Source: a virus
Direction: 5' to 3' (one strand)
IMG/VR virus record: IMGVR_UViG_3300007734_000659
Coordinates: 1 to 37,932 of that record
Length of the DNA stretch: 37,932 nucleotides
Under the pieces are notes generated by a model, which was given only the letters and a program-made list of their open reading frames with translations, did no database searches and was not told the origin of the DNA. The position numbers and the translations under genes were made by a program. This document shows, piece after piece, positions 1 through 37,932 of this stretch; positions within the stretch are counted from its first letter, which is position 1; every line of letters starts with the position of its first letter.

Positions 1-496
1 TAATGGCGTTGTTGTATGCCTCTGTGCCTGGTCGCAATCCCTGATTGATTAACTGGGTCTCAGTGCTAACCCGTTGTCTTGCCAAGGATGGCTCAAGCCG
101 TTGCATGATTGCCTCTTGACCTGTCATGCCTGCATTAACGGGCATCTTGGCTATGCCGCTTGTGTCTAGCGATGTCTGAACGTCAGGGCCTCCAAAACTA
201 AACGGTTTGTCCAGCACATCAGACGCAATACCTGTACCTTTTTGGGCAAGGTTTGACAATGACAATCCAACATTTTGTTGCGCCTCTAAAGCCTTTTGCG
301 ATGTCGGATTAAGGGTTTGCCGTACTGTTGGAACATCGCCCTCGTAACTCACCAACTGAGTGCCATAAGGCGTGTACATATTGGGGTTGTTGAGCTTGGC
401 AGTAGCCCTTGCAGATTCAATGTTTGCCGCGCCTTGGGCGACTGCTGCGCCCGCGTAATCAGGCGCTGGTGGTGCGGCTGGTGCTGCTTTTCCCAT
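1..496 (-). CDS. Virion/ejection protein, partial (C-terminus off window)
   Basis: An open minus frame runs from ATG at 496 to the window edge, giving 165 codons without a stop. A good Shine-Dalgarno (AGGGGAAAG) sits just before the ATG. The product is the N-terminal part of a homologue of the 301-aa protein at 33,900-34,805. Both share an Ala/Pro-rich start followed by APDY, then TPYGTQLVSYEGD and QTSLDTSGIAKMPVNAGMTG blocks. The N-terminal 14 residues differ from the other copy (MGKAAPAAP versus MSLLCPAPS). It follows the GNAT gene with a 38-nt overlap. The function is inferred from its place among putative ejection proteins; no catalytic motif is visible. Confidence 0.85.
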   Translation of the reverse strand, partial: MGKAAPAAPPAPDYAGAAVAQGAANIESARATAKLNNPNMYTPYGTQLVSYEGDVPTVRQTLNPTSQKALEAQQNVGLSLSNLAQKGTGIASDVLDKPFSFGGPDVQTSLDTSGIAKMPVNAGMTGQEAIMQRLEPSLARQRVSTETQLINQGLRPGTEAYNNAI

Positions 497-908
497 ATCT
501 TTCCCCTAAATATTTGCAATCATTCTTAGCCAATGTGTACAGGATCAAGTCCCCACTAGCCATGCCGTCTTTGATTCGAGCTTCTTCTGTGAAGCCCATC
601 TTTTCAACCAATTTGACACTTTTTGAATTTGTTGCATCTACTGGGACAATGATCTTTTTGACATCGCAAACCCGAAATGGATAGTCAAAAATAGCCCACA
701 AGTATTTTGGTGTCAACCGACCAGAAATGGCAATATGGCAAGTGATTGACCGCCTATTCCAATTCTCGTAAATCACACCGGCAACAAACTCGCCGTCTTT
801 TTTCAATCCGATTGATCGGCATCTGGCCTCAAAATAACCGCCCTCAATTTGCTCGGCAGTCCAATGACCCACCGAATGGTCTGAAGTTATTTCAAAGCAC
901 ACCGCCAC
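459..908 (-). CDS. GNAT-family N-acetyltransferase (haplotype A)
   Basis: A 149-aa protein with the features of a phage GNAT acetyltransferase, which would transfer an acetyl group from acetyl-CoA to an unknown amine. After a beta-rich N-terminal half (GVIYENWNRRSITCHIAI) comes the family's C-terminal signature VPVDATNSKSVKLVEKMGF, where the Asn/Ser and KMGF elements are typical. The start is GTG at 908 or GTG at 902; either overlaps the end of the gp10-like gene. Its 3' end overlaps the next gene by 38 nt. At the equivalent position in the right-hand copy sits a different GNAT with no evident alignable similarity, so this is an exchangeable cassette. The substrate is unknown. Confidence 0.8.
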   Translation of the reverse strand: MAVCFEITSDHSVGHWTAEQIEGGYFEARCRSIGLKKDGEFVAGVIYENWNRRSITCHIAISGRLTPKYLWAIFDYPFRVCDVKKIIVPVDATNSKSVKLVEKMGFTEEARIKDGMASGDLILYTLAKNDCKYLGERYGKSSTSRTTSA

Positions 909-2439
909 CCTCGAATACCAGATCGGTTGCGACCCACTGTAATTGTATGCCCTGCGTGGCTGTTTTTAACAGCGGCGCAAACGTGTATCCAATATTTGTC
1001 GCCCCCTGCCAATTGGCAATCGGCACTAAGCCTGATCCCCAAATGGCAGCATCCCAAAGCCCAGAATCCCAGATTCCATAGTTTGATACAGAAAAGTTAA
1101 GCTGAGCTGATTCGTCTGCAAGGTTGTAATCCACATTCACGTTACCAAACACAGACGGCGTTCCATCTGTTTGAACGTGGTAGCGGATCATCTTGCACTG
1201 CTTTTGCAGGGCTGTGCCATAGGTTTGAAAGCTCTGTAAAGCAAATCCTGCAATATCTGAGGTGTCGTCTACGTTGCCGTTCCACGCCAAACCCACATAC
1301 CCATTACCGCCAAAATACGGATTATCAACGTGCAATTCCCAGCAGTTTGCATACCATCCGGTAAAGTTACACCAGCTTTTTGTGATGTTGTTCATCACAT
1401 ACTGCTGCTGACTGCCGATTGCAATTGGCACATTCAACAACAATTGATTCTCTTTTGGGTAGTACAGCAAGCACCACCCAAAATTAGCCCCATAGGTTGA
1501 TATAGCGGCGCTCATGGCGTACTGAATCTTGTTGGTGATAGACACCCTTGGATCAAGCCTAGAGCTTTGCAATGAGCCACTCATAGGCACTACACCATCT
1601 TGAGTAATGATCAGCAAGTCACCGCCAAATTTTGTATAGCAGCGCCGGCCAATTGGTGCGCCAACCTTATAAAGACCAATCTGTGAAATTCCTGTTGGGG
1701 TTGTTGGGTCTGTTAAGCGCCAAACAAGAGCCTCGCCATTGCTTGTAATAAATACCAAGTAATCATCCACGCCGTAGCCAGCATCCAGCGTCCAAGTCAT
1801 TCCCGCCATGATGTAACCACCAAGCTGGAAAATGCTGGTCATGTCTAACGCAACCGCTGCACCGCCAATGGAATTAACAGGCAAGTACCACGCTTTTAAA
1901 GTGTCATTGGTTGTAAGCCAAATGCGGTTTTTAAACAATGTGATGTTTGCAATTGTTGCCGTGTCCACATTTGTAATGTCGTATGGAGCGCCATCGCCAT
2001 CCTTATGCCAATTTGTGCCGTCAAAGGTGCGGAGTTTGTCTGCGCCGTTGACCGCCATCAAATAGGATGCCGCCGGTGTGGTGATGTTTGTGTATTGGAA
2101 TTTTGAGTTTGTGAGACTGCTTACAGCCGCAGCACCCACCGCGCCCGCGCTGGTGGCATCGTAAATCTTGCCATCAGACACAGCAAACAATTTGTTTGAA
2201 GTCCCCGAGCTGTACGCCATCAGCGTCTGCACTTCGGCAGGTAAGCCTGTGGCGTGTTTGGTGTAGCCGTTTCGTAGGATCACCGAGTTAGTGCCAGGCC
2301 AGAAATTGGTCAACGTCACCGCGTCCAAAGGGTCCATCGCCCCCAGCGCATCCCTTGCATTCCATCCACCAATTGGCGCGGCAACAGTTACCGTCTGGGC
2401 AGACTGTTGACGGGGTATTTTTGCAAATGAATTCAGCAT
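892..2439 (-). CDS. Tail hub / stabilisation protein, P22 gp10-like (copy A)
   Basis: A 515-aa virion protein starting at ATG 2,439, which overlaps the upstream stop by one base (TAATG). The N-terminus IPRQQSAQTVTVAAPIGGWN followed by repeated beta-strand/turn segments (FDGTNWHKDG, LDAGYGVDDYLVFIT, GRRCYTKFGGDLLIITQDG) resembles the large beta-rich tail-completion proteins of podophages that close the portal and seat the needle or fibres. The assignment rests on position directly after the gp4-like gene and on general character, not on a diagnostic motif. The copy at 35,239-36,786 is the same length with substitutions concentrated in the first half; the central block around PRVSITNKIQYAM is identical. 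Confidence 0.7.
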   Translation of the reverse strand: MLNSFAKIPRQQSAQTVTVAAPIGGWNARDALGAMDPLDAVTLTNFWPGTNSVILRNGYTKHATGLPAEVQTLMAYSSGTSNKLFAVSDGKIYDATSAGAVGAAAVSSLTNSKFQYTNITTPAASYLMAVNGADKLRTFDGTNWHKDGDGAPYDITNVDTATIANITLFKNRIWLTTNDTLKAWYLPVNSIGGAAVALDMTSIFQLGGYIMAGMTWTLDAGYGVDDYLVFITSNGEALVWRLTDPTTPTGISQIGLYKVGAPIGRRCYTKFGGDLLIITQDGVVPMSGSLQSSRLDPRVSITNKIQYAMSAAISTYGANFGWCLLYYPKENQLLLNVPIAIGSQQQYVMNNITKSWCNFTGWYANCWELHVDNPYFGGNGYVGLAWNGNVDDTSDIAGFALQSFQTYGTALQKQCKMIRYHVQTDGTPSVFGNVNVDYNLADESAQLNFSVSNYGIWDSGLWDAAIWGSGLVPIANWQGATNIGYTFAPLLKTATQGIQLQWVATDLVFEGGGVL

Positions 2440-3356
2440 CAGACGCTCGGCCAGTTACCGTCTTGCACACTCCACGGCCCGACCAGTTGGTTCATTCCCA
2501 CTGGGGCAAGGGACATTGCAGAAACTGGGACATCTTGAGCTTTACAGTATGAAAGCGCCCGCATGAACTCGCCCAATTCAATTGCATAATCGAGCTTTTT
2601 GGCTTTCAAGAAGTAAAACTTCAATCCCGCCAGCATCAGATCATCAGGAAACACACAGGTGTCTGTGTCTGCTGTATACGCTGATTTTGATCCCTGATCT
2701 GAGCCTGTGGCGCATACCCACCAGTTCGACACATACTCAAAGGAAAAGTTGTAAACCGTTGTCAGGGCTTGGAAAATCCTAAACTTGTTGTTGTATATCC
2801 GATAACGCTCGCGTGGGCCAATTGAGATAATGCCGCCCTGCAAGAACTGCCAATCCTGAGATGACTTTGTGCCAAGGTTGCGCCAGTGGTCTGTCCTGTC
2901 CCAATTGGTGTCCGAGATCATGCGGTCGTACCCGCCTGGCAGATCGTAGTCCTGCTTGGCAAATGTCATTGACACAGAGGATGTAGAAGTAGCAACCGGC
3001 GCGTTTAACGTCACTTGGGTGCTGCTGTCAATCGTCAGAATCTCTGCATACGGTGTCTGACCTGTGCCGGTGATCACATTACCAACTGCCAACGCCGCGG
3101 TGGTCGGGATATTTGTGATGACCTTAGAGCCTGCTGTAATGTTTCCCGTGGTGCTCACAGCAACCTGTGTTTGCCAGATGTAGGCTTGCACCAAACGCTG
3201 CCATTCAAAATCCCTGACCAAATCCTTGCCCAGCCGGTTAGCCAAAGCAAGAATCTGAATGGTCTGGTTATTTGATGAGCCGATTACTGCCGCTGGCTGA
3301 GTCAAGCCCAACTCTGCTGACATTTGGTCAACCAGTTGCAGTAACGTGTAGCTCAT
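2439..3356 (-). CDS. Head-tail adaptor, gp4 / tail tubular A-like (copy A)
   Basis: A 305-aa protein beginning MSYTLLQLVDQM. The helical N-terminus with GKDLVRDFEWQRL, a central beta segment (SKVITNIPTTAALAVGNVI) and a C-terminal helical region are typical of the adaptor proteins that bind under the portal in podophages. It is followed with a one-base overlap by the gp10-like gene and preceded by the 196-aa unknown, so these look like a translationally coupled tail-completion set. The second copy at 36,786-37,703 is the same length and about 98 percent identical in protein. Known family members attach to the portal after packaging; here that role is inferred. Confidence 0.65.
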   Translation of the reverse strand: MSYTLLQLVDQMSAELGLTQPAAVIGSSNNQTIQILALANRLGKDLVRDFEWQRLVQAYIWQTQVAVSTTGNITAGSKVITNIPTTAALAVGNVITGTGQTPYAEILTIDSSTQVTLNAPVATSTSSVSMTFAKQDYDLPGGYDRMISDTNWDRTDHWRNLGTKSSQDWQFLQGGIISIGPRERYRIYNNKFRIFQALTTVYNFSFEYVSNWWVCATGSDQGSKSAYTADTDTCVFPDDLMLAGLKFYFLKAKKLDYAIELGEFMRALSYCKAQDVPVSAMSLAPVGMNQLVGPWSVQDGNWPSV

Positions 3357-3357
3357 A

Positions 3358-3948
3358 TCATTCCTCTACGGTTTCTTTTTTAGGTCTGCCTGCTTTTTTG
3401 GTGGTCAGATCGTTAATCATCTCACGCAATTGGGCAATTTCAGCGGCTTGGGTCTGCATTACTTTTTCAGTCTCAGCCCGTACATTGTCCATTAGTTTAG
3501 AGTCTTTTGCCGCCAAAATGAACGTGCGAGCTTTGTCGCGCAAATCATTAAAGCCCATGATCTTGTTGCCAACTGAGTCGGGAAGCTGTGCAAACTGGTC
3601 AATTGTAAAAATATGCAAAGCATTGAACTCGGCTTTTTGGGTGTCGCTCAGAATAGACCATGCATCCAAAGGCGTACCAGAAACACGGTTTTCTTTCTTT
3701 TGCTCAAACCGCGCCCACTCAATTGGGTAATCCTCAACATCGGTCGGACGCATTGGGCGGTCAACCACCAAAGTGGAGTCGCCAGGCACAAGTTTCTTCA
3801 AGAAAATCTTTTCATCAAAGATCGGACGATTTTCCTGTGCCGTTTTGAATGAATTCTGCACCTGCTTGGTATAGAAAAACACCGCCATCTTGCCTCGGTT
3901 ATCTTCCATCCAGCTCTCGTTTGTCCAACCTGCCACTTCGTTTTTCAT
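3358..3948 (-). CDS. Hypothetical phage protein, 196 aa
   Basis: Function is not recognised. It starts at ATG 3,948, overlapping the DUF115 stop by four bases (ATGA). The protein is charged, with a C-terminal predicted coiled coil (MQTQAAEIAQLREMINDL) ending in a Lys-rich tail KKAGRPKKE that could bind nucleic acid or an acidic surface. The N-terminal half has mixed aromatic and charged residues. It is 2 nt upstream of the gp4-like adaptor, so a virion or assembly role is plausible. The last 75 residues recur unchanged in the partial copy at the right end despite about six base differences, showing purifying selection. Confidence 0.75.
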   Translation of the reverse strand: MKNEVAGWTNESWMEDNRGKMAVFFYTKQVQNSFKTAQENRPIFDEKIFLKKLVPGDSTLVVDRPMRPTDVEDYPIEWARFEQKKENRVSGTPLDAWSILSDTQKAEFNALHIFTIDQFAQLPDSVGNKIMGFNDLRDKARTFILAAKDSKLMDNVRAETEKVMQTQAAEIAQLREMINDLTTKKAGRPKKETVEE

Positions 3949-4682
3949 GCTAATTCCTTGAGTTTGAAAGCAGTTTCCTGCATAAGTCCATCACCGTAAA
4001 ACACAACTTCAGCATCCTGCGTTTCTATGAAATTCTCCATCTCAATCGCCGCTTGGAGCATTTGCTGTGTTGTTTGGAAAGTTCTCAAACCAACTCTGAC
4101 CATGATTTTAGTCTGATCCTTGCCAGTATGAGCACCTGCGTGACGGTTTTTTACAAATGAGCAATCCATGCCGTGAATGTCAAACCGGCGAAACCCTAAA
4201 GCCGCTGAAACATTCATTGCTCGCATTCCTACACTCGAACCGCCACCAATCAGGCTTTCCATTCCCTCTGGGTGGTACTGGGCAACCCATGCCACCGTCT
4301 CGAAATCGTTACCGTTAACCAGATGCCATACCTTAACATTTTTCCCCTTAAGAATTTCCCAGAAGTCTGGGTGACATACCGAGGCCATCAGGTACTTGGT
4401 GTTCTTTTGCGGCTTTCTTAACATCTGCGCCTTGTGCGCTCTGGGGTCACAATCAACATGGAAGTCAGGAATAACGCCCCTTTCCACCAAATAATCATGC
4501 GCCCCCGAAACCGTCATGATTGGGTGCTTGAGCTGGCGCCAAGTATCCTCAAGGCTTGGGCCATAACACGCAATGGTCATGCGTCGGTCGTTGAACTTGC
4601 CCTTTTTCTTGAGCAGCGGCAAGTGAATTGCTTTTGCCATTTGCTCATGGCGCTCGGTGTTAGTTAAGACCCCTTTAAGCAT
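3945..4682 (-). CDS. DUF115 / Maf-like glycosyltransferase-related protein
   Basis: A 245-aa single-domain protein of the DUF115 (MptE-like / Maf) type. Recognisable elements are TIACYGPSLEDTW near residue 36, the segment VSGAHDYLVERGVIPDFHVDCDP, and the glycine-rich IGGGSSVGMRAMNVSAALGF followed by FDIHGMDCS. The same series occurs in the N-terminal half of the fusion protein at 5,110-6,741, so the two are paralogues. Bacterial Maf proteins add nonulosonic acids to flagellin; phage members are uncharacterised. The start at 4,682 has GAGGG four bases upstream and overlaps the methyltransferase stop. It belongs to a three-gene sugar-modification cassette between capsid and adaptor genes. Confidence 0.75.
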   Translation of the reverse strand: MLKGVLTNTERHEQMAKAIHLPLLKKKGKFNDRRMTIACYGPSLEDTWRQLKHPIMTVSGAHDYLVERGVIPDFHVDCDPRAHKAQMLRKPQKNTKYLMASVCHPDFWEILKGKNVKVWHLVNGNDFETVAWVAQYHPEGMESLIGGGSSVGMRAMNVSAALGFRRFDIHGMDCSFVKNRHAGAHTGKDQTKIMVRVGLRTFQTTQQMLQAAIEMENFIETQDAEVVFYGDGLMQETAFKLKELA

Positions 4683-5176
4683 TCGACCCTCATGTCACGA
4701 AATGGGAAATGGTATCGAGGCTCATGGAACTCAATATTCTGCATTCCTACGGTTTCCAGCATATCTCTCAATGGGCGCTGAAACCAACCCCAATGGTGGC
4801 ACATTGCTTCTGACTTGTACTTGGGATCACCATATAACGCATTTAAGGTCATAAACGGCTGTAGCGGCTCTTTTTTAACCACGCAATTATGGACATAGGC
4901 AAATACCTTGTCCATGCAGGGCAGCTCTAGGATCATCTTGCCGCCAGGCTTTAAAACCCGCTTCCATTCGGTTAGCAGGTCATAGACTTCCCACTCGTAA
5001 AAGTGTTCTAGAACGTGGATTGCTGCCACCGCATCGGCTGAATCGGTTGCTAGCTCAAGTTTTCTTAGATCGCATTGGATGTCTGCAATGTCTGAATGGA
5101 GGTCAACGTTTATCCAACCGTCCCATTTCTTTGATCCGCATCCGAGGTTGTAGGCCGTTTCGTAGCGGTCTTCCAC
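4664..5176 (-). CDS. SAM-dependent methyltransferase (class I)
   Basis: A 170-aa class I methyltransferase using the GTG at 5,176 as start, because the Rossmann motif begins immediately after it: motif I LGCGS (residues 11-15), the acidic NVDL following it, then AIHVLEHF, and LKPGGKMILELP as the post-motif strand. This is the Methyltransf_11 pattern. The open frame continues upstream inside the fusion gene, but those residues do not look like protein of this family. It overlaps the upstream gene by 67 nt. The acceptor is unknown; its place between two DUF115 proteins suggests methylation of a glycan or sugar precursor. The short SAM domain has no obvious substrate-binding extension. Confidence 0.8.
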   Translation of the reverse strand: MEDRYETAYNLGCGSKKWDGWINVDLHSDIADIQCDLRKLELATDSADAVAAIHVLEHFYEWEVYDLLTEWKRVLKPGGKMILELPCMDKVFAYVHNCVVKKEPLQPFMTLNALYGDPKYKSEAMCHHWGWFQRPLRDMLETVGMQNIEFHEPRYHFPFRDMRVECLKGS

Positions 5177-6741
5177 TTGTCGATCAGTGTTTGAGGCGAG
5201 AATTCTTCCCTCACGAACTTCTGCGCCTTGGAAATGAGTTCGTTCATGTTCTGCTGTTTTGTCCATTCGATGCCCTCTTTGATGTTGCCGATGTAAATGG
5301 GGAAACCCTCCAAGGCTGGATGTGGCTCTGCAACCACAAAACACCCTTGGCGAATTGCCTCAATTGCCCTGTTTGCGCTTTTGTAGGGCGCTGTGGCAGG
5401 GATCACCACTATATCGGCTCGGGCAAATTCCCTCAGCATGGTCTCATGCGACCAAGGGATTGCCCCATCAAAGTTCGATACCACCGCAAAAGGATAACCC
5501 TTAAGGTCTGGCAGTATGCGTTGCAGGCTTTCACGGTTGACATGATGCCCATACCAAAGCAAATTAACCCCATTACAGTGCGGTGGCATCTCGGGGTACT
5601 CATAAGGGTCAGGAATGACAATAGCATCCTTGCCCAGTTCTTTAATTCTTTTTGCCATTTCAACGGTTGGGCAGGTTACCGCATCCGCAAGGCGCAACGC
5701 CTCTTGGTAGTGCATCCAATCAAAGTGATCATCACAGAAGTCCACCACCACCCATGCGCCCCGCGCCTTTGCTCGCGCCATGTCCATCAGCTCATTGGCC
5801 TGCGGTTTGGCAAACACCAGTGTGTCAGCGGTTAGATCGTTTTGGCTTGCCCAATCCCCCGCCGGTATCTTGGCTCGATAGCGCCAGCTCGCCGCGTTCT
5901 TATCGCCCCAATGGATAAATGAGGTACGGTCGTTTAGGTTTGCCTTAACATCAATGATGCCGCCAAGCTCCATGATGTTTTGCTGGCGCTTCTTGATAAT
6001 TGCTTGAATCAATCCATGCCCATGCCCGTTAAATGTGGCATCCGGTAGGTAATCGTAGTAAGTCTGAAAATGCTCGGCTTGCAATGCCATTGCCGTGTTG
6101 CAGTGAAAGGTCTCGCCCTCTTGATCAATCTTGACCTCAATCAGCTTGTCACCGTCTTTTAGTTTTTCGCCGTTAACCCTGAGCATTTCGCCGGTGTTGC
6201 AGGAATCAAACCCAAACAGTTCAAACTGGCGGTAGCCAAGGACGTAGAACAGCGATATAGCCCTCAAGCCAGAGGTTGTGCCGCCACCTATCAGCATACA
6301 GTTTCGAGGCCGATTCTGCCCCTTTTTGACGTATGGATGCCATATCGTTACCTGATGCCCATCAAGATTGTCAAACATCGCTGGATGGCATTGGCTGGCA
6401 ATCATGTAATGCACAGCCTTGTGTGGCTTGTAAAACGCTATTCTGTGCTCTTGCGGGTCAATAGCTAAAGCATAGTCTGGGATTACGCCTTGGGCAATAA
6501 GCCAATCGTGTACGCCCTTGATCGCCACAATAGGCGACCCCGCAGCTTGCATCTTTTTAATGACCTCTAATTGACCCTTGACACTTGGGGCGCTTGCCAC
6601 CAACAGGACAGACCCAGTATGTGCTGGCTCGGCTTGTTTAACCTGTGGAAAACCTCGGGCAATCGCTGCATCCATGTGGGCAAACAGTGTCTCGTCTTCT
6701 GCGACACATTTACCAACAATTTTTAAAGGGACAGAACTCAT
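5110..6741 (-). CDS. DUF115-glycosyltransferase fusion protein
   Basis: A 543-aa two-domain protein. Residues about 40-240 are a DUF115/Maf-like domain: VLLVASAPSVKG, VAIKGVHDWLIAQGVIPDYALAIDP and IGGGTTSGLRAISLFYVLGY followed by FELFGFDSC. Residues about 275-525 resemble a GT4-type glycosyltransferase, with LLWYGHH, ADIVVIPATAPYKSANRAIEAIRQGCFVVAE and a C-terminal helix. The start at 6,741 directly follows the T-run of the terminator at 6,743-6,770 and has no separate Shine-Dalgarno except the G-rich stem, so expression needs read-through. The likely role is building or attaching a glycan, possibly on virion proteins; the target is unknown. Confidence 0.75.
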   Translation of the reverse strand: MSSVPLKIVGKCVAEDETLFAHMDAAIARGFPQVKQAEPAHTGSVLLVASAPSVKGQLEVIKKMQAAGSPIVAIKGVHDWLIAQGVIPDYALAIDPQEHRIAFYKPHKAVHYMIASQCHPAMFDNLDGHQVTIWHPYVKKGQNRPRNCMLIGGGTTSGLRAISLFYVLGYRQFELFGFDSCNTGEMLRVNGEKLKDGDKLIEVKIDQEGETFHCNTAMALQAEHFQTYYDYLPDATFNGHGHGLIQAIIKKRQQNIMELGGIIDVKANLNDRTSFIHWGDKNAASWRYRAKIPAGDWASQNDLTADTLVFAKPQANELMDMARAKARGAWVVVDFCDDHFDWMHYQEALRLADAVTCPTVEMAKRIKELGKDAIVIPDPYEYPEMPPHCNGVNLLWYGHHVNRESLQRILPDLKGYPFAVVSNFDGAIPWSHETMLREFARADIVVIPATAPYKSANRAIEAIRQGCFVVAEPHPALEGFPIYIGNIKEGIEWTKQQNMNELISKAQKFVREEFSPQTLIDKWKTATKRPTTSDADQRNGTVG

Positions 6742-6742
6742 T

Positions 6743-6770
6743 AAAAAGACACCCCGCTTTGTGGGCGGGG
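6743..6770 (-). terminator. Rho-independent terminator after decoration gene
   Basis: Read on the minus strand, a six-base CCCCGC/GCGGGG stem with a seven-base loop (6,752-6,770) is followed by TGTC and a five-T run. It lies 12 nt after the stop of the capsid decoration gene and immediately before the ATG at 6,741. It would cap the capsid transcript and limit expression of the downstream glycosylation and tail genes. Confidence 0.85.
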
Positions 6771-6782
6771 CATCAGTCTGGT

Positions 6783-7316
6783 TTAGCCTGCGCCAACCAT
6801 GATCAAGCCTGCATTGTTGACCATACAGAATGGTGCTGATGCAGAAGTGGCAGATGTATTAGCCACGATACCTTGGATGAAGCCAGCAGACACGGTTGTG
6901 TCGTCCAGCGCACCAGCGGTAGCTGTGGTGTACAAAGGCACTTTAGGCTGGCAAGCAACCAGCAAGTTAACCTGCAACATACCGTTCAAGCCAACCCAGC
7001 CGTAGTAGCTAGAAGCAATTGCGGTTTGTGCAAAGCCAACCATGTTGAAACCCAAATCTTTAGCGTTTGTGGTGGTCACAGGCACAGCTCGCATCACAGG
7101 AGTCAAGCTCGCTGAGTTTGCGTAAGTGCTCATGATCACCGCATCAAATGCGTTGATAGTGGATTCGGCGCGAACAAACATATACACGCCGTTGTTGGAA
7201 GTGTTCACCCGTGTACCAGGGGTAACAGGGAACAAAGTTGTAGAACCGGCAGAAGTGGACGCATAAGTTGCGGTCAGATCAATACCAATTTTTCCATCGG
7301 TGACGTAATCAGCCAT
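6783..7316 (-). CDS. Putative capsid decoration/structural protein
   Basis: A 177-aa Ala/Ser/Thr-rich, Cys-poor protein without a signal peptide, starting MADYVTDG at 7,316 with AAGGAG eight bases upstream. It lies 11 nt after the major capsid gene and ends at a strong terminator, the usual place of a head decoration or cement protein. The sequence has alternating hydrophobic beta-strand segments (GWVGLNGMLQVNLLVACQ, APFCMVNNAGLIMVGAG). The decoration role is inferred from position and composition; a minor head protein is the alternative. Confidence 0.6.
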   Translation of the reverse strand: MADYVTDGKIGIDLTATYASTSAGSTTLFPVTPGTRVNTSNNGVYMFVRAESTINAFDAVIMSTYANSASLTPVMRAVPVTTTNAKDLGFNMVGFAQTAIASSYYGWVGLNGMLQVNLLVACQPKVPLYTTATAGALDDTTVSAGFIQGIVANTSATSASAPFCMVNNAGLIMVGAG

Positions 7317-7327
7317 GATTTTGCTCC

Positions 7328-8308
7328 TTATTCAGTCATCACGCCTTGGAACTGGAGTCCCGAGGCAGTCATATTGCCAGCCCAACCGATCAAGCGCACG
7401 ATGGCATCTTGGTTGGTGGACATACGCTCATCACCAATCGGAACAAAGTTACGATTTGCGTGAGGACGGAAGAAAATGTATTTCGTGTTCAAGAAATAGC
7501 CGGTACTTGCGGGGATGTTGCCGCCGATACCACCGTCAAGAACCACATCTGCATTCATGTACTTGGAAGCAACAAAGCCAAGTTCGGCCATCTTGCTCGA
7601 GCCAGGGAAACGCTGAATGTTTTGCAGAGACGACATAAAGAAGCCCCACAAGTTGTTATCCAACAAGATCAAATCGACAACATCAGAGCCGCGGCTTGTC
7701 TTGGCATACAGGCGGTTAAAACCGGTCTGGATGTTTGAGCTGGATGCAGAAGCGCCCAGATCACTAGAGAAGTCGAAAGTCTGGTTTTGCCAGAATGACC
7801 AAGTGGCACGGTCGATGCCGCCAACCACGCCGGTGGATGGCGACGCAACCACCATAGCTTGCAAACCAGTGATCTGCTTGCCGTTGTTGGCTGTACCGTC
7901 AGAATAAATACCAGTAGAGATCAAGTTCTCAATGGATGCCTCGGCAACGTCCAAACGTGCGTCAAACAAATCAATGATCTGTTCTTCGCCACTGTTTTGA
8001 AGCATTTCCAAACCATTGATAGTGACTGCTACGGCTGCCTGTTTAATCGGGAACTGAGCCGCACTGATCACATCCGCTGGGGAGATGTTCAATACTTCAG
8101 CGCCTGAGTAGTACATGGCTGTTGAGTTTGCTTGGAATGACAATTCTTGCAGAATGGTCGATCCACCTGTGAACGGCTTGTAACGGCCTTTTTCACGCAG
8201 GCGAGTCAGCAACGCATTGTTTTTGGTCACGTTATCGGCAACGATGCCCGAGCGTGATTCAATGGTTGTTGCCAAAACGTCTGAGTAATTACTATTGGCG
8301 TATGCCAT
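7328..8308 (-). CDS. Major capsid protein (HK97-fold expected)
   Basis: A 326-aa protein beginning MAYANSNYSDVLATTIESRSG, preceded by AAAGGGG. It contains a helix resembling the HK97 spine region (EEQIIDLFDARLDVAEASIENLIS), the segment SRGSDVVDLILLDNNLWGFFMSSLQNIQRF, and a C-terminal beta region FVPIGDERMSTNQDAIVRLIGWAGN. This pattern and length match capsid proteins of phages with separate scaffolds. It lies between scaffold (upstream) and decoration protein (downstream), with a strong ribosome site consistent with high expression. No protease or self-cleaving N-terminal delta domain is visible, in agreement with the separate scaffold gene. Confidence 0.85.
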   Translation of the reverse strand: MAYANSNYSDVLATTIESRSGIVADNVTKNNALLTRLREKGRYKPFTGGSTILQELSFQANSTAMYYSGAEVLNISPADVISAAQFPIKQAAVAVTINGLEMLQNSGEEQIIDLFDARLDVAEASIENLISTGIYSDGTANNGKQITGLQAMVVASPSTGVVGGIDRATWSFWQNQTFDFSSDLGASASSSNIQTGFNRLYAKTSRGSDVVDLILLDNNLWGFFMSSLQNIQRFPGSSKMAELGFVASKYMNADVVLDGGIGGNIPASTGYFLNTKYIFFRPHANRNFVPIGDERMSTNQDAIVRLIGWAGNMTASGLQFQGVMTE

Positions 8309-8319
8309 GATTTACCCCT

Positions 8320-9378
8320 TTAAAAGTTTGCCGACCGTAACGCATTTGCGATAACAGCTCGGCGGTCTGTTTGACTTACTGGACCAGAGACTGCGCCGCC
8401 TGGCGCTCCCCTTACCTGTACAGCCGCTTGTTTTGCTTTCTGTACCTGATTCTGTGCGGCATAGTTTTGTTGCTGTTGAGCATATAAACTTTGTGCCAAC
8501 TGTGGATCAAGCCTTACAGCGGTGTCATACGCCAGTTGCAATTTCTCGCGTTCTGACATATTACTGATGTCCCCTAGTACCTGCGGCGCTTGGAGAAGCG
8601 ACAGCATCCGGTCTTGGACTGCTTCAAAGTGTGCATTTGCGGGGTCGCTCGCAAACTGCTGGATTACAGAGAGTGCTCTGTTTTCATTCTGTTTCTGTGC
8701 CTCGTACTGGCTCTGCGTGATGTGTTGCGTGAGCTGCTGTACTTGTTGCGCCAATTGATTGTAGTGCGAATCTTGCTGTGGTGGTGCTTCGCCGCCAAAG
8801 TAAGCCGCCACTTGATCCAAAGGAATTTGGAATTGCTGAATTAACTGGGCAACCGCTTGGGATTTTTGATGTGGTGTACCAGTTCTAAGCAATGCCGCCG
8901 TTTGGAGTAATGGCCCAATTGCTTGACTTGCTGTGGTATTTTCGTTTCTTAACATCCATTCGTATGGTTGAAATAACTCAGTAATTGCCCGAGCCTCGGC
9001 ATCCCGCTGCTTGTACTGACTGATGCCCTTTTCGTAGTCGGCATCCCGCTGGGCAAAGGCTTGCTGGAGTTCTGGCGGGGCTTTTTCCCAATGATCTTTC
9101 AGCTCCAACCGCAGGCTTTTCGGCATCTCGGCGCGTGGCTTTTCAGCCATTTGCGGTGCTTGGGTCTGGTCGGTCGGGAACTTGGGTGCAAACTTGCCCC
9201 CCTCGCGGGGCTGTGTGGCAGCGTGTTTGCCACGGTTTGTCGGTGTCTTGGTCAGTGCCTCACGAATCGTATCGGCTCTGCTTTGCGGCTCTGATGGCGC
9301 TGTTTGAGGCGCTTCGACCGTTGGGGTTTCTGGTGCTGGTGTTTCTATCGTGTCGGGTGCGACAACTTCGTTTTCCAT
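8320..9378 (-). CDS. Capsid scaffolding protein
   Basis: A 352-aa acidic and Gln-rich protein: a Pro/Glu/Thr-rich disordered N-terminus, a middle helical part (LRLELKDHWEKAPPELQQAF, ALLRTGTPHQKSQAVAQLIQ) and a Gln-rich coiled-coil C-terminus with a basic end. These are typical of internal scaffolds that copolymerise with capsid protein and then leave or are degraded. The start is chosen as ATG 9,378, because AGGA lies seven bases upstream; a GTG one codon earlier is possible. It is positioned 11 nt before the capsid gene, the standard order. Confidence 0.8.
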   Translation of the reverse strand: MENEVVAPDTIETPAPETPTVEAPQTAPSEPQSRADTIREALTKTPTNRGKHAATQPREGGKFAPKFPTDQTQAPQMAEKPRAEMPKSLRLELKDHWEKAPPELQQAFAQRDADYEKGISQYKQRDAEARAITELFQPYEWMLRNENTTASQAIGPLLQTAALLRTGTPHQKSQAVAQLIQQFQIPLDQVAAYFGGEAPPQQDSHYNQLAQQVQQLTQHITQSQYEAQKQNENRALSVIQQFASDPANAHFEAVQDRMLSLLQAPQVLGDISNMSEREKLQLAYDTAVRLDPQLAQSLYAQQQQNYAAQNQVQKAKQAAVQVRGAPGGAVSGPVSQTDRRAVIANALRSANF

Positions 9379-9800
9379 CACTTCATCCTTTTCATTTGTT
9401 CCAAAGTCATTTTGATCATCTCCTTGCGCTCAGGCATGGGACGGTTGTGTAGGCGGTTAGCCATCTCTACGTTTAGGTTAGACATCTTAACAGGGGAAAT
9501 CGGTGCGCCTGGTCGGTCAAACTCTTGCACGGTCGCCAACTGTCCGCGCAGCCTATCTCGGTGGACTTCTTTTTTCTTGTTCCATTGCTCTTGAGCATAC
9601 TTAACGTCCGAATGCCCCATCTCGATTGAATCGGTGCGCTTAAGGTGGTCACGCCATTGTTTGCGACCCTCAATCATCTTGCCATCAGGTGACATAAATG
9701 GGGTAATGTCGCCCATCACTGCGGTGTATTCAGCAACTGGGCCTTTACTCTTTTCGTAAGGCTCACTGCCGTCAGATGGAAAAACCCATGTAGTTCTCAC
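9378..9800 (-). CDS. Hypothetical head-module protein, 140 aa
   Basis: Function is not recognised. A GTG start at 9,800 overlaps the upstream stop (GTGA). The N-terminus RTTWVFPSDGSEPYEKSKGP and the middle SPDGKMIEGRKQWRDHLKRT resemble small hydrophilic phage proteins often found just before scaffold genes. The second half is highly charged with Met/Lys-rich helices (MPERKEMIKMTLEQMKRM). It is coupled to the scaffold gene by overlap, so a role in prohead assembly is possible. There are no transmembrane segments or Cys motifs. Confidence 0.7.
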   Translation of the reverse strand: MRTTWVFPSDGSEPYEKSKGPVAEYTAVMGDITPFMSPDGKMIEGRKQWRDHLKRTDSIEMGHSDVKYAQEQWNKKKEVHRDRLRGQLATVQEFDRPGAPISPVKMSNLNVEMANRLHNRPMPERKEMIKMTLEQMKRMK

Positions 9801-10159
9801 ATTAACTCCAAGATCATTGCAATATCTTCTTCATCACGTTTTAGCTTAACACGCATTTCAAGGTCTTTAACCCTTTGCATTAACAAATCATAATCAATTT
9901 GGTTTCTGACCGCAACCTCTATAGTTTGCGCGGGTGCAGAGGTGATTTCTTCCCTGACCTTGGGCGGCAGACCAAACAGAGCTTCTTGCAGTTTACGTTT
10001 ACGCTGAGCCTCTAACTTTTTGTCTTTAGCCCATTGTTCATCACGCTTTTTCTCATCAAAGCCAAAGTGACCACCTAATAAAATATCGGGTGGTGGCGGA
10101 GCTGCGCCTGCGCCTATTGCGGCAAATGGAAGCTCTGCAAATGATGTGTACCCAAACAT
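9797..10159 (-). CDS. Hypothetical phage protein, 120 aa, coiled coil
   Basis: Function is not recognised. The first 30 residues are apolar and Pro-rich (FGYTSFAELPFAAIGAGA followed by PPPP), which could look like a weak signal but lacks a positively charged n-region. The rest is a strongly charged helix (EKKRDEQWAKDKKLEAQRKR, LMQRVKDLEMRVKLKRDEED). It starts directly at the stop of the 550-aa beta-rich protein and overlaps the following GTG gene by four bases, so it is part of the head operon. It could be a small chaperone or assembly factor for the neighbouring beta-rich protein; this is inference. Confidence 0.7.
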   Translation of the reverse strand: MFGYTSFAELPFAAIGAGAAPPPPDILLGGHFGFDEKKRDEQWAKDKKLEAQRKRKLQEALFGLPPKVREEITSAPAQTIEVAVRNQIDYDLLMQRVKDLEMRVKLKRDEEDIAMILELM

Positions 10160-11812
10160 TTAGAAAAACACCAAAAAATTGCTATTACTACCACTAGGCG
10201 CAGGAGGTGCTGTGAATATCCACCCTGAGTTATTGCCGCCATCTGTGGAGTTAGCCCCTGCGTACCATCCTGCCCCGCCTGTAGCTGTAGACCGACTGAT
10301 TGACAAGAAGTCTGAACTTACAGTACCGCTTGACTTAGATAGCGTATGGCTTGCGGCAGTCACAGAGCCAATGGTTATTAAGTTTCCTGCCGTGCCTGAC
10401 AAACTGAAGTTGGTAAACGTGCTGGTTGTTGCCGCCGTAAATAGCACAGACGCTGGTTGAACAGTGTTTGTGATGTCGCTAAATGTGTTTGAGCCTGTGA
10501 TGGTCAAAGCACCAGCACCACCTTGATTGAGTGTGCAGTTAAACGTAGAACCACCACCAACAAATGTCTTGGCAGTTGCGGCAGTCATGGAAATCATGCC
10601 TGTCCCTGTCCCTGCGGTTGTTGTAAAGTTGGTGGGGGCGGCGTTGTTAAATGCACTTGTTGTTGCGGCTGGACAAACTAATGTGCCACCATTAAATGTA
10701 ATATTCTTTGTGCCTGTTGCAATATTAAACGCAGTCCCAGCAGTAAAAGTTTTTCCAAATAAATCTAATGTTCCGTTGGTCAAGGCAACGGCTCTTGTAG
10801 AACCCATTGTCAACGCATCTTGAAGTTGGAATGTCCCACCAACTCCATTAAAGTTAATTGGAAAATCTATTGTCTTTGCGTTTGTTGTTATCTGTTGAGT
10901 TCCGCTTGTTGCGCCAAAAACAAGTGTCCTTGTAGACGAAGTTAACGTCATGCCTGTGGACAATGTTAAGTTTCCATAAATAATAGGCGAAGTTATTCCA
11001 ATTTGAGCCAATGTACCAGCAAAGCCAGTAAAGTTTGCATTTCTTGCAGAATAGTTTGAAGTACCTAAAAACGTTAGCGCATACGTTCCACCAGTAAAAT
11101 TAAAACTTATAGAGTTTGCTTCTGATAACGCGCCTGTGTTAACAGTAATAGCAGTAGAGCCAACACTTGTGACGTTAACTACTTGAGTGCCTGTTGTAGT
11201 CAGTCCTGTAACTGTTGATGTATCCCACACAGTACCTGTACCTGTACAAGATATTTGACCTGTACCAAAAGCAATTGTTCTAGTGTTTGCGTTGGTTGAA
11301 CTAAATATACCTGTGCTGAGTGTGTATGACTGAAGGTCTAATGTGCCGTTTGTTAGTGTGGTTGTGCTTCCTATTGGAACTGTTAAAGCACTTCCTAAAG
11401 TCCATCCTCCACCAACACCGTCAAATGTAACCGCCGCACCAAACGCAACACCATTGGTAGTTATAGTTTTGCCTGTTGTTGTAGCGTTAAATGTGGTTGT
11501 GCCTGTATATGTGCGGGTAAAGTTCGTGGCTTGAAACGTAAGACTACCTGATACTGTTAATCCAATACTTGTACCAGCAAGGGTCATTACTCCATCAAGA
11601 CCTGACGCTGTAAAGTCATTACAGACCCTTGGCGTATTTGCCATAGTAACTGTAAATGCAGTAGTTCCTACGTTTGAGTTTGCATCAAAAAATACGTTAT
11701 CTGCCGCAGTTGGGACAGAAAAACCACCAAGCCCACCAGATGAATCAGACCAGTTAACCGTGTTGGTGGCATTCCAAGTGCCTGTGCCAAGAATCCAATA
11801 GCGATTAGCCAT
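10160..11812 (-). CDS. Large Thr/Gly-rich beta-repeat protein, fibre/adhesin-like
   Basis: A 550-aa protein dominated by Thr, Gly, Ser and Asn, starting MANRYWILGTGTWNATNTVN. Two long internal segments repeat each other: GGGWTLGSALTV...TTTLTNGTLDLQSYT (about residues 133-165) and GGTFQLQDALTM...AVALTNGTLDLFGKT (about 327-360). Shorter strands of the type TKNITFNGGT and RTIAFGTGQISC recur. This is what a beta-solenoid looks like, as in phage spikes or surface adhesins. It lies between portal and scaffold genes rather than at the tail end. No endosialidase or hydrolase motif is seen. A head fibre or receptor-binding role is inferred. Confidence 0.65.
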   Translation of the reverse strand: MANRYWILGTGTWNATNTVNWSDSSGGLGGFSVPTAADNVFFDANSNVGTTAFTVTMANTPRVCNDFTASGLDGVMTLAGTSIGLTVSGSLTFQATNFTRTYTGTTTFNATTTGKTITTNGVAFGAAVTFDGVGGGWTLGSALTVPIGSTTTLTNGTLDLQSYTLSTGIFSSTNANTRTIAFGTGQISCTGTGTVWDTSTVTGLTTTGTQVVNVTSVGSTAITVNTGALSEANSISFNFTGGTYALTFLGTSNYSARNANFTGFAGTLAQIGITSPIIYGNLTLSTGMTLTSSTRTLVFGATSGTQQITTNAKTIDFPINFNGVGGTFQLQDALTMGSTRAVALTNGTLDLFGKTFTAGTAFNIATGTKNITFNGGTLVCPAATTSAFNNAAPTNFTTTAGTGTGMISMTAATAKTFVGGGSTFNCTLNQGGAGALTITGSNTFSDITNTVQPASVLFTAATTSTFTNFSLSGTAGNLITIGSVTAASHTLSKSSGTVSSDFLSISRSTATGGAGWYAGANSTDGGNNSGWIFTAPPAPSGSNSNFLVFF

Positions 11813-11815
11813 TTT

Positions 11816-12043
11816 TTACTCCGCAATCACAGGGTTGCCATCAGTATCAAAAACTATATTTCCATCAGTATCCAACACATAGTTTGGTTGTGGTGCAGTA
11901 ATTACAGCAATCCAGTTATCAAACCTTTGCTGTTTCATGGTTTCAATTTCAGCATCTGTAAACGCATGATCGTCAGGCAAGTGCAAAGCATCTGAAAATG
12001 TGCCGTACTGTGATGAAAAGGAAAAGTCAATCTTCATGGTCAT
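11816..12043 (-). CDS. Small acidic protein, 75 aa, possible fibre chaperone
   Basis: The start is taken at ATG 12,043, which overlaps the preceding stop (ATGA); a second ATG two codons later is also possible. The protein MTMKIDFSFSSQYGTFSDAL is acidic, with a helix AFTDAEIETMKQQRFDNWIAVI and a C-terminal repeated turn VLDTDGNIVFDTDGNPV. Small genes of this kind between fibre genes often encode assembly chaperones or short tail-fibre-associated proteins, but no family is recognised. It is flanked by two beta-rich fibre-like genes. Confidence 0.65.
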   Translation of the reverse strand: MTMKIDFSFSSQYGTFSDALHLPDDHAFTDAEIETMKQQRFDNWIAVITAPQPNYVLDTDGNIVFDTDGNPVIAE

Positions 12044-13128
12044 GCCTGTGTGGTTACTGCAATCACATCCCAACGTGTATTGTTAGCATTGTAAATACAG
12101 CCTACATACGTTGTCTTGCTGATGGTTGTTGCTGTTGGCAAAGTTACGCCAATGACTGTGTAGGTTGCATTCCAAGTTAATGATCTGCTAGTGCCGTTGT
12201 CCAACAACCTAAACATCAACTTATCGCCATCAACAGGCGTTCCAGTTGGTGCATTAATGGTGAGACCTGCCGCCAACGCTGTGTAGGCATAAATATCAGC
12301 AGTTGCAACGCTTGGGGTTAAAGATGATGCAGATGCGGCGCTTGTGACCCTTGGGGTAATGCGAGTCGAAACAATAGTTCCGCTTGTAATTGATACGCTT
12401 GGAATGGTAACAACGCCTGTTGTTTCAATGGTCATTGCGTCAGTTGTATTAACCGACCCATTCACAATAAAACTGATTTTTTGGCTGTCCCAGCTACCGA
12501 GTACAAGTGGCCCACCAAAAGACTCTACAAAACTAGCCAACGGTGCAGAAAATCCATTGTTAGGATACCCCGCAGCCGCATAACTGTAATTTGCGTTATT
12601 TATTCCCAGCTCGCCATAAGCCGTGTGACCGCCGTCATTGACCGCATAGCTTGCGTAGCTTGTGTTGCTGGCGCTTGTGTTTTGCAGGCTTGTGTAAAGG
12701 TATAACGGCTCACTTGCCGTAAACCCTGCAATCACGCCCGAATCGGTGTGACCAGTAGCATTGCCAACATTTAAAGAACCAACATTGGTTGTCCCTGCCG
12801 TGTAAGGTATCAAAACACGATTATTGGCATCCTGATTAACAGACTTTTCAGCAGGGTAGGTAACAAATACATCCTTAACACCCGCCGCAAAATCAATTGT
12901 TGAGCCTGTGGAAGAGGAGATTAGGGTTGTCCTTGCTAGTGTCCCTGCGTAGTACGTTCCAATGCCAACCTCCCATTGCGTACCGCCTGCAATTGTGTAA
13001 TAGGTTGTATTGTTGTTGCCAATTGCCGCAAAGGTTTGAAAACCCTCAACCGTGCCATCCAGCGCTAATGTCCCTGTGCCGGTCGCAGTAGTGGTTTGCC
13101 TGACTCGATCAGCTAGGACAAGGCTCAT
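12040..13128 (-). CDS. Fibre-like virion protein, 362 aa
   Basis: A 362-aa Thr/Ala/Gly-rich protein starting MSLVLADRVRQTTTATGTGT. This N-terminus, followed by ALDGTVEGFQTFAAIGNNNT, YTIAGGTQWEVGIGTY and LARTTLISSS, is a widespread head-proximal segment of phage tail fibres and baseplate-associated fibres. The middle has Tyr/Ser-rich strands and the C-terminus (GDKLMFRLLDNGTSRSLTWN, TTYVGCIYNANNTRWDVIAV) resembles the knob-like end found on such proteins. It overlaps the portal gene by four bases. The position right after the portal gene is unusual for a tail fibre, so a head-attached fibre is an alternative. Confidence 0.7.
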   Translation of the reverse strand: MSLVLADRVRQTTTATGTGTLALDGTVEGFQTFAAIGNNNTTYYTIAGGTQWEVGIGTYYAGTLARTTLISSSTGSTIDFAAGVKDVFVTYPAEKSVNQDANNRVLIPYTAGTTNVGSLNVGNATGHTDSGVIAGFTASEPLYLYTSLQNTSASNTSYASYAVNDGGHTAYGELGINNANYSYAAAGYPNNGFSAPLASFVESFGGPLVLGSWDSQKISFIVNGSVNTTDAMTIETTGVVTIPSVSITSGTIVSTRITPRVTSAASASSLTPSVATADIYAYTALAAGLTINAPTGTPVDGDKLMFRLLDNGTSRSLTWNATYTVIGVTLPTATTISKTTYVGCIYNANNTRWDVIAVTTQA

Positions 13129-15437
13129 GCTGTCTCCACGCCTATTACTAAGCCATCAGCACCCCTTATTACTCGTTTGGGCGCGTTAAGCCTTTGCATG
13201 GCCTCGCCAATGTTTTGCATGGTCTGACCGTGCATATTAGCCATTTGGTCGTGCATTTCCACCATTCTGTTAACAGCGTCCGCTATTGGCGCACCCAGCT
13301 CGTTGGTTATTTGCGAAGCCGCTGCCTCAACGACTGGTAGGTCAACACCAGGGTTGCTACCAATCCTTGCCACCATGATCTTAGTCGCTGCATCAAGTTC
13401 TGCTTTCCATCGCTCATATTCTTCCCTTCCAGCCATCTCTCGGGCTTTAATTTGTAGCTCATTGTTTTGCTTGGCAGTCTCTAAATCCACCTTCATTTGA
13501 GTTAACTGCATTTCAGTTTGCGCTCTTGCCTGTTGCATTTGCATATCAAACTGCGCCTGTGCTTGCGCCAATTGCGCCTCTGCCTGCATCTTCATTTGCT
13601 CAGACTGCGCTTGTGCTTGCATCTTCATCTGCTCTGCTTGTTGGTCAGCTTGTATTTGCATCATCTCTGGCGGTGGGCTAGGCGGTTGTTGTTTAGCTTG
13701 ATCCGCTTTGTCTTGCAGGGCTTTCATTGCGCGTTCTACAGAACCCTCTAAACCCCTGCCAGCTCTATATCGGCGCACCATAAACAATAACATTTCGCTA
13801 ACCATTGGCAACATCTCAGGAACTTGTGCAACTATCGGCATAGCAGTTCCCAAAAACGCCCCAATAGCACCTATTGCTTCATTTGCAGCTTGTTTTTCAG
13901 CTTGATCGTCAATCTGAGCCAGGCTGTCAGCCTCAACCGCAATGTGGAAATCTCGGATTGTGCTGTTGGACAGCATCTGGATCGCCGCTTGCAACATCTG
14001 CGGGTCTTGACCGTCCGGTGTGTTCATTACACCTGACATCTCAACAATCAGCTCAGGCGGGTAAAACTTGCAAATGACTTGCGCCTTGAGTTTAAAGATG
14101 TCGGTAGCAAATCGAGCCACCTCGCCTTGGCTACTCTTTAACCGCAAGCTGCCAAAGTTGGCTTTGAGCTGTTGAGCACCGAGGGTTTCCTGAGCCTTGG
14201 ACGATCCACGCAGGATGTCCGATATGCCCATGATCTCGTAGATTGACTGTTTGACCTGCTCTCGGGCGCTGTAAAGTTCCCGCAAGGTCACAATGATCTG
14301 CGAGGTGTCCATCATGTCGATAGCGCCTTTTAAGCCGCCCTTTTCCGACATTGCTGCCCATGCAGTCACTGGGAATAGCTTGTTGTCCACGCCCTCGCTA
14401 AACATCCGCGCCAGTTCTTTAAACTCAGCATTAAACACGCCGACCGCTTTACAAGCCTTGGTCAGCATGTAAATGCGTTGCGTCAGGTTGTCCAGCTCCT
14501 GCGCTTGATCCTCGTACTCACAGTAGTCAGGTACAGGAATCATTGTGCCGGTGGTGGTGGTTGCCATCAACGGTTTAGGACATGGGAAGAATTCTTCCAA
14601 CTCTAGCGGGTCGTCACGCTCGTCTAGCGCCTGTGGATAACCTTTGGCAATCCAGCAAACCTTACCGCTGCGCTTGTTCCAAATCTCATAGACCATTGCC
14701 TTTTTGTCGTAAGTCATTTTGGCGGTCAATGGATTCTTACCTTCCATGTCGGTGTTGGAGCTGGTCAGGCTGACGTTTTTAAATACGTCACCAAAGCGCT
14801 CTACGCCCTCGTCCTTGGTCATGTAAACGGCTCGGGCTACCCACCAGACCTCATCCCATGTGCGAGCTGGTGAATGCAAGAAGTCTGACCAGTAGACGTA
14901 ATCAATAGGGCTGTGAGCTGCGTCAATGCGCTCTGTGGGGTCTTCCACCACACCGCTAACTTGCGGCTCGGTCGGTTCTTCCATCTGCCCCGCTGTTTCG
15001 GTTGATTCGGGCTGCTCGTTGACAATGACCGGCTCATAGCGAATCCACGCCGTACCCCGACCAGGCAGCAATCTGTCCTGCACCGCCCCAGACATGGCAG
15101 CGTCAAAGTCACCGAATTGAGTGGTCTCGTACTCCATCACGCGCTCGAGCATTGTGGATGCCAATCGACCCACAGGGTCTTGATCCATGTAGCGGCGTGA
15201 AACTTCTGGCTTGGCTTGGCGACCGTACAGGGCAGGAAATAAGACTTGGATGTTTGACCAAAGGATATTGAACTTCATCCTTGGCATCTCAATGGCATCT
15301 CGCTCATCTCGATACCGCTTGACAACCTTTAAGCCGCGCTTTTCCCACTTATCAAATATCTTGATGGCGGTCTCAATCTGGTCGTGCCAGTACGGGCCTG
15401 GGTCTTCGCCCTCGTATGCGCCGTTTTCTTCGTACAT
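13125..15437 (-). CDS. Portal protein
   Basis: A 770-aa protein, large like P22-type podoviral portals. The N-terminal region (WHDQIETAIKIFDKWEKRGL, MKFNILWSNIQVLFPALYGR) and the following SDFLHSPARTWDEVWWVARA and MGISDILRGSSKAQETLGAQ match portal proteins that form the dodecameric packaging ring. Residues about 575-690 form a Gln/Met/Ala-rich helix with an 11-residue period (EQMKMQAQAQS type units), consistent with the barrel or crown helices that project into the capsid. The C-terminus includes AIADAVNRMVEMHDQMANM. It lies 3 nt downstream of the 92-aa gene and two genes after TerL. Confidence 0.85.
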   Translation of the reverse strand: MYEENGAYEGEDPGPYWHDQIETAIKIFDKWEKRGLKVVKRYRDERDAIEMPRMKFNILWSNIQVLFPALYGRQAKPEVSRRYMDQDPVGRLASTMLERVMEYETTQFGDFDAAMSGAVQDRLLPGRGTAWIRYEPVIVNEQPESTETAGQMEEPTEPQVSGVVEDPTERIDAAHSPIDYVYWSDFLHSPARTWDEVWWVARAVYMTKDEGVERFGDVFKNVSLTSSNTDMEGKNPLTAKMTYDKKAMVYEIWNKRSGKVCWIAKGYPQALDERDDPLELEEFFPCPKPLMATTTTGTMIPVPDYCEYEDQAQELDNLTQRIYMLTKACKAVGVFNAEFKELARMFSEGVDNKLFPVTAWAAMSEKGGLKGAIDMMDTSQIIVTLRELYSAREQVKQSIYEIMGISDILRGSSKAQETLGAQQLKANFGSLRLKSSQGEVARFATDIFKLKAQVICKFYPPELIVEMSGVMNTPDGQDPQMLQAAIQMLSNSTIRDFHIAVEADSLAQIDDQAEKQAANEAIGAIGAFLGTAMPIVAQVPEMLPMVSEMLLFMVRRYRAGRGLEGSVERAMKALQDKADQAKQQPPSPPPEMMQIQADQQAEQMKMQAQAQSEQMKMQAEAQLAQAQAQFDMQMQQARAQTEMQLTQMKVDLETAKQNNELQIKAREMAGREEYERWKAELDAATKIMVARIGSNPGVDLPVVEAAASQITNELGAPIADAVNRMVEMHDQMANMHGQTMQNIGEAMQRLNAPKRVIRGADGLVIGVETA
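13584..13634 (-). repeat. 33-bp intragenic repeat in portal gene
   Basis: Two near-identical 18-base blocks (13,584-13,601 and 13,617-13,634) are spaced exactly 33 bases, that is 11 codons. They encode successive EQMKMQAQAQS / EQMKMQAEAQL units of the portal C-terminal helix. The period continues in degenerate form for about four more units, marking a hendecad coiled coil. Confidence 0.7.
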
Positions 15438-15439
15438 GG

Positions 15440-15718
15440 TTAACTACCTGCGGCAAAGAAGAATGTCACATCCAATCCAGTGCCGGCAATCGTGGCGTAC
15501 AGACTGACACCCACGTTAGCGGGGAATCGGTGAAAGCCGATAGCCGGTGTAATCGTGCCACTCATCACTTCACCACCTGACCCGCCATTGCGTAACACCA
15601 ATGTGCCTGCGGTGGTGCTATTGACGTAGAACCCAATCAACTGGCAAGGGCCAGGTGTTACTGCGCCGGTTGCGGTGATGTTTTTGTATCCACCGACTTC
15701 TGCTACTGGCTGGCTCAT
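15440..15718 (-). CDS. Small virion-like protein, 92 aa
   Basis: Function is not recognised. The protein starts MSQPVAEVGGYKNITATGAV and consists of alternating beta strands with many Gly and Thr (LIGFYVNSTTAGTLVLRNGG, GFHRFPANVGVSLYATIAGT). Such short beta-sandwich proteins are common next to portal genes in phages and may be head decoration or fibre-base proteins. It overlaps the TerL stop by four bases and ends 2 nt before the portal start. No catalytic residues or membrane segments are seen. Confidence 0.7.
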   Translation of the reverse strand: MSQPVAEVGGYKNITATGAVTPGPCQLIGFYVNSTTAGTLVLRNGGSGGEVMSGTITPAIGFHRFPANVGVSLYATIAGTGLDVTFFFAAGS

Positions 15719-17034
15719 ATTCGTTCCTCTCTATGTTGCATCTCAAAGTCCCACAGCTCATCTAATGTGATGGTTTGCAGGGTCTTGCCCTTGGGCGGTG
15801 TCTGATCTTTTGCTTCTTGTCTGTAAGCTACTGCCATCATCCGAAAAGCATCGCTCGGGTGACTTGTCCAATCGTGCCTCGGAGTCTGACGAAATGCTTT
15901 TTTGTCTTCATCATATTCACGTTGATACTGTCTGAGTGCCTCTAATCCCTCTTCACAGCGCGGATCAAAGTAGCACAGCGGTAAAATCATTCTAACCGCT
16001 TGAATGCCATCTTGCACACCGATTTCGGGAACAATTGCAAGTTTGCTCATACCGCCCAAATGCGCCGCTAACTGCTCAACAATGGACTTACCCCCCGAGG
16101 CAAGGGTCTTGGCTCTGGCATCATGCGGCAGGTAATGGCGGGTGTATCGGTAACCCTTGGCTATGACCGCACTGGCTATTTCCTCAATGCTTGCGCCGCT
16201 GACAGCGTAATAGTCCATTACCCTGATCTCGCCCCGCACGACCTGATACCACCAAATTGCGGTGTCATCTCGATAACCTAAGTCCCATGCGGTGAATACT
16301 GGTGAGTCAGGCTCAAACGGTAGCTCACAAATCCTGCCCTCGTCATCAGCTTGGCGCATCTCTTGACCAAAAAATGCCCCCAGCAAGGCGGCATCAAAGC
16401 TGCACTCATACTCTTGGTCGTACTGATCTTGGCTTAACTGCGACCGAGCCGCTTGCAATTCTGAGTCTGGCAACAGCTTGGACACTGAGGCCGGTAGGCG
16501 CAGCAAAAACCAATCTGGCACTACTTGGCTGACCTTGTAGATGTCGTGGAACTGGTTCTTGCCCTTTGGCGTACCCCCAAACACAGCCCAACCGAGCCGA
16601 TCACTCAAACAAGGCCGAATGATGTTTCCCCAGACGCTTGGTCTGAAGTCACCGTATTCGTCCATGTAAACGCCATTAAAGCCCATGCCCCGCATAGCGT
16701 CTGCGTTGTCTGCGCCAAACAGCATTATCTTTGCGCCGTTCACAAGCTCCACCATTAGGTCTGCTTCGTTTGTGGCTTTGGTTACTGGTGCGGCGTAGTG
16801 TTTGATGTAATCCCATGCCACTCGTTTAGCCTGGCTTCTAAACGGCGCTATGTAGGCATACTGTGCGCCACGACCGCCCTCAGTGATTGCTCGCTTGATC
16901 AGGTCATTGATTGCCGCTACGGTCTTTCCCGCCCTACGGTGGGCAAGTAGGCATGACCATCTCTCAGTCCTCAAATGAAACGGCATGAAAGCCGCCCGAG
17001 GGCTATACGGCAGGATTACTTCACGCCGCCCCAT
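15715..17034 (-). CDS. terL: Terminase large subunit
   Basis: A 439-aa packaging motor. The ATPase has Walker A AHRRAGKT (residues 31-38), Walker B GVYMDEYG (D125, E126) and the coupling motif FGGTPKGKN (152-160). The RNase H-like nuclease has AWDLGYRDDTAIW (D251, D256/257), HDARAKT (304-310) and SHPSDAFRMM with D395. All key residues are present, so the enzyme should be active. It overlaps the small subunit gene by 19 nt and precedes the 92-aa and portal genes. The type cannot be proven, but a headful mechanism fits the circular permutation implied by the homologous window ends. Confidence 0.93.
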   Translation of the reverse strand: MGRREVILPYSPRAAFMPFHLRTERWSCLLAHRRAGKTVAAINDLIKRAITEGGRGAQYAYIAPFRSQAKRVAWDYIKHYAAPVTKATNEADLMVELVNGAKIMLFGADNADAMRGMGFNGVYMDEYGDFRPSVWGNIIRPCLSDRLGWAVFGGTPKGKNQFHDIYKVSQVVPDWFLLRLPASVSKLLPDSELQAARSQLSQDQYDQEYECSFDAALLGAFFGQEMRQADDEGRICELPFEPDSPVFTAWDLGYRDDTAIWWYQVVRGEIRVMDYYAVSGASIEEIASAVIAKGYRYTRHYLPHDARAKTLASGGKSIVEQLAAHLGGMSKLAIVPEIGVQDGIQAVRMILPLCYFDPRCEEGLEALRQYQREYDEDKKAFRQTPRHDWTSHPSDAFRMMAVAYRQEAKDQTPPKGKTLQTITLDELWDFEMQHREERI

Positions 17035-17324
17035 GTCACCACCATTTCTACCGGCCCCTCATCCTTGCCAGTAATTTCAGTCCTTGCAAGTTTGGGTACA
17101 TGGTATTCGACCACTGATTGGAATAGCTCAAACGCTTTGGCAGGGTTGGGTTTTATGTCAGCCTCAGGAATGCCATTAGCAACGTCATCAAGCCATTGTG
17201 TGAGCCGGTGAGCATTACCATCCACAAACATCGCTATCGCCTCTCTAGCCTGCGCTGTGACCTTATTAGGCACACCCGCAACTCGACCGCCTTTTTTCTT
17301 TCCAGATTTAGCTACTGTATTCAT
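17016..17324 (-). CDS. Terminase small subunit-like protein
   Basis: A 102-aa protein starting MNTVAKSGKKKGGRVAGVPN followed by KVTAQAREAIAMFVD. The basic N-terminus with GR.AGVPNK and the following helices are characteristic of a phage TerS-like / DUF5681-like family that recognises phage DNA and hands it to TerL. It lies directly upstream of TerL with a 19-nt overlap and downstream of the ADP-ribosyltransferase-like gene with a four-base overlap (ATGA). The role is supported by context more than by a unique motif. Confidence 0.7.
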   Translation of the reverse strand: MNTVAKSGKKKGGRVAGVPNKVTAQAREAIAMFVDGNAHRLTQWLDDVANGIPEADIKPNPAKAFELFQSVVEYHVPKLARTEITGKDEGPVEMVVTWGGVK

Positions 17325-18931
17325 TTTGCTAATGCTTTAGATAACTTTTTTTGCTTATCTTTTTTTTCTGCCGCAAGCAAATCAGGCAGTGCAACTCCCG
17401 CAGCAATTGCTGTTGCAACGTCTTTACGCAATGGGTCAAAGGCGGCAAATTTAGATCTTATCTGATCGGGTTTAAAGACAACCCCAACATCTACCAGTTT
17501 TGCAGGGCCACCGCCAGGATCAAATGTGTTTTTCAATATCAAAGCATCATGACCGCCAGCCAAAGCCTGATCAATTAAATCGGAATATGTTTGCTCTCTA
17601 TATGATTTGCCGCCAAAGTCATGAACCATAGGGTTTTTGTAACGTAAAGCAACAGGCATGACGTTTCCACCTGTTTGAGTTTTTTCAATAAGAGCACGTT
17701 CATTTTTAACGGCTCTAAATTTATCTATTTCGTTCATTGCAGATTTAGCCGCATCTTCACCAACTAATTGGCTTATTTCTTTTTTTAATCCTTTGAGCTG
17801 GGCATCTGAATAACTGTTGTACCAACCATAAGGCATTAATTCTTTATATTTCTTATCTAACAATTCAGCTTGCGCTTGTGGATGTTGCAAATTGTAAAAT
17901 GTTTGGTTAATCTTTTCGGTCATGGTGTCTCTGGCATCACCATACTTTGCAACCAAAGATTGAGCTTCTTGCATTCTTTGTATTTCAGAATCTTCCGCAA
18001 TTTGCATTTGTTTGTCGTGTTCGTTCCAATCGCCACGCTTTTCTGCCGATTTTGCTTTACGCATAGCTTCTCTGTATTCTCTAGAACCGCCAATCTGAGC
18101 ATATCCAGATGCGGTTTCTGCCCCATGTCCTTGCATTGAAACTTGATTTAACTTGGCAATTTGATCATCAGGTATGCCTAATTTTTTAAGCATATCAATA
18201 CTTGATTGATCTGTTGTTCTTGTCATCATTGATGCAGGAGGATTTTGAGGGTCTCTAGCAAAGAAAAATCCTTTTTTTGCACTTTGAGCGCCAGTGGCTT
18301 CACCAAGCAAATTTGGATTGAAATTGGTTATGTCCCCAGTAGAGCCGTGATACCAATCATGCTCATACCCTTGCTGCAATGATCTTAAATATGGATCTAA
18401 AGATTGACTAGTTTGCATTGCATTTTGTTTTGCCAGCTCTAAAGCCGCCTCTTGCGGAGCTTTAACCGCTTTAATACTCATACCAACAGGCAAACCCTCT
18501 GTGGCTTTAATTGCTTTACCCGCCAATTTAGCGGTCGCTGGTGTCATAAACCCGCCCAGATCCTCCATTCCCGCCGTTTCTCGTCTGGGTGCGGTCGCCC
18601 TTGGCATCATGCCCAAAATGTCTGTGGTGGTCGGCAATACTGGTGTTGGGCTTACGTTAACACCGCCTGCGCCATATAACTTGTTGATACCCATCCGACC
18701 AAGGAATTCAATGTCGCCGCCCATGCCTGGCACTGATGCCGCACCACCCCTTACCAATGATTCCAAATTACTGCCAACCGATTGACCAAAACCCTTAAGC
18801 ATTCCAAGCAAATCGCCAGCACTAGCAGTCTTGCCGTTTTTTAGCGTGATCAGTGTGTCAGGCGTGATCGGGCCAGTGTCCTGACCATACCCACCACCTA
18901 GTGCCGCAACTAAATCACGGTAGTCAGCCAT
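17321..18931 (-). CDS. ADP-ribosyltransferase-like (ART-PolyVal type) phage protein
   Basis: A 536-aa protein. Residues about 190-240 hold the start of an ART fold: DWYHGSTGDITNFNPN (YHGS 194-197) and AKKGFFFARDPQNPP (220-232). Residues about 420-500 hold the end: NVMPVALRYKNPMVHDFGG, LAGGHDALILKNTFDPGG and DVGVVFKPDQIRSKFAAFD. This order is typical of ADP-ribosyltransferases in polyvalent proteins of phages, which use NAD to modify a host target. Between them is a charged helical insert of about 180 residues. The Gly-rich N-terminus looks like a virion or injection tail. Next to TerS, it may be packaged and injected; the target and catalytic Glu are not settled. Confidence 0.7.
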   Translation of the reverse strand: MADYRDLVAALGGGYGQDTGPITPDTLITLKNGKTASAGDLLGMLKGFGQSVGSNLESLVRGGAASVPGMGGDIEFLGRMGINKLYGAGGVNVSPTPVLPTTTDILGMMPRATAPRRETAGMEDLGGFMTPATAKLAGKAIKATEGLPVGMSIKAVKAPQEAALELAKQNAMQTSQSLDPYLRSLQQGYEHDWYHGSTGDITNFNPNLLGEATGAQSAKKGFFFARDPQNPPASMMTRTTDQSSIDMLKKLGIPDDQIAKLNQVSMQGHGAETASGYAQIGGSREYREAMRKAKSAEKRGDWNEHDKQMQIAEDSEIQRMQEAQSLVAKYGDARDTMTEKINQTFYNLQHPQAQAELLDKKYKELMPYGWYNSYSDAQLKGLKKEISQLVGEDAAKSAMNEIDKFRAVKNERALIEKTQTGGNVMPVALRYKNPMVHDFGGKSYREQTYSDLIDQALAGGHDALILKNTFDPGGGPAKLVDVGVVFKPDQIRSKFAAFDPLRKDVATAIAAGVALPDLLAAEKKDKQKKLSKALAK

Positions 18932-19086
18932 TATTTTTTCGCCAAGGCTTTCGCCAGCGCCATCTTTTTGTCGGCAGCCACATAGTCTTGGGCAACCTTA
19001 ACAGGGATGTCGGCTTTTTTTGCAAACTCTGGGTTATGCGCCGCCGCTTGCATGAATCGGGCTTGTTTAGCAGAATGACTAGGCAT
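18931..19086 (-). CDS. Small conserved phage protein, 51 aa
   Basis: A 51-codon gene from ATG 19,086 to TAA 18,931. The start overlaps the glycosyltransferase stop by eight bases and the stop overlaps the next ATG (TAATG). The peptide MPSHSAKQARFMQAAAHNPE continues with KKADIPVKVAQDYVAADKK. Peptides beginning PSHS..QARFM.A..HN are very common in phage genomes and have no known function. The C-terminal KALAK run resembles the end of the downstream ART-like protein. Helical and basic, it could be a nucleic-acid or virion-associated peptide. Confidence 0.8.
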   Translation of the reverse strand: MPSHSAKQARFMQAAAHNPEFAKKADIPVKVAQDYVAADKKMALAKALAKK

Positions 19087-19759
19087 CGACCACCTCTTTC
19101 ATTTTGATCAGGCCATTCATCATACGGCTTTTGGTGTTGAACCACTGCTTGCTGAAATCACAATCTTGATAATGCTCAAACTCAGGTATGCCCAACGTGT
19201 AATGGGCAATTCGGGCGTTTTTGTTTTCCTGCTCGCCAATTAACACGTTCCATTCTTTCGGTAGGTCACCGATAAGTGAATCGGGCAACCAACCGAATCG
19301 GTGTAGGTCTGAGCCGCTGTGATCGTCCACAAACTCAGGTGTCAGCACCTTGTTTCTTGGGTGTTCGCAATTCCACAGAATCAAACTTGACCAATTCTTT
19401 CGGGGATAGTCCCGATTCGCCGCTTCCATCGGTGTACCGATATATTTCCTTGGGTGCTTGGTCTGGTATTCGTGCTTGACCACCTGCACCGCTTTGGTTG
19501 GGTCAAATAGCTTGTTAAGGGCATCAATGTTTGACAACATCAGCATATCGCTTGCATCCAAGAATATTGCCCTGCCGGTGAACTTGGTGAAGTAAGGTAC
19601 AAGAAACCGCTGGTAGATAAATGCGTTTGTACCGTCCCGCTGCTTACCAAAAAACGGCGTGATGGCGACCGGCTCGCTAGTGCGCTCAATCAGGCTCTGG
19701 CAAAACACATGGTAGCCAATAGCCTCCCTTGGGTCGTAGCCAGCAAATATCCTGATCAT
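19079..19759 (-). CDS. Glycosyltransferase, GT8-like fold
   Basis: A 226-aa protein starting MIRIFAGYDPREAIGYHVFC, a typical GT-A N-terminus in phage glycosyltransferases. The metal-binding DXD-like element is DASD (68-71) within GRAIFLDASDMLMLSNID. Further elements are SSLILWNCEHPRN and ARIAHYTLG near the C-terminus, resembling the terminal His motif of GT8 enzymes. It would transfer a sugar from a nucleotide-sugar to an unidentified acceptor. It overlaps both neighbours by a few bases. With the DUF115 cassette it gives this phage at least two separate sugar-modifying loci. Confidence 0.75.
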   Translation of the reverse strand: MIRIFAGYDPREAIGYHVFCQSLIERTSEPVAITPFFGKQRDGTNAFIYQRFLVPYFTKFTGRAIFLDASDMLMLSNIDALNKLFDPTKAVQVVKHEYQTKHPRKYIGTPMEAANRDYPRKNWSSLILWNCEHPRNKVLTPEFVDDHSGSDLHRFGWLPDSLIGDLPKEWNVLIGEQENKNARIAHYTLGIPEFEHYQDCDFSKQWFNTKSRMMNGLIKMKEVVDA

Positions 19760-20112
19760 TTGAGGGTCAGCTTGTACAGGGTTGTGTCGATCAGCGCCGC
19801 TATCTCATCCACGATATTCTGGAGCTGGGTGTCATCTGGCAATGCCTCACGGTTTTTGTAGACGTAATCCTTGATGCTGGTGAGGTACTTAACAGGGTCT
19901 TTGGCGTTGTGAAAGTTCTCAGGGAAATCCTTGATCTTTTCGTAGCACCCTGCGTAAGCCTCGGCAAACTGATCAGCCAGGTCAACAATCTCAACGTAGT
20001 AAGCCCCCAGCGCCATGTGGACTGAAAATGAGTCAGTGGCTAAGTGCATGAAATGCGTCACGGTAGAGCTGTGAAACATTGTGGAAATAAAGTCGGCAAC
20101 GTCTTTTTTCAT
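19756..20112 (-). CDS. DUF5856-like hypothetical protein
   Basis: The start is placed at ATG 20,112 because AGGA lies five bases upstream and the following MKKDVADFISTMFHSSTVTH is a typical N-terminus; the nine codons before it overlap a terminator. The 118-aa protein is all-helical with His and Glu residues in the first half (FMHLATDSFSVHMALGAYY, IVDLADQFAEAYAG), resembling the ferritin-like DUF5856 proteins of phages. The function is unknown. It is the first gene after the terminator at 20,121-20,148 and overlaps the glycosyltransferase start by four bases. Confidence 0.65.
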   Translation of the reverse strand: MKKDVADFISTMFHSSTVTHFMHLATDSFSVHMALGAYYVEIVDLADQFAEAYAGCYEKIKDFPENFHNAKDPVKYLTSIKDYVYKNREALPDDTQLQNIVDEIAALIDTTLYKLTLK

Positions 20113-20120
20113 AGCAATCC

Positions 20121-20148
20121 TAAAAAAGGCAGGGGTCAATGCCCCTGC
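20121..20148 (-). terminator. Rho-independent terminator after HNH gene
   Basis: On the minus strand a perfect seven-base GCAGGGG/CCCCTGC stem with a six-base loop (20,129-20,148) is followed by CC-TTTTTT (20,122-20,128). It begins at the stop codon of the HNH/DUF1364 gene and its T-run lies only 9 nt from the next ATG (20,112). It marks the end of the replication and recombination block. Confidence 0.88.
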
Positions 20149-20489
20149 TAAGGAGACAACTGCGGCTCAATTGTAAACGCTGGAATCGGTACGTCAACAG
20201 GCCATAAACCTTGGTTGTAAAGTTTTGCAACCGTTGCAATGTGGGCTTGTTGCCATTTATCCTGACGTTCTTCCTTGGTCAAATCCTTACCCTGGTCGAT
20301 CTCGTAATGGCATTTGAGGCACAAAGCAGCCACTAGATTGTCATCAGCTTTAACGCCCCTACCCTTGCCCCCACCCCAATTTGTATGTGCGGCCTGCACC
20401 ATGTTGCCCGACCCGCAGGCTTGGCAATCAAGCCCCGCCACCAGCTTTAACAGCTTTTTTGACCTTACGTATTGATGTTTTTGAAACAA
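20148..20489 (-). CDS. HNH-type / DUF1364 protein
   Basis: A 113-aa protein of the phage DUF1364 type. The core has two Cys pairs, CQACG (residues 22-26) and CLKCH (57-61), an AAHTNWGGGKGRGVKADDN loop between them and the following EIDQGKDLTKEERQDKW. This is a zinc-stabilised HNH-like arrangement, so a nuclease or DNA-binding role in recombination is likely. The best start is TTG at 20,489, because the family's RSKKLLKLVA segment lies upstream of any ATG. This forces a 62-nt overlap with the NrdR-like gene in another frame. A terminator follows its stop. Confidence 0.75.
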   Translation of the reverse strand: MFQKHQYVRSKKLLKLVAGLDCQACGSGNMVQAAHTNWGGGKGRGVKADDNLVAALCLKCHYEIDQGKDLTKEERQDKWQQAHIATVAKLYNQGLWPVDVPIPAFTIEPQLSP

Positions 20490-20613
20490 TTATTGTCTCC
20501 AATGTTGTGAATCGGTGCTCGTTGGCGCATTCCAGCCGCCGCCTGCGCGTGTTGCCGGTGCTTGTTCGGGTTTCTTTGACTATCGTCCAAGTACCGCATT
20601 CTGGGCATCTCAT
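20428..20613 (-). CDS. NrdR-like zinc-ribbon protein, possible transcription regulator
   Basis: A 61-aa protein, MRCPECGTWTIVKETRTSTG followed by RRRRLECANEHRFTTLE. The CPEC pair, the basic RRRR stretch and the second CxxxH site match the N-terminal zinc ribbon of NrdR; the ATP-cone is absent. Phage Ogr/Delta late activators have a similar size and architecture, so a DNA-binding regulator is a fair inference. It overlaps NinB by four bases (ATGA). It sits just before the terminator separating replication genes from late genes, which is where a late regulator would be expected. Confidence 0.7.
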   Translation of the reverse strand: MRCPECGTWTIVKETRTSTGNTRRRRLECANEHRFTTLETIIVSKTSIRKVKKAVKAGGGA

Positions 20614-20888
20614 TCCTCAAGTGCTCTGAACTTAACGCCTTGCTGTGCGCCAAACATGGTGGATAACTCAATCAGCTCGTTCATCTCTGCCACGGTCATT
20701 TTGCTTGTCCTTGCTCCAATCACCACAAACCCGCCCTCAATGCCTGGCACAATCTTTTGCTTTTTTAGCCCCGCCGTCAATACGTTTTTCCACTCCCACT
20801 TGTCCAGCTTTTGACCGTACCAAACCACTTGCTGGGCAATGTCCTCAAGATTAGCCCACATCAGGCTGTTTTGCTTAAGACTTCTCAC
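20610..20888 (-). CDS. ninB: NinB-like recombination protein (short)
   Basis: A 92-aa protein matching the core of lambda NinB (Orf), a recombination mediator that binds ssDNA and SSB. Shared signatures are SLKQNSLMWANLEDIAQQV, WEWKNVLTAGLKKQKIVPG and GGFVVIGARTSKMTVAEMNE with ELIELSTMFGAQQGVKF. It starts with GTG at 20,888, one base after the upstream TAA. It lacks the N-terminal strand region of about 35 residues and the C-terminal tail of lambda NinB, so it is a minimal version. Neighbours VRR-NUC and HNH make a nin-like cluster. Confidence 0.85.
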   Translation of the reverse strand: MRSLKQNSLMWANLEDIAQQVVWYGQKLDKWEWKNVLTAGLKKQKIVPGIEGGFVVIGARTSKMTVAEMNELIELSTMFGAQQGVKFRALEE

Positions 20889-21707
20889 TTAATCACCACA
20901 AAAGCAAGAAATAGCTTCTTCATTTGGGTCAAACATATCAATTTGATCTACTGCAAACTGAATCATGGACGCGTAAGATGGACGGTCGGAACGAAATACC
21001 GCACCGCTTGGCTTGGATGCCAATGCCAATGCCTCCATTTTTGCCCACCAGATACCACGTTCTGGCTTTTCCGCAATCAGAGATAACACTTGTGCGCCGC
21101 CTTTAAGAAAGCAAAGGTCACAATTGCCGTGCATAGTCACACCGTTCATGTTTGGCAATTCAAGGTCAAAAGATTGATTTCGCCAAAATTCACCAACAGT
21201 TTGTTTAGTTACACCAGCGGCAACCAATGGAATTCTTGATTTGTCAGCAATCTTGGCGGCTCGGCGCTGTTCATCAGCCCTCATACCCACCCAATCCATT
21301 TGTTCATTGTGATCCCAACCAAGAGATTTCAAATATTTGTGAATTGTGCGGATTTTTAATTCAGCGGTGCAAAATCTTGTTACTGGGTTTGGCAAATAAT
21401 TCCGCTTTTTAATCAATGCTTCAAATGGCTCACCGTTTCTGCTGGCGGTTTCAAATGTTACACGTTCAAAAGCTGGATCGGCATCACGAAATTCAACCCA
21501 ATGAATTTCTACGTTCCAATTATTAGCACAGGCTTGGACAAATCTCAAAGTTGCCTCATCTTCCTTGCCCGTATTTGCAAAACAAACAATTGCTTCGCTT
21601 GGCAATTGCCCCCCCCCGCATTCTAATACTTTATACAACATATAAGCGCTTGTGCGTCCACCGCTAAAACTGATGCACGTTGGCTCTGTAATCTGGTAGG
21701 GATTCAA
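20889..21707 (-). CDS. PAPS-reductase-like / PP-loop enzyme
   Basis: A 272-aa enzyme of the phosphoadenosine-phosphosulfate reductase superfamily. The PP-loop is SGGRTSAYM (residues 15-23), followed by AIVCFANTGKEDEATLRFV and NPVTRFCTAELKIRTIHKYL. Cys113, the pair C196/C199 (HGNCDLCF) and the C-terminal C268/C270 (SCFCGD) could hold a cluster, as in DndC-type enzymes. Phage members are of unknown substrate: sulfur activation, DNA thio-modification or nucleotide chemistry are all possible. A run of nine G encodes Gly31-33. It overlaps VRR-NUC by four bases. No partner Dnd genes were seen. Confidence 0.8.
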   Translation of the reverse strand: MNPYQITEPTCISFSGGRTSAYMLYKVLECGGGQLPSEAIVCFANTGKEDEATLRFVQACANNWNVEIHWVEFRDADPAFERVTFETASRNGEPFEALIKKRNYLPNPVTRFCTAELKIRTIHKYLKSLGWDHNEQMDWVGMRADEQRRAAKIADKSRIPLVAAGVTKQTVGEFWRNQSFDLELPNMNGVTMHGNCDLCFLKGGAQVLSLIAEKPERGIWWAKMEALALASKPSGAVFRSDRPSYASMIQFAVDQIDMFDPNEEAISCFCGD

Positions 21708-21991
21708 TTTAATATTCCAATCATTCTCAAAGCCCCATCAGGACTGTCTACAACCGCCAATGCGCCACCTTTCCAGCTTCCATGCCACCTTAGCTGGTCT
21801 TCGTTCAAAGCCCTCTTAGACGGCGGTTTAAAGCCGTCCTTAACCTCCATAAGCAGGGTTTGGCCTTTATAGCCCACCAGCAGATCAGGTACACCCTTGC
21901 CAACACCAGCCAAAGACTGCACCGTAGCGCCAGCCGCGCGTAACGCCGTGACCACCGCTTCGTGATTTGCATCAATTTTTGCCGCCCTCAT
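21704..21991 (-). CDS. VRR-NUC domain nuclease
   Basis: A 95-aa single-domain VRR-NUC protein. The PD-(D/E)xK-type core reads GVGKGVPDLLVGYKGQTLLM followed by EVKDG, giving the acidic residue after GVP and the ExK catalytic pair; SKRALNEDQLRWH contains the conserved downstream Gln. Viral members of this size act as Holliday-junction resolvase-like or structure-specific nucleases in recombination. It overlaps the 91-aa gene by 20 nt and the PP-loop gene by four bases. This is a standard component beside ninB-type genes and complements the ERF/YqaJ system on the other strand. Confidence 0.87.
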   Translation of the reverse strand: MRAAKIDANHEAVVTALRAAGATVQSLAGVGKGVPDLLVGYKGQTLLMEVKDGFKPPSKRALNEDQLRWHGSWKGGALAVVDSPDGALRMIGILN

Positions 21992-22247
21992 TCATGCGCT
22001 TTCGTAAGTCATCAGCAGCTTTCTGCCCACGCCGCTTTACTACGTCTGATAAGGTTTTCTGCCACCAGGCTAATGCCTCGGCTTTCCCCTCCTCCCGAAT
22101 CTTCTTCTTGTAGCGCCTGATCCAGTCCCTCGCCTCGGTCTGGCGCAAGGTCTCCAGCATCAATAAGCGCTGTTCTGATGACAGATTGGCTAAATTCTTC
22201 ACCGTCTTTGAGTCTGGCAAGAATTGAGTTTGCAACAAGTCTTTCAT
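21972..22247 (-). CDS. Conserved hypothetical, 91 aa, charged helical
   Basis: Function is not recognised. The frame was chosen over an overlapping 88-codon frame because its product is a regular charged helix: LSSEQRLLMLETLRQTEARD followed by WIRRYKKKIREEGKAEALAWW and ending KAADDLRKRMNEGG. Proteins of this character are frequent in the replication region of lambdoid phages, downstream of the initiator. No Shine-Dalgarno is obvious before ATG 22,247, so translation may be coupled to the preceding zinc protein, whose stop lies 8 nt upstream. Confidence 0.65.
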   Translation of the reverse strand: MKDLLQTQFLPDSKTVKNLANLSSEQRLLMLETLRQTEARDWIRRYKKKIREEGKAEALAWWQKTLSDVVKRRGQKAADDLRKRMNEGGKN

Positions 22248-22255
22248 GCGTCATA

Positions 22256-22456
22256 TTAAAACTCGTTTCCAACTTCATGCCAACTTTGGACGGCAGGTTT
22301 TTTCTCAGTTCTTTGCCATTGGTGCTTGGAACACTTGGGTTTATCGCCGTCAGAATGAACTGACCAGCGGTTTGGGCAGCCGTGAACTGAACACATTAAA
22401 CGCAGTGTGTCATCAAAAGAATCATCTTTTTGCTGGGTGAACTTAGTTATTGCCAT
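22256..22456 (-). CDS. Small zinc-finger-like protein, 66 aa
   Basis: The start is ATG 22,456, inside the stop region of the DUF1376 gene, because GGAGGG lies nine bases upstream; an earlier in-frame ATG at 22,483 lies deep in the neighbour. The protein MAITKFTQQKDDSFDDTLRL carries CSVHGC, then NRWSVHSDG, then CSKHQW: three Cys and a His spaced as a small zinc site. Such proteins often follow phage replication initiators. The role is unknown; binding to DNA or to the replication complex is plausible. Confidence 0.7.
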   Translation of the reverse strand: MAITKFTQQKDDSFDDTLRLMCSVHGCPNRWSVHSDGDKPKCSKHQWQRTEKKPAVQSWHEVGNEF

Positions 22457-23204
22457 GATATTTTCCCTCCACGATTTTTGCAAAATTGCTTGGTTTCAGT
22501 ATCCATTCCAAGTCGGCAACAAATGCCCGACCGTCCTTGCCATTGACCCTGCCAGTCAAAAATCTGGATTTGCTGACAGATTGGAAAAACTGTCCCCACC
22601 AGTTAAGCACATCATTGGCATCAATGTCGTTTGCTTGCGCCAGCTCTGCCGCCACCTCCCGCCATCGTTGTCGCAGGTAACCAGCTCGAGTTTCGTTCCA
22701 AACTTCTACCCTACGCATTGTGGGCAGGTTTTGGTGATACAGCTCAATGACTGCCTTGTGATCACAGCCTGGTAACTTTTTTGGCGGCTCAAGTTCACCG
22801 TCAGGTGGACATATAGAGGGTTTTAATTGGTTATTGGTTATTGGTTCTTGGTTATTGGTTGGTTGAACGCCCGTTGAACCGCCGTTAGACCTGCGTTCAG
22901 CAGATGCTTTGCCAGCCCTAGACGCTTGTTCAATTTTTGCCTTGTAATGCTGGATTTCTTCAAGCACTCGATCACAAACCCAACCCTCACCATATCGGCT
23001 AAAAAACTCTGTTAGCACATCCCGAATGATGGCGGCATGATCACGCAAACGAATAATTCTTGCAATTTCGTTAGCATCCAGCGGCAATGGTTTTTCGTGG
23101 AGATAACACCAATCAAGCATTCGGCGGTAAGCCAAATCCTCAAGCGGGTCTAAATGATTTGTGTGACTTTGATAGTCACCAATATTAAACTGGTAGTAGT
23201 GCAT
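22443..23204 (-). CDS. DUF1376 replication-associated protein (YdaU-like)
   Basis: A 253-aa protein. Residues 1-100 are the DUF1376 domain: YYQFNIGDYQSHTNHLDPLE, DLAYRRMLDWCYLHEKPLP and FSRYGEGWVCDRVLEEIQHY. A linker of about 50 residues (PTNNQEPITNNQ) follows, then a C-terminal domain (AGYLRQRWREVAAELAQAND, FLTGRVNGKDGRAFVADLEW) like those of phage initiator proteins. DUF1376 proteins sit at the initiator position of many lambdoid phages. The linker DNA holds a 5 x 7-bp tandem array, a possible origin. GAGG precedes the start. It lies downstream of the Cro-like gene across a 95-base gap with no strong terminator. Confidence 0.8.
   Translation of the reverse strand: MHYYQFNIGDYQSHTNHLDPLEDLAYRRMLDWCYLHEKPLPLDANEIARIIRLRDHAAIIRDVLTEFFSRYGEGWVCDRVLEEIQHYKAKIEQASRAGKASAERRSNGGSTGVQPTNNQEPITNNQLKPSICPPDGELEPPKKLPGCDHKAVIELYHQNLPTMRRVEVWNETRAGYLRQRWREVAAELAQANDIDANDVLNWWGQFFQSVSKSRFLTGRVNGKDGRAFVADLEWILKPSNFAKIVEGKYHGNN
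22827..22861. repeat. Five tandem heptamers TTGGTTN (candidate iterons/origin)
   Basis: Five consecutive seven-base units, TTGGTTA, TTGGTTA, TTGGTTC, TTGGTTA and TTGGTTG, lie head to tail inside the DUF1376 gene and are preceded by an AT-rich TTTTAA. The seven-base period is not a multiple of three, so it is kept at the DNA level rather than by a peptide repeat. By analogy to lambda, whose origin iterons lie within gene O, this may be the replication origin. Confidence 0.6.
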
Positions 23205-23299
23205 ATAAACCTCACGTTGTCGGTCGCCGTTACAAAGAGACTGTGGCAGGGCGGTAACGAATCGCCTTTTCCCCCGCTAAGGGTAGCCAAGTCCACATT

Positions 23300-23458
23300 T
23301 TAATCTATTACAAACCACTGTGGTCGCAAATCTTTTAACTGCCGCAATCTTAGTTCTGGCACAGTCTTCCACTGGCAGACTGCCGCCCGATTGATGCCGA
23401 GAATCTTTGCAAGCTCAGCCTGTGAGCCTGCCAACTGAGTTAATTGCTGTTTGGTCAT
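23300..23458 (-). CDS. Cro-like helix-turn-helix repressor
   Basis: A 52-aa protein from ATG 23,458: MTKQQLTQLAGSQAELAKIL followed by GINRAAVCQWKTVPELRLRQL. The helix-turn-helix GSQAELAKILGINRAAVCQW and the ending LKDLRPQW match the Cro/YdaS group of phage repressors. A GTG at 23,494 would extend it by 12 residues. No Shine-Dalgarno precedes ATG 23,458; a TACAAT six bases upstream could give a leaderless transcript. It is divergent from the early operon and near a 15-bp palindrome. No CI partner is present. The 95 bases downstream (23,205-23,299) hold only weak hairpins. Confidence 0.8.
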   Translation of the reverse strand: MTKQQLTQLAGSQAELAKILGINRAAVCQWKTVPELRLRQLKDLRPQWFVID

Positions 23459-23496
23459 GCGCGTATTGTAAAGGTAGATTAACAATTTAGCCACAT

Positions 23497-23511
23497 TAGG
23501 GAAAGTCCCTA
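23497..23511. promoter_or_regulatory. Candidate Cro operator (15-bp palindrome)
   Basis: The sequence TAGGGAAAGTCCCTA is a perfect inverted repeat with six-base arms and a three-base centre, located in the divergent region between the Cro-like gene and the rightward promoter. A half-site TAGGG recurs at about 23,574, close to the first rightward gene. Its symmetry and place suit a dimeric Cro-type repressor. Confidence 0.55.
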
Positions 23512-23521
23512 GAAATAATGC

Positions 23522-23550
23522 TTGACTGTTTGTTTAGTTAGCTTAACAAT
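23522..23550 (+). promoter_or_regulatory. Candidate early rightward sigma70 promoter
   Basis: A -35 hexamer TTGACT (23,522-23,527; five of six matches) and a -10 AACAAT (23,545-23,550; four of six) are separated by 17 bases. Transcription would begin about 40 bases before the first gene at 23,596. It lies 11 bases from the palindrome, so repression by the Cro-like protein is plausible. Confidence 0.5.
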
Positions 23551-23595
23551 GCACCCATGCCCCAGCACAACGCATAGGGTCTTTTAGGAGTAAGT

Positions 23596-23826
23596 ATGAA
23601 ACATATTGCAACGCTTCCCGCCATAGACGCACGCATCATAATTGACCAAGGCTTAGAGCATTTGGTTATTGAACATGATGACTTAACCGCCCCCCTTGAT
23701 TGCTATTTTTGCCCAATTACTGGCAACTTGTGGCACGCCTATATCGGCACAACTGAGCTGTACAACGTACTGTCAAGCGCCGTTATTAATTCCCTTGAGC
23801 GTGGATTTGCACATTTTTGCGTATAA
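23596..23826 (+). CDS. Hypothetical early protein, 76 aa
   Basis: This is the first gene of the rightward operon, with TAGGAG seven bases before its ATG. The protein MKHIATLPAIDARIIIDQGL is acidic with a mixed alpha/beta appearance; the middle has CYFCPITGNLWHAYIGTTEL with two nearby Cys that could bind metal. No family is recognised. First-position genes in phage early operons are often anti-host or regulatory factors, but nothing in the sequence establishes this. It is followed after 9 nt by a 38-aa membrane peptide. Confidence 0.7.
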   Translation: MKHIATLPAIDARIIIDQGLEHLVIEHDDLTAPLDCYFCPITGNLWHAYIGTTELYNVLSSAVINSLERGFAHFCV

Positions 23827-23835
23827 GGAATAACT

Positions 23836-23952
23836 ATGTTTGACATTGAAAAATACACCAAACCAACCGATTGGGCGCAGATTGCCCTGTGGATTGTTTC
23901 AACCGCCGCCATTGTGGTGGTTTTGCTTGACCTTTTTGTTTGGAGACCCTAA
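23836..23952 (+). CDS. Small membrane protein, 38 aa
   Basis: A short gene with AAGGA six bases before its ATG. The peptide has a polar start MFDIEKYTKPTDW followed by one membrane segment, AQIALWIVSTAAIVVVLLDL, ending FVWRP. The topology is probably N-in or N-out with a very short tail. Its stop overlaps the ATG of the lipoprotein gene (TAATG), so the two are translated together and may act together at the inner membrane or periplasm. Function is unknown. A toxin or superinfection-blocking peptide are possibilities only. Confidence 0.65.
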   Translation: MFDIEKYTKPTDWAQIALWIVSTAAIVVVLLDLFVWRP

Positions 23953-24185
23953 TGCGATATTTACTTTTGCTTTTACTGGCAGCTTGCGCCAGCGACCCTG
24001 AGACTGAACAAAAACTTATCATGGACAAAAACATTCAGCCAATGGGCAGAAATGAAGTCATAGACGCAATCAAGCAGTGCGAAAAGAATGGCCTCAGAGC
24101 CATAACAATTTACGGTAAACGCAAGATCAATGGTTACACCGCCGAAACACTGGTGGACGTAACCTGTGGCCCAAAATTTTATTAA
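23952..24185 (+). CDS. Small early lipoprotein, 77 aa
   Basis: Starting at ATG 23,952, the protein has a lipoprotein signal: MRYLLLLLLAACASDPETEQ with a lipobox LAAC and Cys12 as the acylation site. The mature part is charged, EVIDAIKQCEKNGLRAITIY followed by ETLVDVTCGPK, with two further Cys that could form a disulfide. An upstream in-frame ATG would remove the n-region character. Exported phage lipoproteins are usually superinfection-exclusion proteins or outer-membrane spanins; since this one is in the early operon, far from the lysis genes, exclusion is favoured, but unproven. Confidence 0.7.
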   Translation: MRYLLLLLLAACASDPETEQKLIMDKNIQPMGRNEVIDAIKQCEKNGLRAITIYGKRKINGYTAETLVDVTCGPKFY

Positions 24186-24194
24186 GGAAACAAC

Positions 24195-24785
24195 ATGAAA
24201 AAAATTGCAACAGCTTTGGTCAAAGCACAAAAAGCCTTTGGCCCAGCCCTTAAATCTTCCACCAACCCGCATTTTAAGTCACGCTACGCTGACCTGGCTG
24301 ATTGCGTTGAGGCTGTCATAGACGCTTTGAACGACAACGGCATAGCCTTGGTGCAGAAATCTTATGACTGCGTAGATGGCATCATGATTGAAACCGTGTT
24401 TGTGCATGAATCTGGCGAAATGCTTGAAACTGGCATTCTTAGATTTCCCATCATGAAAAACGATCCCCAAGGCGCAATGGCTTGTTTGACTTATGCTCGC
24501 CGAGGGTCGCTAATGGCTGCTTGCGGTATTGCTCCAGAAGATGACGATGGCAACCACGCCAGCCGCAAGACCGAGATCAAGTCCACGGTCAACGAAAACC
24601 AAATTCTTGACCTGTTGGCGGCAATGGACGAGGTCACCACGCTCAAAGAGCTGCAAGATGCCTATAAACAGGCGTACAAGGCCACAAACGGCGAACAGGC
24701 ATGGCAGGCTAAGGTCATTGCCAAAAAAGACGTTAAAAAGGCGCAGTTGGAAGCCGCATTGTCTGAACAACTGAAAGGTAAATAA
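24195..24785 (+). CDS. erf: ERF-family single-strand annealing protein
   Basis: A 196-aa protein of the ERF superfamily, which anneals complementary single strands in phage recombination and genome circularisation. It has the N-terminal KIATALVKAQKAFGPALKSS and FKSRYADLADCVEAV, the core QGAMACLTYARRGSLMAACG and the family ending APEDDDGN; a variable helical C-terminus (WQAKVIAKKDVKKAQLEAAL) follows. AAGGA precedes its start. It overlaps the YqaJ nuclease by one base, the usual annealase/exonuclease pair. Confidence 0.9.
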   Translation: MKKIATALVKAQKAFGPALKSSTNPHFKSRYADLADCVEAVIDALNDNGIALVQKSYDCVDGIMIETVFVHESGEMLETGILRFPIMKNDPQGAMACLTYARRGSLMAACGIAPEDDDGNHASRKTEIKSTVNENQILDLLAAMDEVTTLKELQDAYKQAYKATNGEQAWQAKVIAKKDVKKAQLEAALSEQLKGK

Positions 24786-25390
24786 TGGAACAACGTACAG
24801 AAGAATGGTTTGCCGCCAGGTGCGGTAAGGTCACCGCCAGCCGTGTGGCAGACATCATCGCCAAGACTAAAACAGGTTACAGCGCCAGCAGGGATAACTA
24901 TCTTGCTCAACTGGTCTGTGAGCGCATGACCGGCAAGCCTGCTGAGTCCTACAGCAACTCAGCCATGCAGTGGGGTACAGACACCGAGCCGTTTGCTCGA
25001 GCTGCTTACGAGGCCAGAATGGATTTGCTGGTGACCGAGGTGGGGTTTATTGACCATCCTTGGATTGTCATGTCTGGCGCGTCCCCAGACGGTTTGGCTA
25101 ATGAGGGAATGGTCGAAATCAAGGCGCCCAACACAGCCACGCATCTTCAAACTTTGTTAGACCGCAAAGTACCTGAGAAATACATTACTCAGATGATGTG
25201 GCAAATGGCCTGTGCCGACCGCCCTTGGTGCGACTTTGTGTCATTCGATCCTCGTCTTCCAGAAAGACATCAGCTATTCATCAAACGCATTAACTATGAC
25301 CCCGAAATGGTTAATTTGCTTGAGAATTCAGTTATCCAATTCTTGGGTGACGTAGACCTAAAAATCCAACAACTTGAAAGCCTCCCATGA
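24785..25390 (+). CDS. YqaJ-type recombination exonuclease (lambda Exo-like)
   Basis: A 201-aa alkaline-exonuclease-like protein. It begins MEQRTEEWFAARCGKVTASR, the standard YqaJ N-terminus, and carries the PD-(D/E)xK catalytic set MSGASPDGLANEGMVEIKAP with D, E and K in place, and ITQMMWQMACADRPWCDFVS with the conserved Gln. It should resect double-strand ends 5' to 3' to feed ERF. It is joined to ERF and to the SSB candidate by one- and four-base overlaps. The length is normal for the family. Confidence 0.92.
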   Translation: MEQRTEEWFAARCGKVTASRVADIIAKTKTGYSASRDNYLAQLVCERMTGKPAESYSNSAMQWGTDTEPFARAAYEARMDLLVTEVGFIDHPWIVMSGASPDGLANEGMVEIKAPNTATHLQTLLDRKVPEKYITQMMWQMACADRPWCDFVSFDPRLPERHQLFIKRINYDPEMVNLLENSVIQFLGDVDLKIQQLESLP

Positions 25391-25614
25391 AGAAAATTAA
25401 AAACATCGTAGTCGTTACTGGCACATATACCAACCGCGAGGGCGTAGAAAAGAAACGCTACCAGACCATTGGCAGTTTGTTTGAAGATGGCGAAAATTTT
25501 AAAATTAAATTAGACACCATACCTTTGGCAGATGGTGGCTGGACAGGATGGGCAAATTGCTATGACTTGGAGGAAAAGACAAATACAGGGGCTAGAGATG
25601 ACATCCCTTTTTAA
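25387..25614 (+). CDS. Small SSB-like protein with acidic DIPF tip
   Basis: A 75-aa protein, MKKIKNIVVVTGTYTNREGV then EKKRYQTIGSLFEDGENFKI, of beta-rich OB-like pattern and ending GARDDIPF. The DDIPF tip is that of bacterial single-stranded DNA-binding proteins, which use it to dock partners. The protein is less than half the size of a classical SSB, so the OB fold would be minimal. Its position directly after ERF and the exonuclease supports a role in recombination. The next gene begins inside its last codons. Binding to ssDNA is inferred. Confidence 0.65.
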   Translation: MKKIKNIVVVTGTYTNREGVEKKRYQTIGSLFEDGENFKIKLDTIPLADGGWTGWANCYDLEEKTNTGARDDIPF

Positions 25615-25900
25615 ACGCGCACGGTCACTTGACCCAGTAACTAGCCACGCCGCTGCCGAACAATTTAAATCTGGTGATTTGCACTTTAAATTGATTGCAC
25701 ATTGTCTTGAACGGTTTGGCCCATTGGGTAAAGACGGCATTTCTTATGTGATTGGGTTGGATAGCAATCAGGTAGCCAGGCGGTTGCCTGAGATGGCAAG
25801 GCTTGGCATGGTGGAGTTAACTGGTCACACTATCAAATCAAAGTCTGGCAGGGCAGAGCGTGAATGGCAATTTACGCCTGTTCAGCGGGAGTTAATATGA
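25598..25900 (+). CDS. Winged-helix DNA-binding-like protein, 100 aa
   Basis: The start is ATG 25,598, overlapping the SSB-like gene by 17 nt; an AGGGG lies about eight bases upstream. The protein MTSLFKRARSLDPVTSHAAA continues with LIAHCLERFGPLGKDGISYV, GLDSNQVARRLPEMARLGMV and ELTGHTIKSKSGRAEREWQF. The helix-turn-helix plus wing pattern is like MarR/MgrR-type phage proteins whose N-terminus reads DPVTSHAAA. It may regulate the early operon or act as a DNA-binding accessory. It ends with an ATGA overlap. Confidence 0.7.
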   Translation: MTSLFKRARSLDPVTSHAAAEQFKSGDLHFKLIAHCLERFGPLGKDGISYVIGLDSNQVARRLPEMARLGMVELTGHTIKSKSGRAEREWQFTPVQRELI

Positions 25901-26109
25901 CACAAGATGAAATCATTGAGATGGCAAGACAGGCTGGTTTCAAAATGGAAAACTCAGCCGCAATTCAAGCCGCAGAAATCTTTGCCAACCTTGTAGCCGC
26001 CAAAGAACGTGAAGCCTGTGCAAAGTTGTGTGACTCGTTTCAAGCCCGTGATGTGGGTATGCAACCAGCCGAATGCGCTGGCGCAATCAGAGCAAGGGGA
26101 CAAGAATGA
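25897..26109 (+). CDS. Small early protein, 70 aa
   Basis: The start at ATG 25,897 overlaps the previous stop by four bases, with GGGAG about six bases before it. The sequence MTQDEIIEMARQAGFKMENS then FANLVAAKEREACAKLCDSF and a C-terminal AGAIRARGQE is a very common small phage protein in metagenomic and cultured phages of proteobacteria; its function is unknown. It is helical with a Cys pair (CAKLC). It is coupled to the next gene by another ATGA. Confidence 0.75.
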   Translation: MTQDEIIEMARQAGFKMENSAAIQAAEIFANLVAAKEREACAKLCDSFQARDVGMQPAECAGAIRARGQE

Positions 26110-26270
26110 CACCAGAGTACATATTTACTGGAACACCTAAGCCTGTTGGACGCTGGATTCTGTATCCGCAAACAACACCATATATAACTTTTGCGGTTTA
26201 CCACAAGCCTACTGACGAACAGATAGAAAATACAGAACAGTTACTTGGCTGGAAATGGGAGGACACATGA
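26106..26270 (+). CDS. Small early protein, 54 aa
   Basis: Function is not recognised. It starts at ATG 26,106, overlapping the previous stop (ATGA), and reads MTPEYIFTGTPKPVGRWILY then YITFAVYHKPTDEQIENTEQ, ending GWKWEDT. Aromatic-rich short strands followed by one helix suggest a compact fold. The next ATG lies within its end, as in the rest of this chain of overlapping small genes. It may be a modulator of host metabolism, but nothing specific is visible. Confidence 0.6.
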   Translation: MTPEYIFTGTPKPVGRWILYPQTTPYITFAVYHKPTDEQIENTEQLLGWKWEDT

Positions 26271-26632
26271 CACAAGAAGCATTGAAGTTGGCACTTGCGG
26301 CGTTTTACCAGATATTTGAATCAACTCCCCCTTATAGAGATGATGGGACTTGCGTCATCAACGATAAATCTGTGGAGTTAAGTAACAAGGCTATTGCCGC
26401 CATCAAAGAAGCCTTGGCACAAGAGCAAGAGCTTGTGGCAGATGACTTTTTTAGGATGATTGCAGATAAAAACCCAAAGCCTTTTCCATTACCACAGCGC
26501 ACATGGGTAGGGCTGACGGATGATGAAATTGCACAAACTATTGAATCAATCAATATGCTCCACGGAGATTATGCAACTGAAGTTGCTTATGCCATTGAAG
26601 CCAAACTCAAGGATAAAAATTGCGTTGGCTAA
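26267..26632 (+). CDS. Small early protein, 121 aa
   Basis: The start at ATG 26,267 follows GGGAGG by five bases. The first half is MTQEALKLALAAFYQIFEST and KAIAAIKEALAQEQE, a helical pattern common in phage early proteins; the second half is LPQRTWVGLTDDEIAQTIES, with WVGLTDDEI typical of C-terminal tags of such proteins in aquatic phages. Function is unknown. It has the strongest ribosome site of the small genes. The gene after it starts 11 bases after its stop, or overlaps it if a TTG start is used. Confidence 0.7.
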   Translation: MTQEALKLALAAFYQIFESTPPYRDDGTCVINDKSVELSNKAIAAIKEALAQEQELVADDFFRMIADKNPKPFPLPQRTWVGLTDDEIAQTIESINMLHGDYATEVAYAIEAKLKDKNCVG

Positions 26633-26643
26633 TTCTTTTGTCA

Positions 26644-26784
26644 ATGGCGGTGAGCTGGCATCCACAACCGCCGACCGTTGCCGAGTTGATGTATAAAGCT
26701 AAACAAAAGTCTGTCAGCAAGGTCTGCAACAAACCCCGCAAGACCAGAGCCGTTAAGGAGCTATGTAAACGATGGGAGAAATAA
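26644..26784 (+). CDS. Small basic protein, 46 aa
   Basis: The gene is given from ATG 26,644, MAVSWHPQPPTVAELMYKAK followed by a Lys/Arg-rich end KPRKTRAVKELCKRWEK. A TTG at 26,620 with GGAT just before it would add eight hydrophobic residues (MRWLILLS) and couple the gene to the previous stop; which is used cannot be decided. The basic C-terminus suits nucleic-acid or ribosome binding. The following membrane peptide begins in its last codons, in a different frame. Confidence 0.5.
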   Translation: MAVSWHPQPPTVAELMYKAKQKSVSKVCNKPRKTRAVKELCKRWEK

Positions 26785-26867
26785 TTATCACCATTTTGGT
26801 CATGGCGGTCGGCGCACTTATTGGCATTGGCGGGGTTGTTTTGCTGCTTTACATTTTTGCAGATTAA
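26772..26867 (+). CDS. Single-span membrane peptide, 31 aa
   Basis: A short gene with AAGGAG eleven bases before its ATG. The peptide MGEIIITILVMAVGALIGIG then GVVLLLYIFAD is almost entirely one membrane helix with acidic ends. It is the last gene of the rightward operon and its stop overlaps the stop of the endolysin gene on the other strand by four bases. It may be an inhibitor of lysis or a stress peptide, but the function cannot be read from the sequence. No terminator follows. Confidence 0.5.
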   Translation: MGEIIITILVMAVGALIGIGGVVLLLYIFAD

Positions 26868-27202
26868 ACATTACGCTCAAAGTGAGGGCAATCCACCAAA
26901 GACACGAATGACCCGCCCCATCGATTTTTAGGATGCAGGCTTTCCCAATAAGCACCAATTGGCTCTAAAACATCTTTATCCCAAATAATCTTTCCATCCT
27001 TAAAGAAGTTCAGATCAATGGCGCAGCGTTTGAGGTGGATGGAGTTCATGGTCTTGGAACGACCTGTTTTGACGTAGATGGCCTGCTGTTCGGGTGTGCG
27101 GGATAGTTCCCCACCGGTGACCATGAAACCTTGCTCAGTGGCGTACTGGATCAGTTTGCAGGCATCCAACAGGAATGCGGCTTGTTCGGTGCTTAAGCTC
27201 AT
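26864..27202 (-). CDS. Endolysin, M15-family peptidase
   Basis: A 112-aa M15 zinc peptidase of the L-alanyl-D-glutamate / D,D-carboxypeptidase kind. It has GGELSRTPEQQAIYVKTGRS, the metal site SIHLKRCAIDLNFF (H56, D63) and the terminal DCPHFE with Glu109 base candidate and H107 ligand. All zinc ligands are present. There is no signal peptide or SAR, so export requires the holin gene directly upstream (27,199-27,708; four-base overlap). It is the final gene of the late series and converges on the early operon. Confidence 0.88.
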   Translation of the reverse strand: MSLSTEQAAFLLDACKLIQYATEQGFMVTGGELSRTPEQQAIYVKTGRSKTMNSIHLKRCAIDLNFFKDGKIIWDKDVLEPIGAYWESLHPKNRWGGSFVSLVDCPHFERNV

Positions 27203-27708
27203 TTTTTCCTCATTTCTGCCAGTTTCTCAACCGTGCGACCGCCAAAGTAAGCGCCCATGATCAGCATTCCCCAGTTGCCCAGCAAGGTAACGTAGGATTC
27301 ATTTGCGTTTAGACCGTAGGCTGACATCATGGCAAACAAGAAATAGCCCAGAAAGATGGCTATGAGGCTCATAGGGCGTATGTTTTTGGACAGCCAAGAG
27401 TCAGATGCCATATCCGCTTCCCATCGGTCTGTGATGTTGTCTGCATCGTTTTGGGCGGCTTTTGCCAGCAGGTCAAGTTCAGCTAGTTCCATTTTGGCTT
27501 TTTCAATGCCCAGCTCAAGTAGCCTTTCCTCATGATCAAATTGAAGCTGGCGCAGCTTGGCGACATCTTCTGGGGTCGGTGCGTCAGGAATTTTCACGCC
27601 TAGCGTCTTTTCGACTACGTCCTTGCCCTTGGCTTGGATGGCGCTGGAAAGCAGCCCCAGACCGTTTTGGGCAAGTGTGCCGAGCAATGATGCAACAAGA
27701 GGTAGCAT
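27199..27708 (-). CDS. Holin, three-TM (GTA_holin_3TM-like)
   Basis: A 169-aa membrane protein. There is a hydrophobic N-terminus MLPLVASLLGTLAQNGLGLL (1-20), a soluble helical middle (EERLLELGIEKAKMELAELD), then the family motif SKNIRPMSLIAIFLGYFLF (108-125) and another span GNWGMLIMGAYFGG (144-157). The N-terminus, NIRP motif and paired spans are those of the GTA-type 3TM holins. It overlaps the M15 endolysin and starts one base into the preceding coiled-coil peptide gene, completing a lysis cassette. Confidence 0.8.
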   Translation of the reverse strand: MLPLVASLLGTLAQNGLGLLSSAIQAKGKDVVEKTLGVKIPDAPTPEDVAKLRQLQFDHEERLLELGIEKAKMELAELDLLAKAAQNDADNITDRWEADMASDSWLSKNIRPMSLIAIFLGYFLFAMMSAYGLNANESYVTLLGNWGMLIMGAYFGGRTVEKLAEMRKK

Positions 27709-27860
27709 TATTTTTCCTTTTCAAGTTTCTGTCTGAGCTTTTCGATTTTTTCAATCTGCGTCTTGACTTCTTGTTTGGCGGTCAGAATGTCTAGGTACAA
27801 CATTCCAAGCAGCGGCAACATTAGCGCAACCAGCACCAGCGCCGCTATCCATCCAATCAT
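27708..27860 (-). CDS. Small membrane coiled-coil protein, possible inner-membrane spanin-like
   Basis: The start is ATG 27,860, because it forms an ATGA overlap with the upstream stop and follows GGGGGAAG; a start 40 codons earlier would lie inside the upstream gene. The 50-aa product has a membrane helix MIGWIAALVLVALMLPLLGM and a charged coiled coil KQEVKTQIEKIEKLRQKLEK. This resembles a miniature i-spanin, but there is no partner o-spanin here. It could also tune the holin. It is followed by the holin gene with a one-base overlap. Confidence 0.6.
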   Translation of the reverse strand: MIGWIAALVLVALMLPLLGMLYLDILTAKQEVKTQIEKIEKLRQKLEKEK

Positions 27861-28558
27861 GTCTTCCCCCACCGATTCAGGAGCAGAAGCCACGCCCAGA
27901 GGTACAGGAGGAATATAGTAGTCGCTATCAGGTACGCGGACTTTGCTTGGAAGCTTCTTTGCTTTTCCCGCCGTTGCCATAGCTTGTACCTCTGCTGCGC
28001 TTCCTGTTTCAGCCTTGCCTGTTCCTGCTCCTGACCAATGATCTCCCGCATCTCAAACACTTTGCTGTACAACGCGCCCATCTCAGGCGGGGATTGGTAC
28101 ACCATCGTTTCCCTGATCGTCACTTCCAGTTCTGCCATCTGTTGCTGGGCCATGATTCTTTTCAAGGCTGCCTCCATCAGGTTGGTGCTGGGGTCATAGA
28201 CGCTTTTGGACTTTTCTTCTTCTTCCCGAATGTGAGCAGCAAGCTGCGCCTGCAATTTGAAAAACGCTGTCAGTTGCCCAACAATGTCTGCCATGACTTG
28301 GGTTTCGTCAACGGCAACGTAGACCTTTTTCGCCACAGGCTGAGGCGATTTTCCCTGTGGGACAGGTGCAACATTTGCACCAAACATTTCTGCCAACTTT
28401 GCCCAGAAACCCCTAACCTCTTTTGCGATTCCAATGACTTCGTTAACAGTGCTTTTGACTTCCATAAAGGAAGTCTTAGCTTGCTTGTACAGACTGCATC
28501 CCTGCTTAATAGCAGCGACACAAGCATTGGCGGCAAAGAGGATGCTAATCGGGTCAAT
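27857..28558 (-). CDS. Lysis-region protein with probable ATT start, 233 aa
   Basis: The frame between the previous stop (28,559-28,561) and ATG 28,465 has 31 codons of convincing protein, beginning (I)DPISILFAANACVAAIKQGC, but no ATG, GTG or TTG. ATT at 28,558 follows GGGG by six bases and lies at the point where proteins of this phage family begin (M-I-D-P-[IV]-S). The middle is Gln/Glu-rich helix (EEEEKSKSVYDPSTNLMEAA) and the end is a membrane span SAYLIATTIFLLYLWAWLLL. Function is unknown; it lies two genes before the holin. Alternatively it could be a 202-aa protein or a read-through fusion. Confidence 0.6.
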   Translation of the reverse strand: MDPISILFAANACVAAIKQGCSLYKQAKTSFMEVKSTVNEVIGIAKEVRGFWAKLAEMFGANVAPVPQGKSPQPVAKKVYVAVDETQVMADIVGQLTAFFKLQAQLAAHIREEEEKSKSVYDPSTNLMEAALKRIMAQQQMAELEVTIRETMVYQSPPEMGALYSKVFEMREIIGQEQEQARLKQEAQQRYKLWQRREKQRSFQAKSAYLIATTIFLLYLWAWLLLLNRWGKT

Positions 28559-28750
28559 TTACAGCCCCAACATTTTCATAACCATTTGAGAGGCAAAGCC
28601 TGGCCCGAGCAACACTGCTGCAATGACGATGTAGATCAGGTATTCAATCCGCGTCATGCGAGCTTTACCAGCCTCTAGCTTCTCTTCGATATTCTTGTAT
28701 CGTTGATCGCAAGACGCTTGGTGCGCGTAAAAGTCTGTCTCTAAACTCAT
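28559..28750 (-). CDS. Small single-span membrane protein, 63 aa
   Basis: A 63-aa protein with a charged coiled-coil N-terminus MSLETDFYAHQASCDQRYKN then EKLEAGKARM, followed by a membrane span IEYLIYIVIAAVLLGPGF (35-52) and a short tail. Proteins of this design occur in phage lysis regions as accessory holins or antiholins. The start overlaps the 47-aa gene (ATGA). Its stop TAA is followed immediately, in the same frame, by the ATT that probably starts the next protein. The exact function is unknown. Confidence 0.7.
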   Translation of the reverse strand: MSLETDFYAHQASCDQRYKNIEEKLEAGKARMTRIEYLIYIVIAAVLLGPGFASQMVMKMLGL

Positions 28751-28890
28751 GACGCAGGCGCAGTTGGTGCGGCTGCTTCCGCTGCTTCTTGTGCCGCTAC
28801 TGCCGCATCATGCACAGCTTGTTCTTCAGCGGTGTACTCCACCTGAGTGGTTACGCCTGTTTCTACGTTTACTACGATTCTGTGTGTCAT
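28747..28890 (-). CDS. Small Ala-rich protein, 47 aa
   Basis: A short gene from ATG 28,890 to TGA 28,747, overlapping the next gene by four bases. The peptide MTHRIVVNVETGVTTQVEYT then AEEQAVHDAAVAAQEAAEAA ends in Ala/Pro. Peptides of this sort (V.V.VETGE..Q.EYT..E...) are common at the end of phage tail-fibre loci and may be small fibre-tip or chaperone proteins. It lies 5 nt after the tail-fibre stop. Function is inferred only from position. Confidence 0.7.
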   Translation of the reverse strand: MTHRIVVNVETGVTTQVEYTAEEQAVHDAAVAAQEAAEAAAPTAPAS

Positions 28891-28895
28891 GATGT

Positions 28896-30281
28896 TTACT
28901 CGTAAAGGATGTTGATTGAACCAGCGTCAAAGGTATCAGTGCCATTAACAGCGGTGATGCGTAAGCGATCAAGAGTGCCTGATAAGGTTATTTTTCCCGC
29001 AGAAGACCCAACAACAGTAGATTCAAGAGCAGTATTAGAACCCATAACCCAAAGATTACTTCCAATAGTAACTATTGTTGCAATTCCAGTTCGATTGTTT
29101 GCTGCCACCATAGTTCCTATAATTAAACCTGTTGTTCCTTGATATTGAGCAGTATTATCTGAATTATTAAATGTACTTAAATACCCGCTTGTTGTAATAG
29201 AGCCAGCACCCAATTGAATTATTAAATTTGAAGTCCCACTTGCACTTACACCACCAAACATCACAGTAATACGCTTAACCCATGAGGGAATAGATGTAAA
29301 GTCAATGCTTGTACCACTGGTAGATGCAACCGCAGTAGAAGCAACCAATGGCCTTAATATTGCTACTGAATCAGCAACAGTGCTTGCAAAAGTCGCGGCT
29401 TGACTTGTGCTTATTGTGAGGGCTGTTGTTCCGGCACTTTTTAATGTAAGTGCAGTAGCGGCGGCAGAAGTAATGGTATCAATAGTAGGCGTGGTAATTG
29501 TTGGCGAAGTAGCCAGCACATTTGCGCCTGTACCTGTGATTGTGGAAGTTGAAATGTAATCCCAATCCCAATCTGCGGCAGTAGTTAGTGTCGTTCCAAT
29601 ACAAACCGCATGAGCACAAACGCCTGATGGAATTGTTCCAACCAAATTGCCGCCAGAAGAATTGACCGTTAACAGGCCGGTTGAGTTGTTTTCAATCTCA
29701 TAAGCTATGCCGGTCACCAATGTGCTAGTCACAGGCAAAACAATGGTCTGAGCAAGCGTGCCGGTAAAGAACTGGCGATAGTTACTTGACACAGTTAAGG
29801 TGGTTGTCCCCGCCGCCGTAGCAGTGGTGGTGTAACCCATCTTGATGTTGTCAATGACAGGCAAAGATGACGTTAAGCCCGATATTGTCGGACTTGTATC
29901 CAAAACCATCTTGCCTGTGCCGGTCACCGCATTGGTTAGCGTCACGCCGCCATAGGTCAATGTCGATCCCAGCGTAGCAGCGCCAGCTACGTTAGCCGTA
30001 GTACCCACATACAGCGCCTTAGCTATACCCGCACCGCCAGCCGTAATGATTGACCCTGTACTGATGCTAGTGGAGTCTGTGACCAGTGTTGAACTGATAC
30101 CCGCCGCAAACGGTATGCGGGCCGTTGTAGCGGTCTGACCGTCCTTGGTAATAGCCGTGGACAGACCCGTTGCCAAGTCCGCTGTAAGGGCATTAAAGGC
30201 GGTCGAAGATATGACCGTGCCTGTAACTACTGGTTGCCCAGTGGTGTTTATTTGAAATGTCCCGCTGCCGTTGTAACTCAT
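28896..30281 (-). CDS. Tail fibre-like protein, 461 aa
   Basis: The N-terminus MSYNGSGTFQINTTGQPVVT then STAFNALTADLATGLSTAIT is the widely shared head-proximal segment of phage tail fibres. The body is Thr/Ala/Gly-rich with recurrent strands (GAATLGSTLTYGGVTLTNAV). The last 140 residues (SIDFTSIPSWVKRITVMFGG, LIIQLGAGSITTSGYLSTFN) resemble a phage fibre C-terminal knob for receptor contact. It overlaps the ejection-protein gene by four bases. Placed between ejection proteins and lysis genes, it is the best candidate for the receptor-binding tail fibre. Confidence 0.8.
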   Translation of the reverse strand: MSYNGSGTFQINTTGQPVVTGTVISSTAFNALTADLATGLSTAITKDGQTATTARIPFAAGISSTLVTDSTSISTGSIITAGGAGIAKALYVGTTANVAGAATLGSTLTYGGVTLTNAVTGTGKMVLDTSPTISGLTSSLPVIDNIKMGYTTTATAAGTTTLTVSSNYRQFFTGTLAQTIVLPVTSTLVTGIAYEIENNSTGLLTVNSSGGNLVGTIPSGVCAHAVCIGTTLTTAADWDWDYISTSTITGTGANVLATSPTITTPTIDTITSAAATALTLKSAGTTALTISTSQAATFASTVADSVAILRPLVASTAVASTSGTSIDFTSIPSWVKRITVMFGGVSASGTSNLIIQLGAGSITTSGYLSTFNNSDNTAQYQGTTGLIIGTMVAANNRTGIATIVTIGSNLWVMGSNTALESTVVGSSAGKITLSGTLDRLRITAVNGTDTFDAGSINILYE

Positions 30282-32083
30282 TTTGTACCTTTCAAAGCAT
30301 CAGCCAATGCATTGTATTTTGTGGATTCTTCAACTTGTTTAGTAATTTCTCTTTTTTCCATAAAAGATTTTGCAAATTTGGGCGATACATTTTTAATTAA
30401 GTCATTAAAAAATCTTGTCACCACGCTGCCAGTATTTGAATAATTAACAGCGCCCTCTGGTTTAACCAAAGCATCTTGTAAAACATCTCTCATATCTACC
30501 AACGTCTGGCGGCCTTGTTTGCCAAACATATATGTAAGTTTGTCTTCACGATCCAATGTATCTATTGCTGTTTTTAGCTTGGCAAATGATAACTGACCAC
30601 TTGCGTTTTTGGTGAGCTGGTCTTTAAGATATTGAACAGTTTGGCCTTGCAATTCAGCATAAGCCTGCTGCCCTTCTGAACCACCTTTTTTTAACAATTT
30701 GGTGACTGTTCGCATTTCTTCCAAACTGCCTTCAAGAACAACATTAGAAAAAACATCATCTAAAGCCACAGCTCGATCAGCATAACCGCCCCTTGTGCCA
30801 AGCAATTTAGCGACACGGTAGGTATTTTCAAAGTCCTTGCCAAGCTCTGCGCGTTGCGCTCTAGCGGCTCGGTAAAGGTCACCACCCGCGCCTTCAGTCA
30901 TGCCGTTAATTACATTTTTAACTTCTTTCATGTACTTGCCAGATGACTTGCCAGGCTCGCCTAATTCCCCTGCGACCTTGTATAAATTTTCCAAATCATC
31001 TACAGTGACTTGTCCATTTGTTACTTTTTTGAGTTGTTGTAACTTTGCTCCAATTGAATTGATCTCAGAAACAGAAATAGCTTCTGGCGCATTTGTTTCA
31101 AGCCATTGCTCCAAAGGTGCGGTGCTGACCACTTGTTTAGTTTCACCAGCATCTCGAGCCGCTTGATAGGCGTTATCTACCTTTAATTTTTTGGCATCAA
31201 ACTCTTTAACCAAAGCACTGTCAACCAATGAGCCAACTTTACGGTACGCCGTTGGATCGGCGTATTGAGCACCAGTTTGTTCTGAAATTTGCTCAAATCT
31301 TTTCAAAATACTTTGTTTTTGACCTTGTTTAAATTCAGCCAATCCTTTTGCCAATTCTGGATAATCTTTTGGCAAATCAGATTCACGCTTTAAAAGCCCA
31401 AAGTCTTGTAATTGTTCGCCTTTGGTCAATGGAATATTTTGTTCCAAAGCTCGTTGTTGGCGCACCAAAGCCTGATCAGTAGATGCAGCTCCACCGCCCA
31501 TCATTGGTGGTTGTTTGGATTGAAGTAAAGCTGCCATGCGTTGCTGGGTAGATACCGCCGCCGGTGCAACAGCTCGCCTTGTTTGGTTGATCGCCTCTGG
31601 CAACATTGCCATGCCAGCATTACCAACACCAATCACCGGCGGTATACCGCTTAATGCGCCAGCCAATGATTGCATGGTGTTTTGTGCGGTTTCTGTTCTA
31701 GGCTGATAAGTCATTGCCTGAGCAACATTTGCGGCCGTTTTCTCACCTACCTTGATACCCTCTTGCGTGCCATATTTACCGCTTGTCAATGCGCCATATG
31801 CGCCAGCTATGGGTGAAACCATACCCGCTATTAATCCTGACCCAAGGGTTAAAGGTACTTCAGCAGCGCCCAACATCCTGTCTTGCATGGATACGGGCTT
31901 AGATTGCATTGTGGTTACATTTGCAGCGCCAAGTATGTCTGCACCCACTAAACCCAATTGTTTGTAAAACTGCGGTTTTGGAATGTCAGCATAATATTTA
32001 GAATGCAACGCATCAGCCAGAGCAACGTCTGGCATATCGTTGTAGTCTGGATTCTGAACGCGAAATTCTGCAAGTGTTGCCAT
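30278..32083 (-). CDS. Putative ejection / internal virion protein, 601 aa
   Basis: A 601-aa protein. The N-terminus MATLAEFRVQNPDYNDMPDV then ALADALHSKYYADIP is a short domain seen at the start of many podoviral internal virion proteins; a Gly/Ala-rich apolar region (about 70-180, LGSGLIAGMVSPIAGAYGAL) could insert in the host membrane; the rest is a long charged helical region ending VEESTKYNALADALKG. This design suits an injected protein that builds the trans-periplasmic channel. No transglycosylase motif is seen. The gene lies between a 223-aa partner and the tail fibre. Confidence 0.7.
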   Translation of the reverse strand: MATLAEFRVQNPDYNDMPDVALADALHSKYYADIPKPQFYKQLGLVGADILGAANVTTMQSKPVSMQDRMLGAAEVPLTLGSGLIAGMVSPIAGAYGALTSGKYGTQEGIKVGEKTAANVAQAMTYQPRTETAQNTMQSLAGALSGIPPVIGVGNAGMAMLPEAINQTRRAVAPAAVSTQQRMAALLQSKQPPMMGGGAASTDQALVRQQRALEQNIPLTKGEQLQDFGLLKRESDLPKDYPELAKGLAEFKQGQKQSILKRFEQISEQTGAQYADPTAYRKVGSLVDSALVKEFDAKKLKVDNAYQAARDAGETKQVVSTAPLEQWLETNAPEAISVSEINSIGAKLQQLKKVTNGQVTVDDLENLYKVAGELGEPGKSSGKYMKEVKNVINGMTEGAGGDLYRAARAQRAELGKDFENTYRVAKLLGTRGGYADRAVALDDVFSNVVLEGSLEEMRTVTKLLKKGGSEGQQAYAELQGQTVQYLKDQLTKNASGQLSFAKLKTAIDTLDREDKLTYMFGKQGRQTLVDMRDVLQDALVKPEGAVNYSNTGSVVTRFFNDLIKNVSPKFAKSFMEKREITKQVEESTKYNALADALKGTK

Positions 32084-32754
32084 TATGGTTTCCTTGGTCT
32101 TATTCCCAGCGGATCTTTTGCAAGACTGCCGCCGCCTTGTGAAGTTCCAAAATCCATTTTCTTGCCATAAGATGATTCAAGGTTTTGTTTTGCCCTGCCC
32201 AACATACCATCCAAAACTTTTACTTGCTCATTCATGGCATCTCGGCTTGTAAAAATGCCTGATATAGATGCTGGATTAGTGATTTGAGCTTCAACAATAC
32301 TCATGTCAGGGCCAGTCAAAGCACCCAATTGGTAAGCATCTTTTACACCCATCAACAAGGCGTTGTATTTGGCTTTCATGCGAGCCGTGTCTGATCCAAC
32401 TGGTAAAGGCACTTTTGCACCCATAACCAAAGGAATTTCAGTCGGAAATACAGTTAAATCTTTTTTAAGCTCGTCTTTGTAATCATTTAAGTAGCCCTCA
32501 AAATCTTTGAGCTTTTGGGCTTTTTCCATAAATGCAGCACCAGGGGGTGCAGATGCTTGATCAGCACCTCTTTTTGCCTGCTCTAAATTAAATGCTTCTT
32601 GGCTTTTAGGGCTTAAAACTGACTGTAGCGGCATTGCTTGTGGCGCTGCTTGCGGCGCAACCGGCATGACCTGTTGCAAGGGCGTATAGCTCTGTTTGCC
32701 TTTTGGTTTTTGAGTAGGCGCCGGCTCGCCATAAAGATCGTCAAATAATGCCAT
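32083..32754 (-). CDS. Putative virion/ejection-associated protein, 223 aa
   Basis: Function is not recognised. The protein starts MALFDDLYGEPAPTQKPKGK, a short acidic end followed by a Pro/Gln-rich disordered region to about residue 75, and then a helical domain (KLKDFEGYLNDYKDELKKDL, ARMKAKYNALLMGVKDAYQL, MNEQVKVLDGMLGRAKQNLE). Its neighbours on both sides overlap by one base and appear to be ejection proteins, so it is probably carried inside the virion or helps load those proteins. Coupled translation suggests a fixed ratio. Confidence 0.65.
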   Translation of the reverse strand: MALFDDLYGEPAPTQKPKGKQSYTPLQQVMPVAPQAAPQAMPLQSVLSPKSQEAFNLEQAKRGADQASAPPGAAFMEKAQKLKDFEGYLNDYKDELKKDLTVFPTEIPLVMGAKVPLPVGSDTARMKAKYNALLMGVKDAYQLGALTGPDMSIVEAQITNPASISGIFTSRDAMNEQVKVLDGMLGRAKQNLESSYGKKMDFGTSQGGGSLAKDPLGIRPRKP

Positions 32755-33887
32755 TATTGCACCTTGTAACCTTTTGCTATTGCATCTGCTGTAACTTGCT
32801 GAATTGTTTTTCCAGACCTTTTAGCGGCATCTGCAATTTCAGCTTGTGTCGTAATTTTTTCAAGAGGTTTGACCAAAGGATTACCAGCAGCAACCATTGG
32901 TTTAGGCTCAGCAAAGGGAATGCCCTCATAACCAAGTTTGGCTCTTGTCTCAGCCACTTTCAACATATAGTTGGCAACATCTTGCGGTGTAACCTGACCC
33001 GCGGCTTTATTCAATTGCGAGCCAACCAAATTTAGCAATTGCGGGTCATTTGTTATGTTTGCCGGTAGATTCTTGGCGGTGATCAAGTCGGCAGCAAATC
33101 CTTTGTATTGATCTGGTATGCCACCCATTTCAACCAATACTTTTTCTGGATAAAATTTGGTCACAGGCATTCCAGTAACCGGATCATTTGTTTTTATCTC
33201 ACGCAATTTTGGTTCTGCGGGATTTGTGAAAATAGATTTGTCGCCTTGGAACAAAGACGCACCTGGCGCAACTGAATGAATTTGCTGTTGAGCTGCCAAT
33301 TGAGCTTGTACCGCAGCTTGTTTTTGTGCTTCTTGTTGCATCAAGTATTGAGCCAACATTTGTTTACCTTGACCAGTTTTCATGGCAAGGGGATTGGTTG
33401 GATTTAACAAATCCGCGCTTAACAAAGGTACTTGTCGATCTGGCCCGTAAGTTGCCGCAACGGCTTCAGTTTTTAAAGGCAAATCAATAGCCGCATTTCT
33501 TTCTTCGGGCGTAAAACTCTCGGGTTGATTTTTTGTTTCGTCGTATCTAGTTACATTTTCTGGAATAAACATAGATTCCTGCCCAGGCGTGATTACTTCG
33601 CCAGGCATAGTTTCTGTTTTTCCCATATTTCTGAAAAGTCTTGCCGTATCTTCTGATACAGAATTTTCATAATCTTTTTGCTCTTTATCTGCTTTGCTGA
33701 GATTTTTGCCAGCAATGTAGCCTTGCAACAGCTTTGCAAAACCTTGCGTGGGGCTAACACGCACCCCTGGCATGGTAGGCATTTCAATCGGCGCAATGGC
33801 TTGTTGCTGCATTGCCTCTGCCAGCTTGCGGCGGCGATCCATCGCCTGCTGCTCAGCGGTATATGGGGATAAGTTTATGTCTGCCAT
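32754..33887 (-). CDS. Putative ejection/internal virion protein, 377 aa
   Basis: The start is ATG 33,887 with GGGAG seven bases upstream; a TTG one codon earlier is possible. The N-terminus MADINLSPYTAEQQAMDRRR then KLAEAMQQQAIAP and GVRVSPTQGFAKLLQGYIAG is a pattern repeated in many podoviral internal proteins; a Gln/Ala-rich helix follows (LMQQEAQKQAAVQAQLAAQQ). The C-terminus AEIADAAKRSGKTIQQVTAD then AIAKGYKVQ resembles a short helix-turn peptide found on phage structural proteins. It is thought to be ejected with DNA. The first of a three-gene overlapping series. Confidence 0.65.
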   Translation of the reverse strand: MADINLSPYTAEQQAMDRRRKLAEAMQQQAIAPIEMPTMPGVRVSPTQGFAKLLQGYIAGKNLSKADKEQKDYENSVSEDTARLFRNMGKTETMPGEVITPGQESMFIPENVTRYDETKNQPESFTPEERNAAIDLPLKTEAVAATYGPDRQVPLLSADLLNPTNPLAMKTGQGKQMLAQYLMQQEAQKQAAVQAQLAAQQQIHSVAPGASLFQGDKSIFTNPAEPKLREIKTNDPVTGMPVTKFYPEKVLVEMGGIPDQYKGFAADLITAKNLPANITNDPQLLNLVGSQLNKAAGQVTPQDVANYMLKVAETRAKLGYEGIPFAEPKPMVAAGNPLVKPLEKITTQAEIADAAKRSGKTIQQVTADAIAKGYKVQ

Positions 33888-33899
33888 CAAATTCTCCCG

Positions 33900-34805
33900 T
33901 TATGTAAATGTACCTACTGGAGCACCCAAAGCAGCGCCACCAAGTGAAAACAGCCCAGAAGTCATTGCATTTTGACCTGCAACTTGCTGGTTGTATGCGT
34001 TTGCGTCAAATGCGCCTTTTGCCGTAGACGCTTGGAATATTGGTGGCGGCGCAACCGTAGCGCCTTGGTAAGCACCAAACTGCGGGTTTTGAATCTGTGA
34101 GCCACTCATCAGCGCCGTGATCTCATTTAGCGGCATCTGACGCTGTTGTATGGCCTCTGCAAGCGCTTGCTGCTGTGCAGTGTTGCCAAACTGACCCGAC
34201 TGCACAGCTTGGTTAAAGCCTTGAGCATTTGCGCCAATGTCAAGGTTAAGACCCTGAGTAACAGCTTGTGTTCTGGCATCGTTTTCTTGCTGACCAAGCA
34301 AGTTAATGGCGTTGTTGTAAGCCTCTGTGCCTGGTCGCAGTCCCTGATTAATCAATTGGGTCTCAGTACTAACCCGCTGCTTTGCCAATGACGGCTCAAG
34401 CCGAGCCATGATTGCTTCTTGCCCTGTCATGCCTGCATTGACCGGCATCTTAGCTATTCCGCTTGTGTCCAGCGATGTCTGCACCGCAGGCCCACCAAAG
34501 TTAAACGGCTTGTTTAGCACAGTGCTAGCAGTGTCTGCGCCCTTTTGTCCAAGGTTGGCAAGTGAGTATTGAACGCCTTGTTGAGCGTCCAAAGTCTTTT
34601 GAGCCGTTGGTGTAAGCGTTTGGCGAATGGTTGGAATATCGCCCTCATAGCTCACCAATTGAGTACCGTATGGCGTGTAAGTGTTGGGGTTAGACAGTTT
34701 AGCCGTAGCCCGTGCAGACTCTAAGTTTGCCGCGCCCTGTTCAATAGCCGCACCCTTGTAATCAGGCGCTGGCGGTGGCGATGGTGCTGGACATAACAAG
34801 CTCAT
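33900..34805 (-). CDS. Virion/ejection protein, 301 aa (complete copy)
   Basis: The start is ATG 34,805 with AAGGGG before it and a four-base overlap with the GNAT gene. The protein begins MSLLCPAPSPPPAPDYKGAA, then has LSNPNTYTPYGTQLVSYEGD, Ala/Gln/Asn-rich helices (RPGTEAYNNAINLLGQQEND) and a Gly/Ala-rich C-terminus (SLGGAALGAP). It is the full-length homologue of the partial gene at 1-496. Such proteins lie between tail hub and ejection genes in podophages and are probably minor virion components delivered into the cell. No catalytic motif is visible. Confidence 0.7.
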   Translation of the reverse strand: MSLLCPAPSPPPAPDYKGAAIEQGAANLESARATAKLSNPNTYTPYGTQLVSYEGDIPTIRQTLTPTAQKTLDAQQGVQYSLANLGQKGADTASTVLNKPFNFGGPAVQTSLDTSGIAKMPVNAGMTGQEAIMARLEPSLAKQRVSTETQLINQGLRPGTEAYNNAINLLGQQENDARTQAVTQGLNLDIGANAQGFNQAVQSGQFGNTAQQQALAEAIQQRQMPLNEITALMSGSQIQNPQFGAYQGATVAPPPIFQASTAKGAFDANAYNQQVAGQNAMTSGLFSLGGAALGAPVGTFT

Positions 34806-35242
34806 TTCAACCCCTTAAAAAAAAATGTACTACCCGCTTCTTCATAGCCAGCTCTTTTTAAAATTGGCGATAAATTTGCGCCTGTTTTATGACTGATTAA
34901 AACCGACCCAATTTTGTTTTCCATGAGATGCGCTCCAGCAAACTTTAATAATTTGCAAATTTCCATTGTTCCGCGATGTTCTGGCTTGATGTAATAAAAC
35001 GCATCTAAAGCAATTGTTTGCCCTAAATATGGCGCTTTTATTAACATGAAAGCGGCGTGTCCACATAATTCTTCATCTTGGCGCAATGTATAGTAGACAA
35101 AACCACCATTAGCTTCTAAATCAACTAATCCACCGTGGTCGCATCTATAACCAGTTTTTCCATACAATTCCAACCAATGAAATGCATTTAAAACAACCGC
35201 TTCAGCAACGCAATCGGCATATTTTTCAAATGCAACAATCAC
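34802..35242 (-). CDS. GNAT-like acetyltransferase (haplotype B)
   Basis: A 146-aa protein with a different sequence from the GNAT at 459-908. It starts with GTG at 35,242, overlapping the gp10-like stop by four bases. The N-terminus is MIVAFEKYADCVAEAVVLNA; the central strand FVYYTLRQDEELCGHAAFML and YIKPEHRGTMEICKLLKFAG match the acetyl-CoA loop region (RG.) of GNATs, followed by LISHKTGANLSPILKRAGYE. The substrate is unknown; modification of a virion or host protein is possible. Same locus and orientation as the haplotype A enzyme. Confidence 0.7.
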   Translation of the reverse strand: MIVAFEKYADCVAEAVVLNAFHWLELYGKTGYRCDHGGLVDLEANGGFVYYTLRQDEELCGHAAFMLIKAPYLGQTIALDAFYYIKPEHRGTMEICKLLKFAGAHLMENKIGSVLISHKTGANLSPILKRAGYEEAGSTFFFKGLK

Positions 35243-36786
35243 AAAACACCGCCACCCTCAAACACCAGATCGGTTGCGACCCACTGTAATTGTATGTCCT
35301 GCGTGGCTGTTTTGATCAGCGGGGCAAACGTATATCCAATATTTGTCGCCCCCTGCCAATCAGCCAACGGCACAAGTCCAGCGCCCCAAATAGCAGAATC
35401 CCACAATCCTGTGTCCCACAAACCATAAACACTTGTGGAAAAGTTAAGCTGGGCTGATTCATCGGCAAGGTTGTAATCCACATTTACATTACCAAAAACA
35501 GATGGCGAGCCATTTGATTGGAGGTGGTAGCGAATCATCTTGCATTGCTTTTGCAGGGCCGTGCCATAGGATTGAAAGCTCTGTAGCCCAAATCCCTCAA
35601 TATTAGAAGTATTGTCTGTATCGCCGTTCCATGCCAAACCCACAAACCCATTGCCGCCATAGTAGGGATTGTCTTTGTGCAATTCCCAACAATTTGCCGC
35701 CCAGCCGGTAAAGTTACACCAGCTTTTTGTAATGTTGTTCATCACATATTGCTGTTGAGTTCCCACCGTAATTGGCACGTTTAACAGCAATTGATTCTCT
35801 TTAGGGTAATACAGCAAACACCAACCAAAATTAGCCCCATAGGTCGATATAGCGGCGCTCATGGCGTACTGAATCTTATTGGTAATAGACACCCTTGGAT
35901 CAAGCCTAGAGCTTTGCAATGAGCCACTCATAGGCACTACGCCATCCTGAGTAATGATCAACAGGTCACCGCCAAATTTAGTCCAACATCTGCGTCCAAT
36001 TGGAGCGCCTACCGTGTAAACCCCAATCATGGAAATACCAGATGGCGTGGTTGGATCAGTTAAGCGCCAAACCACAACTTCGCCAGATGAGGTAATAAAC
36101 GCTAAGTAATCGTCCATGCCGTAACCAGCATCCAGCGTCCATGTCATCCCCGCCATGATGTAGCCGCCCTCTTGCACCAGACTAGACATATCCAGACTGG
36201 TTGCCGCCCCACCAATTGAATTAATTGGTAAATACCATGCTTTTAATGTGCCTGTTTCGATCAACCACACCCGATTTTTGAATAACGTGATGTTTGAACA
36301 GGTCGCCGTATCTACGCCAGTAATGTTGTAAGGAGAACCGTCCCCATCCTTATACCAAGTCGTGCCGTTGTAGATTCTGAGCTTGTCTGCACCATTGACC
36401 GCCATCAGGTAAGACCCCGCCGTGGTGGTCATGTTGATGTACTGAAATTGAGCATTCGTTAAGCTAGAGACATCAGCAGACCCCACCGCACCGGCGGTAG
36501 TTACGTTATAAATACTGTCAACAGATGCCGCAAACAGCTTGCTTGCCGTGCCTGAGTTATATGCCATCAGGCTTTCGACCTGACCAGGTAATCCTGTAGC
36601 GTGTTGCGTGTACCCACTTCGCAGAATTACAGAGTTTGTGCCAGGCCAAAAATTAGTCAGCGTCACCGCATCCAAGGGATCCATAGCCCCCAGCGCATCT
36701 CGAGCATTCCATCCACCAATTGGCGCGGCAACAGTTACCGTCTGGGCAGACTGTTGACGGGGTATTTTTGCAAATGAACTTAACAT
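35239..36786 (-). CDS. Tail hub / stabilisation protein, P22 gp10-like (copy B)
   Basis: A 515-aa homologue of the protein at 892-2,439, with the same length and no net indel. The start is ATG 36,786, as in the other copy; an ATG 12 codons upstream lies inside the gp4-like gene and is rejected. Differences are scattered substitutions, densest in residues about 60-260 (for example GYTQHATGLPGQVESLMAYN versus GYTKHATGLPAEVQTLMAYS), while the N-terminal 50 residues and the central PRVSITNKIQYAMSAAISTY block are the same. This pattern suggests both alleles are functional and diverged in the field. Confidence 0.72.
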   Translation of the reverse strand: MLSSFAKIPRQQSAQTVTVAAPIGGWNARDALGAMDPLDAVTLTNFWPGTNSVILRSGYTQHATGLPGQVESLMAYNSGTASKLFAASVDSIYNVTTAGAVGSADVSSLTNAQFQYINMTTTAGSYLMAVNGADKLRIYNGTTWYKDGDGSPYNITGVDTATCSNITLFKNRVWLIETGTLKAWYLPINSIGGAATSLDMSSLVQEGGYIMAGMTWTLDAGYGMDDYLAFITSSGEVVVWRLTDPTTPSGISMIGVYTVGAPIGRRCWTKFGGDLLIITQDGVVPMSGSLQSSRLDPRVSITNKIQYAMSAAISTYGANFGWCLLYYPKENQLLLNVPITVGTQQQYVMNNITKSWCNFTGWAANCWELHKDNPYYGGNGFVGLAWNGDTDNTSNIEGFGLQSFQSYGTALQKQCKMIRYHLQSNGSPSVFGNVNVDYNLADESAQLNFSTSVYGLWDTGLWDSAIWGAGLVPLADWQGATNIGYTFAPLIKTATQDIQLQWVATDLVFEGGGVL

Positions 36787-37703
36787 TAAACGCTCGGCCA
36801 GTTGCCGTCCTGTACGCTCCAAGGCCCGACCAGTTGGTTCATGCCCACTGGCGCCAAAGACATTGCAGACACTGGAACATCCTGTGCTTTACAGTATGAA
36901 AGCGACCGCATGAACTCGCCCAACTCCACCGAATAATCCAGCTTTTTGGCTTTCAAGAAGTAAAACTTCAATCCCGCCAACATCAGATCATCAGGAAACA
37001 CACAGGTGTCTGTGTCAACCGTGTAAGCCGATTTTGATCCCTGATCTGAGCCTGTGGCGCATACCCACCAGTTTGACACATACTCAAAGGAAAAGTTGTA
37101 AACCGTTGTCAGGGCTTGAAAAATCCTAAACTTGTTGTTGTATATCCGATAACGCTCACGCGGGCCAATTGAGATAATGCCGCCTTGCAAGAACTGCCAA
37201 TCCTGAGATGACTTCGTTCCAAGGTTGCGCCAGTGGTCTGTCCTGTCCCAGTTGGTATCTGAGATCATGCGGTCGTACCCGCCTGGCAGGTCATAGTCCT
37301 GCTTGGCAAATGTCATTGACACCGAGGATGTAGAAGTAGCAACCGGCGCGTTTAACGTCACTTGGGTGCTGCTGTCAATCGTCAGAATCTCTGCATACGG
37401 GGTTTGGCCTGTGCCAGTGACCACATTACCAACCGCCAACGCTGCCGTGGTCGGGATATTTGTGATGACCTTAGAGCCTGCCGTGATGTTTCCCGTGGTG
37501 CTCACCGCAACCTGTGTTTGCCAGATGTACGCTTGCACCAGACGCTGCCATTCAAAATCCCTGACCAAATCCTTGCCTAGCCGATTAGCCAAAGCAAGAA
37601 TCTGGATGGTTTGATTATTAGATGAGCCGATTACTGTCGCTGGCTGAGTTAGGCCCAACTCTGCGGACATTTGGTCAACCAGTTGCAGTAATGTGTAGCT
37701 CAT
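36786..37703 (-). CDS. Head-tail adaptor, gp4 / tail tubular A-like (copy B)
   Basis: A 305-aa protein identical in length to the copy at 2,439-3,356 and differing at about six residues, for instance PATVIG for PAAVIG and YSVELGEFMRSL for YAIELGEFMRAL. The stop overlaps the gp10-like start (TAATG). Most base differences are at third codon positions, which argues for real alleles rather than sequencing error. The likely function is the ring between portal and tail hub. Confidence 0.68.
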   Translation of the reverse strand: MSYTLLQLVDQMSAELGLTQPATVIGSSNNQTIQILALANRLGKDLVRDFEWQRLVQAYIWQTQVAVSTTGNITAGSKVITNIPTTAALAVGNVVTGTGQTPYAEILTIDSSTQVTLNAPVATSTSSVSMTFAKQDYDLPGGYDRMISDTNWDRTDHWRNLGTKSSQDWQFLQGGIISIGPRERYRIYNNKFRIFQALTTVYNFSFEYVSNWWVCATGSDQGSKSAYTVDTDTCVFPDDLMLAGLKFYFLKAKKLDYSVELGEFMRSLSYCKAQDVPVSAMSLAPVGMNQLVGPWSVQDGNWPSV

Positions 37704-37704
37704 A

Positions 37705-37932
37705 TCATTCCTCTACGGTTTCTTTTTTAGGTCTGCCTGCTTTTTTGGTGGTCAGATCGTTGATCATCTCACGCAATTGGGCAATTTCAGCAGCTTGGGT
37801 CTGCATTACTTTTTCAGTCTCAGCCCGTACATTGTCCATCAGCTTAGAGTCTTTTGCCGCCAAAATGAACGTGCGAGCCTTGTCGCGCAAATCATTAAAG
37901 CCCATGATCTTGTTGCCAACTGAGTCGGGGAG
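37705..37932 (-). CDS. Hypothetical phage protein, partial (C-terminal 75 aa, copy B)
   Basis: The C-terminal 75 codons of a homologue of the 196-aa protein at 3,358-3,948; the 5' part is beyond the window. It reads from LPDSVGNKIMGFNDLRDKAR to the Lys-rich GRPKKETVEE. All 75 residues equal those of the first copy, although about six bases differ, so selection holds the protein. It ends 2 nt before the gp4-like start, as in copy A. Confidence 0.85.
   Translation of the reverse strand, partial: LPDSVGNKIMGFNDLRDKARTFILAAKDSKLMDNVRAETEKVMQTQAAEIAQLREMINDLTTKKAGRPKKETVEE

What the first reader, a model, noticed from the sequence alone, without database searches (positions are those of the whole stretch)
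17321..18931. ADP-ribosyltransferase of the polyvalent-protein type next to the terminase
YHGS, GFFFARDP, PVALRYKNPMV, GHDALILKN and VVFKPDQI appear in the ART-PolyVal order. The gene sits between a small phage peptide and TerS and is read with the packaging genes, and has a large helical insert splitting the ART core. It may be loaded in the virion and modify a host target on entry, an effector that would normally be listed as hypothetical.
Basis: partly seen in the sequence, partly recalled or inferred. Interest (0 to 1): 0.65.

Follow-up and report, generated by a model that had tools for sequence, protein, structure and literature searches.

The report
Phage effector trunk with swappable tips
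This phage gene makes a two-part protein whose tip is an ADP-ribose-attaching enzyme, and close sister phages keep the same first part and same place beside the DNA-packaging genes but carry at least 16 other tips, one of them a known anti-CRISPR enzyme family, so it looks like an interchangeable warhead against the host cell.

Summary
The 536-aa ORF is real, and its second half is an ADP-ribosyltransferase (ART) of the ART-PolyVal type. The core is split by about 185 mostly helical residues between strands 2 and 3. With the insert cut out, the core passes Pfam's cut-off (34.3 against 31.2 bits); insert-less relatives exist. H195, F223 and D481 are invariant in 53 modules down to 27% identity. 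The order H-F-D is close to ART-PolyVal's published H-Y-D and to the H-F-H-D reported for the active ART AcrIF11.

The larger finding is the architecture. Residues 1 to about 133 are a constant 'trunk' in a freshwater phage clade; the C-terminal tip is exchanged. Among 61 distinct trunk proteins I count 17 tip families, between a glycosyltransferase-like gene (and pep51) and the terminase genes. Two sisters with TerL 98% identical to the window carry other tips, one an AcrIF11-family anti-CRISPR ART. The window's ART cassette is 96% identical in DNA to one in an unrelated phage, and its edges lie in two short homology arms.

Best reading: a trunk-and-tip polymorphic effector, probably loaded into the virion, acting on a host or defence target at entry. 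Packaging, target and activity are inferred, not shown. New variant of a known kind.

The parts
17321..18931 (-). trunk-tip effector ORF, 536 aa
   Evidence: open frame, ATG start; 23 relatives in viral contigs with the full query
18533..18931 (-). constant N-terminal trunk, residues 1 to about 133
   Evidence: up to 90% identical in sister phages with unrelated C-termini
18471..18530 (-). 5' homology arm (adapter AKLAGKAIKATEGLPVGMSIK): crossover zone
   Evidence: clade relatives with other tips match up to 18471-18483, the foreign donor L002/L065 matches from 18530
17423..18376 (-). ART-PolyVal-type ADP-ribosyltransferase module, residues 186-503
18347..18349 (-). His195, strand 1 (YHGS), presumed catalytic
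   Evidence: invariant in 53 of 53 modules; strand 189-195
18263..18265 (-). Phe223, strand 2 (GFFFARDP), at the position that is Tyr in H-Y-D ARTs
   Evidence: invariant in 53 of 53 modules; strand 222-226
17678..18235 (-). helical insertion, residues 233-418, between strands 2 and 3
   Evidence: AlphaFold; absent from relatives L080, L087, L086, L125
17489..17491 (-). Asp481, strand 5 (KLVDVGVVF), presumed catalytic acid
   Evidence: invariant in 53 of 53 modules; strand 478-485
17367..17460 (-). 3' homology arm (RKDVATAIAAGVALPDLLAAE): crossover zone
   Evidence: donor L002/L065 matches down to 17367, clade relatives with tip 3 match from 17460
18931..19086 (-). pep51, small phage peptide; stop overlaps the effector's start (TAATG)
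   Evidence: phrog_16759 E 1.1e-17; N-terminus of virion structural proteins phrog_22033 and phrog_25121; absent before the trunk in several sisters
17016..17324 (-). TerS (by position), next gene; its ATG overlaps the effector's stop
   Evidence: phrog_15261 (unknown function), position before TerL and conservation
15715..17034 (-). terminase large subunit
   Evidence: Terminase_6N and Terminase_6C, phrog_2
13125..15437 (-). portal protein
   Evidence: phrog_12082 E 4e-178
19079..19759 (-). conserved upstream flank of the variable slot, glycosyltransferase-like 226-aa protein
   Evidence: phrog_28018; weak Glyco_transf_8 match; about 72-98% identical in sister phages

Best explanation
The gene encodes a trunk-and-tip polymorphic effector. 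The constant N-terminal trunk (about 133 residues) adapts the protein to one place in the phage life cycle, most likely loading into the head beside the packaging machinery and ejection with the DNA (inferred). The exchangeable tip is an enzyme. In this phage the tip is an ART-PolyVal-type mono-ADP-ribosyltransferase with an H195-F223-D481 site (fold and conservation shown by computation, activity inferred). Its helical insert probably helps choose the target (inferred). After entry it would transfer ADP-ribose from NAD+ to a host component, most plausibly a defence or takeover target (inferred). Tips move between phages as cassettes by recombination in two short homology arms that flank the tip (seen in the sequence for this tip).
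For: ART identity: Pfam 34.3 bits, above the cut-off, once the insert is removed. A profile of insert-less relatives matches in two pieces, 73 bits. The module model has mean pLDDT 79 and pTM 0.66, with the ART strand order. BFVD proteins named ART-PolyVal-like or PolyVal ART match at E 1.4e-10 and 3.4e-5. Tankyrase PARP domains (Z up to 6.4) and the NatT toxin (Z 5.6) align across both halves of the core. H, F and D are invariant in 53 of 53 modules. dN/dS is 0.08 to the same module in an unrelated phage. Trunk-tip logic: 39 and then 71 loci carry the trunk; 61 distinct proteins fall into 17 unrelated tip families (earlier census). The same breakpoints, 18524-18528 and 17319-17321, separate the window from sisters L023, L127 and L128, with flanks 81-91% identical in DNA. 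Tip type needs 25 changes on the TerL tree; the minimum is 16 and the shuffled mean 27.9. One tip, in a sister with TerL 98% identical, is an AcrIF11-family anti-CRISPR ART: NCBIfam 59.3 bits over a cut-off of 50, PDB 6kyf E 1.6e-10, with the catalytic Asp conserved. Another tip is ART-PolyVal at 42.5 bits and another holds the polyvalent domain LPD23. Packaging context: 29 of 55 distinct modules lie on the same strand as a detectable TerS, TerL or portal homologue, many within a few hundred bases.
Against: No experiment shows packaging, ejection or enzymatic activity. The trunk matches no PHROG family convincingly and is modelled with low confidence, so its delivery role is inference. The strand-2 residue is Phe, not the Tyr given for this ART family, although AcrIF11 is reported with H-F-H-D. 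PDB matches are modest: Foldseek gives none with E under 0.001. The window's own trunk-ART joint rests on one contig.
Confidence: 0.62

Rival explanations
1. The same trunk-tip enzyme is not packaged: it is made in the infected cell with the packaging genes and acts there, for example on host takeover, superinfection or defence. The trunk is then a solubility, localisation or regulatory part.
For: No delivery signal is recognisable. The gene lies at the junction between replication-type genes and packaging genes, so its timing is open. AcrIF11 itself is known as an anti-CRISPR protein encoded on phages and plasmids.
Against: Seventeen unrelated tips, including one that is stand-alone elsewhere (AcrIF11), all sit on the same trunk in the same place by the terminase, which fits a shared delivery need. 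ARTs beside terminase and portal genes have been proposed as head-packaged (PMC9503650).
Confidence: 0.27
2. A polymorphic toxin of the MuF kind: the tip harms the bacterium or competitors of a lysogen, and a small downstream gene gives immunity.
For: A constant N-terminus with variable C-terminal enzymes next to packaging genes is the MuF plan (PMC5576092).
Against: No MuF domain is detected. No immunity gene lies between the tip and TerS: the foreign stretch ends at the TerS start codon. The gene sits before TerS, not after the portal.
Confidence: 0.06
3. A degenerate or structural ART-like domain without catalysis, kept as a binding module.
For: Phe replaces Tyr in strand 2, and the insert is large.
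Against: His, Phe and Asp are invariant over 53 modules while the rest diverges to 27% identity. Strong purifying selection, dN/dS 0.08. AcrIF11, an active ART, is reported with H-F-H-D.
Confidence: 0.05

Closest known systems
ART-PolyVal, ADP-ribosyltransferase in polyvalent proteins (Pfam PF18760; Iyer et al. 2017, PMC5512222)
   Same: Core motifs and order, H and D positions, phage origin; the same module also occurs inside proteins of 1,367-1,819 aa, in one together with a canonical ART-PolyVal domain (L067).
   Different: Insert of about 185 residues between strands 2 and 3; Phe at the strand-2 position; here a short protein with a single enzymatic tip, not a protein with many domains.
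MuF polymorphic toxins of phages (Jamet et al. 2017, PMC5576092)
   Same: Constant N-terminus, exchangeable C-terminal enzymes, location in the packaging gene block.
   Different: No MuF domain found, located before TerS instead of after the portal, no immunity gene between tip and TerS.
AcrIF11, anti-CRISPR ADP-ribosyltransferase of type I-F (PMC12421852)
   Same: ART fold; a sister phage carries a member of this family as the tip of the same trunk; H-F-D-like site.
   Different: The window's tip is not an AcrIF11 homologue in sequence, and AcrIF11 is a stand-alone protein of about 132 aa.
T4 Alt, head-packaged ART
   Same: Proposed way of working: an ART that enters the cell with the DNA.
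   Different: Alt belongs to the R-S-E clade (PMC5512222), not the H-Y-D clade; no exchangeable tips are known to me.

Membership tests
ART-PolyVal (PF18760) | Profile score above Pfam's gathering cut-off | tested here: inconclusive
   20 bits for the intact protein, 34.3 bits (cut-off 31.2) with the insert removed in silico
ART-PolyVal (PF18760) | His in strand 1 | tested here: met
   H195, invariant 53 of 53, in predicted strand 189-195
ART-PolyVal (PF18760) | Tyr in strand 2 | tested here: not met
   F223 at this place in all 53; the insert-less relatives L080 and L087 also have GFFF, L086 has Tyr
ART-PolyVal (PF18760) | Asp in strand 5 | tested here: met
   D481, invariant 53 of 53, in predicted strand 478-485
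ART-PolyVal (PF18760) | ART fold | tested here: met
   strand order in the AlphaFold models, BFVD ART-PolyVal-like match at E 1.4e-10, PARP domains aligned over both halves, Z up to 6.4
ART-PolyVal (PF18760) | ADP-ribosyltransferase activity | not testable with these tools
   needs an assay
Polyvalent protein | two or more different conflict domains in one polypeptide | tested here: not met
   one recognisable enzymatic domain in the window protein; relatives of 1,367-1,819 aa do carry more
MuF polymorphic toxin | MuF domain (PF04233 or PF06152) | tested here: not met
   no such match up to E = 1 in Pfam
MuF polymorphic toxin | small immunity gene directly downstream | tested here: not met
   the next gene is the conserved TerS, overlapping by an ATGA
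AcrIF11 family (window tip) | NCBIfam NF052490 match | tested here: not met
   no NCBIfam match for the window protein; tip 15 of sister L128 does match, 59.3 bits over 50
Virion-packaged effector | protein present in the virion | not testable with these tools
   no proteomics at hand; only genomic context

The most novel reading that the evidence does not exclude
One phage clade carries a single warhead socket by its terminase: a short trunk that acts as a head-loading and ejection tag, onto which recombination plugs one enzyme at a time (anti-CRISPR ART, polyvalent ARTs, ParB-like, zincin-like and unknown tips). Counter-defence enzymes, an anti-CRISPR among them, would thus already be inside the cell when the DNA arrives, and the choice of tip would follow the defences of local hosts.
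Probability: 0.42. Interest if true: 0.85.

Novelty: new variant of a known kind. Interest (0 to 1): 0.68.

Why it matters
If true, the trunk gives a handle for finding unknown counter-defence enzymes: whatever sits on it is a candidate. Most of the 17 tip families here have no convincing Pfam match. It would also offer a natural protein-delivery tag, and it makes testable whether an anti-CRISPR enzyme can be injected with phage DNA instead of being made after entry. It shows cassette exchange, raised only as a possibility for polyvalent proteins in 2017 (PMC5512222), with mapped crossover arms.

Tried and rejected
Frameshift fusion of pep51 and the effector at the A6 run (GCGAAAAAATAATGG): rejected, because the run is not kept (GCGAGAAAATAATGG in L023, L128, L129) and several sisters have no pep51 before the trunk. 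PDB phmmer hits of the full protein to viral fusion glycoproteins: helical-segment look-alikes in the insert, not followed. Profile of the module against PDB sequences: nothing of note. Helical insert against Avd, McpS and other bundles (Z about 8): within the range common for helical bundles, not claimed. Trunk against named phages and PHROGs: no convincing match. PADLOC: no match for the window protein or seven tips. Module in cellular genomes: one partial relative, in Cupriavidus. Several tips look ART-like by eye (tips 0, 3, 8, 16), but Pfam does not support this above its cut-off, so they are not counted as shown ARTs. One search of relatives with PF18760 failed on its argument and was not repeated.

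Full report
WHAT WAS CLAIMED AND WHAT IS THERE. The ORF at 17321-18931 on the minus strand is 536 aa with an ATG start. It overlaps the stop of a 51-aa peptide (TAATG) and the start of TerS (ATGA), so the three look translationally coupled. TerL, a 92-aa protein and the portal follow. The window is an IMG/VR virus record of 37,932 bases. The intact protein matches Pfam ART-PolyVal only below its cut-off (20 bits, cut-off 31.2).

THE ART CORE IS SPLIT. With the stretch between strand 2 and strand 3 removed in silico, the same profile scores 34.3 bits over positions 10-132 of 140. Insert-less relatives exist, for example L080 inside a 3,379-aa protein (GFFFAGTDETAAFYAHG followed almost directly by NIMDVYLRIENP) and L087 from Cupriavidus. 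A profile from four insert-less sequences matches the window's module in two pieces, profile 3-37 and 43-115, 186 residues apart, 73 bits in sum; shuffled versions of the insert-less core reach 3.5. Two AlphaFold runs agree: strands at 189-195 and 222-226, helices 233-418, then strands 425-430, 434-438, 463-471 and 478-485. The module alone has mean pLDDT 79 and pTM 0.66. Foldseek against BFVD gives an ART-PolyVal-like protein at E 1.4e-10 and a PolyVal ART at E 3.4e-5 with rmsd 2.2, and an uncharacterised deposited relative at 69% identity. In the PDB the best non-bundle matches are tankyrase PARP domains, aligned over both halves with Z up to 6.4, and for the whole-protein model also PARP2 and the NatT toxin at about 5.5. 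These Z values are modest, so the fold claim rests on profile, motif order and BFVD together.

ACTIVE SITE. Iyer and co-workers give this ART family His in strand 1, Tyr in strand 2 and Asp in strand 5 (PMC5512222). In 53 modules down to 27% identity H195, F223 and D481 are invariant. Phe instead of Tyr is a departure, but AcrIF11, an active ART, is reported with key residues H-F-H-D (PMC12421852). dN/dS between the window's module and its copy in an unrelated phage is 0.08. I infer an active mono-ADP-ribosyltransferase; no assay exists.

THE TRUNK AND ITS TIPS. The surprise came from the first full-protein search. L023, a sister phage with TerL 97%, TerS 92% and pep51 98% identical, shares only the N-terminal quarter; its C-terminus is different. 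DNA comparison shows flanks of 90% and 88% identity that stop at 18528 and resume at 17319, next to the TerS start codon. The same two breakpoints separate the window from L127 and L128. Searching with the N-terminus alone gave 39 loci and, with an alignment, 71. Among 61 distinct trunk proteins the tips fall into 17 families by BLASTP, not counting one truncated case (earlier census). They include ART-PolyVal at 42.5 bits (L125) and LPD23 of polyvalent proteins with an HELQH zincin-like motif (L122), a ParB-like tip (L105; weak match), and a tip of the AcrIF11 anti-CRISPR ART family (L128; 59.3 bits over a cut-off of 50, PDB 6kyf at E 1.6e-10). The Asp that matters in AcrIF11 (D115 of the 6kyf protein) is conserved in that tip. 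L127, L128 and the window form one well-supported TerL clade yet carry three different tips.

EXCHANGE. On a TerL tree of 38 rows the tip label needs 25 changes; 16 is the least possible and shuffled labels average 27.9. Tips therefore follow the phages only weakly. In 80 TerL relatives the slot between the glycosyltransferase-like gene and TerS/TerL is mostly variable. The window's own case can be dissected. The cassette is 95.9% identical in DNA to L002/L017, phages without detectable TerS or TerL relatedness in the stretch held. At the 5' side the clade's sequence runs to 18471-18483 and the donor's begins at 18530; at the 3' side the donor's runs to 17367 and the clade's begins at 17460. 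The overlaps of about 60 and 94 bases are homology arms in which a double crossover would place the ART. This is direct sequence evidence for cassette exchange; the direction and the recombination enzyme are unknown.

CONTEXT. 29 of 55 distinct modules lie on the strand of a recognisable TerS, TerL or portal gene within the short fragments held; in many the gap is under 350 bases. The clade's TerL is 36-42% identical to Rhodoferax phage P26218 and HTVC010P-like Pelagibacter phages. The module also sits in proteins of 1,367-1,819 aa, once beside a canonical ART-PolyVal domain, which ties it to polyvalent proteins.

HOW IT PROBABLY WORKS. Shown by computation: ART-type tip, split core, conserved site, constant trunk, exchanged tips, recombination arms. 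Inferred: the trunk serves loading and ejection, because unrelated enzymes, one of them functional as a stand-alone protein elsewhere, are all put on the same trunk at the same place by the packaging genes, without an immunity gene. Inferred: the targets are host or defence components, the AcrIF11 tip being the strongest hint. Published surveys propose that ARTs beside terminase and portal genes are packaged (PMC9503650), with T4 Alt as the proven precedent. The main rival is intracellular action after expression without packaging; only proteomics can decide.

COMPARISON AND NOVELTY. Works like: Alt, polyvalent and MuF effectors. Relation to ART-PolyVal: fold, His and Asp are met, the strand-2 Tyr is not, and the intact protein does not reach the Pfam cut-off; I therefore call it ART-PolyVal-type, a divergent relative, and not a plain member. 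Not a MuF protein (no domain, no immunity gene, other position) and not itself a multi-domain polyvalent protein. Literature searches found no description of this trunk or of AcrIF11 at a terminase slot, in an incomplete library. I class it as a new variant of a known kind.

LIMITS. All sister loci are metagenomic contigs. Recurrent joints in independent samples argue against mis-assembly, but the window's own trunk-ART joint is on one contig. Several tips look ART-like by eye without statistical support and are not counted. The 'freshwater' label of the clade rests on its nearest named relatives and is not proven from sample records.

Noticed in passing
L157, L162, L165, L168, L176, L179, L194, L199 (slot before TerL in sister phages): Where the trunk-tip gene is absent, the slot often holds a ParB-like DNA methyltransferase with constant start (MKITQKKVDSLIPY) and, in most, constant end (KYCDVIVKRWEDFTGKKAVLLL) but different middle parts, at least sometimes with a different TerS: a second modular system at the same place.
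   Followed up: partly
18931-19086 (-): The 51-aa peptide resembles the N-terminus of virion structural proteins of jumbo phages (121Q gp51) and stand-alone small genes of PhiPA3 and of BUCT555 (there near head genes); it may be a small head-associated tag.
   Followed up: partly
L200:2423-3595, L203:2483-4702, L002:5527-7020: At least two further trunk types (ATPRN type and VDVMRGR type) carry the same tips as the window's trunk (tip 0, tip 2, insert ART), so trunks and tips combine freely.
   Followed up: partly
L145, L148, L149, L150, L171, L193 (232-255 aa ORF in the slot): An ORF with the look of an aspartyl/asparaginyl hydroxylase-like protein (HLIVDGLRYEWKEGEVVFFDDTYEHEAHN) sits in the slot next to the glycosyltransferase-like gene; by eye only.
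   Followed up: no
L119/L121 trunk residues about 63-105: The trunk itself is mosaic: two variants of its middle part (PGMGGDIEFLGRMGINKLYGAGG and LGSPVDTANTIRTPYPMEVFGDVNYTP) share the same ends.
   Followed up: no
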